Source of the DNA: a virus
IMG/VR virus record: IMGVR_UViG_3300037069_001131
Coordinates: 1-25,575 of that record
DNA: 25,575 bases
Strand: one strand, 5' to 3'
In this document: piece by piece, positions 1 to 25,575 of the stretch
Numbering within the stretch: position 1 is the stretch's first letter
How the letters are laid out: every line of letters starts with the position of its first letter
Position numbers and translations under genes: made by a program
Notes under the pieces: model-generated
Seen by the model: only the letters and a program-made list of their open reading frames with translations
Told to the model about the DNA's origin: nothing
Database searches by the model: none

Positions 1-165
1 GACGGTCACCCCGGCGGCGCGCGCGATGTCTACCGTCGCATCGGTGCAGTTGTCGGCAACCACTATCACCGCGGCTGGTGGATTGGTCTGGGCGGCTAGC
101 GAAGCCAGCGTCGCCGGGAGCCCTGCCTCCTCGTTGTGGGCCGGGATGAGAACCGTGATTGCCAT
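1..165 (-). CDS. Family 2 glycosyltransferase, N-terminal fragment (runs off the window)
   Basis: The 55 codons present encode the start of a GT-A fold glycosyltransferase of family 2. The first strand, AITVLIPAHNEEAGLPATL, has the classic PAHNE nucleotide-sugar-binding signature. It is followed by a second strand and the motif VVADNCTDAT, the family's usual V-x-D-x-S/C-x-D segment. Family members move a sugar from a nucleotide-sugar donor to an acceptor that cannot be told from this fragment. The ATG lies 4 bp after the stop of the tiny membrane-protein gene, with AAGAAGG as a likely ribosome binding site inside that gene. The C-terminal part, including the metal-binding DxD, lies outside the window. 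In a phage it could act on DNA or on host surface glycans. Confidence 0.85.
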   Translation of the reverse strand, partial: MAITVLIPAHNEEAGLPATLASLAAQTNPPAAVIVVADNCTDATVDIARAAGVTV

Positions 166-169
166 CAGG

Positions 170-289
170 TCAGCCCTTCTTGCGGGTCAGGTAGCGACCG
201 GCATAGGTGCAGCCGGCCATCGCGAGCAGGCCCACCCCGCCCGCCGCGTACGGCAGGAAGGTGACCCCGGTGTAGGCGAGTGTGTACAT
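170..289 (-). CDS. Tiny membrane protein (39 aa)
   Basis: A 39-residue frame sits between the DNA ligase and the glycosyltransferase. Residues about 9-34 form one hydrophobic, glycine- and alanine-rich segment, followed by the basic tail RKKG, so it is probably a single-pass membrane protein with a cytoplasmic C-terminus. The order LPYAA, hydrophobic stretch, basic tail resembles a sortase sorting signal, but the required T-G pair is missing. A GAGAGAC tract about 10 nt before the ATG fits the ribosome binding sites used elsewhere here. The stop lies 4 bp before the glycosyltransferase start, so the two may be coupled. A role as membrane partner of that enzyme, or a holin-like role, is speculation. 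Confidence 0.6.
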   Translation of the reverse strand: MYTLAYTGVTFLPYAAGGVGLLAMAGCTYAGRYLTRKKG

Positions 290-312
290 GCGGTGATGTG
301 TCTCTCTTTCTC

Positions 313-1218
313 TTAGAGGGCTTCCCGGCTGTAGGCCGGGAACTGAGCCAGGTCACACTCGGGACCTGACTTGTCGGTTCGGACGCGGAGCATCCGTGGC
401 TGGTAGAGGCTCGATCCGGTCCAGTAGAGGTAGGCCACCTCGATCACGTCACCGATCTGGGTTTCGGGCTTGCCGATGGCGGAACAGCCGCCCACCTGCA
501 TGTAGGTCTGCCCCTCCACCGTGACCATGCCAATGCCTGCGGGAGGGGTGGTTCCCTTCTCCACCGGAATCCCGAGGGCGAAGCTGCCGTGCTTGGGGTC
601 AGGTCGATTCACTCCGATCACGACCACATCTGCGGTCTTGACCAGCTTCACCTTGAGGCCGGACTTGGTGCGCGCTCCCGGCTCGTAGGGAGCGTCGATG
701 TGCTTGACCATCACGCCCTCTGCTCCGAGGTGGTTGACCGCCTCCCACAGCGCCCGCTTCTCGTGGGGAGTCTCGACCGAGCGCACCACCTTCACCCGCT
801 CGTTGAGGGGGTCCTGGGCGAGCGCCTGGCCCACGGAGTGCAGGTGAGCGCGGCGCCGGGAGTAGGCGTCGGTCGGCTGCACCAGCTCGAGGCCGCCGCT
901 GCGCCAGTAGGGCAGGTCGAACAGGTACAGCTCGCCGGTCCCGGTCAGGATCTCTCCGTCGAGCACCAGCTCGCCGGGGTCGGCCACAGCCATCAGCTTC
1001 CCGAGCGGGACCGAGAGGGCGGCGAAGTGCTGCATCGCGGCTGTGTGGCTCAGGGCCCGACCGTTCTGCCCGAGGAACTGCACCTTGCCCTCGCGGATCA
1101 CCACCAGCGTGCGCGTGCCGTCCATCTTCTGCTCTAGGACGTGGTGCGGGCTGGCTATCAGCGAGTCGATGTTGGCGAGCTCGGTCTCGCTGTACTTCAT
1201 GGCTAGGCGGACGGTCAT
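313..1218 (-). CDS. ATP-dependent DNA ligase
   Basis: This 301-residue protein joins nicks in DNA through enzyme-adenylate and DNA-adenylate intermediates. Motif I is KMDGTR at residues 31-36, with K31 the adenylated lysine. Motif III/IIIa is seen as ELVLDGEIL (83-91) and YLFDLPYW, motif IV as EGVMVKH (167-173), and motif V as GLKVKLVKTADVVV (187-200). An OB-fold-like C-terminal part follows. The length suits a minimal phage ligase with no accessory DNA-binding domain. I chose the ATG at 1218 because it overlaps the stop of the SWIM gene as ATGA. A longer frame upstream would overlap that gene. M7 is an alternative start. Likely roles are nick sealing in replication, recombination or genome circularisation. 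Confidence 0.93.
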   Translation of the reverse strand: MTVRLAMKYSETELANIDSLIASPHHVLEQKMDGTRTLVVIREGKVQFLGQNGRALSHTAAMQHFAALSVPLGKLMAVADPGELVLDGEILTGTGELYLFDLPYWRSGGLELVQPTDAYSRRRAHLHSVGQALAQDPLNERVKVVRSVETPHEKRALWEAVNHLGAEGVMVKHIDAPYEPGARTKSGLKVKLVKTADVVVIGVNRPDPKHGSFALGIPVEKGTTPPAGIGMVTVEGQTYMQVGGCSAIGKPETQIGDVIEVAYLYWTGSSLYQPRMLRVRTDKSGPECDLAQFPAYSREAL

Positions 1219-1517
1219 GCGTGGGCTCCAATCAGAGCGGCGTGGTCGGGCTGGGTGGTCTTGAGGACGGCGAGGGCGTGGCTGCAGTAAGCGATCAGCC
1301 CGGTGTGGTGCTCGGACAGGGGGCAGGTGCACACGAGGAACCCGACGTTGCCGGTGGCTTCGTAGTCCTTGTCGTACCGGACTCGGTAGGTGCCGTGGTC
1401 GCCTTCGACCTGCCAGAGGTCACGCTGGCCGGGGACGCGGCTCACTGCGCCGGACCGGATCAGGCGCTCGGCCTTGGCGGTGGTGGCGACGCTGAACGTC
1501 AGGGTTTCGGGATCCAT
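1215..1517 (-). CDS. Small SWIM-type zinc-finger protein
   Basis: This 100-residue protein ends in a C-x-C-x(12)-C-x-H pattern (C63, C65, C78, H80), the signature of a SWIM zinc finger. SWIM domains bind DNA or protein in transposases, MEK kinases and archaeal/bacterial proteins. The preceding 40 residues are a short beta-rich segment (DLWQVEGD, TYRVRYD). It is the same size and layout as a second SWIM protein at 17672-17974, so the phage carries two diverged copies. The ATG is preceded by a GGAGAGAGAGAG ribosome binding site. The stop overlaps the DNA ligase start (ATGA), so the two are probably co-translated. The exact function is unknown. Confidence 0.85.
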   Translation of the reverse strand: MDPETLTFSVATTAKAERLIRSGAVSRVPGQRDLWQVEGDHGTYRVRYDKDYEATGNVGFLVCTCPLSEHHTGLIAYCSHALAVLKTTQPDHAALIGAHA

Positions 1518-1564
1518 GCTCTCTCTCTCCAGAGGTGGTTCGGTACTGCGGATGGGCGGGGTGA

Positions 1565-1599
1565 TGACGGGCCGCTGGGGTCGAGGCAGCGACCCGTCA
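1565..1599 (-). terminator. Stem-loop between two genes, terminator-like
   Basis: A 13-bp stem (1565-1577 with 1587-1599) closes a 9-nt loop. In the minus-strand RNA all 13 positions pair, one as a G-U wobble (1572/1592). On the plus strand that position would be a C-A mismatch, so the structure is tuned to the minus-strand transcript. It lies between the stop at 1631 and the start at 1517. No T-run follows, so it may act as a weak or factor-assisted terminator, an RNA 3'-end stabiliser or an attenuator. Confidence 0.6.
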
Positions 1600-1630
1600 C
1601 CAGATCGTGGGAACCAGGAGACGGTCCGAC

Positions 1631-2122
1631 TTAGGACCTGCGGGAGGTCGCCTTCGCCGGTCGTCCCGGGCGGTTGATCCGCGAGCCGGCAGGCTTGGTG
1701 ACCGGCTTGGAGGCGGTGACCTTCTGGGTCACAGCGGCCTTGTCGGCTGCCTCCTCCTTCGGGGTCTGGCCCTTGAGTCGCAGCGCCTCGATCTGCTCGG
1801 AGGCGAGCTTGTTCTTGGGCAGCTGGATCAAGCACCGGGTGCAGAACCAGGCGGTGCGGTCCTTGCCCTCCTCCTCGAGGCGGACCTGGCGGGTGAAGGT
1901 CGCCTTGGTCTTGGCGATCGGCTCCGCGGTCGGCAGGTCGCCGGTCGTGCGGCTCAGGCAGCGGCTGCCCTCGCGGTGGGTGATCGGCTGCTTGCCCTCG
2001 AAGGTGACGGTGAACTCGATCCCGTCGCGGAACACGTAGTCGGACAGGGTCTCGGACCACCGCGTCTTGCCGTGTAGGACGACGGTCGGGGTGGCGACGA
2101 GGGCGGAAGCGTTGTCGGTCAT
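1631..2122 (-). CDS. Protein of unknown function with basic C-terminal tail (163 aa)
   Basis: I do not recognise the family. The first about 105 residues look globular. They include the WFCTRCLI segment, whose C-x2-C could be half of a zinc site. C55 in GSRCLSRT may contribute. From about residue 115 the sequence becomes a Lys/Ala/Pro/Arg-rich, low-complexity tail (for example KPVTKPAGSRINRPGRPAKA), probably disordered and able to bind nucleic acid. It is the first gene after promoter P1 and its CRP-like operator, so it could be among the genes most responsive to that site. The ribosome binding site is GTAGAGAGAAG. A nucleic-acid-associated early protein is possible but unproven. Confidence 0.8.
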   Translation of the reverse strand: MTDNASALVATPTVVLHGKTRWSETLSDYVFRDGIEFTVTFEGKQPITHREGSRCLSRTTGDLPTAEPIAKTKATFTRQVRLEEEGKDRTAWFCTRCLIQLPKNKLASEQIEALRLKGQTPKEEAADKAAVTQKVTASKPVTKPAGSRINRPGRPAKATSRRS

Positions 2123-2174
2123 GTCGTTCTTCTCTCTACTTCGTTAGAATCGCCACCTCGTTTAGGTGGGCGCG

Positions 2175-2190
2175 TAAGACCAGTGTAGCA
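2175..2190 (-). promoter_or_regulatory. Promoter P1, extended -10 (TGCTACACT)
   Basis: On the minus strand, TGC followed by TACACT (-10 at 2182-2187) forms an extended -10 element. The predicted start is near 2175, leaving a leader of about 53 nt before the ATG at 2122. No good -35 hexamer lies 17 bp upstream, as expected for an extended -10 or activator-dependent promoter. The CRP/GlxR-like palindrome is centred about 62 bp upstream of the predicted start. Confidence 0.55.
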
Positions 2191-2227
2191 CAAATGGGGC
2201 AAAAGGGACGCGGGAAGGCGTCCTGGC

Positions 2228-2247
2228 AGTGTGATCTACGTCACACT
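2228..2247. promoter_or_regulatory. CRP/GlxR-type operator, copy 1
   Basis: The sequence contains TGTGATCTACGTCACA, a perfect TGTGA-N2-TA-N2-TCACA palindrome, extended by one AG/CT base pair step on each side. This is the consensus recognised by CRP-family regulators, including GlxR of corynebacteria and CRP of mycobacteria (established knowledge). The centre (2237.5) lies about 62 bp upstream of the predicted P1 start, near the usual class I activation position of -61.5. An identical copy lies at 4500-4520. Binding by a host regulator is inferred. Confidence 0.7.
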
Positions 2248-2276
2248 TTCCGGGCACATACGCGCCGTCGCCCCGG

Positions 2277-2654
2277 TCACCCACCGACGCTTCGGACCAT
2301 GTTGTCGATCACGTCGTCGAACCAGCGGTCGTGCCAGGCGAGCTTGAACATGGCCAGGGCCCCGGTCTTGAGCGCGGTCAGCGGGAACATCAGGAACAGC
2401 AGGTCGCCGGGGTACAGGTCCTCCGGTGAGACGTGCGCGAAGCCGCGTGCACGCGAGCGGGCGTAGGCGTTGACGGCCTCGCCGGTCGTGCTCACCCAGC
2501 GCACCGGTCGGCCGATGCTCTCCTTGGCGAGGTTCTCGTTGTAGCCGTAGACCCACTCCTGCAGGTCACCGCCACAGCCGGTGATCGTGTACCAGCTGCC
2601 CTCGTAGGGCTTGTCCAGGTCCGTGCTGGTGAAGGTGTCGATGGTCAGGGTCAT
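2277..2654 (-). CDS. Protein of unknown function (125 aa)
   Basis: I do not recognise a named domain. The protein is aromatic-rich, with an N-terminal region (YEGSWYTITGCGGDLQEWVYG) that looks like a compact alpha/beta fold. Its C-terminal half contains the hydrophobic segment YPGDLLFLMFPLTALKTGAL followed by AMFKLAWHDRWFDDVIDNMV. The central hydrophobic stretch is too interrupted to call a membrane helix with confidence. The ATG has a strong GGAGGA site. It lies 1 bp after the stop of the preceding gene, so it belongs to the same unit as the two Cys-rich genes upstream. The P1 promoter and the CRP-like site begin just after its stop. Confidence 0.78.
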   Translation of the reverse strand: MTLTIDTFTSTDLDKPYEGSWYTITGCGGDLQEWVYGYNENLAKESIGRPVRWVSTTGEAVNAYARSRARGFAHVSPEDLYPGDLLFLMFPLTALKTGALAMFKLAWHDRWFDDVIDNMVRSVGG

Positions 2655-2655
2655 G

Positions 2656-2931
2656 TCAGTTTCCTCCGTCGAAGTCGCCCGCGCGGTTGCGCGCGTGCAG
2701 GTCGTTCTCGAGCTGACCGATCGCGGTCTGCTTGTCAGTGGGCGTGCACCTCAGGTGACGCCGGCGCCGGGCCCAGAACTGGGTCTTGGGCCAGCCGAGC
2801 TCGTAGAGCGTGTAGTCCTCCCCGGTGCGAATGTCGACGTTGCACGTCGGGCTGTCGCAGAGCCGGTCGGCCTGGGCGGTCTGGATCATGCGCCGGAGCA
2901 CCGGCTCACCGAACGGCAGACGCGCGGTCAT
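2656..2931 (-). CDS. Small Cys-containing protein, possible zinc binder (91 aa)
   Basis: No family is recognised. C25, C30 and C62 lie near basic patches: CDSPTC and later RRRRHLRC. This pattern could hold a zinc ion together with the histidine before C62. The C-terminus is rich in polar and charged residues. The ATG at 2931 shares one base with the stop of the upstream gene (TGATG), which fixes the start and implies coupled translation. Longer upstream readings in this frame would run through the neighbouring gene and are not credible. Its neighbours on both sides are also short and of unknown role. Confidence 0.72.
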   Translation of the reverse strand: MTARLPFGEPVLRRMIQTAQADRLCDSPTCNVDIRTGEDYTLYELGWPKTQFWARRRRHLRCTPTDKQTAIGQLENDLHARNRAGDFDGGN

Positions 2932-3200
2932 CACACGGTCCCGGTGCAGAAGCACCCACCAGCCGCGGTGAGGCACATGAAGCACGTCGGGCAGACACCC
3001 GCGTCTGGCTTCAACCCGTCCCAGAACTCCTTGTCGGAGCACTCCTTGGTCCAGTCGGTCGGGGTGTAGTGGGTGCGGACGGTGAAGGTGCCCTGCTCCA
3101 GCAGCTCCCTGCGGACGGGAACGCTGCTGCCTACGAGGCTCCAAAATCCCGCTGGAACCCTCAGGTCCGATGTGGGGATCTGGTCCTGTGCCTTGCTCAT
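2931..3200 (-). CDS. Small Cys-rich protein, probable zinc ribbon (89 aa)
   Basis: The C-terminal 20 residues contain five cysteines in the pattern C-x2-C-x2-C-x6-C-x-C (from C70), typical of a metal-binding knuckle. The N-terminal part has no recognisable domain. I chose the ATG at 3200 because it has an AGGAGAGAG ribosome binding site. An in-frame ATG at 3260 would lie upstream of the predicted P2 transcription start. It is the first gene of the P2 unit and is followed by the 91-residue and 125-residue genes with almost no gaps. Function unknown. Confidence 0.75.
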   Translation of the reverse strand: MSKAQDQIPTSDLRVPAGFWSLVGSSVPVRRELLEQGTFTVRTHYTPTDWTKECSDKEFWDGLKPDAGVCPTCFMCLTAAGGCFCTGTV

Positions 3201-3239
3201 GATCGGCCTCTCTCCTGGCTTGTCTTTGAGGTGCTTGCG

Positions 3240-3255
3240 TGAGACCAGTGTACCA
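3240..3255 (-). promoter_or_regulatory. Promoter P2, extended -10 (TGGTACACT)
   Basis: The minus strand reads TGG then TACACT (-10 at 3247-3252), followed by TGGTCT as at P1. The predicted start is near 3240, 40 nt before the ATG at 3200. Upstream lie CACCACAGG and ACAGTCCTC, which recur upstream of P4. There is no CRP-like palindrome. A terminator hairpin (3305-3330) insulates it from the gene before. Confidence 0.55.
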
Positions 3256-3304
3256 CACATCTAGGAGGACTGTGCTCCTGTGGTGTAGTGCCCTGGAATG
3301 AGGA

Positions 3305-3330
3305 AGGGCGCCATCCGAAGACAGCGCCCT
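3305..3330 (-). terminator. Terminator hairpin after the 101-aa gene
   Basis: A 7-bp perfect stem AGGGCGC/GCGCCCT (3305-3311 and 3324-3330) with a 12-nt loop follows the stop at 3346. In the minus-strand RNA it is followed by a pyrimidine-rich tail TTCCTCATTCC. It sits between the end of one unit and promoter P2, the expected place for a terminator. Confidence 0.6.
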
Positions 3331-3345
3331 CCCTCGCCGGTCGGG

Positions 3346-3651
3346 TCAGTACGCCCCGGCCCGAATGTCCTCGATGACCTCGGTGAGGTTCGCGATCCGC
3401 CCTGGGGAGGGGACCTTGCGGCTCTCGGCCTTCTCCAGCTCCTTGACCCAGGACTGCTCGAGGTGGGCCATCCGGGTCTTGCAGCCCCGGCAGGTCAGCG
3501 GCCGGTCGACGCTCGACGCTCCCGCGTGTGCGGGGCCACTACCCTCGTCGCAGCTGATCCAGACCCGGGGCGCCAGGCCACCGGCCGGAAGGGCCGCGTG
3601 CACAGGTGCGTCGGGGCTGTCGTTGAAAACGACGTGCTCGTACTTGGCCAT
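3346..3651 (-). CDS. Protein of unknown function (101 aa)
   Basis: The protein starts MAKYEHVVFND and has no domain I can name. C34 and a CRGC pair in the middle could bind zinc. The C-terminal 35 residues (from about SWVKELEKAES) look helical, ending in IANLTEVIEDIRAGAY. The start is fixed by an exceptional ribosome binding site: a (GA)8 dinucleotide run 4 nt before the ATG. The gene stands alone between two hairpins, 3690-3721 upstream and 3305-3330 downstream, so its expression may depend on read-through from the P3 unit. Confidence 0.78.
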   Translation of the reverse strand: MAKYEHVVFNDSPDAPVHAALPAGGLAPRVWISCDEGSGPAHAGASSVDRPLTCRGCKTRMAHLEQSWVKELEKAESRKVPSPGRIANLTEVIEDIRAGAY

Positions 3652-3655
3652 TGGT

Positions 3656-3671
3656 TCTCTCTCTCTCTCTC
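3656..3671 (-). promoter_or_regulatory. (GA)8 repeat serving as ribosome binding site
   Basis: The minus strand carries eight GA repeats ending 4 nt before the ATG at 3651. GA-rich tracts serve as ribosome binding sites at many starts in this window, but this is the longest pure repeat. A dinucleotide run of this length could slip during replication and alter spacing or strength, which is inference. Confidence 0.6.
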
Positions 3672-3721
3672 GCGGGCTGAGGTGCCCGCCGACCGCCCGG
3701 CCCGTGAAGGTCGGGCGGTCG
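3672..3721 (-). terminator. Tandem hairpins between the 162-aa and 101-aa genes
   Basis: A perfect 10-bp stem (3690-3699 with 3712-3721, loop 12 nt) is followed directly, in transcript order, by a 6-bp stem GCGGGC/GCCCGC (3672-3677 with 3684-3689). The pair fills the gap between the stop at 3730 and the (GA)8 ribosome binding site. No U-run follows, so it may terminate transcription partially or protect RNA ends. The second stem lies so close to the ribosome binding site that it could also affect translation. Confidence 0.6.
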
Positions 3722-3729
3722 ACGCGCGC

Positions 3730-4218
3730 TCAGACGCTGACTGGCGGGTGCTGCTGCGACCAGCGGTTCAGCCACTCACTCTGGATCTCGGAGTCAGGGC
3801 CGTCCTTGAGCAGCCGGGCGTAGAGGTCGAACCAGTCGACCCCGACCTGCATCCCGTCCGCGAACTGGATCGTCCGCGTCTGGAAAGGGCGGGTCCGCCC
3901 GCCACCGCGGTACGCAGTGCCGATCGTCGAGTGGACGATCGGACCATGCACAGCGGTTGCCCGGGCGATGACCTCGGAGTGACGCTCGTCCAGAGGTGCG
4001 GTCTCCCGGTTCTCACGCTCAGCCCCAGGTGCTGCTGCGAACGGATGAACGACCGCTTCGATCGCGGCCACGTCCACCTCCAGGTCCACAGCGAACCGGG
4101 CAGCCTGCGTGAGGCTCTCGAACTGGGAGGCCTGCTCCACGGTGTCAACCATCCGGGCTCCCGTCGCCTCAACGAAGCTCAGGTAGGTGCCGGCGTGGGT
4201 CTTGACGATGTAGCTCAT
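3730..4218 (-). CDS. Protein of unknown function (162 aa)
   Basis: The first about 65 residues (MSYIVKTHAGTYL, then FESLTQAARFAVDLEVD) resemble a small alpha/beta domain. The middle (HGPIVHSTIGTAYRGGGRTRP) is glycine- and arginine-rich. The C-terminal part, from MQVGVDWFDLYARLL, is helical and aromatic. No named family is recognised. The ATG at 4218 has a GAGAGAGAGACACC ribosome binding site. An in-frame ATG further upstream (4284) lacks one and falls within the leader hairpins. It is the only gene between promoter P3 and the tandem hairpins and has a leader of about 225 nt, unusually long for this genome. Confidence 0.78.
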   Translation of the reverse strand: MSYIVKTHAGTYLSFVEATGARMVDTVEQASQFESLTQAARFAVDLEVDVAAIEAVVHPFAAAPGAERENRETAPLDERHSEVIARATAVHGPIVHSTIGTAYRGGGRTRPFQTRTIQFADGMQVGVDWFDLYARLLKDGPDSEIQSEWLNRWSQQHPPVSV

Positions 4219-4445
4219 GGTGTCTCTCTCTCGGTTTGCCGGCTCGTCTCTCAGCGAGTCGGTCACTGCCAGGCACGGACGCAATGGCCGTGCCTGACGG
4301 TGATGGTGAGCGAGAGGGTCGGTGTCACACGGGCAGGTGCGAGCGCGTCAGGCGCAGAAACGGGGCCTCGGACAACCGACGAAAGTACGCGAGCGACAAC
4401 ACACATCGACACGTACCGAAGTACTTGCTCCTCTGTTCAGTTCGT
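4219..4445 (-). promoter_or_regulatory. Long structured 5' leader of the 162-aa gene
   Basis: About 227 nt separate the predicted P3 start (near 4445) from the ATG at 4218, with no gene I can support. The leader contains a perfect 9-bp stem, CAGGCACGG/CCGTGCCTG (4270-4278 with 4288-4296), which extends imperfectly outward. A second imperfect stem of about 8 bp lies near 4240-4258, just upstream of the ribosome binding site. This could be a cis-acting RNA element or an attenuator. I recognise no known riboswitch class. Confidence 0.4.
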
Positions 4446-4460
4446 AGTACGAGTGTACCA
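4445..4460 (-). promoter_or_regulatory. Promoter P3, extended -10 (TGGTACACT)
   Basis: The minus strand reads CTGCG-TGG-TACACT (-10 at 4452-4457), the same extended -10 as P2, and it shares CTGCGTGGTAC with P4. The predicted start is near 4445. A CRP/GlxR-like operator is centred about 63 bp upstream of that start, almost the same spacing as at P1. There is no convincing -35. Confidence 0.58.
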
Positions 4461-4499
4461 CGCAGGCAGAGGAACTGAGGTGCTGTGGGCCTCTTACAG

Positions 4500-4520
4500 G
4501 TGTGATCTACGTCACACTTT
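4500..4520. promoter_or_regulatory. CRP/GlxR-type operator, copy 2
   Basis: TGTGATCTACGTCACA (4501-4516) is identical to copy 1, and identity extends to 21 bp including the flanking bases. The centre (4508.5) is about 56 bp from the -10 of P3, against 55 bp at P1. The constant spacing on the same DNA face supports a real activator or repressor site. It lies between the terminase stop (4562) and P3. Confidence 0.7.
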
Positions 4521-4561
4521 GAGCACACGTATTGACAGCCTGTGGCTGAGTTCCGCGCGAA

Positions 4562-6289
4562 TTACCGCCGAGGGATCATCGGTCCCCGCGACAGCCCGCG
4601 GCCCCGGTTCATGTCCGAGGCGGCTGCCCGAGCCAGGTCACGCGGCTGCTGCCACTGAGGTCGGTTCATGTTCATGCGCCCAGGCACGGTGATGCCGCCC
4701 TTGCCACCGTCACGCAGCCCGAGCAGGCCCTGGGTCAGCGCGTCCACCTGGTCGTCGGCGGTGTCGTTCGGGAAGTTCCGCAGCTCGGAGAGCAGGTCGG
4801 TGACCCACTCGTTGCCAGGGTCCGAGGGGTGCGGCAGGTAGACGTTGCCGCTCTCGATCTCAGGGGTGACGATGCGCGCGCGGGCCACCTTGCCAATGGA
4901 AGCCGTGATCGGCGTCAGGCCCGAGATGTCGTCCTTGAGGGTGTCGATGACCGCGGCACCGTTGGCCGCCTCCTCGATGATGCGCTTGTGCACGAGGTGA
5001 CCGCAGCGCGAGCGCGCCGGGTCGTTGGTGATCGCCCACTGCTTCATCGCCGCGATGGTCTGGGTGAAGGACCAGCGGCCGCGCTGCTGGGCGATGAGGT
5101 AGCGGTTGGCGGCCGAGCGCACCCAGCGTTGGCCGACAACCCAGCCGCCCGTGTCCGGGTGCGTCGACTTGAACGCGCAGTCCCAGCTGTCCAGCCACGT
5201 CCCGCCCACCAGGGCCGAGGGATCGAGGTAGACCACCCGCCCGTCCTCGGTGGCCTTGGACTCGTCCATCGTCCAGAACCGCCACCAGCCCGAGTCGAAG
5301 ATCGCGCCCTTGGCCGGCGCTGGGCGCTGCTGGTACATGGCCGAGAACGTGTAGGTGCCGACCGAGCGGCGCACGTCCTCCCACCGGGACAGGGCCTGGC
5401 CGACCGACTCGTGCACGATGGGCGACAGCAGCGGTGCACCCTCCGGCCGGTCGAGCACGTCGTCGGACTCCGCGAGGGCGGGCAGGCTGATCTTCTCCCA
5501 CTGGCGCGGGTCACCCTCATGCTCGGGGCTGAGCAGACGGCCCACGAAGTCGTCCTCGTGCCAGCGCGTCATGACGACGATGACCAGGTAGGGAGGCTCG
5601 AGACGGGTCAGGGCGACCGAGAGCCACCAGTCCCACAGGTTCTGGCGCATCGTGATCGAGTGCGCCTCCACGAAGTCCTTGATCGGGTCGTCGATGATCA
5701 GGACCCGCGCGCCTCGACCGGTCAGCGAGCCTCGCGTGGAGGTGGCGAACATGCCGCCCTTCTCCTGCGTGGCCCACTTCGCCCCGGCGCCGCCATCGGG
5801 TGCCAGGGCGATGCCCAGGTCCGGGTGCTCCTCGATCGCCACTCGGATCGTCTTGGCCCAGGTGCTGCTCAGGTCGCCGTCGTGGGAGGACAGCACGAAC
5901 TTCCACTCAGGGTGACGGCGCAGGATCCACAGCGGGGTGTAGATCGAGGTGAGTAGGGTCTTGCCGGCACGCGGCGGCATGGAGATGACGATGTGCCGGT
6001 TCTGCCCGCGCTCCACGTCCCGCACGGCCTTGGCGATGCGCGTGCCCAGGTGCTTGATGTGCGGGCGCACCACGAACCCCGGGTCGAGCTCCTTGGCCTG
6101 CAGGTCGGGGCGGGAGGGTATGCCGATGCCGTGCGCGATGCGGTAGGCCCGGGTGATCGAGGCGATGCGGCTGGTCAGCGCACGCACCTCGTCCTCGGTG
6201 GAGGCGTCGGCAGCCGCCGCCCGCAGGGAGTTGATGAGGTCCTGCACCGCCTCCGGGGTGGACGGGATCTCCTCCTCAGTGGTCGGCAT
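4562..6289 (-). CDS. terL: Terminase large subunit (TerL)
   Basis: This 575-residue protein is the motor that pumps phage DNA into the prohead and cuts it to length. Residues 104-111 (MPPRAGKT) are Walker A and VLIIDD (196-201) is Walker B. MTRWHEDDF (240-248) is the coupling segment typical of this family. The C-terminal RNase H-like nuclease shows its acidic residues at D370 (SWDCAF), E439/E440 and D513/D516 (DDQVDALTQG). The length is complete for the family. The start ATG lies inside the end of the small-subunit gene (14-bp overlap). A much longer in-frame reading upstream is only a shadow of terS. The C-terminus ends in an Arg/Met-rich tail. It is the last gene of a ten-gene unit. Confidence 0.96.
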   Translation of the reverse strand: MPTTEEEIPSTPEAVQDLINSLRAAAADASTEDEVRALTSRIASITRAYRIAHGIGIPSRPDLQAKELDPGFVVRPHIKHLGTRIAKAVRDVERGQNRHIVISMPPRAGKTLLTSIYTPLWILRRHPEWKFVLSSHDGDLSSTWAKTIRVAIEEHPDLGIALAPDGGAGAKWATQEKGGMFATSTRGSLTGRGARVLIIDDPIKDFVEAHSITMRQNLWDWWLSVALTRLEPPYLVIVVMTRWHEDDFVGRLLSPEHEGDPRQWEKISLPALAESDDVLDRPEGAPLLSPIVHESVGQALSRWEDVRRSVGTYTFSAMYQQRPAPAKGAIFDSGWWRFWTMDESKATEDGRVVYLDPSALVGGTWLDSWDCAFKSTHPDTGGWVVGQRWVRSAANRYLIAQQRGRWSFTQTIAAMKQWAITNDPARSRCGHLVHKRIIEEAANGAAVIDTLKDDISGLTPITASIGKVARARIVTPEIESGNVYLPHPSDPGNEWVTDLLSELRNFPNDTADDQVDALTQGLLGLRDGGKGGITVPGRMNMNRPQWQQPRDLARAAASDMNRGRGLSRGPMIPRR

Positions 6290-6788
6290 CTGAGTCTCTC
6301 TCCGCATCGGTCTCGTCGTGCCGGCTGATGACCTCGCCCTTGAGCACCACTGCCTCCAGCTCGTTGAGCGCGGCCTCCATCTCGGCCTGCACGCTGACCT
6401 TGAGGTTGATCCTCGTGGGTGCGTCCAGCCCGTTGAGCCGGGAGCGGCGCTGGCTGATCGAGATGAAGGTGGCGATGGCCTTCTCGTCGCCGTTGAGCAC
6501 CTTGGTCCAGATCGCCGCCTGGGCGCGGTCGAGCCGCGCGTTCTCCACCGCGCGCATCTCGTCGACAGCGCGGGTCTCCGCGATGTCGAGCGAGCGCCCA
6601 ACCATGTCGATGGCGGCCGACTTGGAGATGCCCAGGCGCTCACCGACTGCCTCGTAGGACAGCCCGGCGAGCACCAGGGACAACGCCTCGGCGCGCCTGG
6701 CCTGATGAGTCTCCCGGCGACGCTTGGCCGCTGGGGTCTCATCCATGACCTTCACGACCTCATCGCCTAGGTCACTGCGCCGCGCCAT
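6276..6788 (-). CDS. terS: Terminase small subunit (TerS), HTH-type
   Basis: This 170-residue protein lies directly upstream of terL, in the usual order. It has a helix-turn-helix at about residues 43-64 (LSYEAVGERLGISKSAAIDMV) that would bind the packaging site on phage DNA. A helical oligomerisation segment follows (AVDEMRAVENARLDRAQAAI). An Asp/Glu-rich C-terminus would recruit TerL. A repeated KR/RR-rich segment (residues 22-32) precedes the HTH. Its 5' end overlaps the upstream ParB-like gene by 17 bp and its 3' end overlaps terL by 14 bp. Assignment rests on gene order and the HTH, as the family is poorly conserved. Confidence 0.85.
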   Translation of the reverse strand: MARRSDLGDEVVKVMDETPAAKRRRETHQARRAEALSLVLAGLSYEAVGERLGISKSAAIDMVGRSLDIAETRAVDEMRAVENARLDRAQAAIWTKVLNGDEKAIATFISISQRRSRLNGLDAPTRINLKVSVQAEMEAALNELEAVVLKGEVISRHDETDAERDSDADH

Positions 6789-7428
6789 CTGCGTAGCCGT
6801 CGTCGCCGTGGGCGAGGTCGTCCAGGTCGTCCGCGGTCAGGCCGGGCAGCGAGCGGGTACGCACCTCGAAGGAGTGGAAGCACGAGGGGCACACGACCGT
6901 GGTGGTGTGCACGTTGGCCTTGTCGGCCTCGGTGACCGTGGAGACCTTGCGAGAGGCGTCGTCGACGTTCTGCTGGGTCACCGCGTCGCTGATCTGGCCC
7001 ACCTCGAGGTCGATGTCCGGGAAGAACGTGGTGAGCAGGCCCTGCTCGAACTCGCGCAGCTCCATCACCAGCTGCTCGTGGTCCCACGTCGTCATCTCGG
7101 AGGTCTTGTTGTCGACCAGGCGGTACTCGCGGGCCTTGTTCTCCGGCAGCGAGGACACGTAGACCGGGACCTGCGTCCAGCCCAGCTTCTTGAGGGCCTG
7201 CAGCCGGGTGTGCCCGACGATGATCACGTTGTCCTTGTCGACCGTGATCGGCTGCTGGTAGCCGTACCGCTCGATGGAGGTGGCCACCGCGTCGACGGCC
7301 TCCTGCGGGATGCGCCGAGGGTTGCGGAAGTAGGGCTTGATGTCCTCGATGGGCAGCGTCTTGGTCGGCGGCAGCGTCACCTGAGGCGGTGTGGGCCGGT
7401 CGAAGGACTCCTGCGCGGCGGTGCTCAT
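6772..7428 (-). CDS. ParB-like nuclease-fold protein with C-terminal zinc ribbon, paralog A
   Basis: This 218-residue protein has an N-terminal ParB/Srx-type domain. IEDIKPYFRNPRRI (27-40) is the first motif, YGYQQPITVD (55-64) follows, and the VGHTR signature (71-75) marks the nucleotide-binding loop. The known families of this fold bind CTP/ATP or act as nucleases. After a helical middle with TTWDHEQL and FFPDID, the protein ends in a half zinc ribbon, C180-x2-C183-x-H185. It is a paralog of the next gene upstream, sharing the NPRRI, YGY-QP and GHTR motifs and the CP-x-CFH ribbon. The stop lies inside terS. Translation is coupled to paralog B by ATGA. A link to packaging or modification is inferred from position. 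Confidence 0.88.
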   Translation of the reverse strand: MSTAAQESFDRPTPPQVTLPPTKTLPIEDIKPYFRNPRRIPQEAVDAVATSIERYGYQQPITVDKDNVIIVGHTRLQALKKLGWTQVPVYVSSLPENKAREYRLVDNKTSEMTTWDHEQLVMELREFEQGLLTTFFPDIDLEVGQISDAVTQQNVDDASRKVSTVTEADKANVHTTTVVCPSCFHSFEVRTRSLPGLTADDLDDLAHGDDGYADGAAQ

Positions 7429-8033
7429 GCGGTCTGAACCTCCAGCTTTCCGGCCATGACGGCCTCCTTGGTCACTTCCATCTCCCAGGTATGGAAGCAG
7501 GTCGGGCAGATGAACTCGGCCGTTCGGTCGACCTCATCCCAGGCGCTGGTGTCAGGGCCCTGATCTTCTGCCAACGAGGAGTCTGGCCCCTCGTCACGGA
7601 TGCTGCTGACCTCGGGGAAGAACGCCCGCATCAGCGAGAGGTTGAGCCCCTCGAGCTCGGCACTCAGGTGCTCGAAGTCCCAGGAGGTGAACTCACCGGA
7701 GCGGTTGTCCAGGACGCGCAGCTCCTTGACCTGGCCCGCGGTCAGGCCGGCCGCCACCACGACCGGGGCCTCCTTGACGCCCATCCGTCGCAGCGCGGTG
7801 TAGCGCGTGTGGCCGATGATGATGACGTTGCCCTCGTCCACCACGATCGGCTGGGAGTAGCCGTACTCGGTGATCGAGGTGACCACGGCGTTGACCGCCT
7901 CGTCGTTGATCCGGCGAGGGTTGCGCCAGTACGGCAGGATCGCGTCCAGGCTCATCGTCACCGGGTCGGGGAACGAGGGCGCGGCGGGCGCGGCGGGCGC
8001 AGCCTTCTTAGAACGTGGCTGGGACGTGCTCAT
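7425..8033 (-). CDS. ParB-like nuclease-fold protein with C-terminal zinc ribbon, paralog B
   Basis: This 202-residue protein has an Ala/Pro-rich N-terminus (residues 10-22) and then the ParB-like domain: DAILPYWRNPRRI (30-42), YGYSQPIVVD (58-67) and IGHTR (73-77). SWDFEHL and FFPEV match paralog A position by position. An acidic linker (148-172) leads to C176-x2-C179-x-H181, the same CP-x-CFH ribbon as in A. The two genes are adjacent and very similar in layout, so they probably arose by tandem duplication. The start overlaps the IbrB-like gene by 26 bp. Whether A and B work as a heterodimer is unknown. Confidence 0.88.
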   Translation of the reverse strand: MSTSQPRSKKAAPAAPAAPSFPDPVTMSLDAILPYWRNPRRINDEAVNAVVTSITEYGYSQPIVVDEGNVIIIGHTRYTALRRMGVKEAPVVVAAGLTAGQVKELRVLDNRSGEFTSWDFEHLSAELEGLNLSLMRAFFPEVSSIRDEGPDSSLAEDQGPDTSAWDEVDRTAEFICPTCFHTWEMEVTKEAVMAGKLEVQTA

Positions 8034-8736
8034 CCGGGTGCTCCCTCTTGTAGTTGGCCTTGGCCTTGAGCTGGCTGGTGGTCAGGACCGGCTGGCTGTA
8101 CTCCACGTCGGCGTACAGCTTGGAGTAGCCGGTGATGTGCTTGAGCCGGGCCAGCTCCTCGGCCTCCATGCCGAGCTTGGCGCAGATCGACTCGTCCGTC
8201 TCGCCCTCGGTGAGCAGCTGGAACACCATGTTCCCCATGCCCGCGATGGAGTGCCGGCCACGCGCGCGGTTGTGCCGCACGGTGGAGGCCATCCGGTCCG
8301 CGATGGGCTTGTCGAGGACCACCACCGGCAGGTAACCGCGGGTGCTGTCGTAGATGTCCTGGTAGCGACGCATGGTCGTGTAGCGGTGGAAGCCGTCGAC
8401 GATGATGTAGCGGCCCTCACCGCCCGCGGCCTCCGGGTCGTAGATCGCCACCACCGGCTGGGTGTAGCCGTCGCTGCTGATCGAGGTGTGCAGCAGGCGC
8501 ATCTCGTGGTGGGCCACGCTGTTCGGGTTGTAGTCGTTGGCCTGCACCCGGTCGATGTGGATCCACTGCACCCGCGCCACCGGCGCCACGCCCGCGAAGG
8601 GCAGCCGAGCCTCGGCGTCGCTGATGGCCTTGTTGAAGGCGGTCACCGCCTCGTCCACCGCCGGGTCGAAGTCACCGTGGGCCTGCTGGGCGCGGTTGGC
8701 GGAGACCGCGGTGCCCTCGGTCTTGGCGGCGCTCAT
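8008..8736 (-). CDS. IbrB-like ParB-domain protein
   Basis: This 242-residue protein has the ParB-like motifs in IbrB style: DYNPNSVAHHEMRLL (68-82), DGYTQPVVAIYD (89-100) and VDGFHR (113-118). These are followed by an Arg/His-rich helix (STVRHNRARGRHS) and an HTH-like segment about 170-195. IbrB and its relative YbdM in E. coli are encoded next to the PP-loop protein IbrA/YbdN and are known as a regulatory pair. Here the IbrA-like gene is two genes upstream with a papain-like gene between. It differs clearly from the two ParB-zinc-ribbon paralogs downstream and has no zinc ribbon. The start overlaps the papain-like gene as ATGA. Confidence 0.85.
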   Translation of the reverse strand: MSAAKTEGTAVSANRAQQAHGDFDPAVDEAVTAFNKAISDAEARLPFAGVAPVARVQWIHIDRVQANDYNPNSVAHHEMRLLHTSISSDGYTQPVVAIYDPEAAGGEGRYIIVDGFHRYTTMRRYQDIYDSTRGYLPVVVLDKPIADRMASTVRHNRARGRHSIAGMGNMVFQLLTEGETDESICAKLGMEAEELARLKHITGYSKLYADVEYSQPVLTTSQLKAKANYKREHPDEHVPATF

Positions 8737-9437
8737 GCGGTCGCCTGGAAGTGCGCGTCGCCGCCGTCAGCCAGCAGCGTGTCGAGGTCGGCGCGGGCGA
8801 TCCAGAAGTCACCGAAGGAGCCCCACCAGCAGCGCCCGAGCACCCAGTCGCGGTGGTGGTCGTAGCCGTGCACCGCGTACTGGTGCCCGCCCGCCACACC
8901 GCCTCCGAGGTGCACGCGGCCGTCAGCGTCCTGGTTGAACATGTCGTTGTCCCAGCGGGTGCCCACGCTGATGACCCGGCCCTCGACGATGTTCTGGACC
9001 ACCTCGTCCGCCCCGCCGAACAGCCAGCGGTAGGCCCCGCCCAGGCCCTTCTCGACGGCCACCTTGCACGAGGACAGGCCGTCGCTGCCGGTGTCGTCGG
9101 GCGGGTAGGTGCCGGGGAACGGGTCGATCTGGGTCTCGCGCTCGTACATTGCCTCCGCGGTGGACAGATCGAGGACGCGGTAGGGCTTGCGGTTGCCGGT
9201 GGCGTTGAGCTGCACGCACTTGGCCACGGCGGTGCAGTTGCCGGTGGTCTGGTTGGGCAGCGGGCTCGGGTCGTAGATCGGGATGAGCGTCGGCTTCCAC
9301 GTCGCCTTGTTGATGGGCGTGGCCATCGCGAAGGCGCGGCTGCGCTCGTCGTGGACCTTGTGCCGGCCCAGGCGCACGTCGTTGGCGGCGAACTGGTGAA
9401 CGTCCAGGCCTGCCGGCGTCTGTGGTGTCTCAGACAT
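8733..9437 (-). CDS. Papain-fold (C1-like) cysteine peptidase or derivative
   Basis: This 234-residue protein shows the marks of the papain fold. PNQTTGNCTAVAKC holds Q63 (oxyanion hole) and C68 (nucleophile). DTGSDGLSSCKVAVEKG (115-131) is a family-like segment. GGHQYAVHGYD (183-193) holds the catalytic H185. RCWWGSFGDFWI (202-213) aligns with the NSWG-WG-G-FWI region, but the usual Asn is Cys (C203). There is no signal peptide, so it would act in the cytoplasm or in particles. It sits between the IbrA- and IbrB-like genes with 4-bp and 8-bp overlaps. A processing protease for capsid or partner proteins is possible, as is a catalytically altered fold. Confidence 0.75.
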   Translation of the reverse strand: MSETPQTPAGLDVHQFAANDVRLGRHKVHDERSRAFAMATPINKATWKPTLIPIYDPSPLPNQTTGNCTAVAKCVQLNATGNRKPYRVLDLSTAEAMYERETQIDPFPGTYPPDDTGSDGLSSCKVAVEKGLGGAYRWLFGGADEVVQNIVEGRVISVGTRWDNDMFNQDADGRVHLGGGVAGGHQYAVHGYDHHRDWVLGRCWWGSFGDFWIARADLDTLLADGGDAHFQATA

Positions 9438-10707
9438 TGCGTCCTTCTTCCTCTCGAGCGATTGACTCCCACAGGCCCTTTGCCTGCATGTCCTTCTTCC
9501 AGTTGTCCCACTCGCGCTTCTTGCCGGGGTGCTTCTGGGTGCTGATCCAGGTATTGAGATTGCTGCCGTACACGTCGTTGAACATCACCGCGTAAAGCAC
9601 CTGGCGCACAATCTCACGCCGCGACACATAAGGCAGGACGTGCTCGGCGTTCGCCCACATCTTGTAGAACTTGACCCGGTTGTCGTCGCCCTCGACAAGG
9701 TGCTGAATGAGGTAGTCGAGATACTCGACCCACGTCGAGAACATGTAGGGCAGCTTGCCGCCGATGAACATGTCATAGACGTCCTCACCCACCTTGTTGA
9801 AGGTGGCCACGCCCGGGAAGCGAGCAACGGCGCGCTCCCACGTCTCAGGCTCGATCTCCTGCAGCGTGTGGAGGGCGCCCTGGCTGGACTCGTGGTGGAA
9901 CGAGGAGACGCGCATCGAGCGGGTGCGAATGCCGCGCTGGAACATCGCGTCGTAGTAGACGTTGTAGTCCCAGTCGTGGTCGTGAATGGCCTTCCACACG
10001 TCCCGGTAGGACCAGTCATAGACCGGGTGGAAAAGGTACGGGCCCTTGCCGTCCTTTCCACCGCCGCTGCACCACGTCGCCCATTTGTACGAGGGCACGC
10101 TGGTCATGAAAACGCGGCGGGTCGGGCTTTCCTCGCAGCGCATTCCCGTCAGGATCGCGCCGCCGTCCTTCTCGTTCATCGCGTGCAGGACTTCCTTGAA
10201 GCGGTCGATCTGCTCGCGCTTCTTGCCCTTGCCCTTGAAGAACGGGTTCTCCTTGATGGAGTCGTGCTCCTTGGGGCGCAGCCACGACTCGTCGTCGAGG
10301 TTCACGTCCCAGCAGTGCGTCCACTGCTCGGTGTGGCTGGTGGCGTTGAAGAGCCGGAACGGGATCTGGTACCAGTCCATGCTCACCTCGTCCCGGTCAG
10401 CCAGCCGGCGCAGGTAGTCACGGGTGGCCTGGTACTCCGCCTCCTGGTCGAGGAAGTGCACCTTGAGCGGCAGCTCACCTCGCTCGCGGGCCACGATCAG
10501 GGCCAGCTCGGTGACCACCGTGGAGTCCTTGCCACCCGAGGAGGACACCGACACATGGCCGTCGAACTCCTCGAAGATCCAGCGGATCCGATCCAGGGCC
10601 GCGTCGAACACGGTGCCGGGCAGGAAGTAGTGCGGGCGGGCCTTGCCCGTGAACAGAGGGTCCAGCTGCCTGCTGGCCTTCGGAGTGGCGATCGTCTGAC
10701 TAGCCAC
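9430..10707 (-). CDS. IbrA-like PP-loop ATPase (PAPS reductase-like, DUF3440 type)
   Basis: This 425-residue protein has an N-terminal adenine-nucleotide alpha-hydrolase domain with the PP-loop SGGKDS at residues 57-62. The next segment, VHFLDQEAEYQAT, is typical of the PAPS-reductase/DndC-like group. It has several cysteines (WTHCWD, GMRCEESPTRR, TWCSGGG) that could bind metal or sulfur. The long C-terminal part (YLFHPVYDWSYRDVWKAI onward) matches the layout of the IbrA/YbdN family rather than true PAPS reductases, which are about 240 residues. The reaction is unknown. Adenylation-driven sulfur or nucleotide transfer is the family expectation. An IbrB-like partner is encoded nearby. Overlaps of 8 bp at both ends. 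Confidence 0.85.
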   Translation of the reverse strand: MASQTIATPKASRQLDPLFTGKARPHYFLPGTVFDAALDRIRWIFEEFDGHVSVSSSGGKDSTVVTELALIVARERGELPLKVHFLDQEAEYQATRDYLRRLADRDEVSMDWYQIPFRLFNATSHTEQWTHCWDVNLDDESWLRPKEHDSIKENPFFKGKGKKREQIDRFKEVLHAMNEKDGGAILTGMRCEESPTRRVFMTSVPSYKWATWCSGGGKDGKGPYLFHPVYDWSYRDVWKAIHDHDWDYNVYYDAMFQRGIRTRSMRVSSFHHESSQGALHTLQEIEPETWERAVARFPGVATFNKVGEDVYDMFIGGKLPYMFSTWVEYLDYLIQHLVEGDDNRVKFYKMWANAEHVLPYVSRREIVRQVLYAVMFNDVYGSNLNTWISTQKHPGKKREWDNWKKDMQAKGLWESIAREEEGRNV

Positions 10708-11641
10708 GGCACACCGTCACAATGAACTCCCCAAGGCGGTAGCGGGTGGGCGAGCCGGGCAGCGCCTTGGCCGCCTCCCGGCTGGCATCGGAGCGCACGT
10801 AGAGCTCGTCCTGGTCGGCTTCGTAGTCGGGCAGGTAACCCCTGCGGTAGTTCATCAACACGATGGCACCTCCCGGGGCCAGCAGCTGCGGCATGGCCGA
10901 GACGAACTTCGGGTCGACGTAGGACACGCTGCCGAACAGCGAGGCGATCAGGTCGAAGCGTTGGCCGCGCAGCTGCTCGAAGCCCTCCTCGAAGGTGGCC
11001 GGCACGAGGTTGGAGACCTCGGGGTGCTTGCGGACCAGCTCGTTGAGCATGCCCTGGCTCGGGTCGATGCCCGTGTACAGGCTCGACGGGGTGATCTTCA
11101 TGTCCAGCAGCAGCCCGGTGCCGCAGCCCACGTCGAGGGTCTTGGGCGCGTAGGCGCCGAACAGCGACACGATCAGCTTGCGGATCGCCTCGTTCTCCAG
11201 GTGGCAGGCCGGGTTGTCGTAGCGGTCGTCGTATGCCGTGGCCATCGCGTCGTAGATGCTGAACCGCCCGCTTCTGGTGTGCACCGCGTCCTGACGACCG
11301 TAGGTGATCGAGGTGTCCGCCTGGTTGATGATGATCGTCTCTTCCAGGCCGGCGCCCATCGTCCACCACTTCTTGTCGCCCACGGTCAGGTAGACGTTGA
11401 CCCGGGAGTAGAACTTGCCCGGCTCACCGAAGGTACGGATGACGCGCACCGCGCGCAGGAAGTCCTCCTCGCCCAGGGTCTTGCCGCGCACCACGTAGGA
11501 GTGCGGGGCGTCTGGCATGGTCGAGGCGAAGCGCCACGCCAGGCTCGGCGCGAGCTCGGTCCACCAGTCGAGGTCAGCCTGAGTGACCATCGCGAGCCCG
11601 CGGGTGGCTGCTCCCTGCAGGACGGTCTGAGGAAGGGTCAC
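10700..11641 (-). CDS. Class I SAM-dependent methyltransferase with extra N-terminal domain
   Basis: Residues 168-300 form a Rossmann methyltransferase: motif I LDVGCGTG (169-176), an acidic residue after strand 2 in YTGIDPS (189-195), then FDLIASLFGS and LLAPGGAIVLMNY. The first about 110 residues are a separate domain (HSYVVRGKTLGEEDFL, RVNVYLTVGDKKWW, TIIINQA) that I cannot name. It is beta-rich and may recognise the substrate. No DPPY/NPPY or Pro-Cys motif is seen, so it is not a standard N6-adenine, N4- or C5-cytosine DNA methylase. It more likely methylates a small molecule, a sugar or an already modified base. ATGA overlap with the glycosyltransferase-like gene upstream. Confidence 0.85.
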   Translation of the reverse strand: MTLPQTVLQGAATRGLAMVTQADLDWWTELAPSLAWRFASTMPDAPHSYVVRGKTLGEEDFLRAVRVIRTFGEPGKFYSRVNVYLTVGDKKWWTMGAGLEETIIINQADTSITYGRQDAVHTRSGRFSIYDAMATAYDDRYDNPACHLENEAIRKLIVSLFGAYAPKTLDVGCGTGLLLDMKITPSSLYTGIDPSQGMLNELVRKHPEVSNLVPATFEEGFEQLRGQRFDLIASLFGSVSYVDPKFVSAMPQLLAPGGAIVLMNYRRGYLPDYEADQDELYVRSDASREAAKALPGSPTRYRLGEFIVTVCRG

Positions 11642-12201
11642 GGCACGAAGCTCCTGCTCACTCGGGGAGGACGACGAGGGTTGATCGCTGAGGGGCCCGG
11701 ACGGTGGTCGACGAGGTTCGGGACCTCGATCCAGTATCGGCGACCCGTGGCCTTGAAGTAGTCAGCCATCGCGAAGTCGTACCCAGTCGGGTGCTCACCG
11801 CTGACGTGCGGCTCCCAGTCGGGCAGGTATGCCGCAAGGTCGGCGGCCAGGCCTGCCGGGGCGTACCAGCACAGGTTGCCCAGGAAGGAGCGGCCCGGCT
11901 CCCAGCGACTGCCCACCTCCAGGTCGGCCTTGCGCATCGAGAAGAACTGGACCACCTCGTCCGGCTTGGACTCGATGACCGCCTCGACCTTGTCCCGCCA
12001 GTCGGTGGTCAGCAGGATGTCGTCCTCGAGGAAGATCGCGGCGTCGTCCCCGGCCGCGCGCAGGTTGCGCACGAAGGTGTCGTACGCGTTGTGGTTCTCG
12101 TCCCAGGTGATCTCGAGGTCGGGCACGGCCTCCTTGACGGCCTTGACGGCCTTGAGCCGGCGCGCGTCCCAGGGCACCGCCGCCATCAGGACCCTGGTCA
12201 T
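11638..12201 (-). CDS. Glycosyltransferase-like protein (GT-A fold)
   Basis: This 187-residue protein starts MTRVLMAAVPWDARRLKAV. At residues 56-62 it has IFLEDDI, an acidic E-D-D motif after a hydrophobic strand. This matches the metal-binding position of GT-A glycosyltransferases of the GT25/procollagen-like type. It continues with VVQFFSMRKADLEVG and a TGYDFAMADYFKATGRRYWI segment, then ends in a Pro/Arg-rich tail. It is short for a full enzyme, so substrate and activity are uncertain. The start overlaps the zinc-ribbon gene as ATGA and the stop overlaps the methyltransferase as ATGA. Its position suggests a shared pathway with the methyltransferase and IbrA-like protein. Confidence 0.7.
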   Translation of the reverse strand: MTRVLMAAVPWDARRLKAVKAVKEAVPDLEITWDENHNAYDTFVRNLRAAGDDAAIFLEDDILLTTDWRDKVEAVIESKPDEVVQFFSMRKADLEVGSRWEPGRSFLGNLCWYAPAGLAADLAAYLPDWEPHVSGEHPTGYDFAMADYFKATGRRYWIEVPNLVDHRPGPSAINPRRPPRVSRSFVP

Positions 12202-12494
12202 GCCCCACCACCGGCTGCCGCGATGTGCTCGACCACTTCGGGGTGGCCCTCCAGCCAGTCCTCCATGACCTGCGGGTAGAGGTCCATCTCCACGCGCAGG
12301 CGGATCAGCTCGTACTCGGCCTCGTGCATCTCCTTGAGCTTGCGACGGGTCAGGCGCATGACGTTCTGGGCGAAGTTGTTGCAGGTGGTGCACCGGTTGC
12401 GCCGGTTCCCGATCCGCGCCTTGCCTCCCAGACCCCTCATCCGGCACTCAGGACACGGCAGAGCCGGGGTGTCCAGGGCGGTTGAGGGAGCCAC
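12198..12494 (-). CDS. Zinc-ribbon protein, first gene of the terminase unit (98 aa)
   Basis: The protein has a four-cysteine zinc ribbon, CPECRMRGL then RNRCTTCNNF (residues about 14-40). It is followed by a charged helical region (RLTRRKLKEMHEAEYELIRLRVEMDLYP), so it may bind nucleic acid through the ribbon and dimerise through the helix. The only start that keeps the whole ribbon is GTG at 12494, because an in-frame TGA lies just upstream. The predicted -10 (12502-12507) ends only 7 bp before this GTG, so the message may be leaderless. It opens the overlapping unit that ends with terL. A regulatory role is possible but unproven. Confidence 0.8.
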   Translation of the reverse strand: MAPSTALDTPALPCPECRMRGLGGKARIGNRRNRCTTCNNFAQNVMRLTRRKLKEMHEAEYELIRLRVEMDLYPQVMEDWLEGHPEVVEHIAAAGGGA

Positions 12495-12507
12495 AGGCGC
12501 GAGCGTA
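12495..12507 (-). promoter_or_regulatory. Promoter P5 with possible leaderless start
   Basis: The minus strand carries TACGCT at 12502-12507, the same -10 variant as P4, in the context GTAGTACGCTCG. The expected transcription start is near 12495, directly at the GTG start codon (12494). No ribosome binding site can fit between. A weak TTGCGC lies 19 bp upstream. Leaderless mRNAs are common in actinobacteria. Confidence 0.45.
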
Positions 12508-12541
12508 CTACGCCCTCAGGATCGGAGCGCAAGGTCGGCCG

Positions 12542-12574
12542 GTTCTATTGCGACAGCCCTGTTCTCAATAGAAC
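12542..12574. repeat. Inverted repeat with TTCTATTG/CAATAGAA arms
   Basis: A perfect 9-bp inverted repeat, GTTCTATTG (12542-12550) and CAATAGAAC (12566-12574), is separated by 15 bp. It lies about 45-80 bp upstream of the predicted P5 start. The core TTCTATT also occurs in both arms of the larger palindrome at 12612-12680, giving four copies in about 130 bp. It could be an operator for a phage regulator. Confidence 0.6.
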
Positions 12575-12611
12575 TCGGACGCAGCGGCTGCAAGCCTCTG
12601 ACCTGCGCTTT

Positions 12612-12680
12612 CTCTCTATCTCTATTTCTATTACAGGGGACCCTATAGGGGTCCCCTGTAATAGAAATAGACATAGAGAG
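12612..12680. repeat. 69-bp near-perfect palindrome with 32-bp arms
   Basis: Arms 12612-12643 and 12649-12680 are inverted copies with one mismatch (12620/12672) around a 5-bp centre, TATAG. The core is GC-rich (ACAGGGGACCC/GGGTCCCCTGT) and the outer 21 bp of each arm are AT-rich (TATTTCTATT type) in a genome that is otherwise strongly GC-rich. As RNA it would form a very long hairpin in either direction. It lies in a 294-bp non-coding gap between a terminator and promoter P5. Possible roles are a bidirectional terminator, protein-binding site, replication origin element or RNase III substrate. Confidence 0.85.
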
Positions 12681-12715
12681 CGAGGTGGAGAGAGGCGAGC
12701 CGAGCTGCAGACAGA

Positions 12716-12755
12716 CGAAGACCCCGGACCCTCACCTGGGTTTCCGGGGTCTTCG
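12716..12755. terminator. Strong terminator hairpin
   Basis: A perfect 12-bp stem, CGAAGACCCCGG (12716-12727) with CCGGGGTCTTCG (12744-12755), encloses a loop that can add an inner ACCC/GGGT stem. It follows the last gene (stop at 12789) of the long unit running from about 22984. GGGGTCTT-type hairpins are typical terminators in actinobacteriophages. The symmetric arms allow function in both directions. Confidence 0.78.
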
Positions 12756-12788
12756 CAGGCTGTGACTGCCCTGTGGAAGGTAGCCAGT

Positions 12789-13022
12789 CTAGCCGTGGCC
12801 GCGGACAGCGCGCCGCTCCATGTGGTCGTTGATCAGCAGGGCGACCCCGGCGCTGATGCCGGTGCCCTTGGCGATGGCCTGAGGGTCCACGTCCATGCGG
12901 ATCGCTGCCTGCCCTCGCAGACGCAGCAGGGCGTCCATGAGCGCCTTCTCGTCATGCTCCTGCCCGGAGATGCCGCGCAGCACCGTCGTGAGGTCCTGGG
13001 CCTGATGCAGGTTGAGCGCCAT
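12789..13022 (-). CDS. Small helical protein of unknown function (77 aa)
   Basis: The protein is mostly helical by eye, with LHQAQDLTTVLRGISG at the N-terminus and LMDALLRLRGQAAIRMDV in the middle. A final segment, AIAKGTGISAGVALLINDHM, could be a small helical hairpin. It ends in a basic tail, RRAVRGHG. There are no cysteines. No family is recognised. Its ATG shares one base with the stop of the upstream gene (TGATG). It is the last gene before the strong hairpin at 12716-12755, so it closes the long middle unit. Confidence 0.7.
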   Translation of the reverse strand: MALNLHQAQDLTTVLRGISGQEHDEKALMDALLRLRGQAAIRMDVDPQAIAKGTGISAGVALLINDHMERRAVRGHG

Positions 13023-13324
13023 CAGCGCACCTCCCGCTTCGGGCCGGTGGCGTTGACCACGGCCTGGCAGTGGCGGCCGATCAGCGCTGGCCAGTCCAGC
13101 GCCGGGTTCTCCACCACCAGCTCCATCGTGGCCTTGCCCAGCCTCTCCGCGAGGTCACCGCAGGCTCGGGTCTCCCCGGCCTCCGCGAGGGCCCTGATGG
13201 CCGTCGTGGTGTCCACGAGGGAACGCGCAGCTGGCCGCTCCAGGTCCTCCGCGAGGGTGAACGCCTTGACCACCTTGGTCAGGCGCATCGTCCGGTTGTC
13301 CAGCACGAGGTCGACGATCTTCAC
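13022..13324 (-). CDS. Protein of unknown function (100 aa)
   Basis: The sequence is helical and charged, beginning MKIVDLVLDNRTMRLTKVVKAF and containing LERPAARSLVDTTTAIRALAEAGE. Two cysteines (ACGDL, GRHCQ) are far apart. No motif points to a function. The start is GTG at 13324, overlapping the upstream stop as GTGA, and the stop overlaps the next gene as TGATG. The pattern of overlaps, not homology, is the main reason to call it real. Confidence 0.7.
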   Translation of the reverse strand: MKIVDLVLDNRTMRLTKVVKAFTLAEDLERPAARSLVDTTTAIRALAEAGETRACGDLAERLGKATMELVVENPALDWPALIGRHCQAVVNATGPKREVR

Positions 13325-13854
13325 GGGACCCTCACCCCGTTCTGGTCATAGACGCCGAACTGCCCGCCGCCGTGGGCCCCGTTCATCGCCCGGCAGGTGT
13401 TCTCGGCGTGCTCCAGCTTGAGGTAGGGCTTGGACCGCACCATGCCGGTCACGTTGTCCCGGACGTGCCAGGAGAGCTCCGCCTGGTTCTCGGCAGCCAC
13501 CTCCTGTGGGTCACGCACCGGCACCTCCACGAAGGCCGGCTGGGGCGGCCCCATCCGCCACGTCGGGCCCTCGTCCCGGTGCAGGCCCTGCTCAGCGGCC
13601 GCCCGGTCCTGCCGCTCCGCCTGCTCGAACTCCTTGACCTTCGCTATCCGCTCGAGGGCCACCGCGATCCTCATCAGCGGGCTGTCCTCGTCCGGGCCGA
13701 TGATCGCGCCCACCTCGTTGACGATCGCCTCCAGCCGGGTGTTGCTGTCGGCCAGCGTGGCGCGGATCGCCTCCACTCCATCGGCTGTGCGTCTGCCTTC
13801 GCGCGCCATCTCGCTCAGGTCCCGGTACGCGCCTGCCTCGTATCCAGTCGTCAT
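13321..13854 (-). CDS. Protein of unknown function, helical N-terminal half (177 aa)
   Basis: Residues about 10-95 are predicted by eye to be long helices (RDLSEMAREGRRTADGVEAI, RIAVALERIAKVKEFEQAER), compatible with a coiled coil. A Pro-rich linker (GPTWRMGPPQPAFVEVPV) leads to a C-terminal domain ending LKLEHAENTCRAMNGAHGGG and GVYDQNGVRVP. No named family is recognised. The ATG at 13854 was chosen because it has a GAGAGAGAAGG ribosome binding site. An in-frame ATG further upstream would overlap the neighbouring gene. The 3' end is coupled to the next gene by GTGA. Confidence 0.78.
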   Translation of the reverse strand: MTTGYEAGAYRDLSEMAREGRRTADGVEAIRATLADSNTRLEAIVNEVGAIIGPDEDSPLMRIAVALERIAKVKEFEQAERQDRAAAEQGLHRDEGPTWRMGPPQPAFVEVPVRDPQEVAAENQAELSWHVRDNVTGMVRSKPYLKLEHAENTCRAMNGAHGGGQFGVYDQNGVRVP

Positions 13855-13873
13855 GCCCTGCAGCCTTCTCTCT

Positions 13874-14188
13874 CTAGTTGGGGTGTCCTGCCACGTCGCA
13901 CGGGCAGGCGGTCGGTTCGTCCAGCTCGTCGTCCCAGGTGTAGCCGTCACAGTTGGGGTGCTTGCCCTGCACGCACTCAGGGCACCGCGGCGGCTTGGCG
14001 GGCGGCTGGTACTCACTCATCTCCTGCACGAGGGCCGTGCTGTCGCCGGGGACGTGGACGGTGCCCTCACCGATCAGCGCCTTCGTGCGCTCTGCCCTCT
14101 CGCCCTTGGACTCGAGGAACGCCTTGAACTTCGCCACCTCCGCGAGGTCGTGCTCGCTCGGCTCGCCCGGGCCGCACATGATCGTCAT
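13874..14188 (-). CDS. Cys-rich protein, probable zinc binder (104 aa)
   Basis: The C-terminal third carries CPECVQGKHPNCDGYTW and TACPCDVAGHPN, giving five cysteines and two histidines arranged for one or two zinc sites. The N-terminal part is helical (HDLAEVAKFKAFLESKGER). The acidic stretch WDDELDEPTACPCDVAGH resembles short phage-encoded zinc proteins, but I cannot name a family. The ATG at 14188 overlaps the upstream stop as ATGA. M4 is a possible alternative. Function unknown, with protein or nucleic-acid binding possible through the zinc sites. Confidence 0.78.
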   Translation of the reverse strand: MTIMCGPGEPSEHDLAEVAKFKAFLESKGERAERTKALIGEGTVHVPGDSTALVQEMSEYQPPAKPPRCPECVQGKHPNCDGYTWDDELDEPTACPCDVAGHPN

Positions 14189-14610
14189 GTGTCCGTCCTC
14201 GCTCCCCGCTCGGGCACCGCCGTGCCGAGCAGCGTGACCAGCCCCGGTATGGCGGCAGGCGGCGTCCTGCGCTTGATCTGGGCTGCCTGCGCGGTAGCCA
14301 TCACCGTGCAGCCGTTGAGCATCGGGGAGCAGTCCGGTATGCCGTGGTCGGGGCAGGTGGTCAGCGAGCGGAAGTCGACGCCGGCGTGCTCCATCCGGGT
14401 GCGCCTGGTCTCGTCACTGATCCAGTGGCCGTTCTCGCCGTGCGGGTCGAGGCGCTCACAGCGGTAGCCGCCGCTATCGGTGGCGTAGCACTGCTTCGGG
14501 CGCACGTCGTCGTGCTGGGTCTCCTGGTGGGTGTGGTCGGCCAGGATGACCTCCTCCACGTCGTCCCCGCTGAGCGACCACGGGCACCAGTTGCACTGGA
14601 CCGTGATCAC
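14185..14610 (-). CDS. Cys/His-rich protein of unknown function (141 aa)
   Basis: The N-terminus has CNWCPWSL, then DHTHQETQH, a C-x2-C plus His arrangement like a C2H2 zinc finger. A second region holds QCYATDSGGYRCERLDPHGENGHW and TTCPDHGIPDC, suggesting another metal site. The C-terminal about 40 residues are basic and then hydrophobic. No named family is recognised. The start is GTG at 14610, overlapping the upstream stop as GTGA, and the stop overlaps the next gene as ATGA. Confidence 0.75.
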   Translation of the reverse strand: MITVQCNWCPWSLSGDDVEEVILADHTHQETQHDDVRPKQCYATDSGGYRCERLDPHGENGHWISDETRRTRMEHAGVDFRSLTTCPDHGIPDCSPMLNGCTVMATAQAAQIKRRTPPAAIPGLVTLLGTAVPERGARTDT

Positions 14611-14783
14611 TTCGGCACCCGCAGGTACTGGATCTGGTTGCGGAAGCCGGTTCGGACAAAGACCGTGTTGCCCGTGAGCAGCCCGCTCTCCACCGCCTCC
14701 TGCACGAACCCGTCGAGCTCCCCGAGGGTCATGCCCTCCTTCTTGTCGGCGGCCTCCGCCTCGACCTTGACTGTCTTAGCCAT
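14607..14783 (-). CDS. Small protein of unknown function (58 aa)
   Basis: The 58 residues begin with a lysine-rich segment (MAKTVKVEAEAADKKEG). They continue with a compact alpha/beta stretch, LGELDGFVQEAVESGLL, then NTVFVRTGFRNQIQYLRV. A small basic protein with one helix and a beta hairpin is likely. The ATG at 14783 overlaps the end of the upstream gene by 8 bp and has GAGAGGGAGAAGG upstream. A longer in-frame reading would lie on top of the neighbour and is rejected. Function unknown. Confidence 0.75.
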   Translation of the reverse strand: MAKTVKVEAEAADKKEGMTLGELDGFVQEAVESGLLTGNTVFVRTGFRNQIQYLRVPK

Positions 14784-15279
14784 CTGCCTTCTCCCTCTCT
14801 GCTCGTGCCCGCGCCTCGTGGACGCGGGTCTTGTAGTGGCCGAGCAGGGCCAGCCAGACGGCCGGCTCCCCTCGGCGGATGAACCCGTGCAGCACCCGAT
14901 CCGCCATCGTGTAGCCCGCGTCGTACCAGCAGGCGGGCCGCCCATCCAGGTACGGGCAGGGACCCTCGGGTCCGATCTCACCGCCGTTGACCTCCGAGCG
15001 CCAGTGGAACCCGACGTGGGTAGCCAGCGGGAACGCCCCGTCCAGCCTCGGGTCGACCGGGTGCCTGACCGGCAGCTCGCCGTACGAGGTCAGCGGTGTC
15101 ACCCCGGCCTTGGGCGGCGCCCACCCGGTGTTCAGCGAGAAGGTGATCGCTCCGGCCGGGCCTTCGAGGATGAACCAGATCTCCATCCCGTGCTGGCCGC
15201 GGGCCTTCGGGCCCTTCTCGTCGAGATGGTTGTAGCCCGGCTCGATGCGGATCGAGCGGGTGAAGATGGGGCGGGTCAT
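14776..15279 (-). CDS. Protein of unknown function (167 aa)
   Basis: A beta-rich N-terminal domain (RSIRIEPGYNHL, HGMEIWFILEGPAGAITFSL) is followed by a segment with CPYLDGRPACWYDAGY. The C-terminal helix, LLGHYKTRVHEARARAER, is strongly charged. The CPYLDGRPACWYD segment recalls short hypothetical proteins common in actinobacteriophages, but I know of no assigned function. The ATG at 15279 overlaps the upstream stop as ATGA. A binding or accessory role is all that can be suggested. Confidence 0.78.
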   Translation of the reverse strand: MTRPIFTRSIRIEPGYNHLDEKGPKARGQHGMEIWFILEGPAGAITFSLNTGWAPPKAGVTPLTSYGELPVRHPVDPRLDGAFPLATHVGFHWRSEVNGGEIGPEGPCPYLDGRPACWYDAGYTMADRVLHGFIRRGEPAVWLALLGHYKTRVHEARARAEREKADG

Positions 15280-15530
15280 GTGTCGTCTCCGTAGTCGGGT
15301 GTCCAGCCGTAGTACCAGCCGGACGAGTCGTGGCGCAGGGTGCCCTTGAGCCGGTCCTCCTTGCGCCGGGCCACCAGCATCGCCCCTCCGTCGATGCGGG
15401 CGATCACCTCGAACTCGGCCTCGAACTGCGTCGGCGTCCAGAACTTCTCGTCGGTGCGGCTGCGCAGCACGAGGTGGTACGGGAGCACGTTCTCCCAATG
15501 CTCGCGGCCGTCGCCCTCGTGCTCAGCCAT
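15276..15530 (-). CDS. Small protein of unknown function (84 aa)
   Basis: The protein is acidic at the N-terminus (MAEHEGDGREHWENV) and then reads as alternating beta strands, LPYHLVLRSRT, FEVIARIDGGAMLVARR and GWYYGWTPDYGDD. There are no cysteines and no recognisable motif. The start overlaps the upstream gene by 8 bp and the stop overlaps the next start as ATGA, the usual coupling for this unit. A small beta-barrel or SH3-like fold is conceivable from the strand pattern, but this is only an impression. Confidence 0.72.
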   Translation of the reverse strand: MAEHEGDGREHWENVLPYHLVLRSRTDEKFWTPTQFEAEFEVIARIDGGAMLVARRKEDRLKGTLRHDSSGWYYGWTPDYGDDT

Positions 15531-15897
15531 CGGTCACGTCCCAGCCCGCCTGGAACAGCAGGTGCCGCACGAAGTCGAACTGGGCGTCCGGGTCGTGCTT
15601 GGACCGCCAGTCCGCGTCGGGCATACCGCAGGAGCAGCGCACCTCCCGCGACCGGTCCTCGCCCTCGGGGATGTGCTCCTCGCTGAGCTTGTCGGCCAGC
15701 TCGGCGTCACCGTCCGCCAGCATCACGTCCTTGACCTTGAACGAAGACAGGTCGAGGTCGTCCTGGGTCAGCATCGACAGGCCCATCTGGAAGCGCACGA
15801 TGTCCACCACGTCGTTGTCGGTGATGTCTTCCGGAGCCTCGCCGTTGAAGCGCAGGCACAGGGACTTGTGCTTGTCCTTGGGTGCGTAGTCGCTCAT
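15523..15897 (-). CDS. Acidic protein of unknown function (124 aa)
   Basis: The sequence is very acidic (for example PEDITDNDVVDIVRF, MLADGDAELADKLSEEHIPEGED). It contains one Cys pair, VRCSCGMPDADW, in the C-terminal third. The final helix, FDFVRHLLFQAGWDV, is hydrophobic. The start at 15897 shares one base with the upstream stop (TGATG). A high negative charge is sometimes seen in DNA-mimic proteins, but nothing else supports that role here. Function unknown. Confidence 0.72.
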   Translation of the reverse strand: MSDYAPKDKHKSLCLRFNGEAPEDITDNDVVDIVRFQMGLSMLTQDDLDLSSFKVKDVMLADGDAELADKLSEEHIPEGEDRSREVRCSCGMPDADWRSKHDPDAQFDFVRHLLFQAGWDVTDG

Positions 15898-16262
15898 CAC
15901 GGGCACTTCCATCCACCGGGCGCGCTGGGCTGGCCAGCGTTGATGTAGCAGGCCGTGCACAGGAAGTGACCGTTGGCCGGGTTCAGCGTGCCCTCGTTGG
16001 TCCACACGAAGTCGTCCACGTCCATGCCCTCCTCGGCAGCCAGCTCGACGTACTCGCGGATCTGGGTAGGCCGGCGCCCACACTTCGGGTCGACCAGGTG
16101 CGGCCGATCCGGGTGCTCCGCGGGCTCCATGCCGGTGCAGGTGACCAGCGCGTCATCAAGGGTCATTCGGTGGACGCGGGACACCTCGAAGGGCGTACGC
16201 CCGCAGCACGGCATCACGCTGCTGCCGAGAGGTGGGCAGCGGTGGACGGTCTCGGCGCTCAT
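15897..16262 (-). CDS. Cys-rich probable zinc-binding phage protein (121 aa)
   Basis: The first half has MPCCGRTPFEVSRVHRMTLDDALVTC-type spacing: a CCGRTPFE motif and C42. The second half ends HFLCTACYINAGQPS and GWKCP. There are at least eight cysteines, enough for two zinc sites. The CCGRTPFE/VTC combination is, from memory, common among short actinobacteriophage proteins without a known function. The ATG at 16262 overlaps the upstream stop as ATGA. A structural zinc protein that binds nucleic acid or protein is the most that can be said. Confidence 0.8.
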   Translation of the reverse strand: MSAETVHRCPPLGSSVMPCCGRTPFEVSRVHRMTLDDALVTCTGMEPAEHPDRPHLVDPKCGRRPTQIREYVELAAEEGMDVDDFVWTNEGTLNPANGHFLCTACYINAGQPSAPGGWKCP

Positions 16263-16732
16263 CGGGCAGCCTCGATCGACAGCAGCGGGCGGACGGTGCC
16301 GGTGCGGTAGGCCTCGGCGATCATCGGGGTGACGTTCTCGGCCACGGTCTGCCCGTTCGGCAGGACCATGTGCATCCCGAACTCCTCCTCGAAGGTCACG
16401 ATGCCCTCGTCCACGGCGATCAGCTTCGCCTTGATGACGGCGGCCAGCGCGCGCCAGCGGGACTTGACCGACTGCTCGTAGGCGTTGCGAGCCGCGGTGG
16501 CGCTGCGCTCCCGGCCGGTCTCGGAGCGCGTGAACTCCGTACTGGTCTCCTCGGGCAGCGGGAGCACGAAGCGGATCTGGCGGCCGTGGAGCTCGAAGCC
16601 GATCATCCCCTTGGTGGACGCTCTCCCATAGGCGAACGCTGTCGCGCCCCAGCGGTCCACGATCCTCTCGATCTCCGACAGAGACCGGTCGACGCTGACC
16701 TTGGTGCTCTCGGCGTAGGTGGGCGGGGTCAT
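16259..16732 (-). CDS. Protein of unknown function (157 aa)
   Basis: The protein starts with a helix, VDRSLSEIERIVDRWGA. A strand pair follows (FAYGRASTKGMIGFEL, GRQIRFVLPLP), then long helices (ARNAYEQSVKSRWRALAAVIKA). The beta part followed by RWRALAAVIKAKLIAVDEGI resembles a conserved phage hypothetical seen in many tailed phages, but I know of no role. The C-terminal part includes FGMHMVLPNGQTVAENVTPMI. The start is ATG at 16732, overlapping the upstream stop as ATGA, and the stop overlaps the next start as ATGA. Confidence 0.8.
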   Translation of the reverse strand: MTPPTYAESTKVSVDRSLSEIERIVDRWGATAFAYGRASTKGMIGFELHGRQIRFVLPLPEETSTEFTRSETGRERSATAARNAYEQSVKSRWRALAAVIKAKLIAVDEGIVTFEEEFGMHMVLPNGQTVAENVTPMIAEAYRTGTVRPLLSIEAAR

Positions 16733-16944
16733 GCGCTCTTGGCTCCTTCCGGGATGTTCACGCTGCGGTTGGCGGTGTTGTAGGTGGGGGCGCTGGGCGC
16801 CTTCCAGTAGAAGTGGGTGTTCTCGCAGGCGCCCTTGAACTCGAGGCTGTCGAGGCGCTCGGCTGCCTCCTTGGCCTTCTCCTCGGTGGGGAACGACCCG
16901 GCCTCGGCCCACTGCGTGCAGGCCACCCACCAGTGGTCAGCCAT
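16729..16944 (-). CDS. Small protein of unknown function (71 aa)
   Basis: The protein opens with the aromatic stretch MADHWWVACTQWAEAG. A helix follows (EEKAKEAAERLDSLEFKGAC) and then a polar C-terminus, HFYWKAPSAPTYNTANRS. The two cysteines (C9, C40) could pair but do not form a known motif. The ATG at 16944 overlaps the end of the zinc-ribbon gene by 8 bp, and the stop overlaps the next start (ATGA). Longer readings upstream are shadows of that neighbour. Function unknown. Confidence 0.75.
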   Translation of the reverse strand: MADHWWVACTQWAEAGSFPTEEKAKEAAERLDSLEFKGACENTHFYWKAPSAPTYNTANRSVNIPEGAKSA

Positions 16945-17584
16945 GCTGGTTCTCGTGCCACGCCACGCTGGGCTCGTCCACTTCACCCGTCTCAGCCTGC
17001 TCGGGCGGGAACACGTCGCCACCGGGCGGCGGGGCGTCGAACAGGTCACCCTTCTCGGGCTCGCCCTCGCCGTCGTTGTGCAGGGTGTCACCGGACACCT
17101 CTACAATCCGCTCGGCCACCGCGAGTTCGCGGCACGTCCAGTCGTCGGCCCCACAGTCATAGTGCTGCGCGAGGGTGTCCACCTGCACGCGGCATACCGG
17201 ACAGCGGGTCGGCTCGTTCGAGGTGCACAGCCAGACCTTGCCGTCGAAGTGAGCCGAGGACACCCCGACCGGCTTCTTGCACGAGGGGCACGGCACGCCG
17301 CGCTCGCCGGTCAGCTGCTCACGAAGGTCGGCAAGGTGGTCGTCATCGAACGGCAGCGGGAGCTGGCCGCCAACGGCGTACTCCGTCCACGGGTCCTGCC
17401 CGTTGAGGATGTACTGGGCCAGCAGGTGCAGGTCGCTCACTTTGGGAGGCTCGACGCCGGGGCTGGAGAACGCTCCTGCGGAGATGCGCTTGGCCAGAAT
17501 GTCGCGGGCGGCGGTAAGGGCCTGGACGCGGGCATTCTGGTCGGGGGTCAGTGCAGAGTACGAGTTGCTGGTCGAGGTCGGCAT
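16937..17584 (-). CDS. Protein with two zinc ribbons (215 aa)
   Basis: Residues about 1-90 are helical (LTPDQNARVQALTAARDILAK, HLLAQYILNG). In the middle, CPSCKKPVGVSS with WLCTSNE, and then CPVCRVQVDTLAQHYDC with WTC, provide at least six cysteines plus His, enough for two zinc ribbons. The C-terminal about 55 residues are acidic and Pro/Gly-rich, probably disordered. The start has a GAAAGAGAGACC ribosome binding site and comes after a perfect 14-bp hairpin, so it begins a new sub-unit. No family is recognised. Nucleic-acid binding through the ribbons is plausible. Confidence 0.8.
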   Translation of the reverse strand: MPTSTSNSYSALTPDQNARVQALTAARDILAKRISAGAFSSPGVEPPKVSDLHLLAQYILNGQDPWTEYAVGGQLPLPFDDDHLADLREQLTGERGVPCPSCKKPVGVSSAHFDGKVWLCTSNEPTRCPVCRVQVDTLAQHYDCGADDWTCRELAVAERIVEVSGDTLHNDGEGEPEKGDLFDAPPPGGDVFPPEQAETGEVDEPSVAWHENQHG

Positions 17585-17604
17585 TGGTCTCTCTTTCGGG
17601 TGGA

Positions 17605-17647
17605 TCCCGGCGACTGCGGAGCGGGGGTGTCAGCGCAGTCGCCGGGA
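17605..17647 (-). terminator. 14-bp perfect hairpin between sub-units
   Basis: TCCCGGCGACTGCG (17605-17618) pairs perfectly with 17634-17647 around a 15-nt loop. It lies between the SWIM gene stop (17672) and the ribosome binding site of the zinc-ribbon gene (start 17584). No T-run follows. Like the hairpins at 1565, 3690 and 20895, it sits just before a GAGAGA-type start, so it may act as a partial terminator or an RNA processing/stabilising element. Confidence 0.65.
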
Positions 17648-17671
17648 CGTGTGGGTGGTCGAGCGGGATAA

Positions 17672-17974
17672 CTATTCGCCGGCCGCGAAGCCGCGGTTGG
17701 CGATCTCCTTGCGATCGAGCAGGATCTGGGCGGCAGCCCCGTGGTAGCACTTCGTCATGCCGCCACCGGCGTGTATGCCGTGCGGGCAGGTGCAGGTGAT
17801 GTAGCTCTGTCCCTGGCCCACCTGCACGCGGTAGGTGGCGTCACCGCTGCCCTTGACCCAGAAGATCTCGGTCGGGTGGTCCTTGTCGGGCGTGATCTTG
17901 TCGGTGTCGACCACGCGGCGGGCCTTGGTCAGCGTCTCCGCGCTGAACTGGCTGTAGTCAGCGTGCTCGGTCAT
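17672..17974 (-). CDS. Small SWIM-type zinc-finger protein, second copy
   Basis: This 100-residue protein has the SWIM pattern C61-x-C63-x(12)-C76-x-H78 (CTCPHG, then KCYHG). A beta-rich stretch precedes it (IFWVKGSGDATYRVQVG). The layout and length match the SWIM protein at 1215-1517, though sequence identity is low outside the metal ligands. The N-terminal segment (FSAETLTKARRVVD) parallels the other copy's ATTAKAERLIRSG. The start shares one base with the upstream stop (TGATG). SWIM domains bind nucleic acid or protein. The role here is unknown. The gene is followed by a strong hairpin. Confidence 0.85.
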   Translation of the reverse strand: MTEHADYSQFSAETLTKARRVVDTDKITPDKDHPTEIFWVKGSGDATYRVQVGQGQSYITCTCPHGIHAGGGMTKCYHGAAAQILLDRKEIANRGFAAGE

Positions 17975-18147
17975 CAGCCCTCCACCGGGTTGTCGTCGGA
18001 TACCTTCTTGAGCACGGTGCGGGCCAGCAGCTGGGCCGCCTTCGGGTCCAGCCCCGATCTATCGGCCACCGAGCAGTCGATGTCGACCGGATGCTCGGGG
18101 TCGTCGGTGGACTCCACCGTGATCCTGATCTCCATCAGCAGGCTCAC
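17974..18147 (-). CDS. Small protein of unknown function (57 aa)
   Basis: The sequence MEIRITVESTDDPEHPVDIDC is beta-rich and acidic, and LDPKAAQLLARTVLKKV is a C-terminal amphipathic helix. I chose the GTG at 18147, which overlaps the upstream stop as GTGA. An ATG at 18135 (M5) is the alternative and would shorten it to 53 residues. It is too short to assign a family. The next gene in the unit is the SWIM protein, coupled by TGATG. Confidence 0.65.
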   Translation of the reverse strand: MSLLMEIRITVESTDDPEHPVDIDCSVADRSGLDPKAAQLLARTVLKKVSDDNPVEG

Positions 18148-18422
18148 GAAGGCACCTCGCAGGTGAAGCCGCGGCCGTCGTGGTGCTCCCAGTCGACGCC
18201 GATGGTCTCCCCGCAGTGCACGCACGGGTGCGGGATGACCCGCTGCCACGCGCCGTGCCCGGCCGCCAGGGAGTCGGGGTTGGCCGAGGTGGGCTTCTTC
18301 TTGCCGTTGGCGTCCCGGCACTCGTAGGACCCATCGGCCCACACCGTGATCCGCTTGCCCTGCGGGTGGGCGTAGGTGGCGACCACCTCGCGGCCCGCGT
18401 CGTTGAACTCGATCTCAGCCAT
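18144..18422 (-). CDS. Small protein of unknown function, possible zinc binder (92 aa)
   Basis: The N-terminal half forms a likely beta sheet (EIEFNDAGREVVATY, KRITVWADGSYECRD). The C-terminal half has PHPCVHCGETIGVDWEHHDG and a final CEV, giving C67, C70 and C88 with nearby His, compatible with a zinc site. The ATG at 18422 overlaps the end of the metallophosphoesterase gene by 8 bp and uses a GAGAGAGGG site within it. No family is recognised. Confidence 0.74.
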   Translation of the reverse strand: MAEIEFNDAGREVVATYAHPQGKRITVWADGSYECRDANGKKKPTSANPDSLAAGHGAWQRVIPHPCVHCGETIGVDWEHHDGRGFTCEVPS

Positions 18423-18945
18423 TCGTCGTGCCCTCTCTCGATCGTTGAAGTGTCTCGATGACGTCCTCCTCGGGGATGAGCCGCCGCCAGGCGTCCCATC
18501 CGATGTGCACCACGCCGGGCGCGGTGATCTTGACCGGCCGGTGCGTGTGCCCGTGCAGCAGCAGCTCACCGTCCCGAACGGCCCGCGGGCGGTGCTGCAG
18601 GGAGACCGAGCCGACCTGCGCGAGGTCGACCACCCCGAAGTCGGTACGCACCGTGGCGTAGCCCAGGTCGAGCCAGAACGCCGGGTCGGTGCTCACCTCG
18701 TCCTCCCAGTTGCCCATGACGAGGTGCTTGGTGCCGGGCCGGTCGGTCAGCCACATGCGGAACAGCTCGGGGTCGAGCCCGTTCACCATGTCGCCCAGGC
18801 ACCACACCTCGTCCTGCGCAGCCACCTTCGAGTCCCAGCGCGTGGCCAGCCAGTCGTCGTGGTTGGCCACGCTGGGTGAGCGCCGGCGCTTGGCGATCCA
18901 CTCGTCCCCCAGGTGCAGGTCCGAGGTGAACCACCGCCTGCTCAC
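18415..18945 (-). CDS. Calcineurin-like metallophosphoesterase
   Basis: This 176-residue protein belongs to the compact bacterial/phage metallophosphoesterase group. The metal ligands are visible: D9 and H11 (SDLHLGD), D52 (LGDMVNG), N79 (GNWED) and HGHTHRP (H131, H133, H135). In most relatives the GN motif is followed by His or Cys (GNHD/GNCD). Here it is Trp (W80), so the usual proton donor may be missing or replaced. The substrate is unknown, with phosphodiesters, nucleotides or DNA/RNA ends all possible. The start is GTG at 18945, coupled to the DUF932 gene by GTGA. Confidence 0.9.
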   Translation of the reverse strand: MSRRWFTSDLHLGDEWIAKRRRSPSVANHDDWLATRWDSKVAAQDEVWCLGDMVNGLDPELFRMWLTDRPGTKHLVMGNWEDEVSTDPAFWLDLGYATVRTDFGVVDLAQVGSVSLQHRPRAVRDGELLLHGHTHRPVKITAPGVVHIGWDAWRRLIPEEDVIETLQRSREGTTNG

Positions 18946-19946
18946 TGGGTGGCCACCAGCTGTGCGAGCTCCACCGCGTCGGCGGTGATCCGCGACCTAT
19001 CTAGGTACGCTCGCTTGAACCGGGTCTCCGCGGTGCGCGCCTTGCGGTAGTGGTTCAGGTACTCCACGCTGGCCTGCACCAGGCCGTAGGAGGTGAACCC
19101 GATCCCCTCGCAGGTGGGTCCGTCAAGGATGCCTCGCAGCTGGTTGCGCGCCGACTCGACGTTGCTCACCACACGCTGGGAGACGGTGTGCACCTGCGGC
19201 ATCGGGATGAACTGCTCGATGAACAGCTCGCGCTGCTCCTTGGTCACGTCCACCGTGCACAGGTGCTCGCTCATCAGCCGGAACGCCTGCACGCTCTCGC
19301 GCCAGCCGGCCAGTGCCGCCTTGGCCTCCTCGATACGCTCGTTGATGTTCTTGGAGTGGCGGAACACGAACTCCGTGCCCCGCACCGAGGCGTCGAGGTC
19401 GGCCATCTGGCAGGTGTTGTCGCAGACGATCTTGGTCATGGTCGCCTGCCCGCGGAACGAGCCGGTGCCGTCCTTGGAGTCCTGCAGCGCGTAGTACGGG
19501 ATGACCTCGGAGTGCGGGCCGGAGCCCTTGATCACGAGGGGCTCGGCCAGGCGCAGCAGCAGCCAGACCTTGCGGCCGCCGAACAGCGAGCCTCCGGTCT
19601 CGTACTTCACGCTGGCCTTGTCGACTCCCTCCAGCACCTCCGCGATGTCGTACATCGTGGAGTTCTTGACCACCTCAAGACTGGTCGGGTTGACGCTCAG
19701 CGTGGTGCCGTCGTCGCTGCGGACCACCGCCTGGAAGTCCTCGACCACCTCGTAGTGCTCCACGAGGGTGCCGTCCTCCGCGACCTGCGGCACCTTGCGG
19801 TAGACCGGCTCGGTGATCGGCTCCCACGGGTGGGCGATGGCCTGCGCCTCCTGCCTGGTCGGGTGATCGGGCAGCACCTCGCAGAGCCCGTGCCAGCCGG
19901 CGTCCCGAACGGCGAACACTCCGTCGCGCTGGGTGATCCCGTGCAT
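18942..19946 (-). CDS. DUF932 phage/plasmid-like protein
   Basis: This 334-residue protein matches the phage/plasmid DUF932 family: a long beta-rich N-terminal half (EPVYRKVPQVAEDGTL, EDFQAVVRSDDGTTLSV), then VWLLLRLAEPLVIKGS, then MTKIVCDNTCQMADL and a helical C-terminal half. The IVCDNTCQ segment is the family's recognisable core. The biochemical role is not settled. These proteins are common in phages and plasmids near recombination genes, as here. The ATG at 19946 overlaps the upstream stop (TGATG). A longer reading upstream in this frame lies on the neighbour and is rejected. Confidence 0.85.
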   Translation of the reverse strand: MHGITQRDGVFAVRDAGWHGLCEVLPDHPTRQEAQAIAHPWEPITEPVYRKVPQVAEDGTLVEHYEVVEDFQAVVRSDDGTTLSVNPTSLEVVKNSTMYDIAEVLEGVDKASVKYETGGSLFGGRKVWLLLRLAEPLVIKGSGPHSEVIPYYALQDSKDGTGSFRGQATMTKIVCDNTCQMADLDASVRGTEFVFRHSKNINERIEEAKAALAGWRESVQAFRLMSEHLCTVDVTKEQRELFIEQFIPMPQVHTVSQRVVSNVESARNQLRGILDGPTCEGIGFTSYGLVQASVEYLNHYRKARTAETRFKRAYLDRSRITADAVELAQLVATQ

Positions 19947-20167
19947 CAGGCGTCCGCCTTCCGGGCGTAGTTGTAGTTCTCGATGTCGAAGGGCCCGATG
20001 GGCGTGGGCGTGGACACGTCCAGCCACACCGAGTCGGTAGCCCGGTCCACGCGAGCAACACGTCGCGTGTCGAGCTGGCCGCCCTTGTGGGTGGCGAAGT
20101 CGCCCTCCTGGACCTCGGAGGCGGCGATGTTCTTCACCCCGTACTTGCTGGTCACCTTGTTCGTCAT
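19946..20167 (-). CDS. Small beta-rich protein of unknown function (73 aa)
   Basis: The sequence, with KYGVKNIAASEVQEGDFATH followed by RRVARVDRATDSVWLDV, reads as a short beta-barrel-like protein. It ends in an aromatic segment, FDIENYNYARKADA. There are no cysteines. No family is recognised. The ATG at 20167 overlaps the nuclease gene's stop as ATGA and the stop shares a base with the DUF932 start, so it is firmly embedded between two recognisable phage genes. Confidence 0.74.
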   Translation of the reverse strand: MTNKVTSKYGVKNIAASEVQEGDFATHKGGQLDTRRVARVDRATDSVWLDVSTPTPIGPFDIENYNYARKADA

Positions 20168-20511
20168 GCCTGCTGTCCTGCTCTCTCTCGGTGTTCCAAC
20201 CCTCGCGCGATCACGTCGAGGGCTTCCTTCGCGGACAGCACGACAGCGGAGATGCCGCCTGCCCGGTTGATACGCATGATCTGCACCCGCTGCTGAGCGG
20301 TGGCCTTGGCCTTGGCCACGTCCTCGCTCTCGCCGGGGCGCTGGAACTTGACCTCCAGCGCCACCATGTAGCCGTTGATGCAGAACATGAGGTCGGGAAC
20401 CCCTGCCATCTGGTAGGGGCTCCCGACCACCTTGAACGCCCACGAGTCCGGGTACGCCTTGGCCACCGCCTTGAAGATCGCGTTGACCACCCCGGCCTCG
20501 TTGCTGGGCAT
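20164..20511 (-). CDS. VRR-NUC-like endonuclease
   Basis: This 115-residue protein has the PD-(D/E)xK layout of VRR-NUC nucleases. E5 lies in the first helix, GVPD (37-40) provides D40, and ALEVKF (51-56) provides E53 and K55. The later AQQRVQIMRINRAGG matches the family's Q-motif helix and final strand. Such small phage enzymes may cut branched DNA such as Holliday junctions, sometimes with a partner helicase. Here it is near the Sak4/SSB genes. The ATG lies 2 bp after the coiled-coil gene stop and the stop overlaps the next gene (ATGA). Confidence 0.85.
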   Translation of the reverse strand: MPSNEAGVVNAIFKAVAKAYPDSWAFKVVGSPYQMAGVPDLMFCINGYMVALEVKFQRPGESEDVAKAKATAQQRVQIMRINRAGGISAVVLSAKEALDVIARGLEHRERAGQQA

Positions 20512-20513
20512 GC

Positions 20514-20852
20514 TCAGTCCTGCGGGAGGTCCTGCGTGGCCGCCTGGTCACGCGGGTCGGGGAAGGTGCTGGCCACCGCGCTCTCCACGTCCGGCTTCTC
20601 CAGCGCCGGGTGCTGCGCGAGATAGCGGACCTCCTTGGCCAGGTGCTCGGTCTCGGCGTGGGCCTTCTCCAGCTCGGCCTTGAGGCGGTCGCGCTTGGCG
20701 ACCTTGGCCTCGAAGCGGGCCACCGCGCCTTCGAGCTTGGCCTTGGCGATCTGCGCGGGTGTGCGCCGCTCGCGGGGAGCCGGTGGGGCGCCGGCTGCCG
20801 TCGTGTCCTCGACGGGCTCCGTGGTGATCGTGATGCCCTTTGCGGTAGGCAT
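20514..20852 (-). CDS. Coiled-coil protein of unknown function (112 aa)
   Basis: After an Ala/Pro-rich, probably disordered N-terminus (about 30 residues), residues 35-80 form one long heptad-like helix (for example KLEGAVARFEAKVAKRDRL then KAELEKAHAETEHLAKEV), a likely coiled coil that would make dimers. The C-terminus is acidic and polar. It has a good AAAGGA ribosome binding site before the ATG at 20852 and starts a sub-unit after the 20895-20929 hairpin. A scaffold or adaptor for the nuclease just downstream is a guess. Confidence 0.75.
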   Translation of the reverse strand: MPTAKGITITTEPVEDTTAAGAPPAPRERRTPAQIAKAKLEGAVARFEAKVAKRDRLKAELEKAHAETEHLAKEVRYLAQHPALEKPDVESAVASTFPDPRDQAATQDLPQD

Positions 20853-20894
20853 GTGGGTCCTTTCAGATGAGTGTCATGTGAAGCTCAGTGTTGC

Positions 20895-20929
20895 TCCGGG
20901 CGGGCCGGGGTCGAGGCGACCCGCCCGGA
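20895..20929 (-). terminator. Hairpin after the single-strand-binding gene
   Basis: TCCGGGCGGG (20895-20904) pairs perfectly with CCCGCCCGGA (20920-20929), and the loop can itself form a GGTCG/CGACC stem. It lies in the 163-bp gap between the DUF669-like gene (stop 21016) and the coiled-coil gene. A second, weaker stem lies at about 20944-20981. There is no gene in this gap. It would partly separate the recombination genes from those downstream. Confidence 0.65.
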
Positions 20930-21015
20930 ACGTTGGGGTGAGGGCGGAGATACCCGGACAGCCAGACTCGCCTGTCTCCGCTTTGCACCGGCTGGTCCCG
21001 GCCTCACGTTGGGCG

Positions 21016-21546
21016 TCAGCCCAGGTTGACCTGCTCCAGGTCCACCTCGTCGGCGTCCATGCCGTGCATCTCGCGGGCCACCTCGTCCTCCGGCTCGTCA
21101 CCGATCGGGTCGAGACCGCCGAAGTCGTCGTCGCCCTCCTCAGCGGCCTTGGCCGACTCGGACTTGGTGATGCGGACGTAGCCGCGCACCTCGGACTTGA
21201 CCCGGCCGTTGTACGGGTCGCCGTCCTCGACGTCGATCTCGAGCTGCTTGCCGAGCCACTGGCGCAGGTTGACCCGCAGCCGCTTCTTGGGCGTGGGCAG
21301 GCCGATGCCCTGCATGAACCCGACCGTGCGGAACAGGGCCTTCTCGGTCTGGGTGAGACGGTCGATGATGATCGCGCCGTCGTACTCGCCGCCGACCACG
21401 CGGAACCACACGTTGATCATGTCGTTGCCCGCGTTGCTCTTGTCGAGCTCCACGTCATCGACGACCACGCGGTAGCGGCCAGGCGCAACGCGCTGGCCCA
21501 CACGGTCCTTGTAGTTGGACAGGTCAATGTTGAGCTCGTCAGCCAT
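21016..21546 (-). CDS. DUF669-like single-strand DNA-binding protein
   Basis: This 176-residue protein has an OB-fold-like core (GRYRVVVDDVELDKSNAG, NVWFRVVGGEYDGAIII, LEIDVEDGDPYNGRV) followed by a long acidic tail (from about 135, EEGDDDFGGLDPIGDEPEDE). A core plus acidic tail is typical of single-strand-binding proteins, where the tail recruits partners. The gene lies next to a Sak4-like ATPase, the usual partner in phage single-strand annealing or RecA-like recombination. The start has an AAGGAG site. It would protect ssDNA during replication or recombination. Confidence 0.82.
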   Translation of the reverse strand: MADELNIDLSNYKDRVGQRVAPGRYRVVVDDVELDKSNAGNDMINVWFRVVGGEYDGAIIIDRLTQTEKALFRTVGFMQGIGLPTPKKRLRVNLRQWLGKQLEIDVEDGDPYNGRVKSEVRGYVRITKSESAKAAEEGDDDFGGLDPIGDEPEDEVAREMHGMDADEVDLEQVNLG

Positions 21547-21565
21547 TTTGGCTGGCTCCTTCTCT

Positions 21566-22450
21566 CTAGTTGGAAGCCGCGGCGGGCGCCGCAGCCTTCT
21601 TGGTGGTGGCGGTGGCAGGTGCCTGCGCACCGCCGATGCCCAGCACCCTCGACAGCTGCCCGAGGGAGGTGGGACTCCTGCGCCCGAGAATGGGCGGGAT
21701 CTTGCCGCGCAGCTGGTACGGCAGGCGGGCCTTGGTGCGGTAGCCCATGTGCGAGCCGAAGCGCACGATGTGGTTGGCCGGTGAGAGAGTGTCGTCTCCC
21801 ATCGCGTCCGGGTTCTCCTCGAAGTCCGTGTAGACGATGTAGTCGGGCGCGGCGAGCACGATGCTCAGTGCGCCCTTCTGCACGTCGGGGACCCTCGTGG
21901 TGAAGCCGGTGTTCTCGTCCTCGGTGATCTTGGTCTGCGCCGTCATCACGACGTGCATGGGCTTGTCGCGCTGGGCGTCGGCCAGGCCGAACCAGAACGT
22001 CGCGGTGTCGGTCATCACGTCCAGGCTCTGGCCCCACGTCCTGATGTCAGCCGGCGCGGTGCCGGTCTTGATCTCGCGCACGGCGGTCTCGTCGTGCCCG
22101 AGCAGGAAGCGCATGGTCATCTTCTGCACCGAGGTCATCGAGTCGATCACCACGGCGGCGTAGTCGTGGTTGCCCGAGTTGAGGTACCAGAACAGGTCGT
22201 CGAACGCCGTGATCGACGGCGGCCGGACGATCTTGATGTTCTTGGCCCACGGTGCGCCTCGGAAGGAGCGGGTGCCCTTCTCGCCCGTGAAGTCGATGAA
22301 CAGGGTCTTGCCGCACTCCGCGATGGTCGAGGCCAGCACGGTCTTGCCGCTTCCCTGCGGGCCGTGGATCAGCCAGCGTCCCGCGTCGTCCTTCTGCTCG
22401 TCGCTGCCGGTGGCCGTCAGGCCCGCGGGCAGTGAGGTGGTGGTGGTCAT
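21566..22450 (-). CDS. Sak4-like RecA-fold ATPase (single-strand annealing recombinase)
   Basis: This 294-residue ATPase has Walker A GPQGSGKT (30-37) and Walker B AAVVIDS (98-104). Later motifs include HVVMTAQTKI and a conserved VPDVQKGAL segment. The size and order match phage Sak4/AAA_24 proteins, which promote single-strand annealing together with an SSB. The SSB gene follows 20 bp downstream. The C-terminus is Ala/Thr/Lys-rich and low complexity (APATATTKKAAAPAAA). The start is ATG at 22450. It probably acts in recombination-dependent replication or repair. Confidence 0.88.
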   Translation of the reverse strand: MTTTTSLPAGLTATGSDEQKDDAGRWLIHGPQGSGKTVLASTIAECGKTLFIDFTGEKGTRSFRGAPWAKNIKIVRPPSITAFDDLFWYLNSGNHDYAAVVIDSMTSVQKMTMRFLLGHDETAVREIKTGTAPADIRTWGQSLDVMTDTATFWFGLADAQRDKPMHVVMTAQTKITEDENTGFTTRVPDVQKGALSIVLAAPDYIVYTDFEENPDAMGDDTLSPANHIVRFGSHMGYRTKARLPYQLRGKIPPILGRRSPTSLGQLSRVLGIGGAQAPATATTKKAAAPAAASN

Positions 22451-22454
22451 GCAG

Positions 22455-22811
22455 TCAGTTCCCTTCGATGAACAGCAGGTGGATGAGGTTGGAGATGTGG
22501 CCCGCCTCGGGCGTGCCCTTGAACTGCGCGGCCAGGCCGTACAGGTTGATCGGCTGGTGACCGGACATGCTGGCCAGGAACAGCCACAGGCCCTTCTCGC
22601 CGGTCGACCAGGCCGCGACCGGCAGCGGGCCGGGCACGTACTCGATCATCGAGCGCCCGACGCCGAACATGCCGTCGCGCTCTCGGCGGATGACGTGCTC
22701 CCCGAGGCTCGTGTCGGCCAGCAGGTCTCGGACCGCCAGCTCCAACACGCCGCTCTCGAAGGTGACCGCTGGGATGTTGTCCGCGTCGTGGACCGTCACC
22801 GTCCTCAGCAC
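22455..22811 (-). CDS. Protein of unknown function upstream of the Sak4-like gene (118 aa)
   Basis: The protein begins TVTVHDADNIPAVTFESGVLE and has segments DGMFGVGRSMIEYVPGPL and GEKGLWLFLASMSGHQP, with a helical C-terminus. I recognise no named family. The start is uncertain. GTG at 22811 overlaps the stop of the 59-aa gene and has AAGGCGG upstream, so I prefer it to the GTG at 22844. It ends 4 bp before the Sak4 start, so a role in recombination is suggested only by position. Confidence 0.7.
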   Translation of the reverse strand: MLRTVTVHDADNIPAVTFESGVLELAVRDLLADTSLGEHVIRRERDGMFGVGRSMIEYVPGPLPVAAWSTGEKGLWLFLASMSGHQPINLYGLAAQFKGTPEAGHISNLIHLLFIEGN

Positions 22812-22984
22812 GTCGGTACCGCCTTGGCCCAGCGCGGCCCCCACGCCTTGACCGAGGGGCCGAAGCCGCCTCGTCTCAGCCAGGTCTCCATGTCCTCGAA
22901 GTACCAGCGCAGCAGGCGCTTGTCGTCAGCGTCCCTGCCCTTGATGAGGTCTCTCACCTCTGCCAACCACTTATCGGGGTCCAT
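22805..22984 (-). CDS. Small helical protein, first gene after promoter P4 (59 aa)
   Basis: A 59-residue frame beginning MDPDKWLAEVRDLIKGRDAD and continuing LLRWYFEDMETWLRRGGFGP is strongly helical and basic near the end. It has a purine-rich GAGAGAAAAGAGA ribosome binding site and the usual short overlap with the next gene. It is the first gene after P4, about 50 nt from the predicted start. There is no recognised family. The good start signals and overlap make it credible despite its size. Confidence 0.72.
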   Translation of the reverse strand: MDPDKWLAEVRDLIKGRDADDKRLLRWYFEDMETWLRRGGFGPSVKAWGPRWAKAVPTC

Positions 22985-23033
22985 CGGTTCTCTTTTCTCT
23001 CGTCATTTTCATGCTCGCCTACAGCCGCGAGCG

Positions 23034-23049
23034 TGGGACAAGCGTACCA
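23034..23049 (-). promoter_or_regulatory. Promoter P4, extended -10 (TGGTACGCT)
   Basis: The minus strand reads CTGCG-TGG-TACGCT (-10 at 23041-23046), sharing CTGCGTGGTAC with P3. Upstream elements CACCACAGG and ACAGTCCTC are shared with P2. The predicted start is near 23034, 50 nt before the ATG at 22984. There is no CRP-like palindrome nearby. Confidence 0.55.
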
Positions 23050-23095
23050 CGCAGACCGCATCTACTGAGGACTGTTCGTACCTGTGGTGGAAAGA

Positions 23096-23296
23096 TCAAC
23101 TGCCGGTGAGAGAGCGGGCGACGCCGACCGTGAACGTCGCCTCGTCCTCATCCGGACGCCACGCAGCACCACGCCGCACACCGCCGTTGACCTGCTCAAC
23201 ACCGACCCGTGTGCCCGAGGCGTCGGTGACCACCGCCGCCGTCATCGCGCGCCGTGCTCGCCGGTTGACCACACCGAGGGCGATGATCCGCTTCAC
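23096..23296 (-). CDS. Small basic protein of unknown function (66 aa)
   Basis: The 66 residues begin MKRIIALGVVNRRARRAMTA and continue with beta-like VGVEQVNGGVRRGA and TFTVGVARSLTGS. Arg-rich and probably nucleic-acid-compatible, but with no recognisable motif. The start is GTG at 23296, overlapping the stop of the nuclease gene as GTGA. P4 lies just downstream, so it is the last gene of the previous unit. There is moderate doubt because it is short and rests only on overlap. Confidence 0.6.
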   Translation of the reverse strand: MKRIIALGVVNRRARRAMTAAVVTDASGTRVGVEQVNGGVRRGAAWRPDEDEATFTVGVARSLTGS

Positions 23297-24609
23297 TGGC
23301 GCACCTCCAGCCGGAAGTCGGCCAGGTCGTACTCGCCGTCACTGCCGCCGATGAGCTGAGCCCGGCACAGGCCGGCGAAGTCGCACCACCGGCAGTTGCT
23401 GCTCAGGTTCCGAGCCGCCTCGCCGCTGACCTCTCCACGGTTGCGGGAGTTCACCATGTCCACGCTGGTGTCCACCGCGGCCCGCAGATGGGACTTCACG
23501 ATGTTGGAGTTCAGCGGTGAGCGGGTGCGCTGGAACCAGATGGAGCGGGCCACCGGCGAGCTCAGCCGCTCGATGATCGACTCCTCGGGCTGATAGATCC
23601 CGCCCTCCTTGAACCGGCGCGCGGGCACCGGCTCACCAGCCTCCTTGGCGGCTGCCTCCGCGTCCTTCTCGGCCTTGGTCTGCGGCAGCATCGCTCCCTG
23701 CCAGGGCAGCCCGTTACCGTCCGGCCCGCTGGCCCACTCGAGGTAGGTGCGCAGGTCCGAGGCTGAGATGGTCGGCTCGCCCAGCCGGGTGGCCAGCTTC
23801 CCCGAGGTGGTCAGCTGCGGAGGCCGCGGGGCCACCGAGCACACCCGGTCATATGCCGTGGCGCGGATAGGGCCCAGGCCCCACTTCGCCACGTCAGGTG
23901 CCGCGCCCCAGGCATAGAGCTGCAGCTGGCTGTCCATCATGTCGTCGACGGTGGTCTGCGTGCTCAGGGACTTGTGCGCCTTGTGGTCACGAGCGACCAC
24001 GAGGTTGCGACGCACGTCCTGGAACACTTCGTCGATGTAGCCCACGAGCACCGTGTCCGGGTCGAGGACGTTCCCGTTCTTGTCGGCGGGCAGCGAGGGC
24101 AGCACCCGGCGCCAGGCCATCTCGAAGGCCAGCGGCCGCTCGTGCTCGATGTCGTCGGCCCACATCTTGGCCCACTCCTCGTCCACGTAGCGCAGGCCGG
24201 TGTGCAGGTCCTCCCAACCCAGCCGCTCCTTCCACACGTCCTGCACCCGCGGGGTCAGCGCGTCGTACCACTCGATCGCTGCCCCGAAAATGGCGCTGCG
24301 CGGAGCATCGGCCTTGACCGATATCTCCGGCCCGCCGTCGACCGTGCGGATGGTCTTGGGCGTCCACTGCAGGCTCTCGTGCTTGCGGCCCCGCACGAGG
24401 GAGTCCGCCGCTCGCAGCGCGTGCCACCACAGCCCGAACTCGAGCTCGACCCGCACGTCCTCCGGGTCCACCTTCGAGAGCCGCTTGACGCTGCTGTAGA
24501 ACCACCGCTGAGGGCACGCCCGGTGCGAGGTGAGCTGGCTGTACGAAGCCCAGTGCTCGGTCGTGCGCTCGCCCTCCTTGACCTCCGGCTGTGCCGGTGC
24601 GGGGCTCAT
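23293..24609 (-). CDS. RecB/Cas4-like PD-(D/E)xK exonuclease with 4Fe-4S site
   Basis: This 438-residue protein fits the phage RecB/Cas4 nuclease family. YSQLTSHRACPQRW (23-36) gives C32, GLWWHA (59-64) has the motif I His, and VGYIDEV (189-195) has D193. VVARDHK (204-210) has D208 and K210. MMDSQLQLYAW (224-234) is the QxxxY motif. The C-terminal NCRWCDFAGLC has C406, C409 and C415, which with C32 would hold an iron-sulfur cluster as in Cas4/AddB. It is longer than Cas4, with an insertion of about 80 residues. Expected activity is exonuclease for recombination or end processing. The ATG at 24609 overlaps the upstream gene (ATGA). Confidence 0.9.
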   Translation of the reverse strand: MSPAPAQPEVKEGERTTEHWASYSQLTSHRACPQRWFYSSVKRLSKVDPEDVRVELEFGLWWHALRAADSLVRGRKHESLQWTPKTIRTVDGGPEISVKADAPRSAIFGAAIEWYDALTPRVQDVWKERLGWEDLHTGLRYVDEEWAKMWADDIEHERPLAFEMAWRRVLPSLPADKNGNVLDPDTVLVGYIDEVFQDVRRNLVVARDHKAHKSLSTQTTVDDMMDSQLQLYAWGAAPDVAKWGLGPIRATAYDRVCSVAPRPPQLTTSGKLATRLGEPTISASDLRTYLEWASGPDGNGLPWQGAMLPQTKAEKDAEAAAKEAGEPVPARRFKEGGIYQPEESIIERLSSPVARSIWFQRTRSPLNSNIVKSHLRAAVDTSVDMVNSRNRGEVSGEAARNLSSNCRWCDFAGLCRAQLIGGSDGEYDLADFRLEVRQ

Positions 24610-24836
24610 GCCTTGCCCGCCCAGCGCGAGGGCGCGGTGACCGGGCGCGGGCCGGGGTTCTTGATCCCCATCATCGCATTCCAGCCCGCCCAGCACTTGT
24701 CCAGCGTGGCCTCGCTGACGCCCGGCCAGGTCGAGTGGACCGGCACGGTCGCAGGCTGCCACCACCGCTGCCACCACGGGCGGGCGTCGGCGGGCAGGAT
24801 CTGCTTGCACAGGATGCACCGCTTGGGCTCAGCCAT
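24606..24836 (-). CDS. Small protein with Cys pair (76 aa)
   Basis: The protein starts MAEPKRCILCKQILPADARP, a C-x2-C knuckle, followed by a Trp-rich segment (WWQRWWQPATVPVHSTWPG). The later DKCWAGW may provide a third ligand. The C-terminus is basic. No family is recognised. A half zinc ribbon plus a Trp-rich surface suggests a protein- or DNA-contact role. The ATG at 24836 overlaps the upstream gene by 8 bp, and the stop overlaps the nuclease start (ATGA), so they are likely co-translated. Confidence 0.75.
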   Translation of the reverse strand: MAEPKRCILCKQILPADARPWWQRWWQPATVPVHSTWPGVSEATLDKCWAGWNAMMGIKNPGPRPVTAPSRWAGKA

Positions 24837-25350
24837 TGCTGGCCACCTCCAGCTCGGGCAGTTCCTTCACGGCCTCCGCGATCTTCTTGAAGGACCAGCC
24901 GGCGTTGTCGTTGAGGTCGATGGCCTTGACCGGCTCGGGCTCGTCGTTCTGAGCCAGCACGGGGTTGTTGGAGTAGAAGTTCGACCCGAAGGCCCACTTC
25001 GACACCACGGAGGGCAGGTCGCCATCGGTGTGGGTGATCCAGTAGTTGTCGGGGTCGTCGCCCAGGTCACGGCTGTGCTCGTAGCGGTCCTCGTCGAAGT
25101 ACTGCACGTTGCCGGTCTCGTCGGGGTCCCAGCGCACGTTCTGCACACCGTGCTCGATAGCCACTCCGCACAGCACGCCCAGGCAGCACGCCTCCTCCGC
25201 GTGGCCCTTGCCGTCAGGCTCGATCTTCCAGCCCTGGCTCAGCGACTCCTGGAGCTGCAGGTAGGTGCCGTCGATCAGGCGCTCGGCCCACCAGCCCTTC
25301 ACGTCGGGCCGGATCTTGATTCGCTCGTCCACAGGGTCAGTAGTCGTCAT
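24829..25350 (-). CDS. Conserved phage-type protein with CCLGVLC motif (173 aa)
   Basis: This 173-residue protein follows a pattern seen in many phage hypothetical proteins: DVKGWWAERLIDG near the start, EEACCLGVLCGVAIEHGV around residues 53-70, and then LPSVVSKWAFGSNF. Next come AIDLNDNAGWSF and a C-terminal helix, KKIAEAVKELPELE. The function of that group is not known to me. The ATG at 25350 has a GAGAGAAAGAAGAAAG site. It overlaps the next gene by 8 bp, and together these genes lead into the nuclease. Confidence 0.8.
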   Translation of the reverse strand: MTTTDPVDERIKIRPDVKGWWAERLIDGTYLQLQESLSQGWKIEPDGKGHAEEACCLGVLCGVAIEHGVQNVRWDPDETGNVQYFDEDRYEHSRDLGDDPDNYWITHTDGDLPSVVSKWAFGSNFYSNNPVLAQNDEPEPVKAIDLNDNAGWSFKKIAEAVKELPELEVASNG

Positions 25351-25379
25351 TGCTTGCTTTCTTCTTTCTCTCGGTTCTC

Positions 25380-25568
25380 TCAGGTCCATCTGTGCTCGCC
25401 GTGCCCGTGCTGACGGATACGGCACCTCGGGCAGAAGTCACCCGCCAGGTGACTCGGCCCTTCCATCGACCACCGCGCAGCGGTGGCCTCGTTCTCCAGC
25501 AGCCTGACCAGCCACTCCTGGGCGCCGGCACTCGGCGGCGTGCAGGGCGGTGCGACCACCACGAGCAT
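25380..25568 (-). CDS. Small Cys/His-rich protein near the window edge (62 aa)
   Basis: A 62-residue frame runs from ATG 25568, with LVRLLENEATAARWSMEG helical and a C-terminal FCPRCRIRQHGHGEHRW that holds C-x2-C and two His, a plausible zinc site. The upstream sequence ends GAGGAGC before the ATG, so the ribosome binding site would be very close. The window ends there, and a longer start outside the window cannot be excluded. A different frame over the same bases is basic and low-complexity and is less likely. Confidence 0.6.
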   Translation of the reverse strand: MLVVVAPPCTPPSAGAQEWLVRLLENEATAARWSMEGPSHLAGDFCPRCRIRQHGHGEHRWT

Positions 25569-25575
25569 GCTCCTC

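Follow-up and report, generated by a model that had tools for sequence, protein, structure and literature searches.

Class I CRP-dependent promoters of the E. coli lac type carry a TGTGA-N6-TCACA operator whose centre lies near −61.5 or a full helical turn farther upstream, and their −35 element is weak or absent. For the actinobacterial regulator GlxR, the reported consensus operator is TGTGANNTANNTCACA (PMC4254451). Host regulators have also been described at phage promoters. In coliphage T1, cAMP-CRP is reported to repress the pir, dam, and recE promoters (PMC6737242), and the host protein PhoB is reported, on the basis of EMSA and transcriptomics, to control cyanophage genes (PMC10976474). 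We recognized no report of class I CRP operators in actinophages among the titles and abstract openings that were searched, which covered few subscription journals.

The window analysed here is a 25.6-kb viral record (25,575 nucleotides) that is probably a fragment. It includes exactly three promoters of one type, termed P1, P2, and P3, and perfect CRP/GlxR-type operators are present at two of these (P1 and P3) and nowhere else in the fragment. The relevant features are as follows.

313 to 1218, minus strand: ATP-dependent DNA ligase, 301 amino acids, overlapping the SWIM gene
1215 to 1517, minus strand: SWIM zinc-finger protein, 100 amino acids, downstream of P1
1631 to 2122, minus strand: first gene of P1, 163 amino acids, no Pfam or PHROG match
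2174 to 2191, minus strand: P1 core promoter element GTGCTACACTGGTCTTAC, with an extended (TGC) −10 TACACT at 2187 to 2182 and a predicted +1 A at 2175
2229 to 2246, no strand assigned: predicted P1 operator of the CRP/GlxR type, GTGTGA-TCTACG-TCACAC, centre 2237.5 (−62.5), with the 21-bp identity reaching 2249
3239 to 3256, minus strand: P2 core promoter element GTGGTACACTGGTCTCAC, with its −10 at 3252 to 3247 and without a CRP operator
3346 to 3651, minus strand: second gene of P3, 101 amino acids, no Pfam or PHROG match
3730 to 4218, minus strand: first gene of P3, 162 amino acids, no Pfam or PHROG match, leader of about 227 nucleotides
4444 to 4461, minus strand: P3 core promoter element GTGGTACACTCGTACTAC, with its −10 TACACT at 4457 to 4452 and a predicted +1 A at 4445
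4500 to 4517, no strand assigned: predicted P3 operator of the CRP/GlxR type, centre 4508.5 (−63.5), with the 21-bp identity reaching 4520
4562 to 6289, minus strand: terminase large subunit, start at 6289 inferred, used as the query for relatives

A first-pass annotation had described a 16-bp palindrome within 21 identical base pairs at two places. The two copies of GTGTGATCTACGTCACACTTT, at 2229–2249 and 4500–4520, are indeed exact, and each contains the 16-mer TGTGATCTACGTCACA (2230–2245 and 4501–4516). However, the symmetric part is in fact 18 bp, GTGTGA-N6-TCACAC, with 6-bp arms flanking six asymmetric central bases. When up to three mismatches to TGTGATCTACGTCACA are permitted, these remain the only two matches in the window, where 0.14 are expected, and two matches were reached in none of 100 shuffles. 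The scan for exact TGTGA-N6-TCACA sites that the annotation had proposed, applied here to the 25.6-kb fragment, likewise returns only the P1 and P3 operators, compared to 0.019 sites expected under a first-order Markov model. A search at P2 revealed no palindrome, the best match having four mismatches. The existence of a broader group of weak CRP sites was considered for the window and rejected, because allowing two mismatches yields seven matches versus 8.67 expected.

At both operator-bearing promoters, the extended −10 element TGNTACACT is located on the minus strand, 42 bp (P1) or 43 bp (P3) downstream of the operator. The distances from the operator centres to the last base of the −10 hexamer are 55.5 and 56.5 bp, which agree with the 55–57 bp given previously. 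If transcription starts at the invariant A located 7 nucleotides downstream of the −10 in the core promoter element, which is represented family-wide by 19 aligned promoters, then the centres fall at −62.5 and −63.5, in keeping with the earlier estimate of about −62 to −63. As in promoters of the E. coli lac type, perfect palindromic operators (two of two) lie near −61.5 or whole turns upstream, and a recognizable −10 is paired with a poor −35. The phage promoters differ in that they reside in high-G+C actinobacteriophage DNA, carry an extended −10, and have predicted sites whose centres vary from those above to about −74.5 in the relative L019.

Comparative analysis of 29 terminase relatives together with the window supports this geometry. 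Ten exact palindromes were found in this set, and nine of them, spread over five contigs, are upstream of the same kind of −10. The gap between operator and −10 is 42 or 43 bp at eight sites and 54 bp in L019, an 11-bp step that corresponds to one helical turn further. This spacing is maintained even though the spacers themselves are dissimilar (mean identity 0.36 versus 0.28 when shuffled). All nine promoters have a −10, which is TG-extended in seven, and none has a TTGACA-like hexamer 16–18 bp upstream. One 31-kb relative (G013) carries four operator-bearing promoters, all with a 43-bp gap, and one of these heads the same SWIM-ligase operon as window P1. In L013 and L098, the operator occupies the same place as that of window P3, with a gap of 42 bp, and the L013 site is conserved although its flanks have diverged. 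However, the exact palindrome is present in only six of the 30 records, and the palindrome of L101 has no recognizable −10 nearby, both of which count against activation by host CRP/GlxR. Similarly, Microbacterium phage Leaf, a relative that has been isolated, contains no exact palindrome in 95 kb. A further point against is that the 18-mer is shared with contigs carrying TATA-box-like sequences (L004 and L006), where another factor may be the reader.

The same arrangement is observed in phages of cultured hosts. In all 10 Gordonia phage records retrieved, which belong to other genera (Montyvirus, Woesvirus), a perfect palindrome is located 44 bp before TAGGGT, including SteveFrench, Woes, Hotorobo, and Chelms, which are recorded with cultured Gordonia hosts. 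Among the matches listed from a broad IMG/VR scan, peaks at 33–35, 43–45, and 53–55 bp account for 37 of 52 non-redundant gaps, and the periodicity score of these listed gaps was reached by four of 5000 random sets. These peaks appear to reflect helical phasing, although a smaller peak at 58 bp among the same matches is out of phase. Control palindromes gave zero sites in the broad-scan loci, but this says little because the loci had been chosen by the CRP palindrome.

We infer that CRP binds these sites, that cAMP is required, and that the effect is activation and not repression, as well as the identity of the host. P1 and P3 are likely to be class I promoters of an actinobacteriophage that are activated by host CRP/GlxR. 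In this mechanism, a host CRP/GlxR dimer with cAMP would bind GTGTGA-N6-TCACAC with its centre at −62.5 or −63.5. RNA polymerase would thereby be recruited, presumably by way of its alpha C-terminal domain, to promoters with the extended −10 but no −35. The class I position and the connection with a host regulator of the CRP/GlxR type, both put forward in the first-pass annotation, gain strong comparative support at the sequence level from the nine family promoters on five contigs, the Gordonia phages, and the helical phasing; its interpretation as a whole is partly supported. Given that distant relatives retain the operator-promoter arrangement, expression of some phage genes is probably adjusted to the nutritional state of the host. 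Expression of the P1 unit (the 163-residue protein of no assigned family, the SWIM protein, and the DNA ligase) and of the P3 unit, which encodes two small proteins, would then track host cAMP and carbon status, whereas P2 would be independent of it.

In L088, the SWIM homologue is the first gene behind an operator-bearing promoter and the SWIM-ligase gene order is kept. A scan of IMG/VR for relatives of the first P1 gene produced none, although a weak homologue (29%, E 3e-7) was found separately in L100, about 220 bp downstream of an operator-bearing promoter. Folding of the P3 leader is no better than that of shuffled sequences (z −0.91), and searching the window against Rfam and for tRNAs gave no hits.

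Almost every genome of one probable host order encodes a CRP-family protein. A cNMP-binding domain is present in 58 of 59 genomes from the order of Cellulosimicrobium, which is one candidate host order, and all six CRP loci examined there carry the recognition helix SRETVNK. As in actinobacterial GlxR/CRP regulons, the sites conform to the published consensus TGTGANNTANNTCACA (PMC4254451) in the window (two of two), L013 (one of one), and G013 (four of four). Unlike those regulons as reported, the targets are phage genes, and L019 and L100 keep the palindrome arms without the central TA.

Alternatively, a phage-encoded regulator, CRP-like or unrelated, might read the palindrome and control P1 and P3 during infection, with the likeness to host CRP sites arising through convergence or capture. 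Because the window is probably a fragment, the gene for such a protein could lie outside it. Moreover, site density is far greater in phages (four in 31 kb of G013) than in host DNA (26 sites across 119 genomes), and the 18-mer also occurs in archaeal-looking contigs. However, the CRP-like factor of phage origin that had been suggested earlier finds no counterpart in 10 phage records searched for cNMP-binding and Crp-HTH domains (PF00027, PF13545), including Gordonia phages of 74–76 kb and the 95-kb Leaf genome, with the window's own genome being incomplete. Since the same palindrome and distance are common to phage groups that are not close kin of the window, a shared host factor is the simpler explanation, and we regard a phage regulator as unlikely.

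It is also rather improbable that host CRP/GlxR binds these sites and acts as a repressor, as in phage T1, or does no more than modulate read-through from the operon upstream. The T1 promoters are documented as CRP-repressed (PMC6737242), and the P3 operator sits after the terminase stop and ahead of the following gene, with P3 immediately following the terminase gene and sharing its orientation. Against this reading, the sites lie outside the core promoter, they keep a fixed distance in the register of class I activation, with the 11-bp step in L019, and the promoters lack a −35, as expected for activator dependence. The resemblance to T1 is that phage promoters are placed, here by prediction, under host cAMP-CRP; the differences from the reported T1 case are the activation-type geometry, the several promoters per phage, and the actinobacterial hosts. 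The cyanophage genes similarly have upstream operators for a host nutrient regulator, but that report concerns PhoB and phosphate with EMSA and transcriptomic data, whereas CRP is proposed here from sequence. Finally, that the palindromes are functionless chance occurrences is hardly credible, as the lack of excess at two mismatches is outweighed by the exact sites in the window, the fixed spacing from the −10 across the nine family promoters, and the conserved L013 site.

More tentatively, an extended −10 preceded, in helical register, by a consensus operator for host CRP could be a promoter design that recurs among phages infecting Actinobacteria and other hosts, although we would put this at somewhat below even chances. 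In that case, replication, repair, and unknown genes would have come under host cAMP independently in several lineages, in some cases with four such promoters per genome, creating a CRP regulon on a phage genome. If host CRP does activate these promoters, infection by these soil phages would sense the carbon and energy state of the host via its own global regulator, which would act positively on several promoters simultaneously. Because Gordonia phages with cultured hosts have the same arrangement, the question is directly testable.

Two smaller observations come from the broader scans. Counting TANNNT at each distance in 57 non-redundant flanks gives 11 at gaps of 40–45 bp versus a mean of 0.83 per gap, which is a hint only. 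L097, recovered by the scan for promoter plus palindrome, resides in A+T-richer DNA (G+C 0.43) with a gap of 35 bp and is taken as a chance match.

Two identical 21-bp sequences, GTGTGATCTACGTCACACTTT, are present at 2229-2249 and 4500-4520, as the first-pass annotation had stated. These are the only exact TGTGA-N6-TCACA sites in the 25,575-bp window, for which a first-order Markov model predicts 0.019. The minus strand is the coding strand near both operators, as all ORFs with family matches there lie on it. An 18-bp core, GTGNTACACTNGTNNYAC, is common to three predicted minus-strand promoters and has no other match in the window.

Core promoters predicted in the window
2191-2174, minus strand: P1 core promoter, with the palindrome 42 bp upstream of the predicted -10
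3256-3239, minus strand: P2 core promoter, without a palindrome
4461-4444, minus strand: P3 core promoter, with the palindrome 43 bp upstream of the predicted -10

The -10 elements and start sites are predictions, with +1 taken as the invariant A located 7 nt past the -10 hexamer. Given this +1, the palindrome centres fall at -62.5 (P1) and -63.5 (P3), which agrees with the proposed class I distance. No -35 hexamer was found when sought at P1 and P3, and none was recognized by eye at P2. P3 is positioned between the stop codon of the terminase large subunit (Terminase_6C/6N) and a 162-aa gene, and P1 is followed by genes for a 163-aa protein, a SWIM zinc-finger protein, and an ATP-dependent DNA ligase.

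The core itself is an 18-bp, partly symmetric element, GTGNTACAMTNGTNNYAC, shared by 19 terminase-family promoters (window positions 2174-2191, 3239-3256, and 4444-4461, plus relatives). Invariant bases flank the -10 on both sides, among them a G two nucleotides past it and an AC where transcription is predicted to begin. The element may be an operator for a phage regulator, or it may be favored by an alternative sigma factor; SigB promoters in C. glutamicum are reported to carry a G at -5 (PMC7999487).

Terminase searches yielded 10 and then 29 relatives, giving a comparison set of 30 records with the window. Ten exact palindromes occur in six of these records (two in the window, four in G013, and one each in L013/L098, L019, L100, and L101), and nine of the ten are followed downstream by a core promoter of this type. 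The distances to the -10 are 42, 43, 42, 43, 43, 43, 43, and 43 bp, plus 54 bp in L019, which is farther by 11-12 bp, one turn of the helix. That eight of nine gaps share one 2-bp class corresponds to p ~2e-12 if gaps are uniform over 75 positions, a value that serves only as a guide because the class was picked after seeing the window. The spacers themselves are dissimilar, with a mean pairwise identity of 0.36 versus 0.28 for shuffled letters (closest pair, 0.56). The TG of the extended -10 is present in seven of the nine operator-bearing promoters and is replaced by TA in two of the four from G013.

The exact palindrome is absent from 24 of the 30 records, some of which end at or just past the terminase gene, and from the 95 kb of the Microbacterium phage Leaf. 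The exception among the palindromes is that of L101, which has no visible -10 nearby. At 4070-4160, behind its terminase relative, L101 carries three CRP-type near-palindromes in tandem, ~34 bp apart, with no recognizable -10. Another relative (L106/L089) has core promoters at 5940, 6351, and 7602 with no CRP site, and two of the three share an upstream GGTGAATAGGGCAACTC, which suggests a different activator or operator.

The fourth G013 promoter precedes a SWIM gene (39% identity to that of the window), with a ligase gene directly after it (43% identity). Likewise, the operator-bearing promoter of L100 is followed by coding sequence weakly homologous to the P1 gene of the window (29%, E 3e-7). 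Therefore, the operator stays with the operon despite widely diverged coding sequences.

The exact 18-mer of the window's palindromes occurs in 14 IMG/VR stretches, including the Gordonia phages SteveFrench, Hotorobo, and Woes (Montyvirus, Woesvirus). Blast returned 82 related phage records, and in all 10 that were fetched a perfect palindrome precedes TAGGGT by 44 bp, with spacers that carry substitutions at constant length; this predicted -10 was picked once the palindromes had been seen. The gene that follows encodes a 314-325-aa protein of PHROG 6708, which has no assigned function. In three further records (L032, L033, and L055), the palindrome lies 42 bp before TACTAT. Two isolate phage contigs of 74-75 kb, L091 and L092, carry, besides the 1607/1633 site, another palindrome close to the end of the contig (3820 and 3813, respectively), that of L091 being 45 bp before GTGGTACGGT.

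A broader IMG/VR scan for GTGTGA-N6-TCACAC followed by an extended -10 matched at least 120 stretches at no fewer than 80 loci. Among the matches listed, 89 rows were reduced to 52 by removing near-copies, and 37 of these 52 have gaps of 33-35, 43-45, or 53-55 bp versus ~15 expected from 9 of 31 possible gaps, with the bins named after the histogram was seen. In the same matches, the best periodicity score is at period 11 and was reached by 4 of 5000 random sets. This phasing is the pattern that a class I activator would produce, which need not be CRP in all contigs. Again among the matches listed, a smaller peak at 58 bp is out of phase with 34/44/54, and most contigs are richer in A+T than the window. 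Two of the contigs were tested and have no relative among named phages.

The nearest named phages to the window are the Microbacterium phages Leaf, Dewdrop, Rasputia, and Hendrix (74-76% identity over parts of the terminase and ParB-like genes), and thus the host is probably an actinobacterium. The suggestion that the phage encodes its own CRP-like factor was not borne out, as searches of 10 phage records detected neither a cNMP-binding (PF00027) nor a Crp HTH (PF13545) domain, the genome in the window being incomplete. Our guess for the host is the order of Cellulosimicrobium because several of its genomes hold the exact 18-mer; the 22 stretches with this 18-mer represent five named actinobacterial genera of the same and other groups. 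A cNMP-binding protein is encoded by 58 of 59 genomes of this order, and LAQLVGASRETVNK, in the recognition helix, is present in all six loci examined. The reported GlxR consensus of C. glutamicum, TGTGANNTANNTCACA (PMC4254451), has 26 occurrences across 119 genomes of the order versus four for the reversed pattern, with two of the 26 sites coming from one genome preselected for having a site.

Phage promoters are reported to be subject to repression by host cAMP-CRP in T1 (PMC6737242) and to binding by host PhoB in cyanophage S-PM2d (PMC10976474), and a term search of an actinobacteriophage survey of WhiB and Lsr2 regulators returned no mention of CRP or GlxR (PMC8612146). Because of these precedents and that silence, the use of a host nutrient regulator by phage promoters would be known in kind, and the class I geometry in actinophages would be new.

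A possible CRP site, GTGTGATCTAGGTCACAC, lies at 2813-2830 in the Vibrio phage VAP7 (L054), near its ribonucleotide reductase beta gene. GTGTGA-N6-TCACAC is also located near TATA-box-like sequences in many virus contigs (L030, L034, L037, L042-L044, L050, L051, L058, L062, L004, L006, and L036). These contigs are archaeal-looking, with a G+C content of ~0.43-0.59, and their palindromes may be read by a different factor.

Follow-up and report, generated by a model that had tools for sequence, protein, structure and literature searches.

A likely DNA-modification cassette directly upstream of terminase in a Rogerhendrixvirus-like phage

A soil-phage relative carries, directly upstream of its DNA-packaging motor, a conserved set of enzymes that most likely chemically decorates the phage's own DNA, and related phages carry quite different DNA-modifying enzymes at the same position, which suggests that DNA modification and DNA packaging are linked. 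This is inferred from gene position and sequence alone, and we place the probability of this reading at roughly 0.6. The core of the set is a pair of genes, ibrA and ibrB, coding for a PP-loop ATPase without a conserved cysteine and a ParB/Srx-fold protein, respectively.

Organization and conservation of the block

The DNA analyzed here (the window) is the 25,575-nucleotide stretch at positions 1 to 25,575 of IMG/VR record IMGVR_UViG_3300037069_001131. A preliminary description of it proposed that ten overlapping genes, from a zinc ribbon protein to the terminase large subunit (TerL), form one modification-packaging unit. The ten genes are present as described, all on the minus strand, and this observation is confirmed. 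The features are as follows, with database matches from Pfam and PHROGs.

12612..12680 (-): leader hairpin in the gap upstream of the operon
12198..12494 (-): Zn-ribbon-like small protein (98 aa; GTG start at 12494), orthologue of Hendrix gp153 (64% identity)
11638..12201 (-): predicted minimal GT-A glycosyltransferase (187 aa; ATG start at 12201), orthologue of Hendrix gp154; glucosyltransferase PHROG phrog_854
10700..11641 (-): methyltransferase (313 aa; GTG start at 11641), an N-terminal domain of ~95 aa ("MTN") followed by a class I SAM methyltransferase
9430..10707 (-): IbrA-type PP-loop ATP pyrophosphatase (425 aa; GTG start at 10707); PF01507 (PAPS_reduct) and PF11922 (DUF3440) above cut-off, and phrog_2302 (E 1.7e-75)
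8733..9437 (-): papain-like peptidase (234 aa; ATG start at 9437); peptidase PHROG phrog_16701
8008..8736 (-): IbrB, ParB/Srx-fold protein (242 aa; ATG start at 8736), partner of IbrA, motif DGFHR; phrog_2159
7425..8033 (-): ParB-like protein 2 (202 aa; ATG start at 8033), of a family also fused to DNA methylases; PF02195, phrog_620 and phrog_498
6772..7428 (-): ParB-like protein 3 (218 aa; ATG start at 7428), paralogue of ParB 2
6276..6788 (-): HTH_23-like protein (170 aa; ATG start at 6788) in the place of a small terminase; PHROG label "RNase E" (phrog_645)
4562..6289 (-): TerL (575 aa; ATG start at 6289); PF03237 and PF17289 (Terminase_6N and 6C) above cut-off, 62% identical to Hendrix gp5

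The nine junctions overlap by 4, 4, 8, 8, 4, 26, 4, 17, and 14 bp, so the 1 to 26 bp given in the preliminary description is right in substance; the HTH protein was not named there. However, overlap itself is uninformative in this lineage, as 34 of 41 junctions from gp5/gp6 to gp45/gp46 of the relative Hendrix also overlap, and we therefore rejected overlap as proof of a unit; the proposed co-translation with terminase remains a supposition. What is more than chance is the conserved order. Orthologues of the block lie in the same order in the Microbacterium Rogerhendrixvirus phages Hendrix, Leaf, and Rasputia (genomes of ~95 to 98 kb), and the order is conserved in 15 IMG/VR metagenomic contigs, with a constant core of IbrA-IbrB-ParB-ParB-HTH-TerL and variable glycosyltransferase (GT), GNAT, and methyltransferase (MT) genes upstream. 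The three cultured phages lack the papain gene and carry extra GTs and a GNAT acyltransferase. In this operon the papain gene is found only in the window and in one other contig (L017), between IbrA and IbrB; it is a lineage-specific insertion and probably not part of the unit, and its relatives in other actinophages are labeled cysteine protease, peptidase, or lysin. The block is thus not one ten-gene unit.

The IbrA-IbrB pair and its neighbors

We examined viral and bacterial loci encoding relatives of the pair, taking the best 80 of 308 viral and the best 80 of 198 bacterial relatives; the viral totals before redundancy removal leave out ten window, Hendrix-group, or duplicate loci. Among nonredundant viral IbrB loci with sufficient flanking sequence, IbrA lies directly upstream of IbrB in 44 of 44 (42 by rule and 2 by eye), a terminase lies within 6 kb downstream in 28 of 30, and a GT- or MT-type gene lies upstream in 24 of 26. 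The terminases are of several Pfam types, although we note that the TerL models were built from downstream ORFs of these same loci, with one to several members per cluster checked in Pfam and PHROGs. IbrA is also directly upstream in 78 of 80 bacterial-genome loci. We divided these 80, after inspection of the table, into 17 phage-like and 63 bare loci; no MT/GT-type gene was recognized in the 63 bare loci, and bacterial pairs have an SNF2-like helicase upstream in 34 of 57 (29 by rule and 5 overlapping).

The pair is not restricted to the neighborhood of terminases. It lies in early/replication regions in Streptococcus phage CHPC1062 and Mycobacterium phage Gaia, as well as in the 63 bare bacterial loci. 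Accessory genes independent of terminase had been named beforehand as evidence against the proposed unit, and this condition is therefore met in part.

IbrA-IbrB is present in over two hundred cultured-phage records and in bacteria of several phyla, yet it is filed as sulfur metabolism or as a prophage co-activator. The first of these, an auxiliary metabolic gene for sulfate assimilation, follows the Pfam name and common annotation practice in phage genomes (PMC10434257; PMC12418951), but is very unlikely. Among 88 viral IbrA homologues, the PP-loop is kept in 87 and the GxRxxE-type motif in 81, corresponding to the PP-loop and GxRxxES-type ATP-binding motifs of PAPS reductase (CysH). In contrast, the C-terminal ECG(x)H motif with the catalytic cysteine of CysH is present in 0 of 88, no cysteine column is kept by more than 38 of 88, and the window protein scores far below the NCBIfam cysH cut-off (23.4 versus 165.1 bits); the strict pairing with IbrB also argues against this role. 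Dnd phosphorothioation likewise combines a PP-loop enzyme (DndC) with a ParB-like protein (DndB), but was rejected on similar grounds: the score is 19.6 versus a curated DndC cut-off of 290.4 bits, the cysteines used for Fe-S and sulfur transfer (PMC10853773) have no conserved counterparts in IbrA, and no DndA/D/E-like gene was recognized in the block. PADLOC gave only weak DndC/SspD matches for the window IbrA (BrxP and DndC for a bacterial IbrA), a weak match for the methyltransferase, and Type II methyltransferase matches for ParB 2 and ParB 3. A search of PDB sequences with the IbrA profile was uninformative, returning FAD synthase and PAPS reductase at E values of 0.003 to 0.03, and ribosomal proteins.

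The second annotation, in which depositors call the pair co-activators of prophage gene expression (the IbrA and IbrB names come from an E. coli prophage), raises the possibility that the ParB-like and IbrA-IbrB proteins are regulators or packaging/partition factors, and that the GT/MT genes are unrelated morons. ParB-like genes do sit beside terminase in many actinophages, but the GT/MT-type genes upstream in 24 of 26 loci, together with the retained ATP pyrophosphatase motifs of IbrA, make this unlikely.

Exchange of cassettes between ParB and terminase

The main clue to function comes from two phage lineages with homologous TerL proteins, in which the slot between ParB and terminase holds either IbrA-IbrB or another DNA-modification set. 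First, among relatives of the window TerL, MementoMori (55% identical) carries a Tet_JBP-like gene; Kozie (52%) carries a Tet_JBP-like gene, an amino acid:DNA transferase (ADDT), and an FAD oxidoreductase; and Megan (50%) carries QueC, GTP cyclohydrolase I, and genes labeled TGT, QueD, and QueE. The Tet_JBP matches of MementoMori and Kozie are below the Pfam cut-off (30.7 and 25.0 versus 34.9 bits). Second, in Bclasvirinae with 55 to 67% identical TerL, Gadjet and Audrey hold IbrA-IbrB where Magpie and Acadian hold Tet_JBP relatives, Magpie also carrying a relative of ADDT. The slot is not always filled in this way, as two TerL relatives examined, FuzzBuster and OSmaximus, show no annotated modification gene there, and positional exchange is circumstantial evidence.

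These sets are of recognized DNA-modification families. The full preQ0 set, which in Megan sits between ParB and terminase, goes with dPreQ0 in the DNA of mycobacteriophage Rosebush (PMC6884629), and the 7-deazaguanine systems (DpdA/FolE/QueC-E in phages, and bacterial Dpd with the ParB-like DpdB; PMC6884629, PMC12839542) resemble the block in the ParB-type partner of Dpd, but their chemistry differs. No FolE, QueC, QueD, QueE, or TGT was recognized in the ten proteins or in ten further ORFs of the window, which is a 25.6-kb fragment. TET/JBP-ADDT base hypermodification, reportedly predicted by Iyer et al. (2013), is represented by relatives in the same slot, but none of its enzymes is in this block. 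Literature searches on IbrA/IbrB, on PAPS reductase or cysH together with ParB, and on hypermodification together with terminase, judged largely from titles and abstracts, listed no description of this module and no demonstrated function of the pair, although a prediction by Iyer et al. (2013), who are reported to predict lysidine-like pyrimidine modification in phages, cannot be excluded. The statement in the preliminary description that no pathway with exactly this gene set is known thus holds for the searches made, but needs the qualification that other DNA-modification sets occupy the same slot.

Taken together, the interpretation offered in the preliminary description, a base hypermodification pathway joined to packaging, is partly supported: DNA modification is the best reading of a conserved cassette joined to ParB genes and terminase, whereas packaging that selects modified DNA remains a hypothesis. 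The gene order, the protein families, the IbrA-IbrB pairing, and the exchange of cassettes are shown by sequence; the activities that follow, including DNA binding by the ParB-type proteins, are inferred. We suggest that the block is a late operon whose enzymes modify phage DNA before or during packaging. In this view, IbrA activates a base (in DNA, or a precursor) by adenylation so that a nucleophile can be attached, rather than thiolating it, a reaction that is disfavored; IbrB would be its obligate partner on DNA; the small-molecule-type methyltransferase and the GT-A glycosyltransferase (and in relatives the extra GTs and GNAT acyltransferase) would then decorate the new group; and ParB 2 and ParB 3 would bind or target the DNA next to the terminase. 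The likely benefit is resistance of virion DNA to host restriction. This gives IbrA-IbrB a testable function, points to cultured phages such as Hendrix, Gadjet, and Laroye in which to look, and makes the question of whether packaging prefers modified DNA directly testable. A broader possibility, which is not excluded but which we consider unlikely, is that tailed phages keep a modification-packaging locus composed of ParB-family gene(s), an exchangeable hypermodification cassette (IbrA-IbrB with GT/MT, TET/JBP-ADDT, or preQ0), and then terminase, with the ParB-family proteins reading or spreading the modification and handing only modified DNA to the terminase. Packaging itself would then discriminate phage from host DNA, and IbrA-IbrB would make a DNA modification of a kind not yet described.

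Structural neighbors of the block proteins and noncoding features

The similarities of the individual proteins leave room for other substrates. IbrB profiles match ParB (4umk) and the serine kinases SbnI and SerK, and its DGFHR motif is SerK/SbnI-like; ParB 2 and ParB 3 are above the Pfam cut-off for ParB_N, and IbrB is below it (19.7 versus 26.3 bits). PP-loop relatives of IbrA act on small molecules and tRNA, with weak NCBIfam matches to CysD for the window protein, and to CysD, TilS, and TtcA for a bacterial IbrA. The pair could therefore act on nucleotides, tRNA, or another small molecule in an anti-defense or metabolic role, with GT, MT, and GNAT decorating that product, but we regard this as unlikely given the exchange with DNA-modification sets, the fusion of the ParB 2/3 family to DNA methylases, and the SNF2-like helicase partner of bacterial pairs.

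The closest structural neighbors of the methyltransferase and the glycosyltransferase act on small molecules, glycans, or proteins, not DNA. The AlphaFold2 model of the glycosyltransferase (pLDDT 92) matches GT-A structures (Z 14.2 and rmsd 3.1 over 172 aligned residues for GnT-I, 1foa) and resembles TarP and other polymer GTs. The methyltransferase neighbors are mostly small-molecule or protein enzymes and include NodS/TylM1-like sugar methyltransferases; in the aligned rows they cover model residues 126 to 313. The MTN domain could not be placed, as stand-alone copies gave no Pfam (one copy) or PHROG (two copies) family match apart from one nonsignificant Pfam line. These neighbors are compatible with GT, MTase, and GNAT altering the host surface (teichoic acid or glycans, as in superinfection exclusion), with only IbrA-IbrB concerning DNA. 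However, this is unlikely, because these genes sit with IbrA-IbrB across phages with different types of terminase and none of MT/GT type was recognized in the bare bacterial loci.

An Rfam search gave no hit in the window, no tRNA was found, and no sigma-70-like promoter was found in positions 4300 to 13100. The leader hairpin has 32-nt arms that are 97% complementary and a 5-nt loop; the region 12500 to 12788 has an RNA fold z of -9.3, and a palindrome at the same place in a related locus (L007) has changed but still complementary bases.

Gene organization and relatives

In the 25,575-base IMG/VR virus record, ten minus-strand genes run from 12494 to 4562, with successive overlaps of 4, 4, 8, 8, 4, 26, 4, 17 and 14 bp, and code for a Zn-ribbon protein, a GT-like protein, a methyltransferase, an IbrA-type PP-loop protein, a papain-like peptidase, three ParB-like proteins (the first being IbrB), an HTH protein, and TerL. 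The preliminary description, which reported this run of overlapping genes from zinc ribbon to terminase, is thus correct in its observation. However, overlap alone says little, as 34 of 41 later junctions in the left arm of Microbacterium phage Hendrix overlap too. Features of the window referred to here are:

4562-12494 (minus strand), the ten overlapping genes
8733-9437 (minus strand), papain-like peptidase gene between IbrA and IbrB
10703-11641 (minus strand), methyltransferase, with an N-terminal domain at residues ~20-115
12612-12680, hairpin with 32-nt arms in the gap of about 300 bases preceding the first gene
313-1332, 21566-22450 and 23293-24819, ATP-dependent DNA ligase, Sak4-like annealing protein and exonuclease (PHROG matches)

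Nine of the ten genes have one-to-one relatives in Hendrix in the same order (gp153, Zn; gp154, GT; gp156, MTase; gp158, IbrA; gp1-3, ParB; gp4, HTH; gp5, TerL), the Hendrix record simply being opened between gp158 and gp1. Hendrix is circularly permuted, consistent with headful packaging (PMC7302621), and it also has genes with the DNA ligase, Sak4-like and exonuclease labels. Hendrix adds a second GT and a GNAT acyltransferase, and Leaf and Rasputia carry four GT-type genes plus GNAT and MTase. Fifteen IMG/VR contigs with the same type of TerL (our loci L006-L012, L016-L019, L021-L023 and L092) show IbrA, IbrB, ParB, ParB, HTH, and TerL in this order, so that a constant core is preceded by a changing set of decorating enzymes. 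The papain-like gene is present only in the window and in L017 (37-1086); its relatives in other actinophages are labelled cysteine protease or lysin. A palindrome near-identical to the window hairpin, with changes on both arms, is present in L007 (1160-1212), and hairpins of unrelated sequence lie at the same place in L006 (~1072) and Hendrix (L003; ~8255), but none was found in four other contigs examined (L008, L011, L004 and L005).

The IbrA-IbrB pair and its neighbors

Using IbrB as bait, the best 80 of 308 viral relatives were kept, 53 of which remained after removal of those 90% identical. Of the 44 of these with sufficient room, IbrA lies directly upstream in 42 by rule and in the other two by eye, the rule having been misled by long stop-to-stop frames; in bacterial genomes IbrA is directly upstream in 78 of 80. 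In cultured phages, IbrA and IbrB matches number 215 and 218 records, with the same counts for the main genera. IbrA keeps the PP-loop (87 of 88), but no cysteine is conserved, and the ECG motif of PAPS reductases is absent in 88 of 88. The IbrB profile finds ParB, SbnI, and SerK structures. We infer from these patterns that IbrA is an ATP pyrophosphatase that probably adenylates its target, and that sulfur transfer by a protein cysteine is unlikely. We note that PAPS reductase genes of phages are reported as sulfur-assimilation auxiliary genes (e.g., PMC10434257, PMC12418951); were those proteins IbrA-type, the label would be wrong.

Of 26 nonredundant viral loci with 5 kb upstream, 24 carry a GT- or MT-type gene within 6 kb, and of 30 with 6 kb downstream, 28 carry a TerL, the exceptions being loci L048 and L055. 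The TerLs are of different Pfam types (Terminase_3, Terminase_6, TerL_ATPase/nuclease), so the neighborhood has been kept or rebuilt across lineages. The GT is confidently predicted to have a GT-A fold. The MTase joins a class I domain, with neighbors such as NodS and TylM1, to an N-terminal domain of ~95 residues (motifs WRFAK, PH.Y, WTMG, and IINRA) that in other phages is a separate gene in the same neighborhood (loci L096, L100, L102 and L103); the stand-alone copies scanned match no Pfam or PHROG family.

Exchange of genes between ParB and TerL

In cultured phages with a TerL homologous to that of the window (by blastp), the genes between ParB and TerL differ in kind. In MementoMori (TerL 55% identical) the order is ParB, ParB, a Tet_JBP-like protein, a TerS-labelled gene, and TerL; the Tet_JBP-like protein (gp2; locus L198, 642-1595) is labelled queuine tRNA-ribosyltransferase, probably a mislabel, as its only Pfam match is Tet_JBP (E 2e-7, below cut-off). 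Kozie (52%), considered only from the Tet_JBP-like gene onward, has this gene followed by an amino acid:DNA transferase (ADDT; PF18724, E 1e-22), an FAD oxidoreductase, a small gene, and TerL. Megan (50%) has ParB, two genes labelled TGT, QueC, QueD, QueE, GTP cyclohydrolase I, and TerL; Pfam confirmed QueC and GTP cyclohydrolase I, but did not confirm the TGT label for the one tested. In Teamocil, ParB, a GT, and UDP-glucose dehydrogenase are followed by further genes to the record end, and TerL is gp3 in that record.

A second lineage repeats this pattern. Among mycobacteriophages with 55-67% identical TerL, Gadjet and Audrey hold ParB, IbrA, IbrB, and TerL, whereas Magpie and Acadian hold a related ParB, a Tet_JBP relative (46-49% identical to MementoMori gp2 and Kozie gp1 for Magpie, 42-47% for Acadian), in Magpie also a distant ADDT relative, and a gene labelled adenylate kinase before TerL. 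Laroye has ParB, IbrA, IbrB, MTase, HTH, and TerL. A full preQ0 set goes with dPreQ0 in Rosebush DNA (PMC6884629). Genes of known DNA-modification families and IbrA-IbrB thus occupy the same place in two lineages, which is our main reason for reading IbrA-IbrB as DNA modification, although the Tet_JBP scores are below Pfam's cut-off, and FuzzBuster and OSmaximus have related TerLs without a recognized modification gene at this position.

The interpretation in the preliminary description is therefore partly supported: context favors DNA modification, but neither a single ten-gene unit nor selection of modified DNA by packaging is shown, even though it has been suggested generally that modifications may act in packaging (PMC7824862). 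The gene orders, the IbrA-IbrB pairing, and the exchange at the ParB-TerL position are seen directly in the sequences, whereas DNA modification and its chemistry are inferred from sequence and context alone. On present evidence we regard this as probably a phage DNA-modification locus, other examples of which are known, but differing in an as yet unassigned chemistry centered on IbrA-IbrB.

Other occurrences of IbrA-IbrB and ParB relatives

The pair is not confined to the vicinity of terminase. It sits away from terminase in Streptococcus phage CHPC1062 and Mycobacterium phage Gaia, and in 63 bacterial loci in which no MT, GT, or ParB 2/3 genes were recognized and with one TerL-type hit; in Flavobacterium phage FCV-1 the pair is reversed in order and lies after TerL. 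Nonetheless, there are further pointers to DNA. The second and third ParB-like proteins (ParB 2/3) belong to a family often fused to DNA methylases (phrog_498, and by annotation), and ParB-superfamily proteins also work in Dpd and Dnd systems (PMC12839542, PMC10853773). Bacterial IbrA-IbrB pairs have an SNF2-like helicase upstream in 34 of 57 loci with room (29 by rule, and 5 with longer overlap). This helicase-IbrA-IbrB module (L129, L164 and others among bacterial loci L128-L190, and L193 and L194), mostly without recognized phage genes, looks like a separate DNA-directed system. In one Helicobacter genome (locus L176, 9611-10903), a C5-cytosine DNA methylase gene directly follows IbrB.

Follow-up and report, generated by a model that had tools for sequence, protein, structure and literature searches.

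A terminase-linked IbrA/IbrB gene run in phages as a candidate DNA modification cassette

We propose, with a probability of roughly 0.48, that the minus-strand genes at positions 12201-4562 of a 25,575-nt stretch of viral DNA (IMG/VR record IMGVR_UViG_3300037069_001131; hereafter, the window) constitute a cassette for phage DNA (hyper)modification that is expressed together with the packaging genes. Gene content, a conserved pairing of IbrA- and IbrB-type genes, linkage to terminase genes, intact active-site motifs and protein folds were all observed in support of the cassette, and the functional argument is drawn throughout from context and fold. Since this gene set recurs alongside a number of unrelated packaging motors, it is a good candidate for a chemical marking of viral DNA that has not been described before.

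The minus-strand genes form an unbroken run, from a small zinc-ribbon-like protein (12198..12494) through terL, with overlaps at every junction of, successively, 4, 4, 8, 8, 4, 26, 4, 17 and 14 nt. The first gene is followed by a putative glycosyltransferase (GT; 11638..12201; phrog_854, E 9e-9; LEDDI motif), a fusion of a domain here called U to a class I SAM methyltransferase fold (10700..11641), a predicted PP-loop ATP-pyrophosphatase/adenylating enzyme of the IbrA superfamily (9430..10707), a papain-like cysteine peptidase homologue (8733..9437; phrog_16701) and a predicted IbrB-type ParB/Srx NTPase with a C-terminal HTH (8008..8736). Then come a second ParB-domain protein (7425..8033; phrog_620; CPTCFH motif), a third one of the same family (6772..7428; CPSCFH motif), a TerS-like HTH protein (6276..6788), recognized by position and homology (phrog_645; PF13384 under its cut-off), and terL (4562..6289; PF03237 and PF17289, phrog_38), which starts at 6289 and shares its first 14 nt with the TerS-like gene. 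A previous sequence-only reading had located the IbrA- and IbrB-like genes and their motifs correctly (SGGKDS at residues 57-62; DYNPN, DGYTQP and VDGFHR), and the coupling to terS and terL through overlapping genes that it described was borne out, with a linkage that extends far beyond the window; the two ParB genes between IbrB and the TerS-like gene were absent from it. The peptidase homologue, the only gene separating IbrA from IbrB, was weighed as part of the module and then dropped: its relatives among the matches listed were from phages of Arthrobacter, Gordonia, Mycobacterium and Streptomyces, one of them adjoining a holin/membrane-protein gene, and the peptidase is probably not core to the cassette.

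The pair is no coincidence: searches with tblastn of 50,697 phage records detected IbrA in 215 and IbrB in 218, with nearly identical host tallies. Among loci chosen by their similarity to window sequences, IbrB lay within 1 kb of IbrA in 77 of 80 IMG/VR loci and beside it in 78 of 80 genome loci, and the divergence of both proteins was correlated (r 0.84, 91 loci). The co-occurrence in related phages on which the sequence-only reading depended is thus near-universal, and the pairing near-obligate. Microbacterium phages Hendrix, Rasputia and Leaf, whose laboratory hosts are M. foliorum and M. paraoxydans, keep the order IbrA-IbrB-ParB-ParB-HTH-terL, which spans the ends of their records.

To count terL, we used profiles built from the loci themselves and confirmed the extra families separately, because PF03237 alone misses many terminases (6/38); loci scored as lacking one may still hide a terL. 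All 22 sampled members of the window IbrA clade adjoin terL, although the terL family varies within the clade; a control scan with Sak4 comprised only four loci, too few for a base rate of phage-gene proximity to terL. The terminases adjoining IbrA include those of PF04466, PF03354/PF20441 and PF03237/PF17289 and, across these differing families, IbrA is almost always on the same strand and directly upstream of terL. Insertions may be concentrated in a hot spot just ahead of terS, and it is rather unlikely, but conceivable, that the genes form an accessory module for counter-defence or host takeover, recurring there with no involvement in packaging, perhaps targeting host nucleotides, RNA or protein. 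The divergence of IbrA in Terminase_3-type phages, which is correlated with that of IbrB (r 0.98) and not with that of TerL (r 0.05), is consistent with such cargo, as is the distance between the pair and terL in other phages. However, cargo of this kind fits poorly with the adjacency in 22/22 clade members despite switches of terminase family, with the nearly constant same-strand upstream placement and with the overlapping genes.

The window IbrA grouped apart from E. coli YbdN, in a supported group (97 SH-like; FastTree only), and hence outside the E. coli IbrA/YbdN clade. The earlier assignment to an IbrA/IbrB-type pair stands, with the refinement that the tree places the window protein in a separate, terminase-linked clade. 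The pairs IbrA/IbrB and YbdN/YbdM of E. coli belong to the same two families, are encoded by adjacent overlapping genes and share the invariant motifs of the window pair; nevertheless, next to ybdNM there is neither a terminase nor a second ParB, and likewise no U domain, methyltransferase or GT-like gene, and most chromosomal pairs, ybdNM included, lack terminase and tailoring genes.

The IbrA ORF (9430-10707) has a GTG start and encodes 425 aa, with a catalytic domain at about residues 27-286 followed by an all-helical extension (287-425). Its product scored above the Pfam cut-offs for both PF01507 (51.9 versus 22.5 bits) and DUF3440 (31.3 versus 25 bits) and matched phrog_2302 (E=2e-75) which, together with the PP-loop and a nearby gene for an IbrB-type ParB, places it in the IbrA/DUF3440 superfamily. 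Conversely, no cysteine or Fe-S ligand was conserved in IbrA across 57 homologues, the C-terminal catalytic cysteine of PAPS/APS reductases included, and not one of the homologues has a CGxH/ECGLH-type motif. The protein also fell far below the NCBIfam cut-offs for CysH (TIGR00434, 23.4 versus 165.1 bits; NF002537, 33.2 versus 154) and DndC (TIGR03183, 19.6 versus 290.4 bits), whose conserved cysteines are missing. The lack of conserved cysteines and these widely missed cut-offs indicate that IbrA is neither a PAPS reductase nor a DndC. Its fold is that of the PAPS-reductase/FAD-synthase PP-loop proteins, with FAD synthase (Z 15.8) and APS/PAPS reductases (Z 15.6) tied in VIA-align, so that fold alone leaves the chemistry undecided. 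When the sequence profile was compared with the PDB, the best matches were CysD and the PAPS-type domain of FAD synthase, both ranking over CysH. CysD and FAD synthase adenylate an oxyanion without a catalytic cysteine, and an adenylating enzyme of this kind is the best analogy for IbrA, which differs from them in its DUF3440 helical extension and its phage context.

The sequence-only reading had invoked sulfur-dependent (thio) modification, which is unsupported given the absence of conserved cysteines and Fe-S ligands and of DndC membership. As for placement with ordinary PAPS reductases, the fold is common to both, but neither the reductase cysteine nor any other is conserved. It is consequently highly improbable that IbrA is a PAPS reductase acting as an auxiliary metabolic gene, or a DndC-like phosphorothioation enzyme, as its shared fold and its Pfam and PHROG family names could suggest; besides, its partner is IbrB and not DndDE or a reductase operon. 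IbrA-type genes in viromes pass the PF01507 cut-off and may be read as auxiliary genes of sulfur metabolism. PADLOC returned weak, partial matches to the pair and no membership in a defence system.

The IbrB ORF (8008-8736; 242 aa; phrog_2159, E=3e-66) retains all the residues that are invariant among 51 homologues, with DGFHR invariant or nearly so. An AF2 model resembled KorB, Noc and ParB, and the ParB-type fold, a GxxR-type motif and an HTH place the protein in the ParB/Srx superfamily; IbrB thus models as a ParB/KorB-like predicted NTPase plus HTH. The likeness to KorB, a repressor, raises the question of whether the pair regulates transcription, with IbrB as an NTP-switched factor, IbrA making or sensing its nucleotide ligand, and late or prophage genes under their control. 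In E. coli, IbrAB have been described as co-activating the expression of prophage genes (PMC4490671), and ybdNM adjoin, and are controlled by, the regulator CitR. Still, we consider this doubtful, because it leaves unexplained why enzymes such as methyltransferase, SAM decarboxylase, GNAT, cupin and GT-like proteins recur as partners, and because the YbdN clade is distinct from the terminase-linked one. Gene context agrees with the previous suggestion that the pair acts on phage DNA rather than on transcription only, and a DNA modification step is what we infer from it. The second and third ParB proteins are homologous to the N-terminal ParB domain of phage DNA methylases, as in the ParB-adenine methylase fusions of phrog_498. 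Unlike in these fusions, the window ParB domains are separate proteins, which would have IbrA, or else a methylase encoded elsewhere, as their catalytic partner; several relatives carry a separate DPPW-type methylase-like gene alongside.

U is an uncharacterised domain of 85 aa, located at residues 33-110 of the window fusion, ahead of the methyltransferase fold (residues about 130-271), and without any match found in PDB. When U was located blind by DNA pattern, IbrA lay within 2 kb in 64 of 80 loci. It occurred fused to SAM methyltransferases (19 cases), to SAM decarboxylases (six, including that of locus L232; PF02675, 41 bits) and to a GT-like protein (one). A GT-like gene was present within 5 kb in 33/75 loci with U versus 1/55 without it, and the family had 49 matches in the U/IbrA loci examined; its best glycosyltransferase match in PDB had an E of only 0.93, making the GT assignment a weak one. 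Some relatives have GNAT or cupin genes as partners, and in Rasputia three GT, one GNAT and one methyltransferase genes precede IbrA. A core enzyme is thus accompanied by interchangeable group-transfer tailoring enzymes (methyltransferase, SAM decarboxylase, GT-like, GNAT, cupin), an architecture of the hypermodification type. In Rasputia and Leaf, the successive genes for GT, acetyltransferase and methyltransferase could instead serve to modify a virion protein or surface sugar, with IbrA activating the precursor. This is very unlikely, as the DNA-type partners (IbrB with its HTH, extra ParB, DPPW methylase-like protein, terminase) are more constant and the GT-like one is variable.

In the proposed cassette, IbrA would bind ATP and adenylate a carbonyl or phosphate group, either on a nucleotide or on DNA, with no sulfur-carrying cysteine, whereas IbrB would be an NTP-switched ParB-type clamp with an HTH that loads onto phage DNA and recruits IbrA. 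The U-methyltransferase and the GT-like enzyme may build or complete the added group, a methyl or sugar in the window; relatives with SAM decarboxylase, GNAT or cupin would add different groups, such as aminopropyl or acetyl. The remaining two ParB proteins could be partner or targeting clamps, comparable to those fused to adenine methylases. Modification shortly before packaging would shield the injected genome from host nucleases.

The Dnd/Ssp phosphorothioation systems (DndC/SspD with DndB; PMC10853773) likewise combine a PP-loop protein of PAPS-reductase fold with a partner of the ParB superfamily, but the window run has no DndD, DndE or DndA genes, and its IbrA lacks conserved cysteines and is under the DndC cut-off. 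The Dpd 7-deazaguanine system pairs the base-modifying DpdA with a ParB-like ATPase, DpdB (PMC12839542), resembling the role proposed for the window proteins; however, IbrA is a PP-loop enzyme and no TGT/DpdA-like gene was seen in the window cassette. The literature searched, from which most subscription journals and preprints are missing, contained no report of a modified base in any IbrAB phage and nothing that connects IbrAB with DNA modification or packaging; likewise, no earlier description was found of the clade partners (U, the GT-like family, the SAM-decarboxylase fusions and the methylase-type second ParB). Tentatively, the genes may represent an undescribed, packaging-coupled hypermodification route, combining a cysteine-free adenylating enzyme of PAPS-reductase fold, an NTP-gated ParB clamp, groups derived from SAM, dcSAM or sugars, and U for the handling of substrate or carrier. 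Many phage genes labelled cysH or 'prophage co-activator' would then belong to this route, which would add a further chemistry to those known from phage DNA modification, and give ParB clamps a new role as loaders of modifying enzymes.

To our knowledge, IbrA/IbrB have been known for two decades merely as a 'prophage co-activator'; with the terminase-linked clade, its U domain and the exchange of group-transfer partners, this puzzling pair now gives rise to a hypothesis that can be tested directly. A few plasmids carry U but not IbrA, which counts against the cassette. Cultured phages of Microbacterium, Mycobacterium and Flavobacterium are among the carriers of the pair.

The window, a 25,575-base fragment of a virus genome from IMG/VR, probably derives from an actinobacteriophage, because its terL region shares about 71–72% DNA identity with the Microbacterium phages Hendrix, Rasputia, Leaf and Dewdrop. 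Its minus strand carries a single uninterrupted series of overlapping genes, running from a small zinc-ribbon-like protein (12198-12494) through a GT-like protein (11638-12201), a methyltransferase containing a domain that we call U at residues 33-110 (10700-11641), the IbrA-type PP-loop protein (9430-10707), a papain-like cysteine peptidase homologue (8733-9437), a ParB protein of IbrB type (8008-8736), two more ParB proteins (at 7425-8033 and 6772-7428) and a TerS-like HTH protein (6276-6788) to terL (4562-6289). The motifs and coordinates given for IbrA and IbrB in the sequence-only reading were correct, yet that reading lacked the two extra ParB genes, the U-methyltransferase and the GT-like gene, which are relevant here. 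In other relatives of the window, a methyltransferase or U protein fills the slot of the peptidase homologue. Elsewhere, the same strand encodes an ATP-dependent DNA ligase domain protein (313-1263), a DUF932 protein (18942-20027), a DUF669 protein (21016-21630), a Sak4-like AAA_24 ATPase (21566-22450) and a PD-(D/E)XK nuclease domain protein (23293-24819).

Of 50,697 phage records searched by tblastn, 215 contained IbrA and 218 contained IbrB, and the host-genus tallies of the two matched almost exactly (90 Flavobacterium, 55 Mycobacterium, 21 Streptococcus, 12 Arthrobacter and others). Among loci sampled by similarity to the window, IbrB lay less than 1 kb from IbrA, on the same strand, in 77 of 80 IMG/VR loci retrieved by IbrA alone, two of the other three stopping just past IbrA, and beside IbrA in 78/80 bacterial loci. 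IbrA and IbrB sequence distances were also correlated (r 0.84, 91 loci). The conserved co-occurrence on which the proposed pair depended is thus upheld, and the pair is real and near-obligate.

The pair occurs in three largely exclusive settings, defined by U, a cupin or an SNF2-like ATPase; the window belongs to the first. U spans 85 residues (W.FAKTMP..PHxYTxR...YWTMG...INRA) and had no convincing match in Pfam or PDB. A blind DNA-pattern scan for U returned 80 loci, 64 of them with IbrA less than 2 kb away; in most others the stored DNA ends near U, and two show the beginning of an IbrA-like frame. Overall, the motif occurred in at least 120 IMG/VR stretches, with IbrA nearby in most. In 69 cases U forms a protein by itself; elsewhere its fusion partner is a SAM methyltransferase (19 cases), a domain resembling SAM decarboxylase (6) or a GT-like protein (1). 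Four SAM-decarboxylase-like fusions lie near IbrA (L034:3181-3840, L038:8734-9378, L039:9318-9995 and L232:5257-5943), the last matching PF02675 at 41 bits with TSH and TC motifs, and three of these loci also contain a methyltransferase-fold gene; the fusions suggest aminopropyl chemistry in these phages. Rhizobium and Butyrivibrio plasmids carry U without an annotated IbrA neighbour; no IbrA gene is annotated near the stand-alone U gene of Butyrivibrio plasmid pCY186 (L304, 3971-4306), which lies two genes past mcrC (modified-DNA restriction).

The GT-like family of the window, weakly assigned to glycosyltransferases, was present within 5 kb in 33/75 loci with U versus 1/55 without it, and in Rasputia three glycosyltransferases, one acetyltransferase and one methyltransferase precede IbrA. 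Such genes could serve virion glycan decoration, although we consider this improbable. A separate cupin family, with profile support, adjoins the pair in 26 viral loci, which are also terminase-linked; the SNF2-like setting is mostly without this link and frequent in chromosomes. A second ParB, a homologue of the N-terminal domain found in phage adenine methylases, accompanies the pair in 64/75 U loci and 23/26 cupin loci, and in some relatives adjoins a separate DPPW-type methylase-like gene.

In IMG/VR loci, terL lies downstream of the pair on the same strand, usually 0.3–3.3 kb away, as scored with profiles partly derived from those very loci. The adjacent terminases belong to different families: besides the phrog_38 type found in the window, they include Terminase_3 (PF04466), Terminase_6 (PF03237/PF17289) and, in L071 and L079, TerL_ATPase/nuclease (PF03354/PF20441). 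The pair is immediately upstream of terL in Phlyer, upstream of terS-terL in Taranis, upstream of terL with intervening methyltransferase and HTH genes in Salgado, and between terL and portal in FCL-2; it is located away from terL in Gaia, CHPC1230, CR28, L338C and PhiR5_2. A FastTree phylogeny of 96 IbrA sequences, with local support values, placed the window within a supported group of 22 rows that spans three terminase types and is terminase-adjacent throughout (22/22); the group with E. coli YbdN was terminase-adjacent in 1 of 39 scored rows. We consider it unlikely that the pair is a regulator, as the E. coli name implies. Within the Terminase_3 group, IbrA and TerL divergence was uncorrelated (r 0.05) despite r 0.98 for IbrA and IbrB, from which we infer that pair and terminase were re-assorted with their position retained. 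This retention can mean selection for position or a recurrent insertion site; that the pair is hot-spot cargo acting on another target we rate as unlikely as the regulator reading.

The IbrB model (pLDDT 82.7) matched ParB, Noc and KorB structures across the NTPase and HTH domains, with sulfiredoxin and free serine kinase ranked lower. By our reading, its DGFHR and HNRARG motifs appear to occupy the places of the ParB nucleotide-binding motifs. In Mycobacterium phage Gaia, IbrB (gp104; L006, 9614-10513) is annotated as a fusion with an ectoine-synthase-like cupin.

The confident IbrA AlphaFold model (pLDDT 85.8) comprises a PP-loop domain of PAPS-reductase/FAD-synthase/CysD type (27-286) plus an all-helical extension, and its fold matched FAD synthase (Z 15.8), APS reductase (15.6) and CysD (14.8). 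Profile searches against PDB favoured CysD (1e-7) and FAD synthase (2e-7) over CysH (4e-5). Invariant motifs in 57 homologues include SGGKDS, DxE and GxRxxES..R; the same homologues contained neither a conserved cysteine (best column 30/57) nor a CGxH-type motif. Assignments as CysH or DndC were rejected, both missing the NCBIfam cut-offs widely. In PP-loop enzymes without a sulfur-carrying cysteine, adenylation is likelier than PAPS reduction or sulfur insertion; IbrA more likely adenylates a substrate, therefore, judging from family knowledge. The sulfur-dependent modification previously put forward is disfavoured by the lack of a conserved cysteine, the failed cut-offs and the better CysD and FAD synthase matches.

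We give a probability of about one in two to the cassette being a DNA (hyper)modification system coupled in expression to packaging, because a constant pair, a frequent extra ParB and swappable group-transfer enzymes fit such systems. IbrA would be the activating enzyme and IbrB the DNA clamp of a constant core, and the interchangeable group-transfer enzymes would provide varied end groups on DNA. Dnd and Dpd similarly pair a modifying enzyme with a ParB-superfamily protein, a PP-loop enzyme in the former (PMC10853773) and a TGT enzyme in the latter (PMC12839542), which also favours DNA (hyper)modification. Among the papers searched, we found no experiment on any IbrAB phage bearing on DNA chemistry.

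IbrA of the window scores above the PF01507 cut-off, so pipelines relying on PF01507 to call viral cysH auxiliary genes could wrongly place the family in sulfur metabolism. Some phages encode, close by IbrA, a second, smaller phrog_424-like PP-loop paralogue (L068:3104-3799, L041:8566-9234 and L086:1603-2301).
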